Positions 1 to 64,000 of a stretch of DNA of 64,000 nt are shown piece by piece (position 1 is the stretch's first letter; the number at the start of each line of letters is the position of its first letter). The DNA comes from Undibacter mobilis (GTDB lineage: Bacteria; Pseudomonadota; Alphaproteobacteria; Rhizobiales; Xanthobacteraceae). Made by a program: the position numbers and the translations under genes. The DNA lies in contig NZ_QRGO01000001.1 in assembly GCF_003367195.1 (NCBI RefSeq), positions 310,001 to 374,000 on the forward strand, given 5' to 3'. Below the pieces are notes generated by a model. The model did not search any database, was not told the DNA's origin, and saw only the letters and a list, made by a program, of their open reading frames with translations.

Positions 1-1194
1 GAATTCGCGCGGCACCTGTACCGGGCCGAGTTTCTTCAACGCCTGGTGGACCTGGAAAGCCTGTTTGCGACCGTAATCGGCAGGCTTCACCCCGTCGGCA
101 ATGGTGCGGACACGGTCGTCGAGCAGCGGGCCGTAGATGAAGCGCGCCCAGATATTGAGGGTGTCGATCAATTCCCGGGTCAGGCGGCGGAAGCCCCAGA
201 TCTCGTAGGCATGCACCACCCTCGCCTCGTCGCCCTCGAGCAGACCGCGATAAAGATCGACCACACCGGCGACGAAGCTGGGCGGGAAAATCCGGATGCA
301 CCCGTAGTCCAGGAGATTGATGCCGGCCGGCGCACCGCCTTCGGTGAAGACCGAATAGTTGCCGAGATGCGGATCGCCGTGGATGACGCCGAAGCGGCTG
401 AACGGAAACCACCAGGCGGTGAACATCGCGGTGGCGAGACGGTTGCGGACCTCGAGACTGTCGTCCTTGTGCGACAGCATTTTACTGCCGTCCATCCAGT
501 CCATCGTCAGCAGCCGTCCGCTCGACAAATCCGGCCACACATTCGGCACGCGGATCAGCGGCTCGTCCTTGAGCATGTGGCGATAGAGCGACGCGTGTCT
601 GGCCTCGCGCACGTAATCCAGTTCCTCGCGCAGCCGGGCGCCGATCTCGACCGCGATCTGGTCGGTGTCGATGGCCGGTTCGAAGCGCTTGCGCAGCGAG
701 AACAGAAGATTGAGCTGATGCAGATCGGCTTCGACCGCCGACTGCATATCCGGATACTGGAGTTTGCAGGCGAGATGCGTGCCGTCGAGCGCCTCGGCGC
801 GATGCACCTGGCCAAGCGAGGCGGCGGCCGCCGGCTGATGCTCGAAGGATTTGAACTTTGCCTGCCAGTCGGCGCCCAGCTCCGCAGCCATGCGGCGCTT
901 GACGAAAGCCCAGCCCATCGGCGGCGCCTGGCTTTGCAGCTTCATCAGTTCGCTGGCGTATTCCGGCGGCACCGCGTCGGGAATGGTGGCGAGCAGTTGC
1001 GCCACCTTCATCAGCGGACCTTTCAGGCCGCCCAGCGCGGCGGCCAGCGCCTCGGCATTGCCGGCGCGGTCACCTTGCGCGCCGAGATAACGCTGGCTCG
1101 CCATGCGCGCGGCGACACCGCCGACTTTGGTGCCGACCCTGGCATAGCGGGCGGCGCGGGCGGCGAAGCGGTTTTTCTCAGGGTCGGTGGACAT
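1..1194 (-). CDS. ABC1/UbiB-family atypical kinase (AarF), 3' end beyond window
   Basis: The frame is open from ATG 1194 to the first base of the window (398 codons), so the C-terminus is missing. It is an ABC1 (UbiB/ADCK) protein-kinase-like protein. Visible landmarks are the KGPLMKVAQ stretch at residues 58-66 (equivalent of the family KxGQ motif), an Ala-rich AAASLGQVHRA loop, HGDPHLGN at 272-279 (catalytic-loop equivalent) and LLDYG with Asp296 (metal-binding equivalent). Family members support ubiquinone biosynthesis or other lipid-related steps. There is no ubi gene nearby, so a specific UbiB role is not shown. The ribosome-binding site before ATG 1194 is weak. Confidence 0.85.
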   Translation of the reverse strand, partial: MSTDPEKNRFAARAARYARVGTKVGGVAARMASQRYLGAQGDRAGNAEALAAALGGLKGPLMKVAQLLATIPDAVPPEYASELMKLQSQAPPMGWAFVKRRMAAELGADWQAKFKSFEHQPAAAASLGQVHRAEALDGTHLACKLQYPDMQSAVEADLHQLNLLFSLRKRFEPAIDTDQIAVEIGARLREELDYVREARHASLYRHMLKDEPLIRVPNVWPDLSSGRLLTMDWMDGSKMLSHKDDSLEVRNRLATAMFTAWWFPFSRFGVIHGDPHLGNYSVFTEGGAPAGINLLDYGCIRIFPPSFVAGVVDLYRGLLEGDEARVVHAYEIWGFRRLTRELIDTLNIWARFIYGPLLDDRVRTIADGVKPADYGRKQAFQVHQALKKLGPVQVPREF

Positions 1195-1237
1195 ACATAT
1201 GAGGTAGTGACGAAAGCAGCCCTTCGCAAACTAAGGA

Positions 1238-1280
1238 CCATCACCCTGAGGCGCTCGGCCGCAGGCCGAGCCTCGACGGG
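1238..1280. repeat. Palindromic intergenic repeat between UbiB-like gene and pepF
   Basis: A hairpin with a perfect CTCGGCC/GGCCGAG core (loop GCA) is flanked by imperfect arms CCCTGAGG and CCTCGACGGG. From memory it resembles an abundant dispersed palindromic repeat of Bradyrhizobium-like genomes. It sits 3' of pepF and upstream of the UbiB-like gene, both on the minus strand, so it could fold in read-through RNA. Copy number cannot be judged from this window. Confidence 0.5.
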
Positions 1281-1292
1281 CCGGGAAATAGC

Positions 1293-3182
1293 CTACCCCA
1301 GCCCCTCCAGTTCCTCGATCAGCTTCGCGATCACCGATAGCCCGCCGTCCCAGAACTTCGGGTCACGGGCGTCGAGGCCAAACGGCGCGAGCAACTCGGA
1401 GTGATGCTTGGTGCCACCGGCCGAGAGCATGGCGAGGTAGCGCTCGGCAAAGCCGCCCTCCGACTTTTCGTAGACCGCATAAAGCGAGTTCACCAGGCAG
1501 TCGCCGAAGGCATAGGCATAGACGTAGAACGGCGAATGGATGAAGTGCGGAATGTAGACCCAGAAGGTCTCGTAGCCGGGCCTCAAATCGATCGCCGGCC
1601 CGAGGCTTTCGGACTGTACCGACATCCACAGTTCGCAGAGCTTGTCGACGGTGAGTTCGCCGTTGCGGCGCTCGAGATGGACCTTGCGCTCGAAGGTGTA
1701 GAACGCGATCTGCCGCACCACCGTGTTGATCATGTCCTCCACCTTGGCGGCGAGCATGGCCTTGCGCTGCTTCTTGTCGGTGGTGTTGGCGAGCAGCCTC
1801 TTGAACGTGAGCATTTCGCCGAACACGCTGGCTGTTTCAGCGAGCGTCAGCGGCGTCGGCGCCATCAGCGCGCCGTTGGGCGCGGCGAGCACCTGATGCA
1901 CGCCGTGGCCCAGCTCATGCGCCAGCGTCATCACGTCGCGCGGCTTGCCCTGGTAATTGATCAAGACATAAGGATGCGCCGACGGCACGGTCGGATGTGA
2001 GAACGCGCCCGGTTGCTTGCCCGGCCGCACACCGGCATCGATCCAGTTCTTCTGGAAGAAACGATCGGCCACTTCCGCCATCGTCGGCGAAAAGGCACCG
2101 TAGGCCGTGAGCACCGTATTGCGCGCGTCGGACCACGGAATGCTGCGCTGCTCGACCTTGGGCAGCGGCGCGTTGCGGTCCCAGTGCGCCAGCTTTTTCT
2201 TGCCGAACCAGCTGGCTTTCAGCGCGTAGTAGCGGTGCGACAATTTCGGGTAGGCGGCCCGCACGGCCGACACCAGCGCCTCGACCACCTCCGGCTCGAC
2301 CCGGTTCGACAGATGCCGCGCGTCGGCAACGTCCTTGAAGCCGCGCCAGCGATCGGAGATCTCCTTGTCCTTGGCCAGCGTGTTGGTGATCAGCGTGAAC
2401 GGCCGCAGGTTGGCCTTGAACGTTTTGGCCAAAGCCTCGGCGGCGTCCTTGCGCTTGGCGCCGTCGGTGTCCTGCATGAAGTTGAGCGTCGGCTCGATCG
2501 GCAATTCCTTGCCGCGCACCTTGAAGCGCAAGGCCGCAATGGTGTCGTCGAACAATCTGTTCCACGCCGAATAGGCGGTCAGCGACTTTTCGTGGAACAG
2601 CTGCTCGATGCGGTCCTCGAGCTGATACGGCTTTTCCTTGCGCACATCCTCGATCCACGGCCGATAATGGCCGAGCGCCCCGGACGACATCGCGGCGTCG
2701 ATCAGCTTGTCGTCAATGCGGTTGAGCTCGAGATCAAAGAACAGCAGATGCGAATAGGCGGTGGTGATGCGCTCGTTCATGTCGCCGTAGAATTTGGCGA
2801 TGGTCTGATCGGTCGAGTTGCCGGCATGCAGGAGGCCGGCATAGGAGCCGATGCGGCCCAGCACGTCGGCGATTTTCTCGTAGCGCTTCACCGCCTCGCA
2901 CAGGGCCTCGCTGGCGCCGGGCTGCGCCGCGAGGACGCCGAGCTTGCCCTTGTAGAGCTCCTCGAAGGCCACGCATTCGCCGTCCATCCAGGACAGGTCC
3001 TGCTTGAGCGCCGTGCTCTCGATGCCGGGATAAAGATCGTCCAGATTCCAGTCCGGCAGCGCGCCCACCCGGGCGGCACCCGCCGCTGCCGCCTTCGGCC
3101 GCGCCTTGGCGGCCTTGCGGGCGGGCTTGGTCTTCGCGGCGTTGCGGGCAGCGGGCTTCTTGCGGGTCGCGGATTTGGCCAT
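1293..3182 (-). CDS. pepF: Oligoendopeptidase F (M3 family zinc metallopeptidase)
   Basis: 629 residues. A Lys/Ala-rich basic N-terminal extension (about 35 residues) precedes the M3B oligoendopeptidase fold. The zinc-binding motif HELGH is at residues 422-426 (His422, Glu423, His426), inside TLAHELGHGVHQ. The enzyme hydrolyses short peptides in the cytoplasm. The start ATG 3182 gives the full basic extension, which is common in rhizobial homologues. The next gene upstream (3452) is divergent, leaving about 270 bp for two promoters. Confidence 0.93.
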   Translation of the reverse strand: MAKSATRKKPAARNAAKTKPARKAAKARPKAAAAGAARVGALPDWNLDDLYPGIESTALKQDLSWMDGECVAFEELYKGKLGVLAAQPGASEALCEAVKRYEKIADVLGRIGSYAGLLHAGNSTDQTIAKFYGDMNERITTAYSHLLFFDLELNRIDDKLIDAAMSSGALGHYRPWIEDVRKEKPYQLEDRIEQLFHEKSLTAYSAWNRLFDDTIAALRFKVRGKELPIEPTLNFMQDTDGAKRKDAAEALAKTFKANLRPFTLITNTLAKDKEISDRWRGFKDVADARHLSNRVEPEVVEALVSAVRAAYPKLSHRYYALKASWFGKKKLAHWDRNAPLPKVEQRSIPWSDARNTVLTAYGAFSPTMAEVADRFFQKNWIDAGVRPGKQPGAFSHPTVPSAHPYVLINYQGKPRDVMTLAHELGHGVHQVLAAPNGALMAPTPLTLAETASVFGEMLTFKRLLANTTDKKQRKAMLAAKVEDMINTVVRQIAFYTFERKVHLERRNGELTVDKLCELWMSVQSESLGPAIDLRPGYETFWVYIPHFIHSPFYVYAYAFGDCLVNSLYAVYEKSEGGFAERYLAMLSAGGTKHHSELLAPFGLDARDPKFWDGGLSVIAKLIEELEGLG

Positions 3183-3451
3183 GTGTCGGTTACGTTTCGT
3201 TAGGGAAAAAGATCGGGGTGGAATCGGTTCGGACGCTCACTTTACCCAAGCTTGCCCACAATTAAGCGTTCGGCAGTGGCGGCGCGATGGCAATCCGGGA
3301 CATTTTTCCGTCTTTTTCACCCTGTCGGCAGAGCCCGGCCCCCGGCCCGATCCGATTAAGAAGCCCTTAAGCGTGCCTCCCAATACTGCGCCAAATCGGC
3401 ACAGCCTGAGTCGCGTTAGAGCGCGGGCCGCCGCGCTGTAAGGGCGTGTCC

Positions 3452-4993
3452 ATGTCGCAAGTCGTGTTGATCGTCGACGACGATCCGGTCCAGCGTCGCC
3501 TGCTCGAAGCGATGGTGCAGCGTTTCGGCTACCGGGCGATCACCGCCGACGGCGGCGACGCGGCCTTGGGCGTGCTCACCGGCGTCGATGCGGTCGCGGT
3601 CGATTGCGTCATTCTCGACCTCGTGATGCCGGACCTGGACGGCCTCGGCGTCATGGCGCGGATGCGCCAGGCCAGCCTCGATATTCCGGTCATCGTTCAG
3701 ACCGCCCATGGCGGCATCGACAATGTCGTCTCGGCGATGCGCGCCGGCGCCACCGATTTCGTCGTCAAACCCGCCAGCCCCGAGCGCCTCGAAGTCTCGC
3801 TGCGCAATGCGCTCGCAGTCCGCGCGCTCGCCGGCGAACTGCAGCGCGTCAAACGCAGCCGCGATGGCACCTTGAGCCTCGCCGATGTCATCACCCGTTC
3901 GCCGGCAATGACGCCGGTCCTGAAAGCGGCGGAGAAGACCGCGGCCTCCGACATCCCCGTCCTGCTCGAAGGCGAAAGCGGCGTCGGCAAGGAACTGATG
4001 GCGCGCGCCATCCATGGTTCAGGCGAGCGCCGCGCCAAACCCTTCGTCGCCGTCAACTGCGGCGCGCTGCCCGAGCACCTGATCGAGTCGATCCTGTTCG
4101 GTCACGAGAAAGGCGCCTTCACCGGCGCCACCGAAAAGCACACCGGCAAATTCGTCGAAGCCGACGGCGGCACCCTCTTCCTCGACGAAGTCGGCGAACT
4201 GCCGCTGGCGGCGCAGGTGAAGCTGCTGCGCGCGCTGCAGGAGAGCGAAGTCGAGCCGGTCGGCTCGCGCAAGACCGTGAAGGTCAATGTGCGCATCATC
4301 TCCGCCACCAACCGCGACCTCATCGCCGAAGTGAAGGCGGGGCGCTTCCGCGAAGACCTGTTTTATCGCCTGCACGTCTTCCCGATCACCATTCCGCCGC
4401 TGCGGCAGCGGCCGGAAGACATCGAGACGCTGGCGCGCCATTTCGTCACCCGCATCGCCGCCGAGCAGGGCAAGCGCATCCGCGGCCTGGATGCCGCGAC
4501 GCTTCATGCGCTCGCCGCCCATCGCTGGCCGGGCAATGTGCGCCAGCTCGAGAACGCGGTGTACCGCGCCGTCGTCATGGCGGATAGCGACACCATCGGC
4601 ATCGCGGAATTTCCGCAGCTTGCGACGACGAACGGCGATGCAATGGTAAACGTCGGCATCGCGCCGGCCACCGCTCCGTCGTTCGATCATGACGCCGTTT
4701 ACGTTGACGGCAGCATCAGCTTGCAGGAGCGCATGCTGCGGCTTAATCCTTCAGCCATGTCGCAGACACAACCAGTCCTGTCGTTAACCGACGATCGAAA
4801 CGACGTGAAACCGCTCGAAGATATCGAGCGCGAGGTCATCCGCTTTGCCATCGAGCATTATCGCGGACAGATGTCGGAAGTCGCGCGCCGTCTCAAAATC
4901 GGACGCTCGACGCTGTATCGCAAGCTCGAAACGCTGCAAATGCACGACGAAACGAGCATCGCGCCCGACAACAACCCCGTCGACGCCGGTTAA
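3452..4993 (+). CDS. Sigma-54-dependent response regulator (NtrC family)
   Basis: 513 residues. An N-terminal receiver domain has the phospho-acceptor Asp56 in [12 protein letters not shown]. The AAA+ domain carries Walker A GESGVGKE, the sigma-54 contact loop GAFTGA at residues 221-226 and Walker [10 protein letters not shown] Fis-type helix-turn-helix lies at the C-terminus ([17 protein letters not shown]). It activates RpoN promoters on phosphorylation by an unknown sensor; no histidine kinase lies adjacent. ATG 3452 is preferred over the in-frame GTG 3446 because AAGGG ends 7 nt before ATG and only 1 nt before GTG. Targets cannot be named from context. Confidence 0.92.
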
Positions 4994-5218
4994 TCATTAA
5001 AATTTTAACGACCGCGCGCCGCGTTCACTTTGATGCAAAGTAAGCGGCGACCGCACGGCGATTTCATTTCATGCCGCGCGCCGTTCGGTCGCATAATGCG
5101 CCGATAACACTTGTCCTATGCTTGTCTTGCCGGAGAGACCGGCCGGCGCCAGTTAACAAGTCGCATTGCATTCGATGCATCGTGGTAACGGCGCCGTGTG
5201 GTGTGGAGTTGAAGCGTG

Positions 5219-7342
5219 ATGCGTAAATCGAGGTTCGAGCGTTTGCTGGCCGGCACTGTGCTGGCCCTCACGACGGCGACAGTGACGACGGCGACGCCGT
5301 CTTTCGCCGCACCCGACGGCATCCGTCAGGTCGCGCCGCTGCCGCCGTCGCTGAACGGCGTGCGTGTCATTCAGCGCCGTCCCGAACCGGCACAGGACCA
5401 GGTCCGCGTCGATCCGCCGGCGCCGGTGCCGATGCCCCCCGAGGTCCGCCGCGAAGCGCCGCGCCCCGAACCGGTGCGCCTGGAGACGCCGCGTCAGGAA
5501 TTAACGCACCCCGAGCCCGTGCGTCAGGAGCCCGCGCGCGTCGAGACACCGCGGCAGGACCCGGCGCGTCAAGAACCCGTGTCGGCCGAGCCGGCCCGCG
5601 CCGAAGCGCCGCGCGACAGCGGCGTCATCGCCTCCGCGCTCGACAAGATTTTCGGCGTCTCCGATGCGCAGATTGCCGACAGGCTGCGCGCTACGATGGC
5701 CGGCAGTAAAGCGGACAAGGGCGACTCCGAACGCAAGGCAGTCGAGAGCTTTTATGCCGCGCGCAATTACGCGCCGGTCTGGATCCGCGACGGCCGCCTG
5801 ACTGGCGGCGCCAAATCGGCGGTCCTGCGCATGAAGAATGCGCAAGGCGATGCGCTCGAACCGGCCGACTATCCGGTGCCGGATTTCGCCCACGCCAACG
5901 GCGCCGACCAGCTCGCCGCCGCCGATCTCAAGCTCACGCTCGCGGCGCTCGATTATGCACGCCATCTCTCGCTCGGCCGCATCGCGCCGACGCGCGTGAC
6001 CGCGGAAGTCGATTACGGCAAGCGCGACATGGACAACGCCGATGCGCTGCGCAAGCTTGCCGACGCCCGCGACGCCAATACTGCCTTTGACGGCTTCGAG
6101 CCGCCGCACCAGGCGTACAAGGCGCTCAAGCGCAAACTTGCCGACATGCGCAACGCCGGACCGCGCGCCGATGCGAGCGAGCGTATCGCCGGCGGCCCGG
6201 CGATCAAACCCGGCGACAAGGATGGCCGCGTGCCGCAATTGCGCGAGCGGCTCAATGTGCGCCTCGCGGTGCAGGGTCCCCGCACCACGCAGGTGCGCGA
6301 CCCACGCACCGGCCGCATGAAGACCGTGAAGGTGGCTGGCGAAGATCCGAAGGCCGCCGAACTCGTCTATGACAGGGCGCTGTTCAACGCGATCAAGAAC
6401 GTGCAGGCGCGCGCCGATATCAAACCGACCGGCGTGATCGACAACAAGACGATCGCCGCCATCAACGGCCCGACCCAGCAGCAGCAGATCGACACCGTCA
6501 TGGCCAATATGGAGCGCTGGCGCTGGCTGCCGCGCAACCTCAGCGCCAATTACGTGATGGTCAATGTGCCGGACTACACGCTCAAGGTCGTGCGCGACAA
6601 CAACGTCGTCTGGCGCACCAGGATTGTCGCCGGCAAGCCGCAGACGCCGACCCCGCTCCTGACCGCGGCGATGGACAATGTCGTCGTCAACCCGTCCTGG
6701 TATGTGCCGCAGTCGATCATCCAGAACGAACTCCTGCCGCAATACGCCAGCGACCCGAACATCTTCGACCGCATGGGGCTCGAAGTGAAGCGTGGCGCCG
6801 ACGGCCACATCAATGTGGTGCAGCCGCCGGGCATGGCCAATGCGCTCGGCCGCATCAAGTTCAACTTCCCGAACAAGTACCAGGTGTATCTGCACGACAC
6901 GCCGGAGAAGCGGCTGTTCGCAGCCGACAAGCGCGCCTTCAGCCATGGCTGTATGCGCGTCGAGAACCCGACCAAGTTCGGCGAGGTGATGCTGGCGATG
7001 GCCATCCCCGGTCCGACGCCGACGCAGCCGCAGATCGAACGTCTCGTCGGCCATGAGGAAAAGACCTTCAAGATGGTCAACCGGCCGATGGTGCATCTGA
7101 CCTATCAGTCGGCTTTCGTCGACGATGACGGCAAGCTGCAGATGCGCGACGACATCTACGGCTTCGACAAGCGCATCCACGCCATCATGACGAGCGACGA
7201 ACGCCGTGTCGCCGACGTCGCGCCGCCGCAGGACAAGTCGCGCGATCTGGCAACGATGAAGAGCAACCAGGAAATCCTCGGCCGCGTCGAGCGGCGCGAA
7301 GCGGGCAATCCGTTCTCGTTCTTCGAGAAGATTTTCAGATAA
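5219..7342 (+). CDS. L,D-transpeptidase (YkuD, YcbB/LdtD-like) with Pro/Arg/Glu-rich linker
   Basis: About 707 residues. A Sec signal peptide (cleavage near SFA-AP) is followed by about 100 residues of degenerate repeats built on PxPVRxExPRQ, then a YcbB-type scaffold, a peptidoglycan-binding segment and a YkuD catalytic domain. The catalytic motif SHGCMR has Ser575, His576, Gly577 and Cys578. The enzyme makes 3-3 cross-links in the periplasm or attaches proteins to peptidoglycan. GTG 5216 is an alternative start; both are served by GGAG at 5205-5208. The next gene, also exported, is a DUF882 murein-peptidase-like protein, so this is a small cell-wall cluster. Confidence 0.9.
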   Translation: MRKSRFERLLAGTVLALTTATVTTATPSFAAPDGIRQVAPLPPSLNGVRVIQRRPEPAQDQVRVDPPAPVPMPPEVRREAPRPEPVRLETPRQELTHPEPVRQEPARVETPRQDPARQEPVSAEPARAEAPRDSGVIASALDKIFGVSDAQIADRLRATMAGSKADKGDSERKAVESFYAARNYAPVWIRDGRLTGGAKSAVLRMKNAQGDALEPADYPVPDFAHANGADQLAAADLKLTLAALDYARHLSLGRIAPTRVTAEVDYGKRDMDNADALRKLADARDANTAFDGFEPPHQAYKALKRKLADMRNAGPRADASERIAGGPAIKPGDKDGRVPQLRERLNVRLAVQGPRTTQVRDPRTGRMKTVKVAGEDPKAAELVYDRALFNAIKNVQARADIKPTGVIDNKTIAAINGPTQQQQIDTVMANMERWRWLPRNLSANYVMVNVPDYTLKVVRDNNVVWRTRIVAGKPQTPTPLLTAAMDNVVVNPSWYVPQSIIQNELLPQYASDPNIFDRMGLEVKRGADGHINVVQPPGMANALGRIKFNFPNKYQVYLHDTPEKRLFAADKRAFSHGCMRVENPTKFGEVMLAMAIPGPTPTQPQIERLVGHEEKTFKMVNRPMVHLTYQSAFVDDDGKLQMRDDIYGFDKRIHAIMTSDERRVADVAPPQDKSRDLATMKSNQEILGRVERREAGNPFSFFEKIFR

Positions 7343-7377
7343 GCGCTCACGGCTGCGCTGACGCACATACTGTCGAC

Positions 7378-7401
7378 CCTCCCCCGCCAGGAGGAGGGTA
7401 T
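7378..7401. repeat. Hairpin downstream of the L,D-transpeptidase gene
   Basis: ACCCTCC at 7378-7384 pairs with GGAGGGT at 7395-7401 around a 10-nt loop. There is no T-tract, so it may be a dispersed palindromic repeat or an RNA-stabilising 3' hairpin rather than an intrinsic terminator. Confidence 0.4.
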
Positions 7402-7560
7402 GATTCTGCCTGAAGTTCCCTCCGATACCGACCTTATTTCGACAATTTTGCCCCTTAACCAAAGTGCCGCACGGGGGATCATCGCCCGCATAAGGGATGG
7501 TTAACGAAATCCCGCCAACACTGACGGCCGTCAGCGCGGCCGCTTGAACCGGGCGTACCG

Positions 7561-9165
7561 ATGGCTGTCGGACGAAGTTCGTGGATTGTGTCAGTGTCGG
7601 TACGCGGCGTGTCTCGCCATAAATCCCTTTTCAATCGGCGCCTGGGCACCCGGCTCGGCCTGTCGGCCGCGCTCGCCGGCATCGTGCTGCTGGGCGCCGG
7701 CAACGCGCTGCTGCCCGCCGCAGCCGAGGGCGACAGCCGCACCCTCTCCTTCCTGCATCTCCACACCCGCGAGACCATCACCGTCACGTTCAAGCGCAAC
7801 GGCCGCTATGACGATGCCGCGCTGACGAAGCTCAACTGGTTCCTGCGCGACTGGCGCCGCGACGAACCCACAACGATGGACCCCAAGCTGTTCGACATCT
7901 TGTGGGAAGTCTATCGCGAGGTCGGCGGCAAGGAGCCAATCGAGATCATCTCCGCCTATCGCTCGCCCGGCACTAACGCCATGTTGCGCACGCGCTCGAG
8001 CGGCGTTGCCGAGAACTCAAACCACACCACCGGCCACGCCATCGATTTTGAAATTCCGGGCGTGCCGCTCGCCAGAATCCGCGAAGTCGGCCTGCGGCTG
8101 CAACGCGGCGGCGTCGGTTTCTATCCCACCTCCGGCTCGCCTTTCGTGCATCTCGACACCGGCTCGATCCGCCACTGGCCGCGCATGACGCGCGAGCAGC
8201 TCGTCAAGGTTTTCCCCGACGAGCGCACCGTCCACATTCCTTCCGACGGCCAGCCGCTGGCCGGCTATGCCTTGGCGCTGGCCGACGTACAGAGTCGCGG
8301 CAATGCGCCTTCGAACGTGTTGATGGCGCAGGCGCGCGAAGCCGGCATTACCGAAGCGCGGAGCGACACGGCGAAGAAGCCGCGTAGTTTGCTGGCGGCG
8401 CTGTTCACCCGGTCCGCCACCGCGGATGAGTTGTCGGACGAGGCCCAGGCGGCCGAGCCGACGCCAGCCAAGGTCACGCTGGCGAGCGCCAGTGCCAAGC
8501 CCGACGTAAAGCCGAAGCCGGTCGCCACCGCGACAATCGTGCCGTTGCCATCATCGCGGCCGAGGCCCATCGCTGTTGCCGCCGCCGACCCGGCGCCGGC
8601 CGCGGCGAATGTCATCGCACCGCCCGGCGGCGCGCTGTGGGCCAACGCCGTCGAGAGCGGCGATCTCGCGCCGAAGGTCGCGCAATCGCCTTTCACCTTC
8701 GCCGACACCATGACGACGGCCTCGACCAATGTGCTCGCTTATGCCGCCGAGCCGGCGCGCGTCGCCACGCAGTTGCCGCCGCCGCGCCCGGCCAAGGCGC
8801 CGCCGATGGGCGCCAATATTCCCGTGGCGCCGCCGGCGGCCATGATCGCCGCTGCGCCCGCCGGCACCAGCGCCGCACAGGTGGTCGCCCCTGCGATCGC
8901 CGGCGGTGGCGGCCGCACCGACAGCCCGTGGCTGCGCGCGGCCATCCTGACGCCGGACCTCGCGAGCTTCATGACTGCGACGCATATGGGCGCCCGCGAC
9001 ATGAGCCAGTTCGGCCATCTGTTCCACAAGCCGGCGCAGGCGGTGATGATGAGCTTCTCGGCCGACCCGGGCCTCGGCCTCGTCGCCGGCCGCTTCACCG
9101 GCAGCGCGGTAACCTTCCTCGCCACGGCGACCTTCGTGCCGCAGACCACCGCATCGCTGCGGTAA
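7561..9165 (+). CDS. DUF882 / peptidase M15-like (YcbK) exported protein with long Ala/Pro C-terminus
   Basis: 534 residues. A basic N-terminus (RHKSLFNRRLGTR) precedes a hydrophobic export signal ending near LLPAAAEG. The DUF882 domain spans roughly residues 58-225, with the M15-like zinc ligand pattern SNHTTGHAIDFEI (HxxxGxAxD) and a second histidine in FVHLDTGSIRHW. The remaining 300 residues are Ala/Pro-rich and low in complexity. The family is predicted to cut peptidoglycan cross-bridges. It lies 218 bp after the L,D-transpeptidase on the same strand. No strong Shine-Dalgarno precedes ATG 7561, so the exact start is uncertain. Confidence 0.85.
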   Translation: MAVGRSSWIVSVSVRGVSRHKSLFNRRLGTRLGLSAALAGIVLLGAGNALLPAAAEGDSRTLSFLHLHTRETITVTFKRNGRYDDAALTKLNWFLRDWRRDEPTTMDPKLFDILWEVYREVGGKEPIEIISAYRSPGTNAMLRTRSSGVAENSNHTTGHAIDFEIPGVPLARIREVGLRLQRGGVGFYPTSGSPFVHLDTGSIRHWPRMTREQLVKVFPDERTVHIPSDGQPLAGYALALADVQSRGNAPSNVLMAQAREAGITEARSDTAKKPRSLLAALFTRSATADELSDEAQAAEPTPAKVTLASASAKPDVKPKPVATATIVPLPSSRPRPIAVAAADPAPAAANVIAPPGGALWANAVESGDLAPKVAQSPFTFADTMTTASTNVLAYAAEPARVATQLPPPRPAKAPPMGANIPVAPPAAMIAAAPAGTSAAQVVAPAIAGGGGRTDSPWLRAAILTPDLASFMTATHMGARDMSQFGHLFHKPAQAVMMSFSADPGLGLVAGRFTGSAVTFLATATFVPQTTASLR

Positions 9166-9171
9166 TGACGA

Positions 9172-9296
9172 CTTGTCCCGGACGCGATGCAGCGTAAAAC
9201 GCTGCTTCGCAGAGCCGGGACCGTCTCACATTCGGAATTTGGGAAGATCCCGGTTCAGCAGCGCGTCATTGCATGCCGCGCTGCGCCCGGGACAAG
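9172..9296. repeat. Long imperfect inverted intergenic repeat
   Basis: The left arm CTTGTCCCGGACGCGATGCAGCG-type sequence at 9172-9194 is mirrored by CGCTGCGCCCGGGACAAG at 9279-9296, with a further internal CCGGGAC/GATCCCGG pair. It fills the gap between two convergent genes (DUF882 and gapR). From memory, similar TTGTCCCGG-bounded palindromes are scattered in Bradyrhizobium-like genomes. It may terminate or stabilise both converging transcripts. Confidence 0.5.
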
Positions 9297-9302
9297 AGAA
9301 CC

Positions 9303-9578
9303 TTACTGCAACATCCCCAGGGCGTGCATGTAGGTCTCGAGGATCTCTTCCTGCTCGCGGCGCTCGTTGGCATCCTGCTTGCGCAGGCGCACGATGGTGC
9401 GCAGCGCCTTGGCATCGAAACCGTTCGACTTGGCCTCGGCGTAGACGTCCTTGATGTCGTCGGAGGTCGCCTTCTTTTCCTCTTCCAGCCGCTCGATGCG
9501 CTCGATGATCGCCTTGAGCTGATCCTTGGCGAAGCGGTGCGAGGTTTCTTCTTTATCGGCCGCTGCGGGCATCGACAT
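9303..9578 (-). CDS. gapR: GapR nucleoid-associated protein (DUF2312/UPF0335)
   Basis: 91 residues of predicted coiled coil, strongly charged ([20 protein letters not shown]), ending in [13 protein letters not shown]. GapR is an essential alphaproteobacterial DNA-binding protein that binds overtwisted, AT-rich DNA ahead of replication and transcription. The start is ATG 9578 rather than a longer frame: AAGGAG at 9587-9592 lies 8 nt before it. The protein matches the family length. It is convergent with the DUF882 gene across the inverted repeat. Confidence 0.95.
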
Positions 9579-9726
9579 ACCTTGAACTCCTTCAATACGC
9601 ACTGAACGCGCGCGCGGCAGAACCCGCGCAAGCCGCGGGAACCGGACAACGTCTCACCGGAAAGCTTTCGGAATTCAAGCGCTCAAGGTCAAGGCGGGGG
9701 TGGGGTCATCCACGTTGTTCACAAGC

Positions 9727-9759
9727 GCCATTCTTTTGGTTGTCACGAATGGCTTTTTT
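9727..9759 (+). terminator. Possible plus-strand intrinsic terminator with no plus-strand gene before it
   Basis: GCCATTC (9727-9733) pairs with GAATGGC (9747-9753), followed directly by six T residues (9754-9759). The polarity is plus strand, but both flanking genes (gapR, DUF1244) are on the minus strand. It could end an unannotated small RNA arising in 9580-9730, or be chance. The 13-nt loop makes it a marginal terminator. Confidence 0.3.
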
Positions 9760-10067
9760 CAGTGGCCCGGTCTGGACTTTTCGAATGCCGCCTTCTGCTC
9801 GGACGACGCCTCTTTCTGGTGCTTGGCGCGCCATTGCTCGTAGGGCTCGCCATAGACGATCTGGCGGGCCTCGTCCTTGGAGAGCGGCACGCCCTTGGCG
9901 TCGGCGGCGTCCTTCATCCAGTTCGACAGGCAATTGCGGCAGAAGCCGGCCAGATTCATCAGGTCGATGTTCTGCACGTCGGTCCGCTTGCGCAGATGCT
10001 CGACCAGGCGGCGATAGACGGCCGCTTCGAGCTCAATGCGGGTCTTGTCGTCGAATTCGGCGCTCAT
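9759..10067 (-). CDS. DUF1244 family protein
   Basis: 102 residues, matching the family. The conserved core is FCRNCLSNWMKDAA with two cysteines, followed by RQIVYGEPYEQWRAKHQ. The family is found in proteobacteria and its function is not established. ATG 10067 has a purine-rich GAGGAAAGG sequence upstream. The last codon overlaps the T-run of the hairpin at 9727-9759. Confidence 0.9.
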   Translation of the reverse strand: MSAEFDDKTRIELEAAVYRRLVEHLRKRTDVQNIDLMNLAGFCRNCLSNWMKDAADAKGVPLSKDEARQIVYGEPYEQWRAKHQKEASSEQKAAFEKSRPGH

Positions 10068-10124
10068 GGAAAAGCCTTTCCTCGGTTTCCTCGAAGATAG
10101 GGTCGCCGGAGCGCCGTTTCCATC

Positions 10125-10161
10125 AAAAAACCCGCCGCATTCCGGTCTGGAACGCGGCGGG
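10125..10161 (-). terminator. Intrinsic terminator of the molybdenum hydroxylase operon
   Basis: On the minus strand CCCGCCGC pairs with GCGGCGGG around an inner TTCC/GGAA pair, followed by six T residues (10130-10125). It begins about 20 nt after the stop of the large-subunit gene, just ahead of the DUF1244 promoter region. Confidence 0.8.
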
Positions 10162-10180
10162 CCGGATTCATGACCGAAGG

Positions 10181-12385
10181 TCAGGTCTTGAGCGCCGCTT
10201 TCACCCGATCCGGCGAGAACGGCATCTCGCGCAGCGGCTTGCCGGTCAGCGCCAGGAAAGCGTTGGCGACCGCCGGCGCCGCACCGCCGATGGCGAGTTC
10301 GCCGACCGGGAGCGGGATGTCGCCGGAACGCTGAACCTCGGTCATGAATCGAGGCACGTCCGACTGGCGCAGGACCTCGTAATCGTGGAAATTCGACTGC
10401 TCCACCGCGCCGTCCTTGATCGAGATCGCCTCCTTCAGCGCGCCGCTGAGGCCGTAAACCAGGGCGCCCTCGATCTGGGCGACGACGTTGTTCGGCTGCA
10501 ACGGCAGGCCGACATCGGCGACGCTCCACATGTTGTGGACCTTGATCTTGCCGCTGGCGCGGTCGGCGGAAATCTCGGCGACCGTGGCGATCATCGAGAA
10601 CCCGACCGGCGGCAGGCCGAGCTTGGAGAAGGCCATACCGAGCGCACGGCCGTCCGTCCGCTTGCGCTTCCACTCCGACATCTCGGCGACGCGCGAGACG
10701 ATGGCCTTGGCGCGCGGGTCCTTGAGCAAGGCCATCCGGAACTCGAACGGGTCCTTGCCGGTGGCGCGCGCGATCTCGTCGATCATCGCCTCATTGGCAA
10801 AGTTGGTGTAGCCCGCGCCGATGCCGCGATAGGCGGCGACGCGCGCGCCGCGATCCTCGTAGATGTGCTCGGTGACATGCGCCGGCACGTCGTAGAACGG
10901 CATGTCGGCGCCGTAGATGACGATGAGATCGACGCCCTTGTCGGCCTCGAGCCGCGCCTGGTTATAGACGTAAGGCGCGACCGGTTCGGCGGCGAGGCGA
11001 TGACGCCACGCCACGACCTTGCCCTCCGCATCGAGACCGACATCGACCTTTTGCGCCGTCATCGGCCGGAAGCGGCCGACACGAATGTCGTCCTCGCGGC
11101 TCTGCACCATCTTCACCGGCTTGCCGACAGCCTTCGACAGCAGGACGGCGTCGGTGACGTATTCCACGAAAGCGCGCCGGCCGTAGCCGCCGCCCATCTG
11201 CAGCGTGTGGAATTTGACCTTGTCCGGCGTAACGCCCGCCGCCTTGGCCGCTTCCTCGACGGATTTGGTCGGCCATTGCGTACCGGCCCAGACCTCGACA
11301 CCATCGGCCGTCACCGACGCGGTGCAGCTCAAGGGCTCCATCTGCGCGTGATAGACATAAGGCGAGGTGAACTCGGCCGAGATCACCTTGGCGGCCGACG
11401 CCAGCGCCGGTTCGGCCTCGCCGGTCTTGCGCACGACCACACCCTTCTTCGAGGTGTCGCGCACCGCGGCGAGATATTCCTTCAGATCGCGGCCGGAATC
11501 GATCTTCGATCCCTTGGCGTCCTTCCACGTCGCCTGCACCTTGTGACGCGCGGCGAAGAGCTGCGGCACCGATTGTGCGACGATGCCGATGGCATGATCG
11601 AAGGCCACCGCATCGACAACGCCGGGCTGCTTCTTGATCTCGTCCCGGTTGAACGAGACCGGGCCCGAGCCACGCGCCGGCGCCCGCACGATGGTGCCGT
11701 ACAACATGCCCGGCACCTGAACATCGCTGGCATAAGTGAGGCGTCCGCTCGATTTGTCAGCGATGTCGAAACGCGGCGTATCCTTGCCGAGCAGCCGGAA
11801 CTGCGCCGGCGGCTTGAGTTGCTCCGGCTTGATCTCCGGCAACTTGTCCGAGACCTGCGTAATCGAGGCGGCTTCGCCGTAGCTCATCTTCCGATTCGAG
11901 GCGGCGTGCACAACAATGCTCGGCTCGGTGGTCAGCTCGGTGACCGGCACATTCCACTTCGCCGCCACCGCATCGAGCAGAACGCGGCGGGCCTGCGCGC
12001 CCGCAGTGCGCAACGGCATCCAGTAGCCACGGGTGGTCAGGCTCGCGACCTGGTACTGGGCGCGGAACACCGGATGATTATAGGCCGGATTGACCGGCGC
12101 CTGTTCGATCTTCACCTTGCTCCAGTCGGCATCGAGTTCTTCGGCGATGATCAGCGGCAGCGCGGTGTTGACGCCTTGCCCCATTTCCGGCGCCGGCATC
12201 AGGATCGTGATCGCGCCGTCGCCGGCAATGGTGACATAGGCGTTGAGCTTGCCGGTGACGCCTTGCGCCAGTGCGTCCATGGCCGGCGCAAAGGCAAAAG
12301 CGAAGGTCAGACCGGCGGAGCCGGCGAGCATCTGGCGGCGCGTCAGGCCGCTTTCGGTGCGCATGGCTTTATCGATCATGTTCAT
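10181..12385 (-). CDS. Molybdopterin-binding large subunit, xanthine dehydrogenase family (IorB-like)
   Basis: 734 residues. The N-terminus contains a Tat-type signal (LTRRQMLAG with Arg16-Arg17, hydrophobic stretch ending ALAQG), so the folded molybdoenzyme is probably exported. The body matches the isoquinoline 1-oxidoreductase beta-type aldehyde/xanthine dehydrogenase large subunit, with [16 protein letters not shown] near the N-terminus and [11 protein letters not shown] in the cofactor region. ATG 12385 is chosen because GGGAGG lies just upstream and the start forms an ATGA overlap with the stop of the [2Fe-2S] subunit gene, implying translational coupling. The substrate is unknown. No cofactor-insertion gene (XdhC type) is present nearby. 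Confidence 0.9.
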
Positions 12386-12843
12386 GACCGGCCTCCCGCA
12401 GCGCGTTCGATGGCGCGCACGATGCGCGGATAAGTGCCGCAACGGCAGATGTTGCCGTCCATGTGCTCGACGATCTGATCGCGCGTCGGCTGTTTATTTG
12501 TCGCGAGCAGCGCCGCGGCCTGCATGATCTGGCCCGACTGGCAGTAGCCGCATTGCGGCACCTGCTCGGTAACCCAGGCCTTCTGCAGCGGATGCTGACC
12601 GTCCGGCGACAGACCTTCGATGGTCGTCACCTTGCGACCCTGCACCTGCGACACGGAGGTCTGGCAGGAGCGCACCGGCTTGCCGTCGACATGGACCGTG
12701 CAGGCGCCGCACAGGCCCGAGCCGCAGCCGAATTTGGTGCCGGTCAATTTCAGTTGTTCGCGCACGACCCAGAGCAGAGCCGTGTCCGGCTCTGCGTCGA
12801 CGCGCGCAGGTTTTTCGTTGATCGTGAACGAAATAGACGCCAT
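12382..12843 (-). CDS. [2Fe-2S] small subunit of molybdenum hydroxylase (IorA-like)
   Basis: 153 residues with two cluster-binding regions: a plant-type ferredoxin N-terminal domain ([15 protein letters not shown]...RSC) and a C-terminal four-helix domain (CGYCQSGQ...[12 protein letters not shown]). It passes electrons from the molybdenum site to an unidentified acceptor, usually a cytochrome in IorAB-type enzymes. Its stop overlaps the start of the large subunit by four bases. Confidence 0.93.
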
Positions 12844-13028
12844 CAGTTCCCTCCCTCGAGGAATGTCTGTTGCCGGGCGCGGTTTTTCCGCGTTCGTTGC
12901 AGCCGGAGCGTCAACGAACCTGACGCGCCACGCTTGGCGGCCAGAGTCGAAGAAGGCATCCGTACTGCCTTGTTAGAACTGGATAAATTATAGACAGTAA
13001 TCGCCGCCGGACAGGTAGGAAAAGATTG

Positions 13029-14318
13029 ATGAGCGACGGACTGCGACCATTTCTCACAGGATTGTTTCGCACAGCAGTGGAGGTCGCCCACCCGGCGTCG
13101 TTCCTGCCCGGGCTTTTGCCCACGCCGCCGAAAGGCCGTGTCATCCTGCTCGCCGCCGGCAAGGCCGCCGGCTCGATGATCGAAACCGCCGAACGGCATT
13201 ATCTCGACACGCTCAAGCTGCCCACCGACCGGCTCGCCGGCATTGCCGTAGCGCGGCATGGCTATGGCCGGCCCACCCGTGTGGTGACGATGATCGAGGC
13301 GGGACACCCGGTGCCGGACGAAGCGGGTTTGAAAGGCGCAGCCCGCGCGCTCGAACTCGCGGGCAGCGCCGGCGCCGACGATATCGTGCTGGTGCTGATG
13401 TCGGGTGGCGCCTCCGCCAACTGGATCGCGCCGTCTGGCGGCATTTCGTTCGCCGACAAGCAGACGGTGACGCGGGCGCTGCTGCGCAGCGGCGCGCATA
13501 TCGGCGAAATCAACACCGTGCGCAAACATCTCTCGCGCATCAAAGGCGGACGCCTTGCCGCGCATGCCTTCCCGGCAAGAGTGATCACTGTCGCAATTTC
13601 CGACGTGCCCGGCGACGATCCTTCCGCAATCGGCTCCGGCCCGACGGTGCCCGATCCGACAACGCTCGCCGACGCGCGCGCCATCGTCGTCAAATACAAA
13701 CTCGATCTGCCGGCGTCGATCACGCAAGCGCTGAACGATCCTGCCAACGAATCGCCCAAGCCCGGCGATCCGAAGCTCGCGCATTCATCTTTCGTGCTCG
13801 CCGCGCGTCCGCTCGATGCGCTTAAGGCCGCCGAGAAGGCGATCACCGCCGCGGGCTACGAATGCATCTCGCTCGGCGCGGATGTCGAGGGCGAGGCGCG
13901 CGAGGTTGCGGCCCGCCATGCGGCGATGGCGCGCGATCTGCGCATCAAGGGCAAGCGCGCCGTGATCGTGTCCGGCGGCGAACTCACCGTGACCATGCGC
14001 GGCAAGGGCCGAGGCGGCCCGAACCAGGAATACGCGCTGGCGCTGGTGGCGCCTCTGGCCGGCTTGGCTGGCGTGGCTGGCATCGCCGGCGACACCGACG
14101 GCACCGATGGCGGCGGCGGCTCCGCCACCGACCCCGCCGGTGCGCTGGTCGACGGCGATACGGCCGCCCGCGCCAGGGCCCTTGGCCTCGATCCGGCCGC
14201 GTTTCTGGCCGATAATAATTCGACGGAATTCTTCGCCCGCCTCGGTGACCTGCTTGAACCGGGCCCTACCTTCACCAACGTCAACGACTTTCGTGCGATC
14301 GTCGTCGACACGCCATGA
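13029..14318 (+). CDS. Glycerate 2-kinase (DUF4147/MOFRL family)
   Basis: 429 residues. The N-terminal DUF4147 domain shows LLAAGKAAGSMIETAE and the SGGASANW loop; the C-terminal MOFRL domain shows SGGELTVTMRGKGRGGPNQE and GDTDGTDGGGG. The family phosphorylates D-glycerate to 2-phosphoglycerate with ATP. The start ATG 13029 is preferred to TTG 13026 because AGGA lies 8 nt upstream. It is followed on the same strand by a DUF1036 gene and pyruvate kinase. The last codons and stop are part of a 20-bp tandem duplication. Homologues are called GckA or TtuD. Confidence 0.9.
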   Translation: MSDGLRPFLTGLFRTAVEVAHPASFLPGLLPTPPKGRVILLAAGKAAGSMIETAERHYLDTLKLPTDRLAGIAVARHGYGRPTRVVTMIEAGHPVPDEAGLKGAARALELAGSAGADDIVLVLMSGGASANWIAPSGGISFADKQTVTRALLRSGAHIGEINTVRKHLSRIKGGRLAAHAFPARVITVAISDVPGDDPSAIGSGPTVPDPTTLADARAIVVKYKLDLPASITQALNDPANESPKPGDPKLAHSSFVLAARPLDALKAAEKAITAAGYECISLGADVEGEAREVAARHAAMARDLRIKGKRAVIVSGGELTVTMRGKGRGGPNQEYALALVAPLAGLAGVAGIAGDTDGTDGGGGSATDPAGALVDGDTAARARALGLDPAAFLADNNSTEFFARLGDLLEPGPTFTNVNDFRAIVVDTP

Positions 14319-14336
14319 TCGTCGTCGACACGCCAT
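14297..14336. repeat. Perfect 20-bp tandem duplication across the glycerate kinase stop codon
   Basis: The unit GATCGTCGTCGACACGCCAT occurs at 14297-14316 and again, unchanged, at 14317-14336. The first copy encodes the final IVVDTP of the kinase, and the TGA at 14316-14318 spans the junction. The second copy is therefore 3' UTR. Perfect identity suggests a recent slippage event. Confidence 0.95.
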
Positions 14337-14381
14337 GATGGTCTGCTTTACAACGTTGAATCGTCAGACCACGCCGGCACC

Positions 14382-14963
14382 GTGACCCCTTTGCTTTTTT
14401 CACTCGCCAGATGCCGCGTCCTCCGCCTCGCCGCCGTCCTCGTGCCGGCGTTGATCGTCTGCGCCTTCGCCACCGCTGAGCCGGCGCGCGCCGACTTCCG
14501 GCTCTGCAACAACACCGGCGGCCGCGTCGGCGTCGCCATCGGTTACAAGGATGCCGAAGGCTGGATCACCGAAGGCTGGTGGAACATCTCCGCGCGCAGC
14601 TGCGACACGCTTTTGCGCGGCACATTGGTCGCGCGCTACTACTACATCTATGCGATCGATTACGATCGCGGCGGCGAGTGGTCGGGCCATGCCTTCATGT
14701 GCTCGCGCGAAAAGGAATTCACCATTCGCGGCACCGAGAACTGCCTGGCGCGCGGCTATGATCGCACCGGTTATTTCGAAGTCGACACACAGGAGCAACG
14801 CTCGTGGACGGTGCAGTTGACCGACACCGCCGAGCAGCCGGTCGACCGGCCGCTCTCGCCGCGCAGCGGACCGCCACCGCGCACGCCGTTGGGCGGCGGG
14901 CCACCGCCTGGAGGCGCACCGCCGGCGTCGCCTGATCTCAACAAGGAAGGACTGCGCCGATGA
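14382..14963 (+). CDS. DUF1036 family exported protein
   Basis: 193 residues starting at GTG 14382. A signal peptide ends near EPARA-DFRLCNN, followed by a DUF1036 domain with conserved LCNNTGGRVGVAIGY, a GWITEGWWNI block and paired cysteines (SCDTL, CSREKEF, ENCLARG). A Pro/Gly-rich tail of about 40 residues ends the protein. The function is unknown and the location is probably periplasmic. It overlaps the pyruvate kinase start by ATGA, so the two are probably translated together. No good Shine-Dalgarno is seen, so the start is tentative. Confidence 0.85.
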   Translation: MTPLLFSLARCRVLRLAAVLVPALIVCAFATAEPARADFRLCNNTGGRVGVAIGYKDAEGWITEGWWNISARSCDTLLRGTLVARYYYIYAIDYDRGGEWSGHAFMCSREKEFTIRGTENCLARGYDRTGYFEVDTQEQRSWTVQLTDTAEQPVDRPLSPRSGPPPRTPLGGGPPPGGAPPASPDLNKEGLRR

Positions 14964-16393
14964 GACGCCACCGCCGTGCCAAGATCGTGGCCACGCTCGG
15001 GCCGGCTTCGTCCAGCCGGGACATGATCGACGCGTTGTTCAAGGCCGGCGCCGACGTCTTCCGAATCAACATGAGCCATACCAGCCAGGAGCGTCTGCGC
15101 GAACTGGTGGCGATGATCCGTCAGGTCGAGGAGGACAACGGCCGTCCGATCGGCATTCTCGCCGACCTGCAAGGCCCGAAGCTGCGCCTCGGCACCATTG
15201 CCGGCGGCGCGATCATGGTGAAGCAGGGCGACACCGTGGTGCTGGATTCCAATCCGGCCATTGGCGGCGCCGACCGCATCTATTTGCCGCATCCGGAAAT
15301 CATCGCCGCGGTGCAGCCCGGCCATACGCTGCTGATCGACGACGGCAAGGTGCGACTTACCGTGACCAAGACCGAGCCGGACCGGATCACCTCGCGCGTC
15401 GAGGTCGCCGGCAAGCTGTCAGACCGCAAGGGCGTCAGCGTGCCGGATACGACGATTCCGGTGTCGGCGCTCACCGCCAAGGATCTCTCTGATCTCGAAG
15501 CGGCGCTTGAAGCCGGCATCGACTGGCTCGCGCTGTCCTTCGTGCAGCGGCCCGAAGACGTGGCGGAAGCCAAGAAGCTGACGCGCGGCCGCGCGCTGGT
15601 GATGGTCAAGGTCGAAAAACCACAGGCCGTCGCGCGCCTCAGCGAAATCATCGAAATCGCCGATGCCCTGATGGTGGCGCGCGGCGATCTCGGCGTCGAG
15701 ATGCCGCTCGAGAAGGTCCCGGGCGTTCAGAAGCAGATGACGCGGCTCTGCCGCGCCACCGGCAAGCCGGTCGTGGTTGCGACGCAAATGCTGGAATCGA
15801 TGATCTCTTCGCCGGTGCCGACGCGCGCCGAAGTCTCCGACGTCGCCACCGCCATCTTCGAAGGGGCGGATGCGGTGATGCTGTCGGCGGAATCGGCGGC
15901 CGGGCAATATCCGCTCGAGGCGGTCGAGACCATGAGCCGCATCGCAACGCAGGTGGAGAGCGACCCGCCCTATCGCGAGATCATCAATGCGCAGCGCACC
16001 AGACCGGAAGCGACCGGCGCCGACGCCATTGCCGATGCGGCGCGGCACATTGCCGACACGCTCGATCTGGCCGCCGTGATCTGCTGGACCTCGTCGGGAT
16101 CGACGGCGCTGCGCGTGGCGCGCGAGCGTCCGCGTCCGCCGATCGTGGCGTTGTCGCCGAAGATGGAAACCGGCCGCCGCCTCGCTGTGGCGTGGGGCGT
16201 GCATTGCGTCGTCACCGAAGACGCACATGACCAGGACGACATGGTCGACCGCGCCTGCCGCATCGCCTTCAAGGAAGGCTTCGCCAAGCCCGGCCAGCGC
16301 GTCATCGTCGTCGCCGGTGTGCCGCTCGGCACGCCGGGCGCGACCAACATGCTGCGAATCGCTTATGTCGGCGCCGACGACAGCGCCGATTGA
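14960..16393 (+). CDS. pyk: Pyruvate kinase
   Basis: 477 residues. It converts phosphoenolpyruvate and ADP to pyruvate and ATP. It shows the N-terminal RRAKIVATLGPAS block, the active-site segment MVKVEKPQAV, the MVARGDLGVEMPLEKVP signature and the TQMLESM block, then a C-terminal regulatory domain. The start ATG 14960 overlaps the DUF1036 stop. With the upstream glycerate kinase it forms a route from glycerate to pyruvate, lacking only enolase. Confidence 0.96.
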   Translation: MRRHRRAKIVATLGPASSSRDMIDALFKAGADVFRINMSHTSQERLRELVAMIRQVEEDNGRPIGILADLQGPKLRLGTIAGGAIMVKQGDTVVLDSNPAIGGADRIYLPHPEIIAAVQPGHTLLIDDGKVRLTVTKTEPDRITSRVEVAGKLSDRKGVSVPDTTIPVSALTAKDLSDLEAALEAGIDWLALSFVQRPEDVAEAKKLTRGRALVMVKVEKPQAVARLSEIIEIADALMVARGDLGVEMPLEKVPGVQKQMTRLCRATGKPVVVATQMLESMISSPVPTRAEVSDVATAIFEGADAVMLSAESAAGQYPLEAVETMSRIATQVESDPPYREIINAQRTRPEATGADAIADAARHIADTLDLAAVICWTSSGSTALRVARERPRPPIVALSPKMETGRRLAVAWGVHCVVTEDAHDQDDMVDRACRIAFKEGFAKPGQRVIVVAGVPLGTPGATNMLRIAYVGADDSAD

Positions 16394-16523
16394 GGATTCC
16401 GAGGCTTGTTTCAGCTGACCGCCGCCGTGATTTACCTTTCGGCAATCACGACCGGGGCCGGACGAAATCGTAAAGCCGTTGTTAAGCCCCAAGGTGTCTT
16501 TAGGCCCTGAAACGGGGACAGGA

Positions 16524-17741
16524 ATGCAGAAAGACGCCAGGGTCTACAGCTTGCCGAAGTGGCGCCTGACCCGCTGGCTGGTCGATGCCGGTCCCGGGAT
16601 TCCTGACGACATCCGTGACGCGCTCATCGCCAGCCTGTTCAGCGGTCTGCCGGTCTTCTTCGGCGGCGCTGTCAATGTCATTCTGGTCGCCGGCGCGGTC
16701 GCGCTCCAGACGCAGAAGCCTGTGTTCATCGCCTGGTTTGTCTTCGAAGTCGTCGTCTGCCTGGCGCGGCTCGTCGTCCTGGTCATCGCGCGGCGCGCGG
16801 CGCTCGCAAGGCGCAAGACGCCCACCGATCTCTACCTGCTGCTGGGGCTGGCCTGGAGCTGCGGCGTCGGATACGGCGTTCTGACCACCATGGCGAGCGG
16901 CAACTGGCTGATCGCCAGCGCCACCTGTCTGTCGGGCGCGGCTATGGTTGGCGGCATCTGCTTGCGCAATTTCGGCGCGCCGCGTCTTGCCGCTGCAATG
17001 ATCTTCTGCAGCATTGGGCCGAGCATCGCCGGCGCGGCGCTGGCCGGCGAACCGCTGTACTACATCGTGTTCATCCAGGCACCGATGTATTTCTTCGCCA
17101 TGGCGGCCGCTGCCTTCCGGCTCAAGACCATGCTGGTGACCAGCATGCTTGCCGAACGTGAGAACGATCATCGCGCCCGGCACGACGCACTCACGGGCCT
17201 GCCGAACCGGCACGGCCTGGTCAACGCCGCGGAGGCCAAGCTTGCCGCCGCCTGCGAGACCGGCCGCCCGCTCTCGCTGCTGTTCGTCGATCTCGACGGC
17301 TTCAAGGCCGTCAACGACACCTATGGCCATGCGGCTGGCGATACGTTGCTCAAGCTGGTTGCCGAACGTTTGCGGCACATGCTGCGCCCCGACGATCTCG
17401 CCGCGCGCATCGGCGGCGATGAATTCGTGATGCTGGTCGCCAACCGCGACGAACGGGAAAGCATGGCCTTCGCCGAGCAACTGATCGCCACGGTATCGTC
17501 GTCCTACGATCTTGGCGGCGGCGCCAACGCCCCTATCGGCCTGAGTATCGGCATTGCCATGGCGCCCGAGCACGGCGCATCGATCGAAGCACTTCTGGCG
17601 TCGGCCGACGCCGCGCTCTACGAGGCCAAATCGAAGGGCAAATGCCGCTGCTGCATGGCGTCGGTCGCGGCCAACATCGCTGCCCTCCAGCGCCTCAGCG
17701 GTCACACCGTAACGGGCGAGGCCTCCTCGGTCGCGGCCTAG
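16524..17741 (+). CDS. Membrane-bound diguanylate cyclase (GGDEF)
   Basis: 405 residues. About six predicted membrane helices occupy residues 35-200 and a GGDEF domain follows. The active-site motif GGDEF is at residues 297-301, preceded five residues earlier by RPDD, an intact RxxD inhibitory site, so it should make cyclic di-GMP from GTP with product feedback inhibition. ATG 16524 is preferred over TTG 16479 because GGGGACAGGA precedes it directly. No EAL domain is present. The signal sensed by the membrane part is unknown. Confidence 0.9.
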   Translation: MQKDARVYSLPKWRLTRWLVDAGPGIPDDIRDALIASLFSGLPVFFGGAVNVILVAGAVALQTQKPVFIAWFVFEVVVCLARLVVLVIARRAALARRKTPTDLYLLLGLAWSCGVGYGVLTTMASGNWLIASATCLSGAAMVGGICLRNFGAPRLAAAMIFCSIGPSIAGAALAGEPLYYIVFIQAPMYFFAMAAAAFRLKTMLVTSMLAERENDHRARHDALTGLPNRHGLVNAAEAKLAAACETGRPLSLLFVDLDGFKAVNDTYGHAAGDTLLKLVAERLRHMLRPDDLAARIGGDEFVMLVANRDERESMAFAEQLIATVSSSYDLGGGANAPIGLSIGIAMAPEHGASIEALLASADAALYEAKSKGKCRCCMASVAANIAALQRLSGHTVTGEASSVAA

Positions 17742-17809
17742 CGTGGCGGCCTTCGGCCCTTGCTGCTAACGAGAGCAGACCAAGCGACGATTGAACGAAA
17801 GACAATACC

Positions 17810-19405
17810 ATGAGTGTCACGCTGCAGTTCTGCGGGGCCGCACGGACGGTGACCGGCTCCTGTTATCTCCTGCAGAGCAAGGCCGGACGGCTGCTGGTCG
17901 ATTGCGGCATGTACCAGGGCTCCAAAACGCTCAAAGAGCTCAACTACGGCGCCTTCCCCTTCAATCCGGTCGATATCGACGCCGTGCTTCTCACGCACGC
18001 CCATATCGACCACAGCGGCCTGCTGCCGAAGCTGGTCCGTACCGGCTTTCGCGGCCATATCTTCGCGACGCGCGGCACCATCGACCTGTGCTCCTACATG
18101 CTGCCCGATGCCGGCAGCATCCAGGAATCCGAAGTCATTGCGCTCAACCGGCGCAACGCCGCGCGCGGTCGCCCCGAAGTCAGTCCGATCTACACCGCCG
18201 CCGACGCGGCGGCGTCGCTACAGGCCTTCCAGCCGGTCGACTACGAGACCTGGATTGCGCCGATGGCGGGCGTGCGCGCACGCTACTGGAACGCCGGCCA
18301 CCTGCTCGGCTCGGCCTCGATCGAAATCGAGTTCGCCGGCGAAGGCAAAGACGGCAAGCCGCTGCGGCTGTTGTTCTCCGGCGATGTCGGTCCGGATGCG
18401 AAGCTGCTGCAGCCCGATCCGGAAGCGCCGGCAGGGCTCGACTACGTCATCTGCGAATCGACCTACGGCAATACGGACCGGCCGGCCATCACGCCGCCGG
18501 CGCGGCGCGCGCGGCTCGCCGAATTGGTGCGCGCCGCCCATGCCGCCGGCGGACCTTTGCTCATTCCGGCCTTTGCCGTCGAGCGTACACAGGAACTGAT
18601 CGTCGAACTGATCGACCTGATGGAAGAAGGGCTGGTGCCGGCGGCGCCGATCTTTCTCGATTCACCTTTGGCAATCCGCGCGACCGACGTATTCCGGCAG
18701 CACGCTTCCGAATTGACGACCGACATCGACGTCAATCGCATGCTGGCCTCGCCGCATCTGCGCTTCACCGAGACGGTGGATGAGAGCAAGGCGATCGCCA
18801 AGCTCTCCGGCTTTCACATCATCATCGCCGGCAGCGGCATGTGCGATGCCGGCCGCATTCGCCACCATCTCAAGCGCTGGCTGTGGCACGCAAATGCCAC
18901 CGTGCTGCTGTCGGGCTTTCAGGCGCAAGGCACGCTCGGACGCTTCCTTTTCGACGGCGCCAAGGCCGTTCGCATCCAGGGCGAGGAGATCAAGGTCGCG
19001 GCCCGCATTGCCTCTTTCGATGAATATTCCGGCCATGCCGACGGCCCCGAACTGGCGCGCTGGATCGCCGAGCGACGGCCCATTGAACGCGCGGTGTTCC
19101 TGGTGCATGGCGAAGAGCCGGCGCTGGCCGGCCTGTCGGAACGCATTGCCGAACGCTTCGTCCCCGCGGCCCGGGTCAATATCCCGATCCTCGATGACAT
19201 CTACGAACTCACCACCGCCGCGCCGACGCCGCTCGCCGGCAAGCAAAGGCGGCGGCTGGCGCCGGAAGCGGTCATCTCGCTCGACTGGCACAACGACATG
19301 TCGAAGCTGATCCTCGACATCAACGATCGCATCGAGGCCGCCGCCGACGACCGCGCCCGCGGCGTCCTTGTGCGGCGCCTGCGCCGGGCGCTGGAGCAGG
19401 ATTAG
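17810..19405 (+). CDS. MBL-fold beta-CASP nuclease-like protein (RMMBL, Ysh1-like)
   Basis: 531 residues. The metallo-beta-lactamase metal motif is THAHIDHSG (HxHxDH). A beta-CASP insertion follows, then GSGMCDAGRIRHHLKRW and an RNA-specificity RMMBL domain (SFDEYSGHADGPEL). Relatives include archaeal and bacterial CPSF/Ysh1-like RNA nucleases. The enzymatic role here is inferred from the motifs only. A C-terminal tail of about 60 residues lies outside the core domains. It lies 68 bp after the diguanylate cyclase gene on the same strand. Confidence 0.88.
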   Translation: MSVTLQFCGAARTVTGSCYLLQSKAGRLLVDCGMYQGSKTLKELNYGAFPFNPVDIDAVLLTHAHIDHSGLLPKLVRTGFRGHIFATRGTIDLCSYMLPDAGSIQESEVIALNRRNAARGRPEVSPIYTAADAAASLQAFQPVDYETWIAPMAGVRARYWNAGHLLGSASIEIEFAGEGKDGKPLRLLFSGDVGPDAKLLQPDPEAPAGLDYVICESTYGNTDRPAITPPARRARLAELVRAAHAAGGPLLIPAFAVERTQELIVELIDLMEEGLVPAAPIFLDSPLAIRATDVFRQHASELTTDIDVNRMLASPHLRFTETVDESKAIAKLSGFHIIIAGSGMCDAGRIRHHLKRWLWHANATVLLSGFQAQGTLGRFLFDGAKAVRIQGEEIKVAARIASFDEYSGHADGPELARWIAERRPIERAVFLVHGEEPALAGLSERIAERFVPAARVNIPILDDIYELTTAAPTPLAGKQRRRLAPEAVISLDWHNDMSKLILDINDRIEAAADDRARGVLVRRLRRALEQD

Positions 19406-19428
19406 ACGTCGCGCGCGCGAGCGAACGA

Positions 19429-20364
19429 TCAGCGCGGCACGGCGACAACGCCATCGATCACCGCCACGACGTCGTCGCGGGCAATGCTGTGAACCATGTG
19501 GCCGACGCCCGGCAACACGGTGAGCGTCGCCTGCGGTATCTGGCGTTCGAGCGCGCGCGAATGAATGTCGGTGTAGACGACCGGATCGGCATCGCCGGCA
19601 ACGATCGCCACCGGGACCTTGATCTCCGGATAGCGCGGCATCTGCCGCGTGACAAATTCCTTGAGTCCGTCGAGATCGCGGGCATTGGCGATGAACTCGC
19701 GCGGCCGCAGCAGCATGGTGACAGCGGTTTTTGCATCGTAATCCGGCGGCGGCGATTGCGGCGCGAACACGCCCCTGATGCCGGAGTCGATCAGAAAATA
19801 GCCGGTCGGCATGATGAGCGTATAAGCCAGCAGCGGCCCGATGACGGGCGTCGCGACGATATGGTTGATGGCGCCAATGCCGCCTGGCCAGCGATGCGTG
19901 ACAGGTGCCAGCAGCACCAGACCGCTGATGTCGGCGGGATAGGCGAGCGCATAAGCGGTCGCCAGCGCCCCTGACCATGAATGTCCGACCACGACGGGTG
20001 CGCGCACACCGAGTTTGGCCAGAGCTTGATGAATGAGCGCCGCCTGTGCGGCCGGCGATGCATCGGCCGCACCGCCCGGCCTGTCGCTCCATCCATGGCC
20101 GGGGCGATCGACGAGAATGACGCGATAACGCGACGACAGCGCATCGCCCAGCGCCAGCTTCATGTCGAGCAAATTGCCGCTCGCGCCATGCAGCAGCAAG
20201 ACCGGCGGCGCCGCGGCGGGCCCGAGCTCGACGACATGCAGCCGGCCGCCTTCGACATCGACGAAACGGCCGGACGGCGGATTGTTGCTCTCGATCAGTC
20301 GGGCGCCGATCAACGTGCCGCCGATAAGCGCGACGACGATGGCGACGAAGATCAAGACGGCCAT
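19429..20364 (-). CDS. Alpha/beta hydrolase, membrane-anchored
   Basis: About 311 residues from ATG 20364, where AAGG sits 6 nt upstream; the frame stays open to GTG 20427. An N-terminal hydrophobic anchor (MAVLIFVAIVVALIGGTLIG) precedes an alpha/beta-hydrolase fold with oxyanion segment LLLHGASGN and nucleophile elbow GHSWSG. The acid and histidine positions fit VAGDADPVV and PGVGHMVHS. The substrate is unknown. It is convergent with the MBL-fold gene, 23 bp apart. Confidence 0.88.
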   Translation of the reverse strand: MAVLIFVAIVVALIGGTLIGARLIESNNPPSGRFVDVEGGRLHVVELGPAAAPPVLLLHGASGNLLDMKLALGDALSSRYRVILVDRPGHGWSDRPGGAADASPAAQAALIHQALAKLGVRAPVVVGHSWSGALATAYALAYPADISGLVLLAPVTHRWPGGIGAINHIVATPVIGPLLAYTLIMPTGYFLIDSGIRGVFAPQSPPPDYDAKTAVTMLLRPREFIANARDLDGLKEFVTRQMPRYPEIKVPVAIVAGDADPVVYTDIHSRALERQIPQATLTVLPGVGHMVHSIARDDVVAVIDGVVAVPR

Positions 20365-20464
20365 GCGGACCTTACGAATGAAACCCTTCACGACAACAGA
20401 TACGGCCCGCGGCGCCGTTGGGATCACTGGAATTTGCCGGATCGGCCTTAAATAGACGCGCGCG

Positions 20465-21085
20465 TCAGATGTCGCGGCCTTCGACCTCTTCCTGCAGCTT
20501 CTTCACCACGTCGGGAATGCGCTGCAGGCGCGGATAGACATCGAGCGCACGGCGATAGGCGTCGAGCGCGTGCTTGTCGTCGCCGATGTCCTGGAGGATG
20601 AGGCCGAGCCCGGCCAGCGCGCCGAAGTGGCGCGGCTCGCGGCGCAGCACCTCACGAATATCGGCGAGTGAGCGGCCATAATCCTTCTTCATGTAATAGA
20701 GCGTGGCGCGGCGGTTCCAGCCTTCGACATAATCGGGCCGAATCTTGACGATGCCGTCGAGAAGCTTGATCGCCAGATCCATGTCCTTGGCTTCGATGGC
20801 GGCGCGCACCCGCATCATCAGCAGATTGGCCGTGTCGCTGGTCGACACCATCCACTGCGCCCAGATGCGCTGTTCGATGGCCTTGGCGCTGGTTTCGTCC
20901 GGCGCGACTTTCAGGGCGCCGAACAGGAAGTCGAGGTCTTCGCTGAAAGGCTTGCGCTTGGGGGTATTGACCGGCGCGTCCACCCAACCGCCAGGCTCGG
21001 CCCGCGCAGGCGCAGGCACGCTTGCCGTGAGGCCTACGGCCAGGGCGGCGGCGATCAGGACGGCAGACGTGCGGAATCGGTCCAT
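20465..21085 (-). CDS. Exported tetratricopeptide-repeat protein
   Basis: 206 residues from ATG 21085 (TTG 21091 is also in frame). A signal peptide ends near ARAEPGGW. Three to four TPR-like helical repeats follow, clearest at VEGWNRRATLYYMKKDYGRSL and FGALAGLGLILQDIGDDKHA. It is probably a periplasmic protein-interaction module with no assigned function. Confidence 0.82.
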   Translation of the reverse strand: MDRFRTSAVLIAAALAVGLTASVPAPARAEPGGWVDAPVNTPKRKPFSEDLDFLFGALKVAPDETSAKAIEQRIWAQWMVSTSDTANLLMMRVRAAIEAKDMDLAIKLLDGIVKIRPDYVEGWNRRATLYYMKKDYGRSLADIREVLRREPRHFGALAGLGLILQDIGDDKHALDAYRRALDVYPRLQRIPDVVKKLQEEVEGRDI

Positions 21086-21192
21086 GAGCAAAGACTAGCG
21101 TCTTCGCGCTTCATGGCAAATCGGCGGCCAAATCTGTGGCTTTGTGGAAGGAAACCGGCCCGAGGCCGGTAAAGGGCCTGGCGGCGGTCGCC

Positions 21193-21318
21193 TTAGCCCT
21201 GGCGGGCCTTAAAGCGCGGATTGGTCTTGTTGATGATGAAAACGCGGCCTTTGCGCCGGACCAGCTTGTTGTTCCGGTGGCGCCCACGCAGCGATTTCAA
21301 TGAGTTACGGATCTTCAT
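21193..21318 (-). CDS. rpmJ: 50S ribosomal protein L36 (cysteine-free)
   Basis: 41 residues beginning [20 protein letters not shown] and ending [12 protein letters not shown], the typical alphaproteobacterial L36 pattern. It contains no cysteine, so it cannot bind zinc as the C+ form does. It is a small basic protein of the large ribosomal subunit. Start ATG 21318 has a weak GAG-containing ribosome-binding site. It is a single gene with about 150 bp to the divergent MetE-like gene. Confidence 0.95.
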
Positions 21319-21466
21319 TGCAATCTCACTAGGTCAGCTTTGGCGGGTTTTTAGGGGTCCGGAGGCCCCCTGTCAACGAATGGTGCGGGGATGTGGTTTA
21401 GGGCTCCCCCATGCTCTACTGTCCGACCAAAGGCCCCTCAGAGGGCCGGACCTCCGAGGAGCAGCC

Positions 21467-22609
21467 ATGCAGCGCAGCCGCGATCGTTTCTTGACCACCC
21501 ACACCGGCAGCCTGCCCCGCCCCGACGACCTCATCCGGATCATGTACGCGAAGGAGGAAGGGGTTCCGGTGGAACCCACGGCACTGAGTGAACACATCAA
21601 GGCCGCCGTCGCCGACGTCGTGAAGAAGCAGGCCGACGCCGGCGTCGATCTGATCAATGACGGCGAGATGTCGAAGCCGAGCTACGCCACTTACGTCAAG
21701 GACCGCCTCAACGGCTTCGGCGGCACCGGCAACACCTTCGTCTATCAGGACGTCCACGAATTCCCGGCACTGGAAAAGAAAGTGTTCGGCGATCCCGGCC
21801 GCTCGCGCCGCAAGACGCCGGCCTGCAACGCGCCGATCAGCGTGCGCGACGCCCAGGCCCCGCTCGACGATATCGCCAACCTGAAGGATGCGCTCAAGTC
21901 CGTGCCGCATGTCGGCGGCTTCATGAGCGCGGCCTCGCCCGGCGTGGTGTCGCTGTTCTTCCGCAACGACCACTACAAGGACTTCGAGACCTATATCTAC
22001 GCCATCGCCGACGCGATGAAGTATGAGTACGAGGCGGTGGCGAAAGCCGGCTTCGTGTTGCAGATCGACTGCCCCGATCTCGGCATGGGCCGGCACATTC
22101 AATATGCCGATCTCGACCTCACCGGCTTCCGCAAGCGCGCCCAGCTTCATGTCGAGGCGCTCAACCACGCCGTCGCCAATATCCCGGCCGAACAGCTCCG
22201 CATGCATTTGTGCTGGGGCAATTACGAAGGCCCGCATCACTTCGACGTGCCGCTCGCCGACATCATCGATGTCGTGTTCAAGGCCAAGCCCGTTGCGATC
22301 TCGCTCGAGGCCGCCAATCCGCGCCACGCCCATGAATGGGCGGTGTTCGAAACGGTGAAGCTGCCGGACGGCAAGGTGCTGATCCCCGGCGTGCTCGAAT
22401 CCAAATCGAACTTCATCGAACATCCCGAACTGATTGCGCAGCGCATCGGCCGCTACGCCAAGCTGGTCGGGCGCGAGAATGTCATCGCCGGTTCGGATTG
22501 CGGTTATGGCACCTGGGTCGGCCAGGCCGCGGTCGATCCGCAGGTCGTGTTCGCCAAGCTCGCGGCGATGGCGGAAGGCGCGCGCATCGCCACCAAGCAG
22601 TTCTGGTAG
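21467..22609 (+). CDS. Cobalamin-independent methionine synthase-like protein (MetE C-terminal domain family)
   Basis: 380 residues. This is a stand-alone barrel resembling the C-terminal domain of MetE. The N-terminal TTHTGSLPRP signature is present, with candidate zinc ligands in MHLCWGNYEG (His-x-Cys) and GSDCGYGTW. Short proteins of this family act on methylated donors or as other thiol methyltransferases, so methionine synthesis is not certain. ATG 21467 follows AGGAG at a spacing of 6. Its stop abuts the end of the convergent TVP38 gene with no spacer. Confidence 0.85.
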   Translation: MQRSRDRFLTTHTGSLPRPDDLIRIMYAKEEGVPVEPTALSEHIKAAVADVVKKQADAGVDLINDGEMSKPSYATYVKDRLNGFGGTGNTFVYQDVHEFPALEKKVFGDPGRSRRKTPACNAPISVRDAQAPLDDIANLKDALKSVPHVGGFMSAASPGVVSLFFRNDHYKDFETYIYAIADAMKYEYEAVAKAGFVLQIDCPDLGMGRHIQYADLDLTGFRKRAQLHVEALNHAVANIPAEQLRMHLCWGNYEGPHHFDVPLADIIDVVFKAKPVAISLEAANPRHAHEWAVFETVKLPDGKVLIPGVLESKSNFIEHPELIAQRIGRYAKLVGRENVIAGSDCGYGTWVGQAAVDPQVVFAKLAAMAEGARIATKQFW

Positions 22610-23296
22610 TCAGACCGGCGGCGGCGCTTTCGTCTCGTCGCCGTTCTTCCAGCGCTTGTAGAAGTACGGCGCGAAAATCACGAGCGCGATCACCGCCAGC
22701 ATCAGCAGCGCATAACGGATGTTGTCGGTGTCGCCGGCCAGCGCCTGGGTGCCGGCGTAACCGATATAGGTGTAGGCGATCGTCGATGGCGCCATGAACA
22801 CGAGCGTTGCCAGCACATAGTGCCAGAACGGAATGCGCGTCAGCCCGAGCATGTAATTGACGATCGTGTAGGGAATGACCGGCACCAGCCGCACGAAAGC
22901 GACGAAGCGCCAGCCGTCGGCCTCGACGCTGGTCATCACCTTCTGCACGCGCGGGCCGGCCCGGCGGCGCACCCAGTCTGCGGCGCCATGACGCGCGACA
23001 AGGAAGGCTCCGGCCGCGCCCAAAGTGCCGCCGGCGAGATTGATCAGGCTGCCATAGACCGGACCGAACACCGCGCCGCCGACAACGTCGAGCACGCCGC
23101 CCGGCAAGCCCGCCACCGTGCTGACGGCGTAAAGCATGATGAAGCCCGCCGGCGCCCAGTGACCCAGGCTTTCCACCCGCGTCTGCAGCGCGGCGACGCT
23201 GGTGACACCCCAGAACAGCCACAGCATGGCGAGCACGGTCGCCGCGATGGCAAGCGCAGTCAGGGCCAGTAACAGCCAGCGACGATGACGTGTCAT
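22610..23296 (-). CDS. TVP38/TMEM64 (DedA-related) membrane protein
   Basis: 228 residues, five to six predicted membrane helices. The SNARE-associated/VTT signature appears as GGVLDVVGGAVFGPVYGS, FVAFVRLVPVIPYTIVNY and TIAYTYIGYAG. Family members are proposed phospholipid scramblases or transporters. Inner-membrane location is inferred. Confidence 0.88.
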   Translation of the reverse strand: MTRHRRWLLLALTALAIAATVLAMLWLFWGVTSVAALQTRVESLGHWAPAGFIMLYAVSTVAGLPGGVLDVVGGAVFGPVYGSLINLAGGTLGAAGAFLVARHGAADWVRRRAGPRVQKVMTSVEADGWRFVAFVRLVPVIPYTIVNYMLGLTRIPFWHYVLATLVFMAPSTIAYTYIGYAGTQALAGDTDNIRYALLMLAVIALVIFAPYFYKRWKNGDETKAPPPV

Positions 23297-23535
23297 GGAC
23301 CTGGGGTGCCGATGGAAGCGCGTGTACGGAACGATGCGCGGGCCTGGATTTCGGCAGTGCCTACCATACCCGGCCGGAACCGGTCAAACCGCTGATTTTC
23401 AATGTATATTCAGAAGCCTCGCCACCGTGACCGGCGCTGCGCAGGGCGCAGGGCAGGCGCGACACTGGCGCGGTTCATTTTGCCCGCCGCCCATGCGAAG
23501 GACCGCTCATCGCACGAACCGCACGGGACCTCCGC

Positions 23536-23829
23536 ATGACTGCCATAGCCAGAACCTTCTTTCATGTGCCCGTTTTCGGGTGGCTCCTGAAAGACGCCGT
23601 CCACGGCGCGGTCGATGCGAAGTACTACTTCTTCGGCAACCTGGTCGCTGTCCTCGCCGTGCTGGTCTACATGGTCGGCTATCCGCTGCTGATCGTGCTG
23701 GCGCTCACCATGGCGGCGGCGGTGTTGAGCATGATCCTCATCCTCACGGCGACCGACCTGATCGACCAGCGCACGCGCCGCACCAAGGCGCACGCCACCA
23801 GGACCGCAGCGCTCGCGCGCCGGGCGTAA
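23536..23829 (+). CDS. Small membrane protein of unknown function
   Basis: 97 residues. Two predicted membrane helices (YFFGNLVAVLAVLVYMVGYP and LLIVLALTMAAAVLSMILIL) are followed by a basic, cytoplasm-like tail. I do not recognise a family. The sequence starts MTAIARTFFHVPVFGWLLKD. It lies alone between a divergent and a convergent gene; the 240 bp upstream holds no other feature I can support. Confidence 0.6.
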   Translation: MTAIARTFFHVPVFGWLLKDAVHGAVDAKYYFFGNLVAVLAVLVYMVGYPLLIVLALTMAAAVLSMILILTATDLIDQRTRRTKAHATRTAALARRA

Positions 23830-23853
23830 CCGCGCGACAGGCGCGCGCTTCTC

Positions 23854-25365
23854 TCAGATATCGAATTTGACGCCCTGGGCGAGCGGCAGCTTGCGGCCGT
23901 AGTTCACGGCGCTGGTCTGGCGGCGCATATAAGCCTTCCAGGCATCGGTGCCGCTTTCGCGGCCGCCGCCGGTTTCCTTTTCGCCGCCGAAAGCGCCGCC
24001 GATTTCCGCGCCCGACGTGCCCATGTTGACATTGGCGATGCCGCAGTCGGAACCGCGCGCCGACAGGAAGGTCTCGATTTCGCGGATATCGGTGCCGAAG
24101 ATGGACGACGACAGTCCTTGCGGCACGCCGTTATGCAGCGCGATGGCCTCGTCGAGATCCTTGTATTTCAGCACATAGAGAATCGGCGCGAAGGTCTCGT
24201 CGCACACCGGACCCACCTGCCCCGGCATCTCGACCAGAGCCGGCCGCACATAGAATGAGTTCGGCCCGTTGATGTCGACGCGCTCGCCGCCATGCACAAT
24301 ACCGCCGGCTTTCTTCGCCTCGGCCAGCGCTCCTTGCATCGACTCGTAAGCGCGGCCGTCGATCAGCGGACCGACCAGCGCGTCCGACGTGATCGGGTTG
24401 CCGATCGAGATCGACTTGTAGACCGAGGCCAGCTTCGGCACGAGCTTGTCGTACACGCTCTCGTGCACGATCAGCCGGCGCATCGTCGTGCAACGCTGGC
24501 CGGCGGTGCCCATGGCGCCGAAGGCGACCGCACGCAAGGTGAGGTCGAGATCGGCCGACGGCGTCACGATCGAGGCATTGTTGCCGCCGAGTTCGAGAAT
24601 GGCGCGGCCGAAGCGGCGCGCCACGCGCTCGCCGACGACACGGCCCATGCGCGTCGAGCCGGTGGCGGAGACGACCGGCACGCGAACGTCATCGACCAGC
24701 GCCTCGCCGACTTCGCGGCCGCCGATCAGCATGGTCAGCAAGCCTTTCGGCACGCCGCCGAACTTCTGCGCGGCGCGCGCCATGATGGCCGCAACCGCCA
24801 GCGCCGTGAGCGGCGCCTTCTCCGACGGCTTCCACACCACCGAGTCGCCGCAGACGAAAGCCAGCGCCGCGTTCCACGACCAAACCGCGACCGGAAAATT
24901 GAACGCCGAGATGACGCCGACGACGCCGGCCGGATGCCACTGTTCGGTAAGGCGATGGTCCTCGCGCTCCGACTGGATGACGAGGCCGTAGAGTTGCCGC
25001 GACAGCCCGACGGCGAAGTCGCAGATGTCGATCATCTCCTGCACTTCGCCCAAACCTTCGGACGGCGACTTGCCGACTTCGAGGCTGACGAGCCTGCCGA
25101 GCGCGGGCTTGGCCGCGCGCAGTTCCTCGCCGAGCAGACGCACGAACTCGCCGCGGCGCGGCGCCGGCACGGCCCGCCATTCGAGATAAGCCTGATGCGC
25201 CTGGCCGATCAGCGTCGCCGCCTCGGCCGGCGTCGTCTCCGGCACCGCCGCGACCACCGCGCCGTCCACGGGCGACACCACTTTCAATGTGCCGCCTTGC
25301 GTCTGTGCCGGCGTCACGCCGAGCGCGTCGAGAACGGTGCGGACGTCGGTGCTGATTGTTGTCAT
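23854..25365 (-). CDS. Aldehyde dehydrogenase family 7, AmaB-like (piperideine-6-carboxylate dehydrogenase)
   Basis: 503 residues of the ALDH7/antiquitin type. The catalytic Cys is in GTAGQRCTTMRR, the general-base Glu in LELGGNNAS, and the NAD-binding region contains ISAFNFPVAVWSWNAA and KPSEKAP. Family members oxidise 2-aminoadipate semialdehyde/Δ1-piperideine-6-carboxylate to 2-aminoadipate with NAD(P). It is the last gene of a three-gene operon: the FAD oxidoreductase stop lies 16 bp upstream. The pairing mirrors amaA-amaB of Pseudomonas putida, supporting a lysine/pipecolate role by context. Confidence 0.88.
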   Translation of the reverse strand: MTTISTDVRTVLDALGVTPAQTQGGTLKVVSPVDGAVVAAVPETTPAEAATLIGQAHQAYLEWRAVPAPRRGEFVRLLGEELRAAKPALGRLVSLEVGKSPSEGLGEVQEMIDICDFAVGLSRQLYGLVIQSEREDHRLTEQWHPAGVVGVISAFNFPVAVWSWNAALAFVCGDSVVWKPSEKAPLTALAVAAIMARAAQKFGGVPKGLLTMLIGGREVGEALVDDVRVPVVSATGSTRMGRVVGERVARRFGRAILELGGNNASIVTPSADLDLTLRAVAFGAMGTAGQRCTTMRRLIVHESVYDKLVPKLASVYKSISIGNPITSDALVGPLIDGRAYESMQGALAEAKKAGGIVHGGERVDINGPNSFYVRPALVEMPGQVGPVCDETFAPILYVLKYKDLDEAIALHNGVPQGLSSSIFGTDIREIETFLSARGSDCGIANVNMGTSGAEIGGAFGGEKETGGGRESGTDAWKAYMRRQTSAVNYGRKLPLAQGVKFDI

Positions 25366-25381
25366 GGCCTGGCCTGTTCAC

Positions 25382-26665
25382 TCAAAAACGCGCATCCGCG
25401 ACATGCGCCAGCTGCGCGCCGACCTCGTAGTAGATTTCCTTCGCCGCACGCAAGGCGGCGGCCTGCGGCTCGCTCACCGGCAATGGCAGATCGCCATCGC
25501 CGGTCCGGCCCAGCATCAGATCGGCCAGGCAGCGGCCGAATACCGTGCCGGGTGCGATGCCGCGGCCGTTATAGCCGCTGAACGAGATGACATTGCGGCC
25601 GAGGCGATGGAAACGCGGCAGGTTGTCCGCGGTCATGCCGATCCAGCCATACCATTCGGTCTCGAAACCGACGCCCTTGAGTTGCGGAAACAGCTTCGTC
25701 ATGGCGCGGCGGCCCCAGCCGCGATGCACCGGCCCGCCGCTCCCGCGCAAGGCGCCGACGCTGCCGAAGATGAAGCGGCCTTCCTTGTCGAAACGGAACG
25801 AGCTGAGGACTTCCCTGGTGTCCCACGCGCCCTGCCGCTCCGGCAGAATGGAGCGGCGCAAATTGCCGGAGAGCGGCGGCGTCGCCATGTTGAAATACGG
25901 CAGATGCACCAGCTCGGCGCGGAGCTGCGGCCACAACGTCGTCGTATAGGCATTGGTGGCGACGATCACCGCCGGCGCGGCCACCACGCCGCCCGGCGTC
26001 GTCAGCCGCCACAGCGCGCCGTCGTCGTCAGCCGCCGTCACCGGGCTCGATGTATAAATCGTCGCGCCCGCCCGCACAGCGGCCTGCGCCAGCCCGCGCG
26101 CATAGGCCAAAGGCTGGATGGTGCCGGCGCGCTCGTCGAGCAGCGATCCGGCATAGGCCGAGGTGCCGACCTTGCGCGCCGTCTCCGCCGCATCGAGCAC
26201 ACGCACCGCCGCACCGCGCGCCTGCCATTGCCGCGCGCGCTCCTTGATCTCGGCCAGTCCGGCCTCGCCAACCGCGCAATGCAACGTGCCCTGCCGCTCC
26301 GCCTCGCAGGCAATACCGTGTTTGTCGATGAGATCGAACACCGCGCGCGGCGCATTGCCGAGCAGATCGAGCAGCCGCGCGCCGTAAACATCGCCGAGCA
26401 CCGCCGGCAATTCATCCGGCATCACCCACATGCCGGCATTGACCAGGCCGACATTGCGGCCCGAGCCGCCGAAACCGGCTTCCACCGCTTCCAGCACCAC
26501 GACCTTGGCGCCGCCTTCGCAAAGATGCAGCGCCGCCGACAGGCCGGTGAAGCCGGCGCCGATGATCGCCACGTCGGCCTTCACCGCGCCGGCGAGCGGC
26601 CCGGTGAGCGGCGCCGGCGGTGCGGTGCACTCCCACAGGCCGTGGCTGCGCGGATCGTTCTTCAT
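25382..26665 (-). CDS. FAD-dependent oxidoreductase, AmaA-like (candidate L-pipecolate oxidase)
   Basis: 427 residues of the DAO/glycine-oxidase fold. The dinucleotide motif is VAIIGAGFTGLSAALHLCEGG, and the flavin-contact SGRNVGLVNAG and GYNGRGIAPGT blocks are present. The N-terminus LWECTAPPAP is like that of AmaA/PuuB proteins. It starts at ATG 26665, overlapping the stop of the OCD gene by ATGA. Alternative substrates such as gamma-glutamylputrescine cannot be excluded from sequence, but the AmaB-like and OCD-type neighbours favour pipecolate. Confidence 0.85.
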   Translation of the reverse strand: MKNDPRSHGLWECTAPPAPLTGPLAGAVKADVAIIGAGFTGLSAALHLCEGGAKVVVLEAVEAGFGGSGRNVGLVNAGMWVMPDELPAVLGDVYGARLLDLLGNAPRAVFDLIDKHGIACEAERQGTLHCAVGEAGLAEIKERARQWQARGAAVRVLDAAETARKVGTSAYAGSLLDERAGTIQPLAYARGLAQAAVRAGATIYTSSPVTAADDDGALWRLTTPGGVVAAPAVIVATNAYTTTLWPQLRAELVHLPYFNMATPPLSGNLRRSILPERQGAWDTREVLSSFRFDKEGRFIFGSVGALRGSGGPVHRGWGRRAMTKLFPQLKGVGFETEWYGWIGMTADNLPRFHRLGRNVISFSGYNGRGIAPGTVFGRCLADLMLGRTGDGDLPLPVSEPQAAALRAAKEIYYEVGAQLAHVADARF

Positions 26666-27597
26666 GCCCGCACCAGAAGCGAAGCCGCCGTCAGATCCTC
26701 GATGGCCGCGCCGACCGACTTGAACACCGTAATCTCCGCCTCGTCGCGGCGGCCGGGCACCGCGCCGCTGGCGAGATCGTGCAAATCGCCGCGAATGGCG
26801 TCGGCGCTCAACAGCCCCGCCGCCATCGGCTGCAGGATGTCGCCGGCCTCCTTGAGCGCGCCCGCGCGCGTATCGACGTAAACAGCCGCACGCAACATGG
26901 TGTTGTCGTCGCATTCGCGCATTTGCGGCGTGAAAGCGCCGACGAGATCGACATGCGTGCCGGGACGCAGAAGGCGGCCCCGCACCAGCGCCTGCGTCGA
27001 CGTCGTCGCGCAGCTCACGATATCCGCCTGCGCGATCGCGACGTCGAGATCGCCGACCGCCGTCGCCGCAAGCCCTTTGCCCTGGAGCGTCGCCGCCAGC
27101 GCCGCGGCACGCTCGCCGTTGCGGCCCCACACCAGCACCTTGTCGATCGGCCGCACCGCCGCATGGGCCGGCGGCAAATGATGCGCGAGGTGCCCGGTGC
27201 CGACCATCAGCAGCGTCGAACTGTCGGGGCGCGACAGATAAGAGGACGCCAAAGCCGAGGCCGCGGCGGTGCGGCGGTTGGTCAGCGCCTCGCCGTCGAT
27301 CATGGCGCGCGGCACGCCGGTCTCGCCGTCGAACAACACGTAAAGCGACGACACGGCGCCGAGGCCGCGCGCTGCATTCTGCGGAAACACCGTGACCAGC
27401 TTGACGCCGAGCGTCTGGCCGCGCTGCCAGGCCGGCATGGTGAGCAGATGCGCCGGCGCGCCGGCAAAGCCGACGTCGTAGGCCTGCCGCACCGGCATCG
27501 GCTCGCCGCCCTGCCGGAACGCTTCACGCAGCGCGTCGATCAGCGACGGGTAATCCAGCGCGGCATGAACGTCATCGCCTGAGAAATTGCGCAGCAA
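26662..27597 (-). CDS. Ornithine cyclodeaminase/mu-crystallin family (candidate ketimine reductase)
   Basis: About 311 residues if TTG 27597 is used. GAGG at 27605-27608 lies 7 nt before that TTG and the resulting N-terminus MLRNFSGDDV matches family length; the frame extends further to 27669 without a better ribosome-binding site. The Rossmann motif is LLMVGTGHLAHHL, and PRAMIDGEALTNRRTAA carries the usual substrate-binding Arg region. In a pipecolate operon the expected reaction is NAD(P)H reduction of Δ1-piperideine-2-carboxylate to L-pipecolate, as known for some OCD-family members; this is inference. Confidence 0.83.
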   Translation of the reverse strand: MLRNFSGDDVHAALDYPSLIDALREAFRQGGEPMPVRQAYDVGFAGAPAHLLTMPAWQRGQTLGVKLVTVFPQNAARGLGAVSSLYVLFDGETGVPRAMIDGEALTNRRTAAASALASSYLSRPDSSTLLMVGTGHLAHHLPPAHAAVRPIDKVLVWGRNGERAAALAATLQGKGLAATAVGDLDVAIAQADIVSCATTSTQALVRGRLLRPGTHVDLVGAFTPQMRECDDNTMLRAAVYVDTRAGALKEAGDILQPMAAGLLSADAIRGDLHDLASGAVPGRRDEAEITVFKSVGAAIEDLTAASLLVRA

Positions 27598-27838
27598 GAT
27601 CGGACCTCGATACCGGAGGCGGCACGGCCGCCGAGGCTCCATTTGGCGCATTTTTCGGGAGGGGAGCAACTGATACTAACGGACGCAGGGAATAGCGACC
27701 CACGGCCCACCGGCTTTCTCGATGGGCTTAAAGTGCGGCTCGACATTTCATATCTGGTGCCGGAAGCGGCGCAGGCCGCCGTGCTGCAGGCTGGCGCACG
27801 CGGCTATCTGCACGGCGTTCATCGCCAAATAGCTTTTG

Positions 27839-29074
27839 TCAGCTCGCAGCCGTGCGCAGGCGCGCCCGGTCGCCGGCAAAGGCCGCCTCGACCAGATTCG
27901 CCATGGTGCTGAGTTCAATCAGACGCGGGTTGTTCTTGATGAGCCGCGCACTGCCCATCGCCTGCTCGGCAACCAGTCCGAGCTGCGATTGCACAACGCC
28001 GAGATCGGCAATCGTCTTCGGGATGCCGATAGAGGCAAAGAGCTTCTCAACTGCGTCGATGGTGGCACCGGCTTGCTCAGACATGGTGCGTTCGGCGCGA
28101 TCGAGACCCATGGCTTTGCCGATCTCGGCCAGCTCCGGCTCACAATGACCGCGATTGAATTCCATGACGTAAGGCATCATCACCGCGACGCCCGCGCCGT
28201 GCGGCGTGTGAGTCATGGCGCCCACGGGGTATTGCACCGCATGAGCCGCGGCCGTGCCGGCGGTACCGAAGGCCAGGCCGGCCATCGTCGCTCCCAGCAT
28301 CAGCCGCTCGCGCGCTTGCGTATCGTCGCCATCGTCGTAAGCGCGCTTGAGGCTCGCGGCGATATGCGAGATCGCCAGGAGCGCATAATTGTCGCTCAGC
28401 ACATTCTTGCCGAGGAAGACGTGCTCATGAACGATGCTGCCGGTCGGCTCGCGGCGGATCGCGGTGAATGCTTCAATGGCGTGGGTCAACGCATCGGCGC
28501 CGGAGACGGCGGTGAGCCCCGGCGGGCATGAATAAGTGAGTTCGGGATCGCAGATCGCGGTGTGGCTGATAATGTGCGGTGAGGCGATTCCGACCTTCAC
28601 CGCCCTGTCGGGGTCGGTGATGACCGCGACGGGTGTCACCTCCGAGCCGGTGCCGGATGTCGTCGGTACCGAGATCAGCGGCAGCACCGGGCCGGGCACC
28701 TTGAACTCGCCATAGTAGTCGGCCGCCTTGCCGCCATGCGTGAGCAGCACGGCCGCGACCTTCGCCGCATCAAGACAACTGCCGCCGCCGATGCCGATGA
28801 CAAGATCGGCGCCGTGGGCCTTGCCGGCATCGACGGCGGCCGCAATGCACTCCATCGGCAATTCGGCAATCGTACCGTCGAAGACGCGAACCTGAAGTCC
28901 GGCCTGCATGAGCGATGATATCAGACGCAAAAATTCCGGGTCGGCGCCGAGCCGCTCGTCTGTCACGACCAGCGGGCGGCTGCCGAGAGCCTTGGCATAA
29001 CCGGAAAGCGCTTGCCGTTGACCCGCGCCGAAAACGAGATGGCGCGGGGTGCGCAGAGTTCCAAACAGCGACAA
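27839..29074 (-). CDS. Iron-containing alcohol dehydrogenase
   Basis: 411 residues. The nucleotide-binding motif GIGGGSCLDAAK and TTSGTGSEVTPVAV are present. Metal ligands fit SGADALTHAIEAF (Asp, His) and the downstream histidines in AAHAVQYPVGAMTHTPHG. These group III alcohol dehydrogenases include maleylacetate reductases and hydroxyacid dehydrogenases; the substrate is not deducible. It ends a run of catabolic genes downstream of tctA (28 bp), likely the same operon. Confidence 0.9.
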   Translation of the reverse strand: MSLFGTLRTPRHLVFGAGQRQALSGYAKALGSRPLVVTDERLGADPEFLRLISSLMQAGLQVRVFDGTIAELPMECIAAAVDAGKAHGADLVIGIGGGSCLDAAKVAAVLLTHGGKAADYYGEFKVPGPVLPLISVPTTSGTGSEVTPVAVITDPDRAVKVGIASPHIISHTAICDPELTYSCPPGLTAVSGADALTHAIEAFTAIRREPTGSIVHEHVFLGKNVLSDNYALLAISHIAASLKRAYDDGDDTQARERLMLGATMAGLAFGTAGTAAAHAVQYPVGAMTHTPHGAGVAVMMPYVMEFNRGHCEPELAEIGKAMGLDRAERTMSEQAGATIDAVEKLFASIGIPKTIADLGVVQSQLGLVAEQAMGSARLIKNNPRLIELSTMANLVEAAFAGDRARLRTAAS

Positions 29075-29102
29075 ATGAATTCTCCTGATGAGCCGGCGGG
29101 GC

Positions 29103-30608
29103 TTAATCTTCGTCGACGAGTTTTTCCCGGCCCTTGCTAATCGACGGCACCAGCGCCAGGCCGAGCGCCAGCAGCGCCGCGGTGAGCAGCGCCAGCGTCA
29201 GCGGTTCGCTGAGGAAGGTCCAGACATTGCCGTTGCTGAGGATGAGGCCGCGCCGGAGATTGTCTTCCAGCATGGCGCCAAGCACGAGGCCGAGCAGCAA
29301 GGGTGCCAGTTCGAATTTCAGCCTGTAGAACAAGTAGCCGAGCGCTCCGAAGGCAGCCACTTCCAGCACGTCCGACGGTCGCGAGTTCACCGAGTAAATG
29401 CCGATGCAGCAGAACAGCACGATCATCGGAAACAACAGGTGGTACGGCACCTTGAGGAATTTCACCCACATGCCGATGAGCGGCAGGTTGATGATGACGA
29501 GCATCAGGTTGCCGACCCACATTGATGAGACCACACCCCAGAACAGATCGGGATGCTTGGTGATGACCTGCGGGCCAGGCACCACGCCATGCAAGGTCAT
29601 CGCGCCGCCGACCAGCGCCATCACCGCCGTCGACGGCAGGCCCAGCGTCAGCAATGGAATGAAGGTCGTCTGCGCCGCGGCGTTGTTGGCCGACTCCGGG
29701 CCGGCCACGCCTTCAATCGCGCCCTTGCCGAACCTTTCGGGATGCCGGGAGAGCGCTTTCTCCAGGGCATAGGATACAAACGACGACAAGGTCGCGCCAT
29801 TGCCCGGAATGATACCGATGATCGACCCGAGCACCGAACCACGCGCGATGGCGCCGGCGGAATCCTTGATGTCCTTGCGGTCGGGCAACAGGCCGCCGAT
29901 CACCTCCCCGACGAACGGCTTCTGCTCGGGTGCTTCGAGATTGCGCAGGATCTCGGCAATGCCGAACAGCCCCATCGACACGATGGCGATGTCGAAGCCG
30001 TCGTAGAAAACCTGAATGCCGTAGGTAAGGCGCGGCTCGGCCGTGATCTGATCGGCGCCGACCAGCGCCATGACGACACCGATGATCAGCGTACAGACCG
30101 CCTTGATCACCGAGCCGCCGGCCAGAATGATGGCAAGGCTCAGGCCCAGCACCATCAGCGCAAAATAGTTCCCAGCGGTGAAGCTCAAGGCCAGCTTCGA
30201 CAGCGGAATCGCCGTGCCGGCGATAACAAACGTGGCGAAAGTGCCGGCAATGAAGGAGCCGATAGCGGCGATGCCGAGCGCCTTGCCCGCCCTGCCCTGC
30301 CGCGCCATCGCGTGGCCGTCGAAGGTCGTGACCAGCGACGAGGTCTCGCCAGGCATGTTGACGAGGATCGCCGTCGTCGAGCCGCCATACTGCGAACCGT
30401 AGTAAATACCGGCCAGCATAATGAGCGAGCCGATCGGCTCGGCGTTGTAGGTCAGCGGCATGAGAATGGCGATCGTCGCCAGCGGGCCGATGCCCGGCAA
30501 GACGCCGATCAGCGTGCCGAGAAGACAGCCGACGAAGCAGAGCAGGATATTCTGCACCGACAGGATGGCGGCGAAGCCGACATACAGGTTCTGGAAGAGA
30601 TCAGCCAC
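29103..30608 (-). CDS. tctA: Tripartite tricarboxylate transporter, large membrane subunit TctA
   Basis: 501 residues with many predicted membrane helices. The TctA signatures GVLPGIGPLATIAILMP, YYGSQYGGSTTAILVNMPGE and PGNGATLSSFVSYALEK are visible. GTG 30608 is chosen over the longer frame because GGAG lies 7 nt upstream and the start overlaps the tctB stop by 8 bp. With TctB and a periplasmic TctC it imports a carboxylate using an ion gradient. Confidence 0.93.
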   Translation of the reverse strand: MADLFQNLYVGFAAILSVQNILLCFVGCLLGTLIGVLPGIGPLATIAILMPLTYNAEPIGSLIMLAGIYYGSQYGGSTTAILVNMPGETSSLVTTFDGHAMARQGRAGKALGIAAIGSFIAGTFATFVIAGTAIPLSKLALSFTAGNYFALMVLGLSLAIILAGGSVIKAVCTLIIGVVMALVGADQITAEPRLTYGIQVFYDGFDIAIVSMGLFGIAEILRNLEAPEQKPFVGEVIGGLLPDRKDIKDSAGAIARGSVLGSIIGIIPGNGATLSSFVSYALEKALSRHPERFGKGAIEGVAGPESANNAAAQTTFIPLLTLGLPSTAVMALVGGAMTLHGVVPGPQVITKHPDLFWGVVSSMWVGNLMLVIINLPLIGMWVKFLKVPYHLLFPMIVLFCCIGIYSVNSRPSDVLEVAAFGALGYLFYRLKFELAPLLLGLVLGAMLEDNLRRGLILSNGNVWTFLSEPLTLALLTAALLALGLALVPSISKGREKLVDED

Positions 30609-31248
30609 GCGGCATCTCCGGAAGCCCGAAGAAGGCAACGTAGAGCACCGCCGCGACTGCCGCGTAAGCGGCGTAAGCGATCCTCACGACGGTATCGATG
30701 CCGAGCGAGAATGTCAGCGGGTCCTGGATGAATTTCGGAAACACCGGGATCGTCACGCCCAGCATGTCCATGAAGATCACCAGCATCGCGGCGGTGAGCC
30801 CAAAGCACAAAACCAGCAGGCTCTTCACATGCATTTCCGGCGTCGCGCATCCAGCGATGAACACCGTCAGCGGACCGACGATCATCAGTCCGAGTTGCGG
30901 CGTGGACATGAAACCGAAATTCCCACCACGGATGAAAAGACCGAAGATCGCAATGGCAACAATGACGATCGCCCCCGGACGTACCGCCGCGTAAAAGCGC
31001 ACGGCCTCGCTGTCGCTCTGCAGCAGCCCCTGGAGCAGGATCACAAAACCCGCCAGGAACAGCAGTACCGCGAGAGCCCTGGGCAACGCGCCCGAGCCGA
31101 TGCGCATGAGCGAGCCGGCATCCAGCGCTATTGCGCCGAACCAGATCAGGGCGGCGATAAAAACCATCAGCGCCCCGCCGATCACATCGATACGTGCGTA
31201 ACGCGGGACGGCGGTATGGCGCCGCCCCTCGATCGGCTGGTTCGTCAT
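30601..31248 (-). CDS. tctB: Tripartite tricarboxylate transporter, small membrane subunit TctB
   Basis: 215 residues from ATG 31248, with GGGAGG about 10 nt upstream. Four to five predicted membrane helices (IGGALMVFIAALIWFGAI, PGAIVIVAIAIFGLFI, SLLVLCFGLTAAMLVIF, IAYAAYAAVAAVLYVAFF). Its length and topology fit TctB/DUF1468, and it sits between tctC and tctA as usual. Confidence 0.9.
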   Translation of the reverse strand: MTNQPIEGRRHTAVPRYARIDVIGGALMVFIAALIWFGAIALDAGSLMRIGSGALPRALAVLLFLAGFVILLQGLLQSDSEAVRFYAAVRPGAIVIVAIAIFGLFIRGGNFGFMSTPQLGLMIVGPLTVFIAGCATPEMHVKSLLVLCFGLTAAMLVIFMDMLGVTIPVFPKFIQDPLTFSLGIDTVVRIAYAAYAAVAAVLYVAFFGLPEMPRG

Positions 31249-31285
31249 CGACGCGCTGCCTCCCAAATCCTTGCCGCGGCCTACG

Positions 31286-32281
31286 TCACTTCGCCGCGAC
31301 TTGCTCGATAAGCGCCTTCCAGCCCTTGGTCTGGCGCTCCATGAAAGCCTGCGTTTCGGCAGCGCTGTAGTCGAGCTGCTCGATAGCGACTTCGGCGTAA
31401 CGGTCCTGCACGGCCTTGGTCTTCAGCGCCTCGCGCGACTTGGCGTTCAGATACTCGACAATATCATTGGGCGTGTCCTTGGGAACGAACATCGCAACCC
31501 AGGAGTCGATGACGTAGTCCTTCACGTCAAGCTTGTCGATCGTCGGCACGTCGGGCAGGAACGACGACTTCTGCGGCGTGGTGATCGCGATCGGCGTGAC
31601 GCTGCCCGCCTTGATAAACGGCATGATCGAGCCGCTGTCGGCAATGGTGGCCGAGGCGCGCCCGGCGACGACGTCGTTGATGGCGTCCACCGAGCCCTTG
31701 TAGGGCACGAGCGTCATCGCAAGGCCGGATCGCAATTCGAGTCCCCTGCGCGCCAGATCCCCGACGCTGGTCCAGCTTGCATAGGTCAGCTTGCCGGGAT
31801 TTTCCTTGCCGTACTTCATCAGTTCGGAGAAGGACTTGATGTTGAGATTGTTGGCCACCACCAGAACGTAAGGCGTGTAGCCGATGATCGCGACTGCCTT
31901 GAGATCGGTCAGCGGCTTGTAGTCGGCCGCCTTGTTGGTGAACGGGTTGATGGTAATCGTCGAGGCGACGCCCATCAGCACGGTGTAGCCGTCCGGATCG
32001 GCGGCGATGCCCTGCTTGGTGGCCGGGATGCCAGCCGCGGCGCCGTTGTTCTCGATGATGATGCGGCGATTGATGATCGGGCCTATGGCACCGCCCCAGA
32101 TACGCGTCTGGGTATCGGCGCCGCCGCCGGCGGCAAAGGGTACGATCGCGGTGATGTTCTTCGCCGGATACTGCTGCGCCAAAGCGGTGCCAGCCGCGAA
32201 CGTCGTGGCAGCGAGGGCGGCTGCGATCGCAAGGCCTCGTAACGGCCGGGCGGTCGTCAGGATCTCCGAGGTTCGCTTCAT
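31286..32281 (-). CDS. tctC: TctC-type periplasmic solute-binding protein
   Basis: 331 residues from ATG 32281 (GGGAGAG about 8 nt upstream). A signal peptide ends at ALAQQYP. The Bug/TctC fold follows, with ITAIVPFAAGGGADTQTRIW, the GIPATKQ loop and YKGSVDAINDVVAGRA. It delivers a carboxylate to TctAB. The ligand is unknown; the SDR, cupin and Fe-ADH genes nearby suggest that the solute is broken down by this cluster. Confidence 0.92.
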   Translation of the reverse strand: MKRTSEILTTARPLRGLAIAAALAATTFAAGTALAQQYPAKNITAIVPFAAGGGADTQTRIWGGAIGPIINRRIIIENNGAAAGIPATKQGIAADPDGYTVLMGVASTITINPFTNKAADYKPLTDLKAVAIIGYTPYVLVVANNLNIKSFSELMKYGKENPGKLTYASWTSVGDLARRGLELRSGLAMTLVPYKGSVDAINDVVAGRASATIADSGSIMPFIKAGSVTPIAITTPQKSSFLPDVPTIDKLDVKDYVIDSWVAMFVPKDTPNDIVEYLNAKSREALKTKAVQDRYAEVAIEQLDYSAAETQAFMERQTKGWKALIEQVAAK

Positions 32282-32512
32282 CGTCGTCTCTCCCTTTGAT
32301 CGTGTCATTGCATGGCCGCGCGCTTGTTGTCGCCCGCGTTGTGACGAGCCGAATCTGGCGTTCCGGGACGGACAGAAGGCCGAGCGCCTCTTCATCCCGG
32401 AGCAGTTTCGGCGGCTGGGCGCGATGCTAGAGAAATCTGGACCGCGGCCCACCGGCCAAACGCTTAGTTTCGGACAATGAAACAGGGTCGGGCGCGACGA
32501 CGTCGCCAAAAG

Positions 32513-32544
32513 CAAAGAGCGGCCAATCGATTGGCCGCTCTTTG
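32513..32544 (-). terminator. Perfect 32-bp palindrome, terminator-like, between SDR gene and tctC
   Basis: CAAAGAGCGGCCAATC (32513-32528) is the exact reverse complement of 32529-32544, with no spacer. Folded in RNA it gives GAGCGGCCAA/TTGGCCGCTC with a tiny loop, followed on the minus strand by CTTTGCTTTTGG. It starts about 43 bp after the SDR stop, so it probably ends the cupin-SDR transcript. The rest of the 305-bp gap (32282-32586) holds the tctC promoter region; I see no clear -35/-10 pair. Confidence 0.65.
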
Positions 32545-32586
32545 AGGATTTGCCCCGGTCCAGCCTCGTGGACGGTCGCGGTGTTC

Positions 32587-33339
32587 CTAGCGCTGCGCGC
32601 CCATGACGTCGAGAACCGCGCCCGTCACGAGCGAGGCCTTGTTCGACAGCAACCAGATGATGGCTTCCGCCACCTCTTCCGGTCGCCCGGCGCGGCCCAA
32701 CGGGTTCTTGGCGGCGAATTCCTTGACCCGGTCCGCTTGCCCTGCCTTGGCGTGAATGGGCGTGTCGACCATGCCGGGGCGGATCGAATTGACACGCACG
32801 CCGTCGCGCGCCACTTCGACCGCCAGGCCCTTGGTCATCGTGTCCACGGCGGCTTTCGAGCCGGCATAGTGGATGAAGCGGCCCGGCGAGCCGGTCAGCG
32901 CGCCGATCGACGAGATGTTGACGATGCTGCCGCCCTTGCCGCCGAACTTGGTCGACATGCGCTTGATACCCTCGCGGCAGCAGATCAGCACACCGATCGC
33001 GTTGACCGCATAGATATCCATCGCTTCCTGGAAATCGTAGGTATCCGCCGAGCGATGGTTGGTCCCGTTGACGCCGGCATTGTTGACGAGACCCGTCAGA
33101 GGACCGAACGCCTTGTCACATTCCTCGAACATGCGGACGATATCGGCTTCGGATCCCATATTGGCCTTCACCGCGATCGCCTTGCCGCCGAGCTTCACGA
33201 CATCGGCCACGACGCCGTCGGCCAGCTCCTTCGAGCTGTTGTAGTTGACGACGACATGTGCCCCGGCGGCGCCCAGCATGCGCGCCGTGGCGGCGCCGAT
33301 GCCGCTGCTCGCACCGGTAACAATAACGACTTCCTGCAT
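32587..33339 (-). CDS. Short-chain dehydrogenase/reductase (SDR)
   Basis: 250 residues, classical SDR. The cofactor motif is TGASSGIGAATARML, followed by NNAGVNG. Catalytic Ser lies in VNISSIGAL and the YxxxK pair is in YAGSKAAVDT. It oxidises or reduces a hydroxyl/keto substrate with NAD(P); the substrate is unknown. It is in the same direction as the cupin gene upstream (57 bp). Confidence 0.92.
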   Translation of the reverse strand: MQEVVIVTGASSGIGAATARMLGAAGAHVVVNYNSSKELADGVVADVVKLGGKAIAVKANMGSEADIVRMFEECDKAFGPLTGLVNNAGVNGTNHRSADTYDFQEAMDIYAVNAIGVLICCREGIKRMSTKFGGKGGSIVNISSIGALTGSPGRFIHYAGSKAAVDTMTKGLAVEVARDGVRVNSIRPGMVDTPIHAKAGQADRVKEFAAKNPLGRAGRPEEVAEAIIWLLSNKASLVTGAVLDVMGAQR

Positions 33340-33396
33340 GAAACCTCTTGTCTTGCGAAACGATGTAATGGCGCAAAGGCGCCGGCGTTGATTGTG

Positions 33397-34326
33397 TCAG
33401 CCCGGCTTCTGCCAGCTCAAAAGCGTACCCCCGGTCTTGACCTTGTGTTCACCCTCGACGACGGGAAGCGGATACTCGTCCTCGTTGATCACGAAGCCCT
33501 TCTTCGACGCAAAGTCCATGCGCGGCGGGCAGAAGATATCGTAGAGCGAGCTCGATGGCCCGTCGGTGCCAATGCAGCGGCTGGTGTGGATGGCGTAGGC
33601 CGGAATGATCACGACCGACGGCGTTCCCATCTCGGCATGATCGTCAGGCACCCAGCTGCTCATGTCGGCACCCCAGTTGTAGCGCATATGGTGTACCCAT
33701 GTGCCTTCGAAGCAGAGCGAGCCCTGCTCGAAGTCATCGTGCCAGTGCGGACTGAGGGAGTTCGTCGGCCGCCGGGTGAAGAACTGGCCGAACAGATTGA
33801 CCATCATGTTGGTCGAACGGAAGCAGCGCGGCTGAATGCGGTCGCCTTTCGGATCGAGATATTGCGCCAGCGGATAGTGGCGCAGCTTGAAGCCGCCGAC
33901 CGGCGCCGGCCACAGATCGGGCGCCGCCAGTTCCGGCGCGCCATCGGCATAGACGGACGCGTTGACCGCCAGGGCCATGATGTCGGTCGACGCCTTCGAG
34001 AAAATCCGTGCCACCTTGCCGGCGCTGCGCGCCACCACCCGGCTCTGGCCCGGCGGCACGATGGTCAGCGACTCCGGTTCGGCGTCGACGGTCTGGCCGC
34101 CCGCTTCGATGGCGATCGAGGCGCCGCCCGGGGGCAGGATCACCATGTACTCTTCGGGGTTGTTGTCACGCGCCAGCACGGCGCCCGATTTCACCTCCGA
34201 GACGCAGACGGCGAAATTGCCGCCGCGCGTGATCCACGTCCGGGCCAGGCCGTCCTTGCTGATCTCCTGAGGTTCCTGGTCGGAAAACACCGACTTGGTC
34301 GCCAGTCGCCTCGACAATCCGCTCAT
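33397..34326 (-). CDS. Cupin-fold protein of unknown function
   Basis: 309 residues. The pattern suggests two beta-barrel halves: an N-terminal half with EEYMVILPPGGASIAIEAGG and a C-terminal half with a metal-site-like SPHWHDDFEQGSLCFEGTWVHH and AYAIHTSRCIG. Such His-rich motifs bind Fe or another metal in cupin dioxygenases, isomerases and hydrolases, but I cannot name a family or reaction. ATG 34326 follows a GGGAAGAAG purine stretch. It is divergent from the IclR gene, its likely regulator. Confidence 0.7.
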   Translation of the reverse strand: MSGLSRRLATKSVFSDQEPQEISKDGLARTWITRGGNFAVCVSEVKSGAVLARDNNPEEYMVILPPGGASIAIEAGGQTVDAEPESLTIVPPGQSRVVARSAGKVARIFSKASTDIMALAVNASVYADGAPELAAPDLWPAPVGGFKLRHYPLAQYLDPKGDRIQPRCFRSTNMMVNLFGQFFTRRPTNSLSPHWHDDFEQGSLCFEGTWVHHMRYNWGADMSSWVPDDHAEMGTPSVVIIPAYAIHTSRCIGTDGPSSSLYDIFCPPRMDFASKKGFVINEDEYPLPVVEGEHKVKTGGTLLSWQKPG

Positions 34327-34519
34327 CGTCGTCTTCTTCCCTTGGCCATGCATGGATGCCCCCGCGCAGGGGCTGCGCCGAGCCTGTGCCCGAATATGCG
34401 GCAGGAGAAGATGCCGGGGCAGCGCAATCCCGTCGAATTTCGGGTAATGAAATGACCGATGCTTGTACCGACCAGGCCGGGCTTTGGCCGCGCGCGGCCT
34501 TATCCTCGTTGGAGTGTCT

Positions 34520-34528
34520 TGGTATAAT
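34520..34528 (+). promoter_or_regulatory. Extended -10 promoter for the IclR regulator gene
   Basis: TGGTATAAT is an extended -10 with a perfect TATAAT at 34523-34528, about 70 bp before the IclR start. The -35 is weak (TTATCC at 34500-34505, 17 bp away), as is common with extended -10 promoters. The divergent cupin gene starts 194 bp to the left, so the space can hold an IclR operator. Confidence 0.45.
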
Positions 34529-34597
34529 TCTGTCAAAAGCGGCAAAAGCCCTGATCCACCTTGGATTTTGCGGCACCGCCGGGTGAAGGGAGTTCCA

Positions 34598-35539
34598 GTG
34601 AACAAGATCGTCCGCAGCCTCGCCGAGGTCGAGCCGGTCAGCGGGTCCGTCCCAGACCTTGTGCCGTCGACCATCCACTGCCGGACCAATTCCCGGCGCG
34701 GCCACACCAACCCTCTCGATCGCTCCTATCCGCCGGTCAACGCCGTATGCCGGGCCTTGCACGTGCTCAAGGTGGCGAACCAAAAATCCATTGTCACGGT
34801 CAACTCCATCCACGCCGCCACGGCGATCCCGCGGCCGACCATCGTGCGCATCCTCGAGACCCTGATGCACGAAGGCTATGTCGTCCGCGACAACATGTGC
34901 GGCGGCTACCGCGTCACGCAGAACGTGCTTGAACTGTCGGCGGGCTATGGCGGCATTCCGCGCGTCATCGAAATCGCGCGGCCGCTGTCGATCGGGCTCA
35001 CGCGACAGATCAAGTGGCCGATCGGGCTCGGCGTCATCGACGGCGATGCCATCGAGATCGTGTACTGGACCGGCACCATCAGCCCCGTGGTTCACACCAA
35101 CACGGTGCTGGGCAAGCGACCCGACCTGTTCCGCTTCGCGATGGGCCGCGCCTATATGGCATTCTGCGGCGACGACGAACGCGAACGGCACATCGCACGC
35201 ATGCGCAAGGAAATGCCGGACGAATTCGGCGCCAATGAAGAAGCCGCCTTCCGCCAGCATCTCAAGCGCGCGCGCAGTGCCGGTTATGCCATGCGAGATC
35301 CGCGCACCGAGCCCGCGCGCATGACGACCTTCGGCGTGCCCTTGATGGAAAAAGGCAACGTCGCGGCGGTGATGTCAGTGAGCTTTTTCACGTCATCGGT
35401 ACCGCAGAAGGACGTGAAGAAAGCGGTGTTGAAGCCGCTGATCGAGACCCGGCTCAATATCGAGCACGCTCTGGCTTTTATCAGCGACCGGCCGCATCTC
35501 GACGCGACTGCCCGCCGCGAATACGACGTGAATATCTAG
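34598..35539 (+). CDS. IclR-family transcriptional regulator
   Basis: 313 residues. An atypical leader of about 45 residues precedes the winged helix (VNAVCRALHVLKVAN...RPTIVRILETLMHEGYV). The effector-binding IclR domain follows. GTG 34598 is used because AAGGGAG lies 5 nt upstream. Divergent placement next to the cupin-SDR-TctCBA-FeADH genes makes it the likely regulator of that cluster, with the imported carboxylate or a product as effector (inference). Confidence 0.9.
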   Translation: MNKIVRSLAEVEPVSGSVPDLVPSTIHCRTNSRRGHTNPLDRSYPPVNAVCRALHVLKVANQKSIVTVNSIHAATAIPRPTIVRILETLMHEGYVVRDNMCGGYRVTQNVLELSAGYGGIPRVIEIARPLSIGLTRQIKWPIGLGVIDGDAIEIVYWTGTISPVVHTNTVLGKRPDLFRFAMGRAYMAFCGDDERERHIARMRKEMPDEFGANEEAAFRQHLKRARSAGYAMRDPRTEPARMTTFGVPLMEKGNVAAVMSVSFFTSSVPQKDVKKAVLKPLIETRLNIEHALAFISDRPHLDATARREYDVNI

Positions 35540-35550
35540 CTGCCCCAGGA

Positions 35551-36012
35551 CTACTTGTTGTCGAGCACCGGATTGGTCGGCGGCGTGCCGCCTTCGAACA
35601 GCGGATCGAATTTGCGATAGGTGACTTTCCAGCCGCTGGCGGTCTTGATCAGGCGGTCTGTCATGTAGGCGATCTGGATCGGCGGATGCGTCGGGAGCAC
35701 CGGCTTGCCGTCGGCGGCATAAAGCATCATGAACCAGTGACAAATCGCCTTGTCGGGACCGCCGTCGAAGAAAGCCTGGAAGTTGATCACCGAGTGCACG
35801 ACGGTACGGTCGCCGCGATCTTCGCGCCACTTGTAGAAGGCGCGGATCTTTTCGCGGCCCTCATATGCCGCTGCAGAGCCGATGAATTTCGCATCCTCGG
35901 TATAGTAATCTGGAGCGTTGCGTCCCCAGTTGGTATCGACGTCATGCCAGTAATCGATCACCAGGGCATGAAGCAGTTGCGTCAACTTCAGCCGCTCGTC
36001 GTCGAATTGCAT
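35551..36012 (-). CDS. SnoaL/NTF2-like protein
   Basis: 153 residues, alpha+beta-barrel pattern of the nuclear transport factor 2/SnoaL superfamily (VIDYWHDVDTNWGRNAPDYY, EGREKIRAFYKWRED, TASGWKVTYRKFDPLF). Members are isomerases, dehydratases or ring-hydroxylating small subunits; no function can be assigned. Its start codon lies at the first bases of a ~145-bp repeat that recurs at 42.7 kb, and the ribosome-binding sequence AAGGA is inside that repeat. Confidence 0.8.
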   Translation of the reverse strand: MQFDDERLKLTQLLHALVIDYWHDVDTNWGRNAPDYYTEDAKFIGSAAAYEGREKIRAFYKWREDRGDRTVVHSVINFQAFFDGGPDKAICHWFMMLYAADGKPVLPTHPPIQIAYMTDRLIKTASGWKVTYRKFDPLFEGGTPPTNPVLDNK

Positions 36013-36154
36013 CGCCTGTCCTTCGCACTGCCGTGGCTATCGCCGCTTCGTACCAAAGCGGCATCGGCTGGCGTGGGCAATTACTGACTTTTTCGATGCG
36101 TGAAACAGGTGCGCGGCGCGCCGGCAGAACGCGCCTCGACGATGAGGACGACCT
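36009..36154. repeat. Direct repeat copy 1 (R1), left flank of the TonB/FecIR module
   Basis: Runs from GCATCGCCTGTCC to GATGAGGACGACCT and matches 42728-42871 in the same orientation at roughly 90 percent identity, with a few single-base indels. It includes an inner CCGCTT/AAGCGG hairpin. I cannot assign it to a known insertion sequence. Sequence from 36155 to 36257 shows nothing further. Confidence 0.9.
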
Positions 36155-36257
36155 GCAGGCCTTCGCCAGCGCAACATTATGGTGAAAACAGAACAATTGC
36201 GGCCGTCACTCCAAACTGTGCACTTCAGCGTGAATAGTCAGCCTCGCACCGCCAGGA

Positions 36258-37094
36258 TCAGTTCGTGTTGAAGCGAATCGGGACCGTAATGCTCCGGTTA
36301 ACGCCCGGCGGCGGCGGCGGAACGGGTGAGGCACGCCGCACCATCGCGAGCCCTTCTTGATCGAACCCGCCAACCCCCGATGATCTTGCCACCGCAACGT
36401 TCAGGACATTGCCTGCATTGTCGATGGTGAAGCGCACATACACGATCCCCATTCGTGCCCCAGCATCGCCCGGATAGCGTTTGCGGGTTTCCAGATGCGC
36501 CATCAGCCGTGACTGCCAGGTCGCAGGCGACATCGCCATGCCTTCGGATGTCTGCGCAGCAGCGAAGCGGTCCGATTGCCGCGTCTGCAACTGCGCCTGC
36601 CGTTTTGCGTTCGATGCCCTCGAAGCACGTTGAGAGGTGGACGCCTTTTGCCTCGCAGGCTTCGGCTCCGGTTTCTTCGCCGGTTCGGTGCGCTCCGGCG
36701 GCAATTTGACCTCCGCCTCCTCGATTACCGGCACCTTTTCCTTTGAAACTTCATGCTCGACGGTCTTCTCGTAGCTCGGATCTTTCGCTTCCTCGGCCTG
36801 AGGTTTCTGCGGCTCGTCCTGCCGCTTCCGCTCTTGCGCCGCCGCGTTTTCGTCTGCCGACGTCTTGTCGGACGCAATATCGGTCATCTCAGCCTGCATG
36901 GCCTCCGGCGCGATGGCGAGTTCGAGCATGATCGCCGTAGGCGGCGAGCTGTCTGCGGCGACAACCGGGTCCACATGCAACATCCAAGCGACGACGCCGA
37001 CATGCGCCGTTACCGTCACCAGCGAGGCGCCCGACCAGATCAGCGCTGCGGTCGCCTTGTCACGGCGCGACGTCCCAATGCCGCAACCGATCAT
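36258..37094 (-). CDS. tonB: TonB-family energy transducer
   Basis: 278 residues. One N-terminal membrane anchor (ALIWSGASLVTVTAHVGVVAWML) precedes a long Glu/Lys/Pro-rich periplasmic spacer (about residues 90-165) and a TonB C-terminal domain (RLMAHLETRKRYPGDAGARMGIVYVRF to SITVPIRFN). It transmits proton-motive force to the adjacent TonB-dependent receptor. ExbB and ExbD are not present in the module and must come from elsewhere. Confidence 0.92.
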   Translation of the reverse strand: MIGCGIGTSRRDKATAALIWSGASLVTVTAHVGVVAWMLHVDPVVAADSSPPTAIMLELAIAPEAMQAEMTDIASDKTSADENAAAQERKRQDEPQKPQAEEAKDPSYEKTVEHEVSKEKVPVIEEAEVKLPPERTEPAKKPEPKPARQKASTSQRASRASNAKRQAQLQTRQSDRFAAAQTSEGMAMSPATWQSRLMAHLETRKRYPGDAGARMGIVYVRFTIDNAGNVLNVAVARSSGVGGFDQEGLAMVRRASPVPPPPPGVNRSITVPIRFNTN

Positions 37095-37227
37095 CGAACG
37101 CCCTGACTTCCGTGTGCGGACCGTATCGCGAGCGTCGTCGCCACTGGCTGGCTATGCGTCAAGATCATTGACCTTGGCTGGCTGGTGGCGATGGCTATGC
37201 TGACCGACACTGATTGGTTTCACGCGA

Positions 37228-40200
37228 TCAGAAGCGATAGTTGACGCCGAGCCGGATCATCGGAATATCGACCTTGCTGAACACGCGGCGGCCGGTAACC
37301 GTATTCGCCGTCACCGGATAGCCATAGTTGTTGGCGTCTACGACACCGGCTTTGGCGTTGGCAAACACCATCGGGCCTTCTTCAGCAAATCGCGCCAGCA
37401 GGTATTCACCCTTCAGCGACCACGACTTATCGAGCGCATATTCAAGACCGCCACCGATGACATAACCGGTACGCGTCCGGGACGCTTCCTCGGTAAAGGT
37501 CGCCGCCGTTGTCGTGAAACTTCGCGAGACTGTCGCATATTGCGTGCGTTCGGCGTCGTGACGCATGAAAGCAAGACCGCCGGTGCCGTAAACCATCAGA
37601 CGGTCATTGACCGCATAACCGAGACGGCCGCGCAAGGTCGACAGCCACTGGACGCTCTCCTTCTGCACCGCTTCATACTGCCGCTGGCGGAACAGATTAC
37701 TGCCGAAGTTCTCGGTTGCACCTTCGGTCGCGTAGGTGATCTGCGAACCGCTCATTTGTGTCTTGGCAATGTCCGCTTCGACACCGACAACCATGCGGTT
37801 GACAAACTGGTGATTAAAGCCGGCGTGGATGCCAAAAGACATGGCGTCCAGATTGAAGTCCGGCGATTCGGATGCGCCATAGCGGCCGCTGGTGCCATCG
37901 AGCTGCGTCGTCCGGCCGGTGATGTCGGCGTAGTTATACGCCCCATTGACGCCGGCGTAGAAGCCGCTCCAGTTGGCTGCGGTCCGGGCCGGTGCAAACA
38001 CGCGCCCCAGCGATGCAGGCGATGCGGGTTCGGCGCCGCCGAACTTCCCGGTCATGCCGAAGCGCAAGGTGCGGCCCGGACTTGGTTGTGCGACGAGGCT
38101 GAGCGGATCGACGTAGTATTGGTCGTTCAGGTTCTCGACCGACGTCCACATGGTGACGTCCCTGGTCAGCTTGTACTCGGCGAAGACATCGAACAGCCAG
38201 TAAGGCTGCCATACGATCGGGGAGATGATCGCGGCCGCACCGTACTGTACAGCGCCGTACTTCACCGAGCGCGGGCCGGTGTGACTGACGCGGGTGCCGA
38301 CCGTAAGGTCGTCGTTGAGCAATTTCTGTGACAGAGTCAGATTGGCCGAATATTGCGGCGGCACCTGATTGGTCGCGTAATCTCCCGACAAGGTCGACGC
38401 CGAGCATGAATTGGGGATGGGGCAGAATTCGACATTGAGGTAGTAATTCGCCGCCAGGTCCGCGCTGAAACCGCCGTTCTCGTAGCGGCCGGAAAATTCC
38501 AGTCCCGAGAATTTCGCGCGATCGATGTTGAGGATCGTCAGAGCCGTATAGGCATAGCCATAGGTCGGATCGACGAACTGCCGGCTCTGGCGCGCGACGT
38601 AGTCCTTCACATTCCAGTTGAAGTAGCCGAACTTCATCATCGCCTTGTCGTTCGACGAGAAGAGACCGGTCTTGTCCAAGTTGACGCCGAATTCCCAGTT
38701 GTTCGAACGCTCCGGACGCAGGTTCGGATTGACGACCAGCGTGTAGGCGGCAACGGTCTCGAATAAGGTCGGCATGCGCAACGCGCTCGAGTAATTGGCA
38801 TATAGCTGCGCGCCCTTGATCGGCTCCACAACCACGCCGCCGGACGGACTATAGCCCTTGTACTCGCGCGACGCGTCCGGATTGACGTAGGCGGCGTTGG
38901 TCTGCGTGCTCAGATCAAGCGACGTACTGCGCGAATAACGCAGGCCGCCATTGAGCGTGAGCCAGTCCACCGGTTTGTAGGCGACCTTGCCGAAGAAGCC
39001 GGATTCACTGCGGGTGCCGTCGCGGGTCGGAATACCCAATGTGAGCTGGCTCGAGTAAGGCGTCGGCTGCGTTGACTCGTGGATATAGGAGAAGCCGTAG
39101 GTCAGGTCGAACGACCCGAAGCGATTGAGCGACAGGTGACTCTTGTTGCTGACGTCGCCGCCCCACATCCGGGCGTCGTTGCCGGTCTTGTAGTCACGCG
39201 GCAGGCCGAAATCTTCCGGCTTGGCTGCGGCCGAACTGACGCGCAACGGTGTGCGCAGCCTGAGTGTCGTCAGCCACAGATTGGCCTTCAGATCGACAAA
39301 ACCGTTTTCATTGGGTTGAAAGCGATAGCGCAGTGTGCCGGTGTCGAGCTTGGTGTCGTCGGACTGCGTCTGTTCGACCGCCTGCGATCGCGTACTCCCG
39401 AATAGCGACGCCAGCAGATCACCCGCCTGCGCACGATAACCATTATAGCCGAGTTGCAAGCTCTGACCGTTGTTATCACGCAACGTGCCCTTGGCGATCC
39501 ACGATTCGGTGTTCAGCCAGGTGTTGAGAACCTGCTCGCCGGCGCGATAGCTCGACAACCCGCCGTTCTGATAAACGTGAGCGTAGGAAATCGGGTGCGG
39601 TGGATAGTAGCATGTACCGCTTGGATAGCAGAGCGGCTGTGGGCCGGTATCGATCACCTGCGCACCGGGACCATTCTTACCGGCGAAATAATTGCCCTGC
39701 TGCCGCTTGGCGTAGCCCCACAGCAGATCGTAATTCTTTTCCTTGATCGCCGCGATGGTGCTGAAAGAACCACTGGTCGGCGTCAGTGCATTCGGCCGGT
39801 CGAGTCCCGAGGCCTGCGCCGTTGGGACCGGATAAGGCTGCGGATCGCTGACATAAGGCATGGGCCAGGTGTAACCGCCAAGAGAGCCCGGCTTTGGCGC
39901 CGTCGTATTGGTGCCGAAACCGCCCTTAACCCAGACGCCCCACTTTTCGCCCGGTTTCACGACATCGTTCGCGCCCAATGTGCGCATCGACACGGTGCCG
40001 GCAATCCCGCGCGAACTGGCGTCCGAACCTTTCAGAATATCGGCGCCCGCCAGAAGATCGGGGTCGATATAAGTGCGGTTAGAGATGCCCTGATAGCCCT
40101 GATAGACGGAGAGGCCGTTTTCTGCGCCATCGACATTGACCGCGACGCGCCCCATGCCCTGCATGCCGCGCACGTTAACGTCGATGCTGCCGCCACCGTT

Positions 40201-40815
40201 ACGCGCTTCACCGGACAGCACGCCGGGCGTGCCGCGGAAGATGTCGGCCGGCGACGAGCCGCGGAAACGCTCGATGGTCTCGCCCGAGATATGGCTCACG
40301 GGCGCCGGTGTCTGATAAGGCGCTTCGACCGCGGTGCGGCCGGTGCCGTAGACGTCGATCGTATCGAGCATCAGCGTTCCGTCCGACGCCACCGCGCTGT
40401 TGGCATTGAACGCAGCGGAATCAATCAGAGCAGCCGAGCCCGCAGCGCCGATGCGCACATCGATGCCGGTGCCGGCAACAAGCCGTTTCAGTGCCTGCGC
40501 CGGCGGCATGTCGCCGACGATCGCCGCCGATGTCTTGCCCTGCACCAATGCCGTCGAATAGCTGATCTGCCAGCCCGTCGCGCGAATAAAAGCCGTGACG
40601 GCCGACGACAAAGGCTGTGCGGAAATCGAAAAGCGAACAGTTTGACCGGCAGCCGCCGTGCGGGCGCCTTGCGCATGGGCCGGTGTTGTCTTTGTCGCCG
40701 CGGTCCCGAAGCCAAGCACGGTCGTCGACAGCAGCAGAATGCCGAAACGCCGCAAACCACCGATCGTGCTGGCGGCTCCATTCACGCGCGACGAAGCCGG
40801 AACCACACCGTCCAT
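37228..40815 (-). CDS. FecA-type TonB-dependent receptor fused to a C-terminal Omp25/31-like porin barrel
   Basis: 1195 residues, far longer than a usual receptor. Order: signal peptide (ends near AHA-QG, residue 49), STN signalling domain about 61-130 (RFSISAQPLSSAVTAFIRAT), plug about 165-285 (DIFRGTPGVLSGEARNGGGS, VNVRGMQGM), TonB-dependent barrel to about residue 926 with a typical last strand RTLRFGMTGKFGG, Ala/Pro linker, then from residue 948 NWSGFYAGVNGAYNY, a small Omp25/Omp31-type barrel ending GVNYRF with C-terminal Phe. The plug and barrel resemble haem/haemoglobin-type receptors. The STN domain and adjacent fecR and fecI indicate surface signalling. The frame is uninterrupted, so the fusion is not a frameshift artefact within this sequence. 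Confidence 0.9.
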   Translation of the reverse strand: MDGVVPASSRVNGAASTIGGLRRFGILLLSTTVLGFGTAATKTTPAHAQGARTAAAGQTVRFSISAQPLSSAVTAFIRATGWQISYSTALVQGKTSAAIVGDMPPAQALKRLVAGTGIDVRIGAAGSAALIDSAAFNANSAVASDGTLMLDTIDVYGTGRTAVEAPYQTPAPVSHISGETIERFRGSSPADIFRGTPGVLSGEARNGGGSIDVNVRGMQGMGRVAVNVDGAENGLSVYQGYQGISNRTYIDPDLLAGADILKGSDASSRGIAGTVSMRTLGANDVVKPGEKWGVWVKGGFGTNTTAPKPGSLGGYTWPMPYVSDPQPYPVPTAQASGLDRPNALTPTSGSFSTIAAIKEKNYDLLWGYAKRQQGNYFAGKNGPGAQVIDTGPQPLCYPSGTCYYPPHPISYAHVYQNGGLSSYRAGEQVLNTWLNTESWIAKGTLRDNNGQSLQLGYNGYRAQAGDLLASLFGSTRSQAVEQTQSDDTKLDTGTLRYRFQPNENGFVDLKANLWLTTLRLRTPLRVSSAAAKPEDFGLPRDYKTGNDARMWGGDVSNKSHLSLNRFGSFDLTYGFSYIHESTQPTPYSSQLTLGIPTRDGTRSESGFFGKVAYKPVDWLTLNGGLRYSRSTSLDLSTQTNAAYVNPDASREYKGYSPSGGVVVEPIKGAQLYANYSSALRMPTLFETVAAYTLVVNPNLRPERSNNWEFGVNLDKTGLFSSNDKAMMKFGYFNWNVKDYVARQSRQFVDPTYGYAYTALTILNIDRAKFSGLEFSGRYENGGFSADLAANYYLNVEFCPIPNSCSASTLSGDYATNQVPPQYSANLTLSQKLLNDDLTVGTRVSHTGPRSVKYGAVQYGAAAIISPIVWQPYWLFDVFAEYKLTRDVTMWTSVENLNDQYYVDPLSLVAQPSPGRTLRFGMTGKFGGAEPASPASLGRVFAPARTAANWSGFYAGVNGAYNYADITGRTTQLDGTSGRYGASESPDFNLDAMSFGIHAGFNHQFVNRMVVGVEADIAKTQMSGSQITYATEGATENFGSNLFRQRQYEAVQKESVQWLSTLRGRLGYAVNDRLMVYGTGGLAFMRHDAERTQYATVSRSFTTTAATFTEEASRTRTGYVIGGGLEYALDKSWSLKGEYLLARFAEEGPMVFANAKAGVVDANNYGYPVTANTVTGRRVFSKVDIPMIRLGVNYRF

Positions 40816-40859
40816 TTTAGAAACCCTCTTGTCTGTCTCGAGGGCTTCGCAATCATCCG

Positions 40860-40887
40860 TCCCTCATGAAGCTGACGTTTTGAGGGA
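40860..40887 (-). other. Hairpin between fecR and the receptor gene
   Basis: TCCCTCA (40860-40866) is the inverse of TGAGGGA (40881-40887), loop 14 nt. It lies in the 95-bp gap after fecR, before the receptor start. Without a T-tract it could attenuate rather than terminate read-through from fecIR. Confidence 0.4.
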
Positions 40888-40906
40888 CGCGATCCGGAAA
40901 ATTTCT
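40882..40906 (-). promoter_or_regulatory. Candidate FecI-type promoter of the receptor gene
   Basis: On the minus strand AGAAAT (40906-40901) is separated by 17 bp from TCAAAA (from 40883). The Escherichia coli fecA promoter has GGAAAT, 17 bp, TC. It lies directly upstream of the receptor and just after fecR. The match is short, so confidence is low. Confidence 0.3.
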
Positions 40907-40910
40907 TTTG

Positions 40911-41918
40911 CTATCTCAGAATGACGACACTGCCCGGCAAACGAAGCATCGTGATGCCGGCCGCATCGGCCAATGTGCGCATCGCGCCTTCGATGTCGTC
41001 GATGCGATAATTCCCTGACACCGCAAGATTCTTCACGCTGTCGCCGATGACAATCAGAGAACCGGGATAGTAACGACGCAATTCGTCGACGACATTCGCG
41101 AACGGTTCGTTATCGAACACGATGCGTCCGTCGCGCCACGCCAGGGCATGGGCGAGATCGACCGGCGACACCATGATCGACGCAGCGGTCGCAGTCGCCA
41201 TTTGCCTCGGTGCAAGTGTCGACTTGTCGTGGGCACTTGCCGAACGCCGCACATCGACCACGCCGCGCTCGAGAACGACCTGATCCAGTTTATCCAGCGT
41301 CTTGACGGCAAAGGCCGTGCCCTTGACTTCAACATCGCCGAAATGCGCGGCAACGCGGAAAGGGTGTTGCGGATCGTGGCGCACGTCAAAGAAGGCTTCG
41401 CCCTTCAGCAAATGAACATTGCGTCGGCCCGCGGCGAAATCGATCGCGACGGCGGAGCCACTGTTCAGCATCATCGTCGAACCATCCGGCAACGTGACCG
41501 TCGATTGCACACCGGCCGCCGTCACGTAATCCGCGTTCAACCACAACTGCAGACGGGGAAATTGCCAGACACCGATAGCCAGAATAGCAATCGACGCGGC
41601 CAGCGCCATTTGCCTCGATACGCCGCGCGAGCGGCGCACGGCAACAGGCGGCGTTGCCACAGACTGTCCCGGCGACAGGCTTCGGGCCGATTTTTCGAAA
41701 GACGGGGAAGCCCACATCGCCTCGATATTGCGAAATTCGGCCCCATGACTCGGGCTGCGCGCGAGCCAGGCCTCGAAGGCCACCCGCGTCGCGCCGTCGG
41801 CATCGGGCTGGCGCAACCGGATGACCCAGTCCAGCGCCTCGTCGGCGACCGCGTCGCCATGCGCGAGCCCCCGCCCCCCGTTCTTGTCGTTGACATCGTC
41901 GCGCTTCAAGCGAGCCAT
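40911..41918 (-). CDS. fecR: FecR-family anti-sigma/signal transducer
   Basis: 335 residues. The N-terminal DUF4880 domain (ADEALDWVIRLRQPDADG...EAWLARSPSH) binds the sigma factor. A membrane helix (MALAASIAILAIGVWQF) follows, then the periplasmic FecR domain (VTLPDGSTMMLNSGSAV, LLKGEAFFDVRHDPQHPF) and a C-terminal STN-like domain (VDELRRYYPGSLIVIGD). It relays ligand occupancy from the receptor STN domain to FecI. Confidence 0.92.
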   Translation of the reverse strand: MARLKRDDVNDKNGGRGLAHGDAVADEALDWVIRLRQPDADGATRVAFEAWLARSPSHGAEFRNIEAMWASPSFEKSARSLSPGQSVATPPVAVRRSRGVSRQMALAASIAILAIGVWQFPRLQLWLNADYVTAAGVQSTVTLPDGSTMMLNSGSAVAIDFAAGRRNVHLLKGEAFFDVRHDPQHPFRVAAHFGDVEVKGTAFAVKTLDKLDQVVLERGVVDVRRSASAHDKSTLAPRQMATATAASIMVSPVDLAHALAWRDGRIVFDNEPFANVVDELRRYYPGSLIVIGDSVKNLAVSGNYRIDDIEGAMRTLADAAGITMLRLPGSVVILR

Positions 41919-41996
41919 CCAGTTGATGCAGCCGCAGCCTTATAGCCGAGACGTCTCGCGGTCTGGAATTGGCAAAAAAAGCGAAAGGAGTCCCGG

Positions 41997-42512
41997 CTAT
42001 CGGGATTCGAGCCGGGCAAGCGAATCGCGGCAATGGGCCAGCGCCAGCTTGAGGTCGTTGAACACTGTGCGCTCGGAGACACCGAGGTGCTCGGCAATCT
42101 GCGCGTTAGACCAGCCTTCGATACGGCTGAACCGCAGCACGGTCTGAACCCGATCCGGAAGTTGCGTCATCGCATTCTGAAACGTGCGCAGCCGCTCTCG
42201 CTCGATCAGCTCCGTTTCCAGCGACGGAATGTCGGCGGGAATGTTGCTCAACTCCGTCTCGGTCGGGCGGGCCGCGCCGAGCTCGCCCCGCGTCTTGCGC
42301 CGGCGCAAATAGTCGATCGCCAGATTGCGCGCGGTCTGGTGAAGGAAGGCTTCGATGTGCTCGATGCGGCCGGCTTCGAACGCTTTGCGGGCCCGCAGAT
42401 AGGCATCCTGCGCCAGATCCTCGGCGGTCTGCCGGTCGCGTACGATACGAAACACCGCCCCCATCAGGGCGTTCCGTTGCACCAGAAACACCTCATTCAA
42501 CAAAGCAGACAT
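41997..42512 (-). CDS. fecI: FecI-like ECF sigma factor
   Basis: 171 residues from ATG 42512, the start that removes an unlikely Cys/Trp-rich extension. Sigma region 2 is seen as AEDLAQDAYLRARKA and AFLHQTARNLAIDYLRRRK; region 4 as QLPDRVQTVLRFSRIEGWSNAQIAEHLGVSERTVFNDL. It directs RNA polymerase to the receptor promoter when FecR is activated. It is the first gene of fecI-fecR-receptor-tonB, all on the minus strand. The 215 bp to its right shows no clear Fur or RirA box. Confidence 0.92.
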   Translation of the reverse strand: MSALLNEVFLVQRNALMGAVFRIVRDRQTAEDLAQDAYLRARKAFEAGRIEHIEAFLHQTARNLAIDYLRRRKTRGELGAARPTETELSNIPADIPSLETELIERERLRTFQNAMTQLPDRVQTVLRFSRIEGWSNAQIAEHLGVSERTVFNDLKLALAHCRDSLARLESR

Positions 42513-42727
42513 CGCACAACACAACCAACGCCCGGCGCCAAAACAGCGCCACCGCGTCAATGGTGTTAAGGCATCACTAAAATCTACGCAACATCAATGA
42601 TTTAGAGAGAGTCAAAACAATGCTACGCGCACGGCGCACTCTGGGAATGGCTGCACTCCAACTGACCGCGCCCTGAACTTTCATCCAGGAGCGATTAGAG
42701 TCTCGGCGGATGTACGCCGTTCCGGCG

Positions 42728-42871
42728 CATCGCCTGTCCTTCGCACTGCCATGGCTATCGTCGCTTCTTACCAAAGCGGCATCGGCTGGCGTGGGGCAAT
42801 GACTGACTTTTTCGATGCGCGCAACAGGTGCGCGGCGCGCCGGCAAATGGCCTCGACGATGAGGATGACCT
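42728..42871. repeat. Direct repeat copy 2 (R2), right flank of the TonB/FecIR module
   Basis: Second copy of R1 (36009-36154), same orientation. Here the leader-like AAGGACAGGCGATG on the minus strand opens only a ten-codon frame. R2 runs directly into an integrase 3'-end fragment. Recombination between R1 and R2 would remove about 6.7 kb including tonB, the receptor, fecR and fecI. Confidence 0.9.
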
Positions 42872-43018
42872 CGACGGCAGCATCACGCGCGAAATCTACG
42901 CGGGATTCTCATCGAGCTTTCTGCTGCGCGAGGCTGCGGCAGCACCGGAATTCGCCGACCAAGCTTCAACGAACCTGGAGACCGCTATTCAAAGGGCGGA
43001 TAACCATCTTGAATTAGA
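42872..43018 (+). pseudogene. Tyrosine recombinase C-terminal fragment (broken)
   Basis: Encodes SITREIYAGFSSSFLLREAA and then STNLETAIQRADNHLE, matching the tail of the fragment at 45100-45385. Only the final catalytic Tyr segment (REIYA) survives; the upstream Arg and His motifs are replaced by unrelated R2 sequence. The stop codon seen in the other copy (TGA) is TTA here, so the frame runs into the tRNA fragment. Confidence 0.75.
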
Positions 43019-43061
43019 TGGCGAGCGCGACAGGGATCGAACCCGTGACCCCTTCCATGTC
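42965..43061. repeat. 97-bp att-like direct repeat, distal copy
   Basis: Identical to 45334-45430 at 90 of 97 positions by my alignment, same orientation. It comprises the integrase 3' end and the tRNA-Val 3' half. Together the two copies bracket the flavin reductase-TctC segment like attachment sites. Confidence 0.85.
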
Positions 43062-43063
43062 AG
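43019..43063 (-). pseudogene. tRNA-Val 3' fragment (CCA end to anticodon arm)
   Basis: On the minus strand it reads from the anticodon-loop GACAT through the variable region, a T-arm with GGTTCGATCCC and an acceptor strand ending CGCCA. It matches the 3' half of the intact tRNA-Val at 45388-45462 with several substitutions. There is no 5' half, as expected of a duplicated attachment site. Confidence 0.85.
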
Positions 43064-43234
43064 CGAAGCCGCCGCCGAAGCTGTAGTGAGTTCAAATTGC
43101 GGACCCGGATGCGAAAGCGATTAAAATAAGACACGCCCGCCCGCACCCGGGAAACACCCAACGCGCATGTTCACTGTGCAGACTGTACGAATGCATTAGG
43201 GTCAGTCCGCGCAGCACTCTAGAATGAATGCATC

Positions 43235-43864
43235 ATGTTCTACCAACCCTCAAGAAAAGATCACGGCTTGCCGCACGACCCCTTGTCGGCTTGCATCGCC
43301 CCGAGGCCCATCGGATGGATCAGCACTATTGACAACAACGGGGTTTCCAACCTCGCGCCGTTCAGCTTTTTCAACGGCGTGGGCTACAACCCTCCGACGG
43401 TGATGTTTTGCCCGAACGGGCGCGACGTGAACGGAGACTTCAGTCACACACTGGTCAATGTGGAACAGGTCCACGATTTCGTCGTGAATATCGCCACCTA
43501 CGATCTTCGGGAAGCGATGAACTTGACCAGCCGCCAGTTGCCGCCGGGCGCGAGCGAATTCGCGCTCGCCGGCTTGACCGAGGCGCCATCGCGATGTGTG
43601 AGGGCGCCGGGTGTCGCGCAATCGCCGATCCGACTCGAATGCAGGCACTTGCAGACAGTCCACCTGCCGTCGACGATACCAGGCTACCCCTTGAACATCG
43701 TTTTCGGCGAGGTAGTCGGCGTGCACATCAGTGAAAGCGTCCTCACGGACGGCAAGGTTGACTACGGCAAGCTGCGGCCGATCGCCCGCCTGGGCTATCG
43801 GCAGTTCGCCGTCATCGACGCCGTGTTCGAAATGCAGAGCGAGACGTTTAAATATCGCCCTTGA
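43235..43864 (+). CDS. Flavin reductase family protein (FMN-binding split barrel)
   Basis: 209 residues of the DIM6/NTAB type (CIAPRPIGWISTIDNNGVSNLAPFSFF near the N-terminus and FVVNIATYDLREAMN). Members reduce flavin for a partner monooxygenase or act as flavoprotein oxidoreductases; no monooxygenase is adjacent. It lies inside the segment bracketed by the tRNA-Val repeats, suggesting acquired cargo. The upstream 170 bp shows no clear promoter. Confidence 0.88.
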   Translation: MFYQPSRKDHGLPHDPLSACIAPRPIGWISTIDNNGVSNLAPFSFFNGVGYNPPTVMFCPNGRDVNGDFSHTLVNVEQVHDFVVNIATYDLREAMNLTSRQLPPGASEFALAGLTEAPSRCVRAPGVAQSPIRLECRHLQTVHLPSTIPGYPLNIVFGEVVGVHISESVLTDGKVDYGKLRPIARLGYRQFAVIDAVFEMQSETFKYRP

Positions 43865-43891
43865 GGGGAATGTGCGTCTCGCTCCGCAATC

Positions 43892-44869
43892 TCAGTTCTT
43901 CGGAATTTTGATTTCGTCTATAAGCGCAGCCCACTTGATATAGTCTTCGGATGCGGTCGCCTTGAATTCAGCAGGCGTGGTCTTCTTGATGGTGGCGCCG
44001 TAATCCTTCGCCGTATCATGCATGGCCTGGGTGTTCTTCGCCGTGTCGGTCATGTCCGACAGCTTGGTCAAAACGTTTTGCGGAAGCTTGGCGGGAGCGT
44101 AGATGCCGTACCAATTATCGGCCGTGTATTTCGGGAACGTCTCGCCGACAGTCGCCACATTGGGAAGCAGCGCCGATCGGGCTTGAGAAGTCACGGCTAC
44201 CGCCTTGAGTTGCCCGACCTCGATGTAAGGCATGGCGTTGCGGATTGGCATGATCTCGACCTGAACCTCTCCCTTGAGAACCGCCGGCAACGCTTCCGCG
44301 CCGCCTTTATAGGCTACGCAAATGATCTTCGTGCCGGCGATGACGTTCAGAAGCTCCGTCGCCACGTGCGAGAAGCTACCGACACCCGCCGTCCCGGAAT
44401 TGAGTTCTCCGGGGCGCGACTTTGCAAGGGCGACAAGATCGGACAGTGAGTTTACCTGAAGGCTCGGATGCGCAACGAGAACGTTGGGGACTTCGATCAG
44501 CAGGCTGATGGGCGTCAGGTCGGAGACTGGATTGTACCGCGGGACCTTGGCCAAAGCCGGTACAAAGCTGTTCGTGGAATTGTCGCCGATCAGCAGCGTG
44601 TAGCCGTCCGCGTCGGCGTTGATAACGTTCTGAGTGCCGATCAATCCGCCGGCGCCGGCGCGATTTTCAACGATGACAGGGTGCCCCCCGATCTTCTCAA
44701 GTTCGCGCGCGAAGCGCCGTGCAACGATGTCGGTGCCCCCGCCAGCCGAATAAGGCACCACAAGCTTGATGACACGTGTCGGGAAATCTGCCGTCTGCGC
44801 GTGAAGCTGGACGTTCCCCATCTCGCCGAAGAGAGCAACAATCAAGCCAAGGAAAATGTATTTTCGCAT
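43892..44869 (-). CDS. Orphan TctC/Bug-type periplasmic binding protein
   Basis: 325 residues from ATG 44869 (GGAG 10 nt upstream; an in-frame extension to 44914 lacks support). A signal peptide ends at LHAQTADFP. The Bug fold shows LVVPYSAGGGTDIVARRFA, NRAGAGGLIGTQNV and YKGGAEALPAVLKGE. No tctA or tctB is nearby, so it must use a distant permease or act as a sensor, as many Bug proteins appear to. It is convergent with the flavin reductase gene. Confidence 0.92.
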   Translation of the reverse strand: MRKYIFLGLIVALFGEMGNVQLHAQTADFPTRVIKLVVPYSAGGGTDIVARRFARELEKIGGHPVIVENRAGAGGLIGTQNVINADADGYTLLIGDNSTNSFVPALAKVPRYNPVSDLTPISLLIEVPNVLVAHPSLQVNSLSDLVALAKSRPGELNSGTAGVGSFSHVATELLNVIAGTKIICVAYKGGAEALPAVLKGEVQVEIMPIRNAMPYIEVGQLKAVAVTSQARSALLPNVATVGETFPKYTADNWYGIYAPAKLPQNVLTKLSDMTDTAKNTQAMHDTAKDYGATIKKTTPAEFKATASEDYIKWAALIDEIKIPKN

Positions 44870-45099
44870 TGTCACGCCGCTCCATTGAAAAAACATCTCG
44901 CACCAAAAGCACAAGCCGATTTATTCAACCTCCGGCGTTGCGGCCGAATAAATCATGCGCGTCAGGTCGCACGACAACGCTAGAGCGAATTTCGACCATG
45001 ACAATTCGTATTTACTGCTTGGTCGATTGCGCCCGTCTATAAATTCAGTGCAAACCGATTGAAGAAGCCCCCGCTCCTCAAGCAAGGAATGTGGCGTGC

Positions 45100-45385
45100 G
45101 TTCGGCAGAGAAACGCGGCATCACTGGCCGTGCCTCGCACATGGAGCGGCCGGTTTCGCCCACATCTTCCGGCACTCGGCCGCCGTGCACATGGCAGAGG
45201 CCGGCATAGCGATGGAGGTGATTGCGCAACTCCTCGGCCACGAGGATGTCAGCGTCACGCGCGAGATTTATGCAAGATTTCCGCCGACCTATCTGCGGGA
45301 GGCCGCAGCGGCGCTCGCATTCGGCAATGCTGGTTCAACGAACCTGGAGACCGCCACTCAAAGGGCGGATAACCATCTTGAATGA
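45100..45385 (+). pseudogene. Tyrosine recombinase (phage-type integrase) C-terminal fragment
   Basis: Encodes HIFRHSAAVHMAEAGIAMEV, then IAQLLGHEDVSVTREIYARF, the C-terminal catalytic segment with Arg-His (FRHS), His (LLGH) and the nucleophile Tyr (REIYARF). The N-terminal core-binding and catalytic parts are absent and no full-length frame exists, so it is a remnant. Its stop lies 2 bp before the CCA end of tRNA-Val, the usual position of a tRNA-targeting integrase. Confidence 0.85.
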
Positions 45386-45430
45386 GATGGTGGGCGCGAC
45401 AGGGATCGAACCTGTGACCCCTACCATGTC
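45334..45430. repeat. 97-bp att-like direct repeat, tRNA-proximal copy
   Basis: Pairs with 42965-43061. It begins TTCAACGAACCTGGAGACCG and ends within the anticodon loop of tRNA-Val. Confidence 0.85.
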
Positions 45431-45462
45431 AAGGTAGTGCTCTCCCGCTGAGCTACGCGCCC
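45388..45462 (-). tRNA. tRNA-Val (GAC)
   Basis: Acceptor stem GGGCGCG/CGCGCCC, D-arm GCTCAGCGGGAGAGC, anticodon stem CTACC/GGTAG with loop TTGACAT (anticodon GAC), T-arm ACAGG-TTCGATC-CCTGT, discriminator A and an encoded CCA end. It decodes GUC and GUU. Its 3' half is duplicated at 43019-43063, marking it as the integration target. Confidence 0.97.
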
Positions 45463-45556
45463 TTATCGAGGGTGGTCTTTATCGGCTCCGATCCGGGGTG
45501 GCAAGGGCCTGTCTGAAGGCCTCGGCTGCCGGACGAGGGAGCTGCCGGGCGGCCCC

Positions 45557-45916
45557 TCAGGCCGCCAGCATCTTGTGGACCTCGTTGACGAGGTCGCGCA
45601 GGTGGACCGGCTTGGACAGAACCTTGGCCTGCTTCGGCGCGGTCGAATCCGCGTTCAGGGCCACGGCGGCAAAACCGGTGATGAACATGATCTTGATGTC
45701 GGGGTCGAGTTCGGCGGCCCGGCGGGCCAGCTCGATCCCGTCCATTTCCGGCATCACGATATCGGTCAGCAGCAGTTCGAAAGGTTCCTCGCGCAGCCGC
45801 TGATAGGCCGACAGGCCGTTGTCATAGGAGGTCACGTCGAAACCGGCGTTTTGCAGCGCCTTGACCAGAAAGCGCCGCATATCGGTATCGTCTTCGGCCA
45901 GCAAAATCTTCGACAT
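45557..45916 (-). CDS. cpdR: CpdR-like single-domain response regulator
   Basis: 119 residues, one receiver domain only: acidic pocket AEDDTDMRR, phospho-acceptor Asp in LLLTDIVMPEMDG, Thr in MFITGFA and Lys in VLSKPVHLRDL. The sequence and length match CpdR, which in its unphosphorylated form drives polar localisation of ClpXP for cell-cycle proteolysis in Caulobacter and rhizobia. Confidence 0.92.
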   Translation of the reverse strand: MSKILLAEDDTDMRRFLVKALQNAGFDVTSYDNGLSAYQRLREEPFELLLTDIVMPEMDGIELARRAAELDPDIKIMFITGFAAVALNADSTAPKQAKVLSKPVHLRDLVNEVHKMLAA

Positions 45917-46153
45917 TGGACCTTCCGGTGCCCCTTCTCGCCAGCCTTGAACCCCATGGCCGGCCGGCGCTTTCCGCGCGCCGTCGCCTCATAAGACTTG
46001 TCCCGGGTAAATAACGGGTGAACCCCAAGCTTCGCTTGGCATTACCCCCGGGCGGATGGACAATAGACCGTAACATATGCCCAAAACAGGGCCGTTTGCC
46101 CGCTCCGCCGCGGCTCCGGCCCCGGGGCGTCAATTTGGGAACACCAACCACCG

Positions 46154-47092
46154 ATGAGCGATGCCCGTCCCGGAGCCAACCGCCAGGAGCTGAATCCGGA
46201 CCCCGATCGGGGCCAGATCCAGGATTTCGACCCGCCGTTCGAGATCGTCGAGTCGGCGGCGCTCGCCGGGCCGCTGCTGTTCAATTCGCCGCATTCCGGC
46301 GCCATCTATCCGGAGGCGTTCCTGCGGCTCTCGCAGCTCGATGTCGCCACCTTGCGCCGCTCGGAGGATTCCTTCGTCGACGAATTGTTCGCCGGCGTGG
46401 TGGCGCAGGGCTATCCCATGATGCGCGCGCATTTCCCGCGCTGCTTTGTCGATGTGAACCGCGAGCCTTACGAGCTCGATCCGCGCATGTTCGAAGGCCG
46501 CCTGCCCTCCTTCGCCAATACCCGCTCGATGCGGGTGGCCGGCGGGCTCGGCACCGTCGCCCGCGTCGTCGGCGACGCGCAGGAAATCTATGGCCGACGC
46601 ATTCCGGTGGACGCGGCGCTGGCGCGCATCGAGAGCCTGTACAAGCCCTATCACCGCGCGCTGCGGCGGCTGTTTTCGAAGCTGCACCGCGATTTCGGTT
46701 ACGCCATCCTGATCGATTGCCACTCGATGCCCTCGACCGCCGGCCAGCGCGACGAGCGGCCGCGGCCGGAATTCGTCATCGGCGACCGCTACGGCACCAG
46801 CTGCACCGGCGCGGTGACGGAGGTGATCGAGCAGACCTTGCGCGAACTGGGCTACACGGTGAGCCGCAACAAGCCCTATGCCGGCGGCTTCATCACCGAG
46901 CATTACGGCAATCCGGCTGCCGGGCTGCATGCCGTCCAGCTCGAGATCAACCGCGCGCTCTACATGGATGAGCAGCGCCACAAGCGCACCGCCGGGTTTG
47001 AGCGATTGTGTGAGGATATTGGAAAGCTGGCGAACTGCGTTGGCGAGATTCCGCCCGGGGAGCTGCAGCCCTATCGCGCGGCCGCCGAATAA
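46154..47092 (+). CDS. N-formylglutamate amidohydrolase
   Basis: 312 residues of the FGase (HutG-type) family. It shows LLFNSPHSGAIYPEAFL, RRSEDSFVDELF, HFPRCFVDVNREPYELDP and IDCHSMPS, with the His/Asp/Glu metal ligands expected of this fold. It releases formate from N-formyl-L-glutamate, but no other hut gene is nearby. No strong ribosome-binding site precedes ATG 46154. Confidence 0.9.
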   Translation: MSDARPGANRQELNPDPDRGQIQDFDPPFEIVESAALAGPLLFNSPHSGAIYPEAFLRLSQLDVATLRRSEDSFVDELFAGVVAQGYPMMRAHFPRCFVDVNREPYELDPRMFEGRLPSFANTRSMRVAGGLGTVARVVGDAQEIYGRRIPVDAALARIESLYKPYHRALRRLFSKLHRDFGYAILIDCHSMPSTAGQRDERPRPEFVIGDRYGTSCTGAVTEVIEQTLRELGYTVSRNKPYAGGFITEHYGNPAAGLHAVQLEINRALYMDEQRHKRTAGFERLCEDIGKLANCVGEIPPGELQPYRAAAE

Positions 47093-47141
47093 CGGGCGGC
47101 CCCTAGCGGGCGGCGTTCCGACATCCCAAAAGATGGGCAAG

Positions 47142-47221
47142 AAAAAAGGGCCGCTCGCAATGCAAGCGGCCCAAGTCTAGGGAGGAAACGCCCAAGGAGG
47201 GCAACGGTATCGCTACCGCAT
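47142..47221 (-). ncRNA. suhB/mmgR (alpha-r8) family small RNA
   Basis: About 80 nt on the minus strand. Structure: a CGGTA/TACCG hairpin, a GCCC/GGGC hairpin with loop TCCTT, an unpaired GTTTCCTCCCTAGACTT stretch containing an anti-Shine-Dalgarno CCUCC, then an intrinsic terminator (GGGCCGCT/AGCGGCCC, 47148-47172) and six T. This matches my memory of the suhB/MmgR RNA of alphaproteobacteria. It is divergent from the inositol-monophosphatase-family gene at 47498, the classical context. MmgR in Sinorhizobium binds Hfq and represses polyhydroxybutyrate accumulation. Confidence 0.8.
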
Positions 47222-47227
47222 TGCGGT

Positions 47228-47255
47228 AAGATACGCCGCACCGCACAAAGCGCAA
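47228..47255 (-). promoter_or_regulatory. Promoter of the small RNA
   Basis: TTGCGC (47255-47250) and TATCTT (47233-47228) with a 16-bp spacer place the transcript start near 47221. The remaining part of the gap (47256-47497) leads to hisN and shows an AT-rich stretch around 47290-47340 but no feature I can name. Confidence 0.5.
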
Positions 47256-47497
47256 GCGCGGATACGTGTTTTCCCATGCATCCAACGCATATCGATCTAC
47301 TAAAATCGCAATATATGCTTTCGGGCTATGCATAAATATTGCGGCTTGCCCGATTGCATCGCAACAAACTGTCGCCACCCGAGGCTATTTGGACACTTCG
47401 CAGCATTGTGCCGCTATGCCGATCAAGAGGCAGTCTGGGCGACTTTTGCGAGTGCCGGGCGCACCGCTGGCAATGCCCTTAGAGCAAAAGGACGAAT

Positions 47498-48280
47498 ATG
47501 ACGGCCATCGATTTTACCAGCTTCGTCGACCGACTAGCCGCCGTTTCGGGCGAAACCATTATGCCCTTCTTCCGGTCAGCGTTGACCGTCGAGAACAAGA
47601 AGGCCGGTGGCTTCGACCCGGTCACCGCTGCCGACCGCGCGGCGGAAGAAGCCATGCGCAGCCAGATCCGCAAGGCCTTCCCCGAACACGGCATTCTCGG
47701 CGAGGAATACGGCTCGGAGCGTACCGATTCCGAATATGTCTGGGTGCTCGATCCGATCGACGGCACCAAGTCTTTCATCTCGGGCATGGTGGCCTGGGGC
47801 ACGCTGATTGGGCTGATGCGTTTCGGCGAACCGGTCTACGGCATGATGCACCAGCCGTTCACACGCGAACGCTTTTCCGGCGACAACGGCGCGGCGCTTT
47901 ATCGCGGCCCGACCGGCAATCGCAGCCTCAACGTGCGGCCCTGTACCGGGCTTGACGATGCGCTTCTCTTCACCACCAGCCCGTTGCTCATGAAAGAGAC
48001 CGACCGTGCGCAGTTCCGCAAGGTCGAGAACAAAGTGAGGCTGTCGCGATATGGTGGCGATTGCTACGCGTATTGCATGCTGGCGGCCGGGCAGATCGAT
48101 CTGATCATCGAAACCGAACTGAAGCCTTACGACATCATCGCTCTCATCCCGATCATCCATGGCGCCGGTGGCATCATTACCACGTGGGAAGGCACGCCTG
48201 CGCAAGGCGGCGGCCGCGTCGTGGTCGCTGGCGACAAGCGCGTGCATGAGGCGGCGTTGGAAATCCTGAACCGGGTATAG
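47498..48280 (+). CDS. hisN: Inositol monophosphatase family, histidinol-phosphatase-like (HisN)
   Basis: 260 residues. The metal-binding motifs are GEEYG, WVLDPIDGTKSF and, near the C-terminus, ELKPYDIIALIPIIHGAGG. The WG-LIGLMRFGEPVYGMMHQP segment and overall length resemble HisN histidinol-phosphatases of alphaproteobacteria, though inositol-1-phosphatase (SuhB) activity cannot be excluded. AAAGGA lies 5 nt before ATG 47498. Confidence 0.85.
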   Translation: MTAIDFTSFVDRLAAVSGETIMPFFRSALTVENKKAGGFDPVTAADRAAEEAMRSQIRKAFPEHGILGEEYGSERTDSEYVWVLDPIDGTKSFISGMVAWGTLIGLMRFGEPVYGMMHQPFTRERFSGDNGAALYRGPTGNRSLNVRPCTGLDDALLFTTSPLLMKETDRAQFRKVENKVRLSRYGGDCYAYCMLAAGQIDLIIETELKPYDIIALIPIIHGAGGIITTWEGTPAQGGGRVVVAGDKRVHEAALEILNRV

Positions 48281-48295
48281 GCCAGTCTCTGCCGA

Positions 48296-49240
48296 TTAGT
48301 ACCGCGGCGTGCCGGGCACGAAGGCGTCGAAGGCAGCCCAGAATTGAGCGCGATACTGATCCTGCTCCTGCAGGATTTCGTGGCGTGCACCCGGCAGTAT
48401 GAGATGACGGCCCGCAAGCAGGTACATACCGAAATCCTCGATCGCCGGTGTCCACACCACCTGATCGTAACCTGCGGCGACCAACAGCATCGGCTGGCGG
48501 ATGTGCGCAGCGTAGGATGGATTGCTGAAGTCCCGCATCTGTCGCAGTGCTGCGTCGGCCCAGCCGATGGTCGGCGGCCCGAGGGCAAGATCCGGCTCCT
48601 CGGCAAGGATCGCTAGATTACGCGCAAACCGCACCGGGTCGGACGTCAGCACATTGCCGACGAAATCTTCTGGACCGGAGGGTTGCTGATCGCCGCCGGG
48701 GATATAGGCTCCCCCTCTCCCCATCCAACGCATCAGGCGCGCCATCGGCGCCGCCATGCCTGCAAACCGCCGCGGCGGCAAAGCGAGCATTGGCGCGGAC
48801 AGTACGACGCGCTCAAACCACCGCCTTCCGTCATGACAGGCGCGGATCGCCACCGCGCCACCCATCGAGTGCCCGAGCACGAAATAAGGCGGCGGACAAT
48901 CCGGCAACACCACCTGTTCCATGATGGTGTCGAGATCCATGGCGTACTGCGCGAAGTTACGCACGTAGCCCTTGCGCCGGTCGGAGAAGGCACGATCGGA
49001 GAGACCTTGTCCGCGCCAGTCAAAGGTCGCGACCGCAAAGCCTCGCGCGCGCAGGTCACGCACCGTCTCGAAATACTTTTCGATGAACTCGGCACGGCCC
49101 TGAAGAATGACCACTGTGCCCTTGCGCCCCGGCGGCGGCTCCCAACGGCCATAACGCAGCGACACGCCGTCTGGCGTCTTGACGACGCCGGCAAGGCCGT
49201 TCTCGGGCACTGGATTGGCCGGGATGGAAACGAATTTCAT
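48296..49240 (-). CDS. Alpha/beta hydrolase (lysophospholipase/monoglyceride lipase-like)
   Basis: 314 residues. The nucleophile elbow GHSMGG, the segment ILQGRAEFIEKYFETVRDLRA and FDWRGQGLSDR match the serine aminopeptidase S33/PldB group. The Asp and His of the triad fit LLVAAGYDQVV and LPGARHEILQE. The substrate is probably a lipid ester. It is convergent with hisN (15 bp). Confidence 0.9.
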   Translation of the reverse strand: MKFVSIPANPVPENGLAGVVKTPDGVSLRYGRWEPPPGRKGTVVILQGRAEFIEKYFETVRDLRARGFAVATFDWRGQGLSDRAFSDRRKGYVRNFAQYAMDLDTIMEQVVLPDCPPPYFVLGHSMGGAVAIRACHDGRRWFERVVLSAPMLALPPRRFAGMAAPMARLMRWMGRGGAYIPGGDQQPSGPEDFVGNVLTSDPVRFARNLAILAEEPDLALGPPTIGWADAALRQMRDFSNPSYAAHIRQPMLLVAAGYDQVVWTPAIEDFGMYLLAGRHLILPGARHEILQEQDQYRAQFWAAFDAFVPGTPRY

Positions 49241-49386
49241 GAAGAATCAAACTGCGCGCGGCGATGTTCAAGGCGTTATAGGCCATGCACCGGCAAAGTG
49301 TGAGCCGGATTTGAAATCGGGCCGCCGCTGGATCGTAGAACTAAAAATACCAATATTTCAATGTCTTGCATGTCCGGCGCGGGCCC

Positions 49387-49414
49387 CTTGAAGGCCCGAA
49401 AAACTGCCCCATAT
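49387..49414 (+). promoter_or_regulatory. RpoH (sigma-32) heat-shock promoter of hsp20
   Basis: CTTGAA at 49387-49392, a 14-bp spacer and CCCCATAT at 49407-49414 match the RpoH consensus (CTTGAA, 13-15 bp, CCCCATnT) fully. The transcript should start near 49421, about 95 nt before the hsp20 start. Confidence 0.85.
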
Positions 49415-49420
49415 CAATCG

Positions 49421-49515
49421 GGCGCAGGCCACTCCATGGCTGCGCGCGGGACGGTCCGGCCATCAGGCGGATTGCCCGAAGACCAACCTCAAGTCGCTCA
49501 CAGGAGGACTTTGAC
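49421..49515 (+). promoter_or_regulatory. Putative ROSE-type RNA thermometer in the hsp20 leader
   Basis: The leader of about 95 nt ends TCGCTCACAGGAGGACTTTGAC before ATG in DNA terms. TCGCT fits the UYGCU motif that in ROSE elements pairs with AGGA of the Shine-Dalgarno to hide it at low temperature. Upstream inverted segments can form further stems. The placement before a small heat-shock gene in a rhizobial-type genome is typical. Structure was not computed. Confidence 0.5.
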
Positions 49516-49965
49516 ATGCGTACTTTCGATCTCTCTCCCCTTTACCGTTCCACCGTCGGTTTCGACCGGCTGTTCTCGATGCTCGATGGCTTTGAAGCCG
49601 CGCCGGGCTATCCGCCCTACAACATCGAACGCACCGGCGAGAACGCTTACCGCATCACCGTTGCGGTCGCGGGTTTCGGCGAGAACGAGCTTTCGATTGA
49701 ATCGAAAGAAAACACCCTCACCATCAAGGGCGCCAAGCAGACACAAACTGCGCAGAACGGCGAGGTGCTGTATCAGGGCATCGCGGCGCGCGCCTTCGAG
49801 CGCGCATTCCAGCTGGCCGATTATGTGACGGTGAAGAATGCCGCCCTCGAGAATGGCTTGCTGCACGTCGATCTCGTGCGCGAGATCCCCGAGGCCAAGA
49901 AGCCGCGCCAGATTCCGATCAGCAACGCTCAGCCCCAGGTGGTCGAGACCAAGGTCGCTGCGTAA
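49516..49965 (+). CDS. Small heat-shock protein Hsp20 (IbpA-like)
   Basis: 149 residues. The alpha-crystallin domain spans about residues 30-125 (YPPYNIERTGENAYRITVAV, LTIKGAKQ, RAFERAFQLADYVTVKNA, ENGLLHVDLVREIPE), followed by a C-terminal IPI-like tail (RQIPIS). It is an ATP-independent holdase. AGGAGG lies 8 nt before the ATG and is probably masked by the ROSE-like leader; transcription is from the RpoH promoter. Confidence 0.95.
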   Translation: MRTFDLSPLYRSTVGFDRLFSMLDGFEAAPGYPPYNIERTGENAYRITVAVAGFGENELSIESKENTLTIKGAKQTQTAQNGEVLYQGIAARAFERAFQLADYVTVKNAALENGLLHVDLVREIPEAKKPRQIPISNAQPQVVETKVAA

Positions 49966-49993
49966 CGGCAACGCCTGACCTCCAGAATACGAC

Positions 49994-50024
49994 AAGCGCC
50001 CCGGATGCCCCGGGGCGCTTTTTT
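49994..50024 (+). terminator. Intrinsic terminator of hsp20
   Basis: AAGCGCCCCGG (49994-50004) pairs with CCGGGGCGCTT (50010-50020) with a 5-nt loop, followed by a T-tract to 50024. It lies about 30 bp after the hsp20 stop. Confidence 0.92.
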
Positions 50025-50041
50025 ATTGGCAAGAGCGGACC

Positions 50042-50731
50042 TCAGTCCTTCGGCTCCGGCGGCGCGAGGCGTGGATCGCCCGGCGGCGGCAGGTGATCGT
50101 CGTTGTCATCGACGGCACCCGGCAGTGGCGTCATGGGATCCGGCGCGGCGGAATCAGCCACCGGCGCTGCGACAGCAACGGGCTTGGCGGCCGGAGCCGG
50201 CAAAGGAGCCGGCATGGGCGGCGGCGTGAAAGTGGTGAGCGGCTCCGGCGGCGGGGGACGCGGCTGGCCGAAACGCGGGGTTGGCCGCAAAGGTGACGGT
50301 CCGTCATGAATCGAGGCGGTCGGCGGCGGTGGCGGCGCGCTTAGCAGTGCGCGCTTCGGCCCGCTCGGTTCCGGCTCCGGCGGAGGCGGCGGCTCGGGCA
50401 GCGACGCGCTGAACGGCTTGCGGCGCGCCGGCTCGTTCTTTTTCGATTGCGTCTTCGGCAACGGCTCGGCGCGCGACGCGCGCGGCGTGGCCGGCCGCTC
50501 GACGCGACGCGGACGCACCGGCGGCGCCGCTTCTCCAGCGTCATCGTCGTCCAGGTCGTCAGGCGCCGTGGTTCGCAGGCTCGCTTGCGTGCGGCGCAAG
50601 TCGTCGCCCGGCTGCGGCACCACGATCACACGCGGCGCGCTCAGCGTATAATAGGTGTTGTCCGCCCACGCCGCCGCGCTGGCGACGATAACCGCCGCCG
50701 ACGCCATCGCGATGGTGAGCCGCCGTTTCAA
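50042..50731 (-). CDS. Exported Pro-rich protein of unknown function
   Basis: 229 residues. The start is TTG 50731, immediately after the doxX stop, with GAGG 6 nt upstream, so it is coupled to doxX. A signal peptide (MKRRLTIAMASAAVIVASAAAWA) is followed by NTYYTLSAPRVIVVPQPG and a long, disordered Pro/Ala/Arg-rich region with a PPPPP run. I recognise no domain. Confidence 0.65.
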   Translation of the reverse strand: MKRRLTIAMASAAVIVASAAAWADNTYYTLSAPRVIVVPQPGDDLRRTQASLRTTAPDDLDDDDAGEAAPPVRPRRVERPATPRASRAEPLPKTQSKKNEPARRKPFSASLPEPPPPPEPEPSGPKRALLSAPPPPPTASIHDGPSPLRPTPRFGQPRPPPPEPLTTFTPPPMPAPLPAPAAKPVAVAAPVADSAAPDPMTPLPGAVDDNDDHLPPPGDPRLAPPEPKD

Positions 50732-51463
50732 CTAGCGCCTCACCAATCGGCGGATCAGGTGGTCGAACGACGCCGGGCCCGGGCCTTGGGACACCAGCAC
50801 CAGCAAAATGGCCGCCCAGTAGATCTGCGCCGTGGCCAGCGGATCGGGGGCGACGAAGGCCAGGATCATCGCGGTGATGACCAGCAGGCCGAGCGCGGCA
50901 AAGCGCGTGCCCAGCCCGATCACCAGCATGATCGGCAGAATGAACTCGGCGTAGCTGACGAGATAGGCCGCGATCGCCGGCGGCACCGGCACCAGCGGAT
51001 ATTGCGTGGCGAAGGCGGAGAAGGTTTCCGGCCGCACCGCCGTCGGCACCGTGACGGCGAAATTCCAGCCGGTCAGGTAATAGTTGGTCAGTTCCGCGAC
51101 ATTCACCGGCAGGCGGATGCCATCGATGCGCGTCTGGCCGTCGACGAAGAACACACGCGCCATCATCAGGCGCAGCACGAAAGCCACGGCGGCGTAAGGC
51201 ACGAAGGCGCAGGCCGAGACGAAGCTCTCGATCAGATTGACCAGCACCGGGCGTTGCGAGCGGCGCGCGCGCTCATGGGCGCGGCGGGCGATCGCAGCGC
51301 TGGCGGACAGCCCGGCGGCAACCGCCGGCGATTGCCGGACGATATTGTTGGTGGACAGGTCGAGCGGCGCGGGTGCCAGGGCGGTCAGCCGGTCGGCCAG
51401 CCGCTCCATCGCAGCGGCGCCCGCAGCGCGGTCAGCCATCGTCTGCGCATTTGCAATAGACAT
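50732..51463 (-). CDS. DoxX-family membrane protein
   Basis: 243 residues from ATG 51463 (GGAG 7 nt upstream). A polar N-terminal region of about 75 residues precedes four predicted membrane helices of the DoxX type (VAFVLRLMMARVFFVDGQTR, YLVSYAEFILPIMLVIGLG, AALGLLVITAMILAFV, QIYWAAILLVLVSQGPG). DoxX relatives are linked to quinone or thiol redox functions; the role here is unknown. It is followed without a gap by the Pro-rich protein gene. Confidence 0.85.
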   Translation of the reverse strand: MSIANAQTMADRAAGAAAMERLADRLTALAPAPLDLSTNNIVRQSPAVAAGLSASAAIARRAHERARRSQRPVLVNLIESFVSACAFVPYAAVAFVLRLMMARVFFVDGQTRIDGIRLPVNVAELTNYYLTGWNFAVTVPTAVRPETFSAFATQYPLVPVPPAIAAYLVSYAEFILPIMLVIGLGTRFAALGLLVITAMILAFVAPDPLATAQIYWAAILLVLVSQGPGPASFDHLIRRLVRR

Positions 51464-51716
51464 GAGGGGTCTCCGAAACTTCTGAGACACCATACCGAGG
51501 CGCCAAAACCGCGCCGCTGTTTCCCGTTTTCACCATTAAACGGTTAATCGGGCGCCCGTTTCCGACGCTGCGCCGAACGCAATGGCATTGCGCAAAAGCC
51601 CCCCGCCGTGGTCTTGTTCTTGCTTGGCTGGAAGGCGCGGTAGCAACAAAGCGCAAGGATTGAGCGATTCCAGCATGGACCGGTCTTGTGCGGCCGGGCA
51701 AAATTTGGCATGGTCT

Positions 51717-51741
51717 ATTAGGACAGCATTGCTGTCCTAAT
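51717..51741. promoter_or_regulatory. Perfect 25-bp palindrome upstream of gltBD (candidate operator)
   Basis: ATTAGGACAGCA (51717-51728), one central T, TGCTGTCCTAAT (51730-51741). The two 12-bp arms match exactly, the form expected of a dimeric regulator site. It lies about 215 bp before the gltB start in a 495-bp gap (51464-51958) with no gene I can support. The regulator is not identified. Confidence 0.75.
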
Positions 51742-51958
51742 GGTGCCGCCGCGGTGCCGGCTTATTAAAGCGGGGCAGGCAGCGCGGGCGCCCAACGGGA
51801 GCTGCCGCGCCCGACAGTCGGGCCAGGGCATGCGCCTTCTTTAGATCGGTTACGCTTTCCAGCGGGCCCCTTCAAGGCTGCCATGATGTGGCCAGGCAAC
51901 AAGGGTGTCGCGGATAAGACGAGTGCGCCGGGATTGGTCCGGCAGGGGTAGGATGACG

Positions 51959-56710
<4,752 letters not shown>

Positions 56711-56711
56711 G

Positions 56712-58154
56712 ATGGGCAAGATTACCGGTTTTCTCGAGTTCGAACGTCATGATCGTCACTACGCTCCGGTCGAGGAGCGTATCAAACACTATCGTGAATT
56801 CGTCGTGCCGCTTCCCGAAGGCGAAGTGCGCCAGCAGGCCGCGCGCTGCATGGATTGCGGCGTGCCCTATTGCCACGGCACCAGCCGCATCACCGGCCAG
56901 CCGACCGGCTGCCCGGTCAACAACCAGATTCCGGACTGGAACGATCTGGTCTATCGCGGCGAATGGGACGAGGCGGCGCGCAACCTGCACTCGACCAACA
57001 ACTTCCCCGAAGTGACGGGCCGCGTCTGCCCGGCGCCGTGCGAAGCATCCTGCACGCTCAACATCGAAGATACGCCGGTCACCATCAAGACCATCGAATG
57101 CGAAATCGCCGACCGCGCCATCGCGCAGGGCCTCAAGCCCGAGGTTGCCGCGCACAAGACCGGCAAGAAGGTCGCCGTCGTCGGTTCGGGTCCCGCGGGC
57201 ATGGCCTGCGCGCAGCAACTCGCCCGCGCCGGCCACGACGTGCATCTCTATGAGCGCTGGGCCAAGGCCGGCGGCCTGATGCGCTACGGCATTCCGGACT
57301 TCAAGATGGAGAAGGTCCACATCGACCGCCGCGTCGCGCAGATGCAGGCCGAAGGCGTGACGTTCCATTACGGCGTCCATGTCGGCGTCGATCTGCCGGT
57401 GGACAAGCTCACCGCCGAATACGATGCGGTGGTGCTGTCGGGCGGCGCGGAAAAGCCGCGCGACCTGCCGATCCCGGGCCGCGAGCTCAAGGGCATCCAT
57501 TTCGCGATGGATTTCCTGCCGCAGCAGAACCGGCGAGTCGGCAACGAGGCGCTCGGCTCGGTCGCGCCGATCCTGGCGACCGGCAAGAAGGTCGTCGTCA
57601 TCGGCGGCGGCGACACCGGCTCGGACTGCATCGGCACCTCGATCCGTCAGGGCGCCGTGTCGGTGACCAACTTCGAGATCATGCCGGCACCGCCGGAGAA
57701 GGAAAACAAGGACCTCACCTGGCCGAACTGGCCGCTGAAGATGCGCACCTCGTCGAGCCACCTCGAAGGCGCCCAGCGCGGCTTCGCCGTCGGCACGCTG
57801 AAATTCTCCGGCGAGAACGGCGAGGTGAAGAAGCTGCACTGCGCGCATCTCGACGACAAGTTCAAGCCGGTGCCGGGCACGGAGTTCGAGATCGAGGCCG
57901 ATCTCGTGCTGCTCGCCATGGGCTTCGTGCATCCGGTTCATGAGGGCATGCTGAAGTCGCTCGACGTCGCGCTCGACCAGCGCGGCAACGTGGTGGCCGA
58001 CACGGTGTCCTATGTTACGTCGGTGCCGAAGGTATTCTCGGCTGGCGACATGCGCCGCGGCCAGTCGCTGGTGGTCTGGGCGATCCGCGAAGGCCGCCAG
58101 TGCGCCCATGCCGTCGACAAGTTCCTGATGGGCTCGACGACGCTGCCGCGCTGA
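56712..58154 (+). CDS. gltD: Glutamate synthase small subunit
   Basis: 480 residues. N-terminal cysteine clusters ([33 protein letters not shown]) bind two [4Fe-4S] centres. FAD motif [21 protein letters not shown] and NADPH motif [16 protein letters not shown] follow. It feeds electrons from NADPH to GltB. The start is one base after the gltB stop, so the two are cotranscribed. Confidence 0.97.
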
Positions 58155-58175
58155 ACGCCCGCGCATCCGACAACT

Positions 58176-58203
58176 AAAAAGCCCCGCTTACGCGGGGCTT
58201 TTT
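58176..58203. terminator. Bidirectional intrinsic terminator after gltBD
   Basis: AGCCCCGC (58180-58187) pairs with GCGGGGCT (58192-58199), loop TTAC. A-tract on the left (58176-58180) and T-tract on the right (58199-58203) let it stop transcripts in both directions, between convergent gltD and the DUF459 gene. Confidence 0.92.
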
Positions 58204-58227
58204 ATTGGGTCGTCGCTGTCAATCGTT

Positions 58228-59976
58228 CTACCGGAATAACCCAAACAATCCGCCATCGTCGCGGCGGCGCGGCGGCTGTTGCGCAATGCCCTGCGGCGGA
58301 CGCGGCGCGCGCGGATCGACCGCCTGCTGATGCTGCGGCGGGCGCTGCCGGTTATCGGCGGCGGCCGGCGGAGCGCGCGGCCGTTCCACAGCGCGCGGCG
58401 GCGCGGGAGCGGGCTTCGGCTCGATCGAAGCTTCAGCGGGCTTCGGCTCGGCCGGTTTGGTCTCGACAGGTTTTGCTTGCGGCGCCGGCTCAGGCTTGAC
58501 GATCGCGGCGGGAGCCGGAGGCATGACGACGGCCGGTGCGACAGGCGCCGGAGCAGATGGCGTCACCGCTGCCGCCTTCGGCGCTGCAGGTTGAACGGCC
58601 GGCATCGCAACCGGCGTCGGGGGCTTCGGCCTTTCACTGCCGGGCGGCCAGACGAAATCGTCAGCGCGGCCAGGCGCAGCCTGAACCGCATCGCCCTTCA
58701 CCAGCACTGCGGTTGCCGAGACATCGGCGCGCGCATTCGCAGCGCTGCCACCGACCAGTTCGTCGTTATTGCCGGTGATCGCAGTCAACGGAACCACCGG
58801 ACCGGCGAGCGGGCGCGCCGCCGGCTTGCCGTCACTCGGCAGCGGCGCAGCCGGTCCCATCGGCAGCGCGATCGGACCGCGGTTCGCCATATAGCGGCGG
58901 ATCTCGCGCTCGACATAGTGCGCGAGCTTGCGCGCGCCGTATTTGGTGAAATAGACGCCGTCGGCCGAACGCAGGCGGCGCATCTGGCCTTCATAATCAG
59001 GGCCGACATTCGTGTACTTGCCCTCTTCGTCGACGAAGCCGTCCCACACATCGACGTAAACGGCGCCGGCCTTCTCGGCGCGGGCGCGATAAAGATCGTT
59101 GAGGTAACCAGTATCGGCGGTCGATTTGGTGCCGCGGATCGGCGGCAGACCGACCCAGAACACCGGCACACCCTTCGATTTGAGCGCGGCAATCGTGTCG
59201 TCGATACGCCGCGTATAAACCTTCTCCCACGGCTCGGAGCGGAACTCGATGGCGCCGCCGGCGCTACGCCGCGCAGCCGGCGCCTTCGGTTCGGGCGCGA
59301 CGATGCCGCCCTCGTCGTCGGTTTCCTTCTTCGGCTGACCGGTGGCGTCGCTCTTGTTCGCCTGGTCCTTGCCGGCCTGGTCCTTATTAGCCTGATCTTT
59401 GGCCTGCTGCTCGGCTTCCTTGGCGACGTCGCGCTCGCGCAAGTTCTGGCGGTCGCCGACGCCGATCATCATCACGACGTAGCTCGCCTTCTCGTTGGCG
59501 AGCAAATCGCGTGCGACGTGCCACCAGTCCTGATCGTTGCGGGCATCGTAGCGCAACAAACCGGAATGCTGTTTGGCCTTGCGCAGGATGGCGATTTCCG
59601 GCGCGTCGCCGAAAGCATCTTCGAGGCCTGAGGCCAGCCAGTCCGCCATGCCGTCGCCGAGCACGACGATCGACGTGGTCGGTTCGACCTGATCGGCCCG
59701 GGTGTCCTTGCGCGGGGCCGGAGCGCGCGAATTATCCACCGGCGCTTCGCGATAAATCTCGCGATCGTCAGGGCGCTGGCGGCTGCCGCCGCCGAACAGA
59801 CTGTCAAAGAAGCCGCCACCGCGCTGACGTTGCAGCGACGGGTAACGTGGTTCAAAAAACTGGGCCTGCGCCGGCTGCACCATCGTCAGCCCGGTAAAAG
59901 CCACAGCGGCGAGTTCGGCCAGCCCCAACAGAGCCAGCCCGCCAAGGAACCGCACGGCTTTCATTTTGCGCATCAT
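58228..59976 (-). CDS. DUF459 SGNH-fold exported protein lacking canonical catalytic residues
   Basis: About 582 residues from ATG 59976; the frame runs on to TTG 60045. A signal/anchor (MKAVRFLGGLALLGLAELAA) is followed by a DUF459 SGNH-hydrolase-like domain at about residues 105-370, with a charged KDQAN-type repeat insertion, then a long Ala/Pro/Lys-rich tail. The usual GDS block reads VLGDGMADWL (Ser to Gly), the block III GxND equivalent reads MIGVGDRQN (Asn to Gly), and the DxxH block reads DGVYFTKYG (His to Tyr). It may be an inactive, binding-only relative. Periplasmic location is inferred. Confidence 0.82.
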   Translation of the reverse strand: MMRKMKAVRFLGGLALLGLAELAAVAFTGLTMVQPAQAQFFEPRYPSLQRQRGGGFFDSLFGGGSRQRPDDREIYREAPVDNSRAPAPRKDTRADQVEPTTSIVVLGDGMADWLASGLEDAFGDAPEIAILRKAKQHSGLLRYDARNDQDWWHVARDLLANEKASYVVMMIGVGDRQNLRERDVAKEAEQQAKDQANKDQAGKDQANKSDATGQPKKETDDEGGIVAPEPKAPAARRSAGGAIEFRSEPWEKVYTRRIDDTIAALKSKGVPVFWVGLPPIRGTKSTADTGYLNDLYRARAEKAGAVYVDVWDGFVDEEGKYTNVGPDYEGQMRRLRSADGVYFTKYGARKLAHYVEREIRRYMANRGPIALPMGPAAPLPSDGKPAARPLAGPVVPLTAITGNNDELVGGSAANARADVSATAVLVKGDAVQAAPGRADDFVWPPGSERPKPPTPVAMPAVQPAAPKAAAVTPSAPAPVAPAVVMPPAPAAIVKPEPAPQAKPVETKPAEPKPAEASIEPKPAPAPPRAVERPRAPPAAADNRQRPPQHQQAVDPRAPRPPQGIAQQPPRRRDDGGLFGLFR

Positions 59977-60084
59977 CGGGACGTCCAGCGAGCGGTCGGG
60001 CTCGGTTTCCGGGACAAATCCTTTGCGTCCCGGGCCATGGACCAATAGCCGGGAAAAAATGTCAACTCGAAGGTCGACTTCTAG

Positions 60085-61416
60085 TTAGCGCCCGGCGCGC
60101 AAGCTATCGAGGACCCCGGCGGAGGCAAATCCATCCGGAATACGGCCGATTCTGACCTGGAAATCGCGCAGCGCCTCGCGGGTCTTGGCACCCAGACGGC
60201 CGTCCGGCTCGCCGACGTCGAACCCGTGCCGCTCGAGAAGCTGCTGGAGTTCAAGGCGCTCGGCGCGGGTCAGGACCCGTTCATAGCGGGGCCAGTCCTG
60301 GACAAATGGCCCGCCGCCCCGCAGCCGGTCCGCCAGATGGCCGATCGCCAGCGCGTACGACTCCGAAGGATTGTAGCGCATGATGACCTTGAAGTTCGGC
60401 AGCATCAGGAAGCCAGGGCCCTGCACGCCGGCCGGCACCAGCAGAAAGGCCCGATCGTCGGGTCGCGGAAAGGCCCTGCCCCCGGCGCGGGAAATGCCGT
60501 GGCGTTCCCATTCGCGGATCGTCATCACGCGGCTTCGATCGGCCAGCATGAAATCCAGAGTGCCGGGAAGGACGACCTCGTAGCCCCAGGTCTCGCCGTT
60601 CTGCCAGCCGGTCTTCTTGAGGTTGTTGGCGGTCGAGGCAATGAGATCCGGCATCGAATCGATGACGTCGCGCCGCCCGTCGTGGTCGCCGTCGACGGCG
60701 TAGCGCTTGAACGCGGTCGGCATGAACTGCGTCGGCCCGAAGGCGCCGGCCCAGGAACCGATGAAGCGATCCGGCCGCACGTCGCCGCGATGCAGAATGT
60801 CGAGGGCGGCGATGAATTCGTCGCGGAAATAGCGCTGGCGTCGACCGACGCAGGCCAAAGTTGCGGTCGAACGCAATACCGGGCGATCGCCGCCAATAGC
60901 GCCGTAATCGGTCTCAACGCCCCAGATCGCCGCGATGATGTAACGATCGACACCATAGGCACGTTCAGCGGCGTCGAACTGAGCACTGTATTTCGCGAGT
61001 ACTTCGCGGCCGCGCGCCACGCGCCGTTCGTTCACCAGGATGTCGAGATAATCCCATACCGCTTTGGTGAACTCGGGCTGGCTGTCGAGCAGATCCATAA
61101 TGCGCAGTTCGGGCGTCAACCGCGCCGTCATGCGATCAAAACTTTCGCGCGAAATGCGGTGGCGGGCGGCAAGCGGCCACATGCGTTCGATGCAGTGAGG
61201 GAAATCGGCGACGGCAGCGCGGATCGCCGCGGCCGTCATCAGCGGGTGCCCTGAGGCACCGTCCTCGCCGCTCCATGCGCGTTGATCGGTCCGGTCGACG
61301 CCAGCGGCGGCGGGGATGGACCCGGTCTGCTCGATGTCGCCAGCAGCCGCGGCCAAGCCCCCGCCGGCGGCGAGGGCCAGAAAGCCGGCCAAGAACAATT
61401 TCCGGGTATTCCGCAT
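60085..61416 (-). CDS. Lytic murein transglycosylase (MltB family) with peptidoglycan-binding domain
   Basis: 443 residues. A signal peptide (LFLAGFLALAAGGGLAAAAG) precedes an SLT_2/MltB catalytic domain with catalytic Glu168 in AIWGVETDYGAIGG and GSWAGAFGPTQFMPTAFKRYA. A C-terminal PG_binding_1 domain follows (ELQQLLERHGFDVGEPDGRLGAKTREALRDFQ). It cleaves glycan strands to 1,6-anhydro ends in the periplasm. Confidence 0.94.
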   Translation of the reverse strand: MRNTRKLFLAGFLALAAGGGLAAAAGDIEQTGSIPAAAGVDRTDQRAWSGEDGASGHPLMTAAAIRAAVADFPHCIERMWPLAARHRISRESFDRMTARLTPELRIMDLLDSQPEFTKAVWDYLDILVNERRVARGREVLAKYSAQFDAAERAYGVDRYIIAAIWGVETDYGAIGGDRPVLRSTATLACVGRRQRYFRDEFIAALDILHRGDVRPDRFIGSWAGAFGPTQFMPTAFKRYAVDGDHDGRRDVIDSMPDLIASTANNLKKTGWQNGETWGYEVVLPGTLDFMLADRSRVMTIREWERHGISRAGGRAFPRPDDRAFLLVPAGVQGPGFLMLPNFKVIMRYNPSESYALAIGHLADRLRGGGPFVQDWPRYERVLTRAERLELQQLLERHGFDVGEPDGRLGAKTREALRDFQVRIGRIPDGFASAGVLDSLRAGR

Positions 61417-61596
61417 TAACCTGCCGCGCCCTTGTCGTTTTCCGTCGCCCCATCCGACCGGGATATCGTTTCGACAAGGTTAACAGCTTACCGCTTTGTC
61501 TCAATCCGGGCCAGTTTCTGGCCTCAACTGGACCTTTCCGGGCGAGCGTGCTTTTTAGCCGCATGTTTGCCGCCCCTTGAGCGAGACCCATCCGAC

Positions 61597-62478
61597 ATGA
61601 AGCCTGTCCGCAAAGCGATCTTTCCCGTCGCCGGCCTTGGAACCCGGTTCCTGCCCGCCACCAAGGCGATGCCGAAGGAGATGTTGCCGGTCGTCGACCG
61701 CCCCCTGATTCAGCACGTGGTGGACGAGGCCCGCGAGGCTGGCATCGAGCACTGCATCTTCGTGACCGGACGCAACAAAAGCGTGATCGAAGATCACTTC
61801 GACCGTCAGTTCGAGCTTGAAGTCACCCTGATCGAGCGCGGCAAGAATGCCGACCTTGAATTGCTCAAGGAGGATCTGCCGGAAGCCGGTGGCACCAGCT
61901 TCACGCGCCAGCAGTCACCGCTCGGCCTCGGCCATGCGGTGTGGTGCGCACGTGACCTGGTCGGCAACGAGCCCTTCGCCGTGGTACTGCCCGACGTGCT
62001 GGTGAAGAATCCCAAGGGCTGCCTGGCGCAGATGATGGAAGCTGCGAAGGACCTCGACGACAAGGCCAATATCATTGCCGTCGAAGAAGTGCCGATGGAT
62101 CGCATCCATATGTATGGCGTCGTCGGCGTCGGCAAGACGAAAGGCAAGGCTTTTGAAGTGACCCAGATGGTCGAGAAGCCGAAGGCAAAAGATGCGCCGT
62201 CCAATCTATCAATCACCGGCCGCTATATCCTGCAGCCGGAATTGTTCGAGGTGCTGAGCAGCCAGGCCGCCGGCGCCGGCGGCGAAATCCAGTTGACCGA
62301 CGCCATGCTGACGCTGGCGAAGTCGCAGCCGTTCTACGGCTTCAAGTTCGACGGCCGCAGCTACGATTGCGGCTCGAAGATCGGCTTCCTCACGGCCAAC
62401 GTCGCTTACGGGCTCGACCGCAACGACCTGTCGGCGGAATTCCGTTCCGAGATCGAACGCATTCTCGCCGGCAAGTAG
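61597..62478 (+). CDS. galU: UTP-glucose-1-phosphate uridylyltransferase
   Basis: 293 residues from ATG 61597. The nucleotidyltransferase motif FPVAGLGTRFLPATKAMPKEMLP is at the N-terminus, with FAVVLPDVLV and VEKPKAKDAPSNLSITGRYIL following. It makes UDP-glucose for envelope polysaccharides. The ribosome-binding site is weak, but the start matches family alignments from memory. It is convergent with the outer-membrane protein gene 13 bp away. Confidence 0.95.
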   Translation: MKPVRKAIFPVAGLGTRFLPATKAMPKEMLPVVDRPLIQHVVDEAREAGIEHCIFVTGRNKSVIEDHFDRQFELEVTLIERGKNADLELLKEDLPEAGGTSFTRQQSPLGLGHAVWCARDLVGNEPFAVVLPDVLVKNPKGCLAQMMEAAKDLDDKANIIAVEEVPMDRIHMYGVVGVGKTKGKAFEVTQMVEKPKAKDAPSNLSITGRYILQPELFEVLSSQAAGAGGEIQLTDAMLTLAKSQPFYGFKFDGRSYDCGSKIGFLTANVAYGLDRNDLSAEFRSEIERILAGK

Positions 62479-62491
62479 ACCGCACCATCGA

Positions 62492-64000
62492 TCACTGCTG
62501 CAGACGGACACCGACGAGGAAAGTGCTCGCCGTGTAGTCGTTGCCGCTGAAATTCGAGCGCAGCCAGTCCTGCCGGAACTCGCCTTTGATCTGCGCCCAG
62601 CGCGATAGTTTATAGGTCAGGCCGAGGGCGACCATGTAGCGGTTGTCATCGCGGCTCGACCCCTTGTAGTCGTCATTGCCGTATCCGGCCTTCACGCTGC
62701 CAATCAGCCAGCGGCGGAAGGCGTGATCGACCTGAAGCCCGAAATCACGCGACAATACGCCGGAAACCCCGGCCACAGCCGACTCCTGAACCGCCGATTT
62801 TGCGTTGAACTGCACGGTGGTAAGCGAACTCGCCGTCCAGATCAGCGAGGCATTGCCGACAAAGCCGCTCAGTTTGTCGAGGCGCGTGTCGTCATACTTT
62901 CGCTCGGTGTAACCGATGCCGGTTTCGCCGGTGAGCAGCCGCGACAATTCGAAAGTCGAACCGACCAGCGCTGTCCAGCCCTTCGAGTTGCGCTGATAGC
63001 CGGAGAAATCAGTCGCCAGATCATGCCGGCGGGTATCGACCGTGCCTTCGACATAAGGCGTGACGCCGGGCGTCAATTCGTAGCCGCCGCGCAACGTAAC
63101 GCCGTATTGATCGTAGTTGCGATCCTCATTCGAGGCGGTCGTGCCGTCGGTCAGCTTTGAGTTCTGGTAGGCGGTGCGCTCGGCATCGCCCTTGAGCGAC
63201 AGGTCGAGACGGTTGAATTTCTGTCCGAGGCCGACCGAGCCGCCAGCCGTGGTGAAGATCGGCAGTTTTGAAAGTCCAGCCTGCAAATTCGGGCTGCCGG
63301 GATTGTCGGTCGATACAAGGACGCGGCCGCCGAGGTCGATACGAGTCGAGCGGGTGACATCGACGCGGCCATCGATCTTGCCGTTCGCATAAGGGCGACT
63401 GAGCGTCGGCGTCGTGTCGGGCGAATAGCCGGTGTAGCTGCCGCGCAGATCGGCCTTGAGTTCGTGGCGCGACCAGTTCGATTGCGCGCGAAGTTCCGGC
63501 GCAGCGCTGTAGAGCGAAGCGCCGGCCGGGTTTGATGATTGACCGGGGTTGGTGCTGTAGCCGCCGGACAATTCGATTGCCGGATAGAGCAGGAAGCCGC
63601 CGGCGTGAACGCCAAGCGGCGCGTAAGGATCGTCGGCGTCGTCGCGGCGGCGCTTCTTCAGCGGCTTGCGAATGGGGCCGATCTCGACCGGTGGCTGGCC
63701 AGCGGCGGCCGCCATTGCACTCTTTGCTTCAGTCGGAAACGGCTTCTGGTACGGCGACAGCGTCAGCGGCGCCGGCTGGCCGGTGGTGAGCGCCTGAGCC
63801 TGGGCGCGTGCCGCGGCGCCGGGCTTCTGCGTCGCCGCCTGCTTCCTGGCTTTGGCGCGGCGGCTGTTGGTTGAATCGTATCCGGTGTCGCCGGCGGCGG
63901 AGGCTGGCGGGGCGAAGCTCGGCGTCTGCGCCAGTTGCTGTTGTTGCTGTGGCCCGAATTTCTGGAATTTTTGCGGCTTGCTCGCCTGCTTCGGCGCCAA
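62492..64000 (-). CDS. Outer-membrane beta-barrel protein (BBP2-like), 5' end beyond window
   Basis: At least 503 codons; no start codon with support before the window edge, so the N-terminus is cut. The visible part has a disordered Gln/Ala/Pro-rich region (with a QQQQQ run and a KKRRRDDADD segment), then from about residue 130 a series of amphipathic strands (GVHAGGFLLYPAIELSGGYS, YDQYGVTLRGGYELTPGVTPY, STFLVGVRLQQ). This fits a PF10082-type outer-membrane barrel linked to surface polysaccharide or unknown functions. Confidence 0.78.
   Translation of the reverse strand: MAPKQASKPQKFQKFGPQQQQQLAQTPSFAPPASAAGDTGYDSTNSRRAKARKQAATQKPGAAARAQAQALTTGQPAPLTLSPYQKPFPTEAKSAMAAAAGQPPVEIGPIRKPLKKRRRDDADDPYAPLGVHAGGFLLYPAIELSGGYSTNPGQSSNPAGASLYSAAPELRAQSNWSRHELKADLRGSYTGYSPDTTPTLSRPYANGKIDGRVDVTRSTRIDLGGRVLVSTDNPGSPNLQAGLSKLPIFTTAGGSVGLGQKFNRLDLSLKGDAERTAYQNSKLTDGTTASNEDRNYDQYGVTLRGGYELTPGVTPYVEGTVDTRRHDLATDFSGYQRNSKGWTALVGSTFELSRLLTGETGIGYTERKYDDTRLDKLSGFVGNASLIWTASSLTTVQFNAKSAVQESAVAGVSGVLSRDFGLQVDHAFRRWLIGSVKAGYGNDDYKGSSRDDNRYMVALGLTYKLSRWAQIKGEFRQDWLRSNFSGNDYTASTFLVGVRLQQ

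Follow-up and report, generated by a model that had tools for sequence, protein, structure and literature searches.

A HasR-like TonB-dependent receptor with a predicted second, Omp25/31-like barrel in Undibacter mobilis and its relatives

HasR binds haem through two histidines, His189 and His603, which lie in the plug and in loop 7. The Has system includes a secreted haemophore that supplies this receptor and participates in signalling, and its genes are arranged as hasI-hasS-hasR-..-hasB, with hasA, hasD and hasE between the receptor and hasB, as given in the available part of the source (PMC9249621). The Omp25/Omp31/Hbp family, which includes Bartonella Hbp and Brucella Omp31, consists of 8-strand PF13505 barrels with a WSGFYAG-like start and a YRF-like end, and excerpts of two sources describe some of its members as haem binders (PMC3799009; PMC9728373). 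The Bartonella Hbp proteins are porin-like, have a size of 30-40 kDa and bind haem in vitro; their co-expression with a haem transporter raised haem uptake, and the same excerpt gives no transport on their own for four Hbp proteins and conflicting reports for HbpA (PMC3799009). For Omp31, the accessible text gives hemin binding and an identity of ~32% with HbpA (PMC9728373).

More than one outer-membrane barrel per chain is found in multi-barrel proteins such as GfcD/YjbH, as is predicted for the protein described here. Work of 2021 by Solan and co-workers reportedly distinguished more than thirty such architectures. A preliminary description of the present locus had implied that its arrangement is unique; multi-barrel outer-membrane proteins are, however, already a described class in the parts of the literature available (Solan et al., 2021, as cited in PMC8592465 and PMC11494523), and the fused receptor is therefore taken as a variant within that class. 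GfcD, as far as the available description goes, has a middle domain and two barrels, one of 12 strands and the other of 12 or 13, whereas one barrel of the present protein is a signalling TonB-dependent receptor. Titles and abstract openings, with few subscription papers among them, mentioned no TonB-dependent receptor fused to a second barrel.

Domain layout and predicted fold

The gene encoding this protein was found in the window, which is the whole stretch of 64,000 nucleotides of the Undibacter mobilis genome that was analysed. It is one uninterrupted frame of 1195 aa from its ATG, with no internal stops, and is laid out with its neighbours as follows:

41997..42560, minus strand: FecI/HasI-like ECF sigma factor (PF04542/PF08281)
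40911..41918, minus strand: FecR/HasS-like anti-sigma factor, upstream of the receptor (PF04773)
40815..37228, minus strand: the complete receptor frame
40666..40815, minus strand: signal peptide region, residues 1-50 (hydrophobic stretch, then AHA-QG)
40441..40572, minus strand: STN signalling domain, residues 82-125 (Pfam PF07660, 35.4 bits)
40006..40317, minus strand: TonB-dependent receptor plug, residues 167-270 (Pfam PF07715)
38041..39942, minus strand: predicted HasR-like 22-strand receptor barrel, residues about 292-925 (PF00593, AlphaFold2, phmmer, profile, Foldseek)
37972..38040, minus strand: flexible linker, Ala/Pro-rich, residues 926-948, 23 residues (AlphaFold2 pLDDT)
37231..37971, minus strand: second module, predicted 8-strand OMP_b-brl or Omp25/31-like barrel, residues 949-1195
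36258..37094, minus strand: TonB-like protein directly downstream, in the place of HasB (PF03544/TIGR01352)

STN, Plug, TonB_dep_Rec and OMP_b-brl are all detected by Pfam above their respective cut-offs, so that the domain search proposed in the preliminary description, for TonB_dep_Rec together with OMP_b-brl, turned up both, and no stop separates the two modules. The first three domains place the protein among the TonB-dependent transducers, as do the adjacent genes for an ECF sigma factor and a FecR-type anti-sigma factor, which accompany the relatives too. Cleavage of the signal peptide is probably after AHA. The TonB_dep_Rec match spans residues 445-896, and the receptor barrel ends in PGRTLRFGMTGKF, with its last strand finishing at F925. 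The OMP_b-brl (PF13505) match covers residues 935-1158 at 52.3 bits against a cut-off of 28.7; the module starts with W949 and closes the chain with GVNYRF, and PF13505 was matched by 44 of 44 modules at E 0.001. It thus resembles the Omp25/Omp31/Hbp proteins, and differs from them in sitting behind a receptor without a signal peptide of its own.

An AlphaFold2 model of residues 51-1195, computed from a 66-row alignment, has a mean pLDDT of 85.2 and a pTM of 0.71. Counted by hand from its strand list, it contains 22 long receptor strands followed by eight long module strands and a three-residue strand in the last loop, with pLDDT below 50 for linker residues 930-944. Modelled alone, the module reaches a pLDDT of 93.4 and a pTM of 0.86 and again shows eight long strands and one short piece, as in the PF13505 or Omp25/31-like fold. 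Residues 948-1195 are hence predicted to form their own barrel, and the chain to hold two complete barrels (22 and 8 long strands), as multi-barrel proteins do. This prediction, together with the relatives described below, agrees with the earlier claim of two barrels in one chain, and the possibility that the module completes the receptor barrel is rejected on the strength of the 22 and 8 strands predicted separately. HasR of Serratia marcescens (PDB 3csl) likewise has an STN domain, a plug and a 22-strand barrel, but lacks the second barrel.

Fused and unfused relatives

A contig scan identified 354 relatives, of which the best ~80 (79-80), ranked by likeness to the fused query, were kept and complemented with six plasmid regions. 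Dropped before counting were twelve loci repeating a kept one under another id, seven fragments or broken copies (L018, L019, L025, L026, L028, L030, L097) and frames that do not span the receptor (the second copy in L083; L106 at its end). The dropped L037 comes from a different strain and has identical scores, the comparison covering scores rather than letters, L031 is a piece of a kept locus, and no frame of L107 passed the threshold. The frame of L056 shifts close to its end; this locus was kept in the receptor tree and in the fused/unfused, neighbour, residue-conservation, terminal-residue and haem oxygenase counts, and was excluded from the module tree, the identity correlation, the dN/dS estimates and the module-position comparison. 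Among the resulting 95 distinct receptors, window included, 59 have the fused order STN-plug-barrel-module; since the kept relatives were chosen by likeness to a fused query, 59:36 is not a population ratio. The survey of homologues for the same domain order, which the preliminary description had suggested, was in this way positive. The fused receptors span twelve named families and run 223 to 316 residues on into the module, while the 36 unfused receptors end at position 925 or at most eight residues beyond, many of them in GRTFYASLTA-F. Three of the plasmid relatives are annotated merely as 'TonB-dependent receptor'.

An artefactual origin of the long frame (a missed stop, an assembly join, or residues 948-1195 being the missing part of the receptor barrel) has a practically negligible probability: the order recurs in relatives, which rules out a sequencing or assembly error, the strands of the two barrels are predicted separately, and unfused relatives stop at or just past 925.

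Matches to the receptor at 1e-40 were obtained in 12 of 198 genomes of the window's family and in 5 of 385 genomes of its class, and at 1e-120 in 6 of 398 genomes of the phylum, the window being included each time; ten other genomes of its genus among those listed gave none at 1e-40. Outside Alphaproteobacteria, the module profile matched none of the eight other loci from the phylum survey (1e-120 level). Within the family (149 genomes), this profile gave at least thirteen matches above 200 bits among the matches listed: the frame is 1158 to 1235 aa long for eleven of them, is truncated by the contig end for another, and measures 450 aa, close to a contig end, for the last. Below these, the best of the listed matches scores 165 bits and lies in a 370-aa frame. 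Within the sequence available at each locus, separate module genes were found beside unfused receptors only at L082 and L099 with the fused-module profile, which a more distant barrel could escape, and a split form is thereby rejected as the general arrangement. A fusion signature on the receptor side was likewise discarded, as no more than seven positions distinguish fused from unfused receptors, and two of these belong to the junction.

At the junction, all 95 receptors share PGR at 913-915. Every one of the 59 fused receptors has a hydrophobic residue at position 925 (42 F, 11 L, 6 I), where 34 of the 36 unfused ones have F (1 L, 1 W); at position 923, Ala occurs in 33 of the 36 unfused receptors, and the fused ones are mixed. 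The fused chains themselves terminate in F in 58 of 59 cases, the exception being the end-shifted L056. Since the last position of the internal strand is always hydrophobic in fused receptors but carries F in only 42 of 59, against 34 of 36 in unfused receptors, the internal strand keeps the beta-signal pattern with a relaxed terminal Phe, and a strict signal closes the module. The preliminary description thus raised a real question in asking how an internal beta-signal is dealt with by BAM.

On a receptor tree built with a quick method, the fused and unfused states need at least six changes, or four if only starred branches are counted. Of the 58 fused modules in the module tree, 54 fall on one side of a branch (SH-aLRT 97) opposite the other 39 rows, which comprise 35 non-fused modules, a limited sample taken mostly from the best-scoring ones of one family, and four short fused modules; a tree uniting all 58 was not rejected (p-AU 0.784). 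As far as a quick tree tells, the fused modules share one origin; one fusion followed by several losses is the simplest reading, although modules may also have been exchanged by recombination. Module and receptor identities correlate over the 58 fused proteins (r 0.64, a value never reached in 2000 permutations). All 15 close pairs of relatives show purifying selection on both parts: dN/dS ranges over 0.017-0.184 in the receptor and 0.054-0.257 in the module, with the module exceeding the receptor in every pair; the window's own protein, whose nearest relatives are too distant, is in none of these pairs.

Residues specific to the fused state were sought by setting 54 long fused modules, without the four short ones (L100, L103, L105, L116), against 35 stand-alone or tandem modules. 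Fifteen positions are at least 80% conserved in the former and at most 20% in the latter, namely G967, G974, E983, E1031, R1090, Q1092, Y1093, T1103, E1109, F1151, A1154, K1155 (R in most), G1157, G1175 and R1176. Fused modules thus bear outer-face residues that are rare in the others: all fifteen lie in loops 1, 2 and 4 or in upper strand ends, the predicted extracellular half as assigned from the predicted strands with the linker taken as periplasmic, and R1090, G1157 and R1176 are identical in 54 of 54. Positions common to both kinds (at least 80% in fused modules, at least 70% in comparators) occupy the module start, its very end and the lower and middle strands, and none was found in loops or upper strand ends. 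This is the pattern that a shared outer-face function would leave, although the contrast is exaggerated by the comparators, a mixture of paralogues chiefly from a single family: their loops differ in any case, and gaps are their commonest state at 974, 1103, 1157, 1175 and 1176.

Receptor kinship and haem genes

HasR is the nearest characterised receptor (phmmer 180.7 bits; profile 373-375 bits). It also takes ranks 1-3 in a Foldseek search with the receptor, followed by ChuA and ShuA, with PhuR at rank 11, after FrpB and TdfH. The FecA equivalog profile gives 38 bits over residues 52-220 only, which rules out FecA as the nearest kin. The preliminary label 'FecA-type' therefore holds for the STN domain and the FecI/FecR pair, features that FecA and FpvA transducing receptors share with the present one, but not for the receptor body, which is HasR-like by sequence and fold and closer to haem receptors. 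Since the NCBIfam TonB-hemin profile TIGR01785 scores 310.2 bits, below its cut-off of 316.85, the receptor is termed 'HasR-like' and not filed as a HasR-type member. The two haem-binding histidines of HasR have no conserved counterpart here: their regions are occupied by Y241, which is Tyr in 95 of 95 receptors, and mostly by F691. No alignment column holds His in more than 80% of the 95 receptors. If haem is bound, Tyr (Y241, Y238) would have to replace the histidines as ligand.

The gene row of the window, FecI-like, FecR-like, receptor and TonB, resembles the has order, in which a sigma factor, an anti-sigma factor, the receptor and a TonB homologue succeed each other in the same way according to the available part of PMC9249621. 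An upstream FecR-like frame accompanies 58 of the 59 fused receptors and 29 of the 36 unfused ones, an upstream FecI-like sigma factor 52 of 59 and 31 of 36, and a TonB-like frame at most 4 kb downstream 20 of 59 and 12 of 36, with some loci ending sooner. Ten downstream frames were compared with Pfam, yielding two heme oxygenases (L096, L105), ExbB, ExbD, TonB, DUF454 and Rrf2, and three without a match. With a haem oxygenase profile built from a cluster of 24 frames, only those of L096 and L105 being Pfam-checked, a haem oxygenase-like frame was detected downstream, no more than 6 kb away and on the receptor's strand, at 15 of the 46 fused loci and 5 of the 31 unfused ones for which 5 kb or more of sequence was available; at L055 the fused and unfused cases are one gene. 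Among the shorter loci it occurs in 0 of 13 fused and 1 of 5 unfused. Thirteen of the 15 frames at fused loci lie within about 200 bases of the receptor, and by place 21 frames are downstream on the same strand, one is downstream on the other strand and none is upstream. No such frame was found within 6 kb at 31 of the 46 fused loci with enough sequence.

In the window genome, PF01126 haem oxygenase and HemS each gave no match (controls matched in 3 and 1 of 14 genomes), and a single DUF2470 (HugZ-type) protein is encoded far from the receptor. HasA gave no match in this genome, and the control genomes were equally silent. The TonB-dependent barrel family has five matches in total in the window genome.

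Role of the second barrel

The architecture, the common descent of the module, its conservation, the selection in relatives and the has-like gene order are supported by computation. On this basis, the locus quite plausibly, if tentatively, encodes one two-barrel protein in which a HasR-like, TonB-driven and STN-signalling receptor carries a tethered Omp25/31-like surface accessory, most likely for haem. The receptor would be driven by TonB and would use STN to signal to the anti-sigma and sigma factors encoded next to it, and the 8-strand barrel would hang on the flexible periplasmic linker. Permanently attached, it may catch or concentrate the ligand at the cell surface and hand it over to the adjoining receptor, acting in cis as the haemophore HasA or the separate haem-binding Hbp/Omp31 proteins act in trans. 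By analogy with the Bartonella proteins, the module would most simply be an Hbp-like helper made permanent. Stabilisation, ligand capture or adhesion, and tethering of the receptor had been proposed earlier, and the outer-face conservation and the haem-uptake neighbourhood appear to favour ligand capture.

Several observations stand against the accessory reading, as the 36 unfused relatives get by with the receptor alone, its core is nearly the same in both kinds and the module evolves faster than the receptor; against haem in particular stand the missing conserved His, the PF01126 and HemS results for the window genome and the many loci lacking a haem oxygenase. It is somewhat unlikely that the small barrel is purely structural, stabilising, clustering or anchoring the receptor in the outer membrane without any ligand. 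Such a role would suit the existence of relatives without a module and the better conservation of scaffold residues (a mean of 0.72 for the lower two-fifths of the strands and 0.48 for the upper two-fifths), yet all fifteen fused-specific positions are on the predicted outer face and none is periplasmic. The same accessory role for another ligand, for instance a xenosiderophore or another metal complex, is unlikely: it would accord with the histidine, PF01126, HemS and TonB-hemin results, but the nearest solved structures are haem receptors and haem oxygenase-like genes occur downstream of both kinds of receptor.

Very improbably, the module shields receptor loops from phages or bacteriocins that exploit such receptors. 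Fused-specific residues on the predicted outer face and the repeated switching of module presence on the receptor tree fit shielding, yet shielding loops would be expected to diversify, and three of these residues are invariant. For the haem accessory, a fuller scenario is possible, though doubtful: a HasR-like transducer of Alphaproteobacteria may have acquired an Omp25/31-type barrel on a single occasion, and this barrel may have gained a specific extracellular binding face and have replaced the diffusible haemophore as a tethered haem collector, with BAM folding both barrels by means of a relaxed internal and a terminal signal.

The family makes it testable how BAM handles an internal beta-signal that precedes a second barrel, and whether the haem-binding porin-like Hbp/Omp31 proteins act beside a TonB-dependent receptor. 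Fused and unfused receptors of one family provide a natural pair for measuring the effect of an added second barrel. Both kinds are found side by side in one genome of Pseudochrobactrum.

A conserved tyrosine in the plug region

Residue 241 of the window's receptor, located in the plug region, is a tyrosine in all 95 distinct receptors compared, fused and unfused alike. The surrounding plug region aligns with the haem-binding loop of HasR, and Tyr241 is a candidate ligand.

Receptor copies, their neighbours and their taxonomic labels

At one locus (L033:7236-15507), a fused receptor adjoins an unfused one, and each is preceded by its own pair of sigma factor and anti-sigma factor genes. The same arrangement of adjoining fused and unfused receptors with separate upstream regulatory pairs is found at two further loci (L058 and L060). 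Receptor copies with a split or shifted reading frame are present at L028, L056 and L083 (second copy).

The unfused receptor of L099, whose record title names the Gram-positive species Bacillus subtilis (SK6B4), groups with Brucellaceae and probably reflects contamination of that assembly. Among the 95 rows, only L090 (Klebsiella sp. BIGb0407) bears a gammaproteobacterial label; its grouping with two Mesorhizobium rows points to horizontal transfer.

Proteins with several barrel-like modules

Tandem small barrels recur in genomes of the window's family: single frames of 515-725 aa contain two Omp25/31-like modules each (L130, L133, L142, L143 and L144). The Undibacter mobilis genome also encodes, outside the window, another multi-barrel-like protein besides the fused receptor:

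L146:497-3793 (contig 1, 296996-300292), minus strand: multi-barrel-like protein, single frame of 1098 aa with three PF13505 stretches

Approximately 300 additional residues separate its second and third PF13505 stretches.
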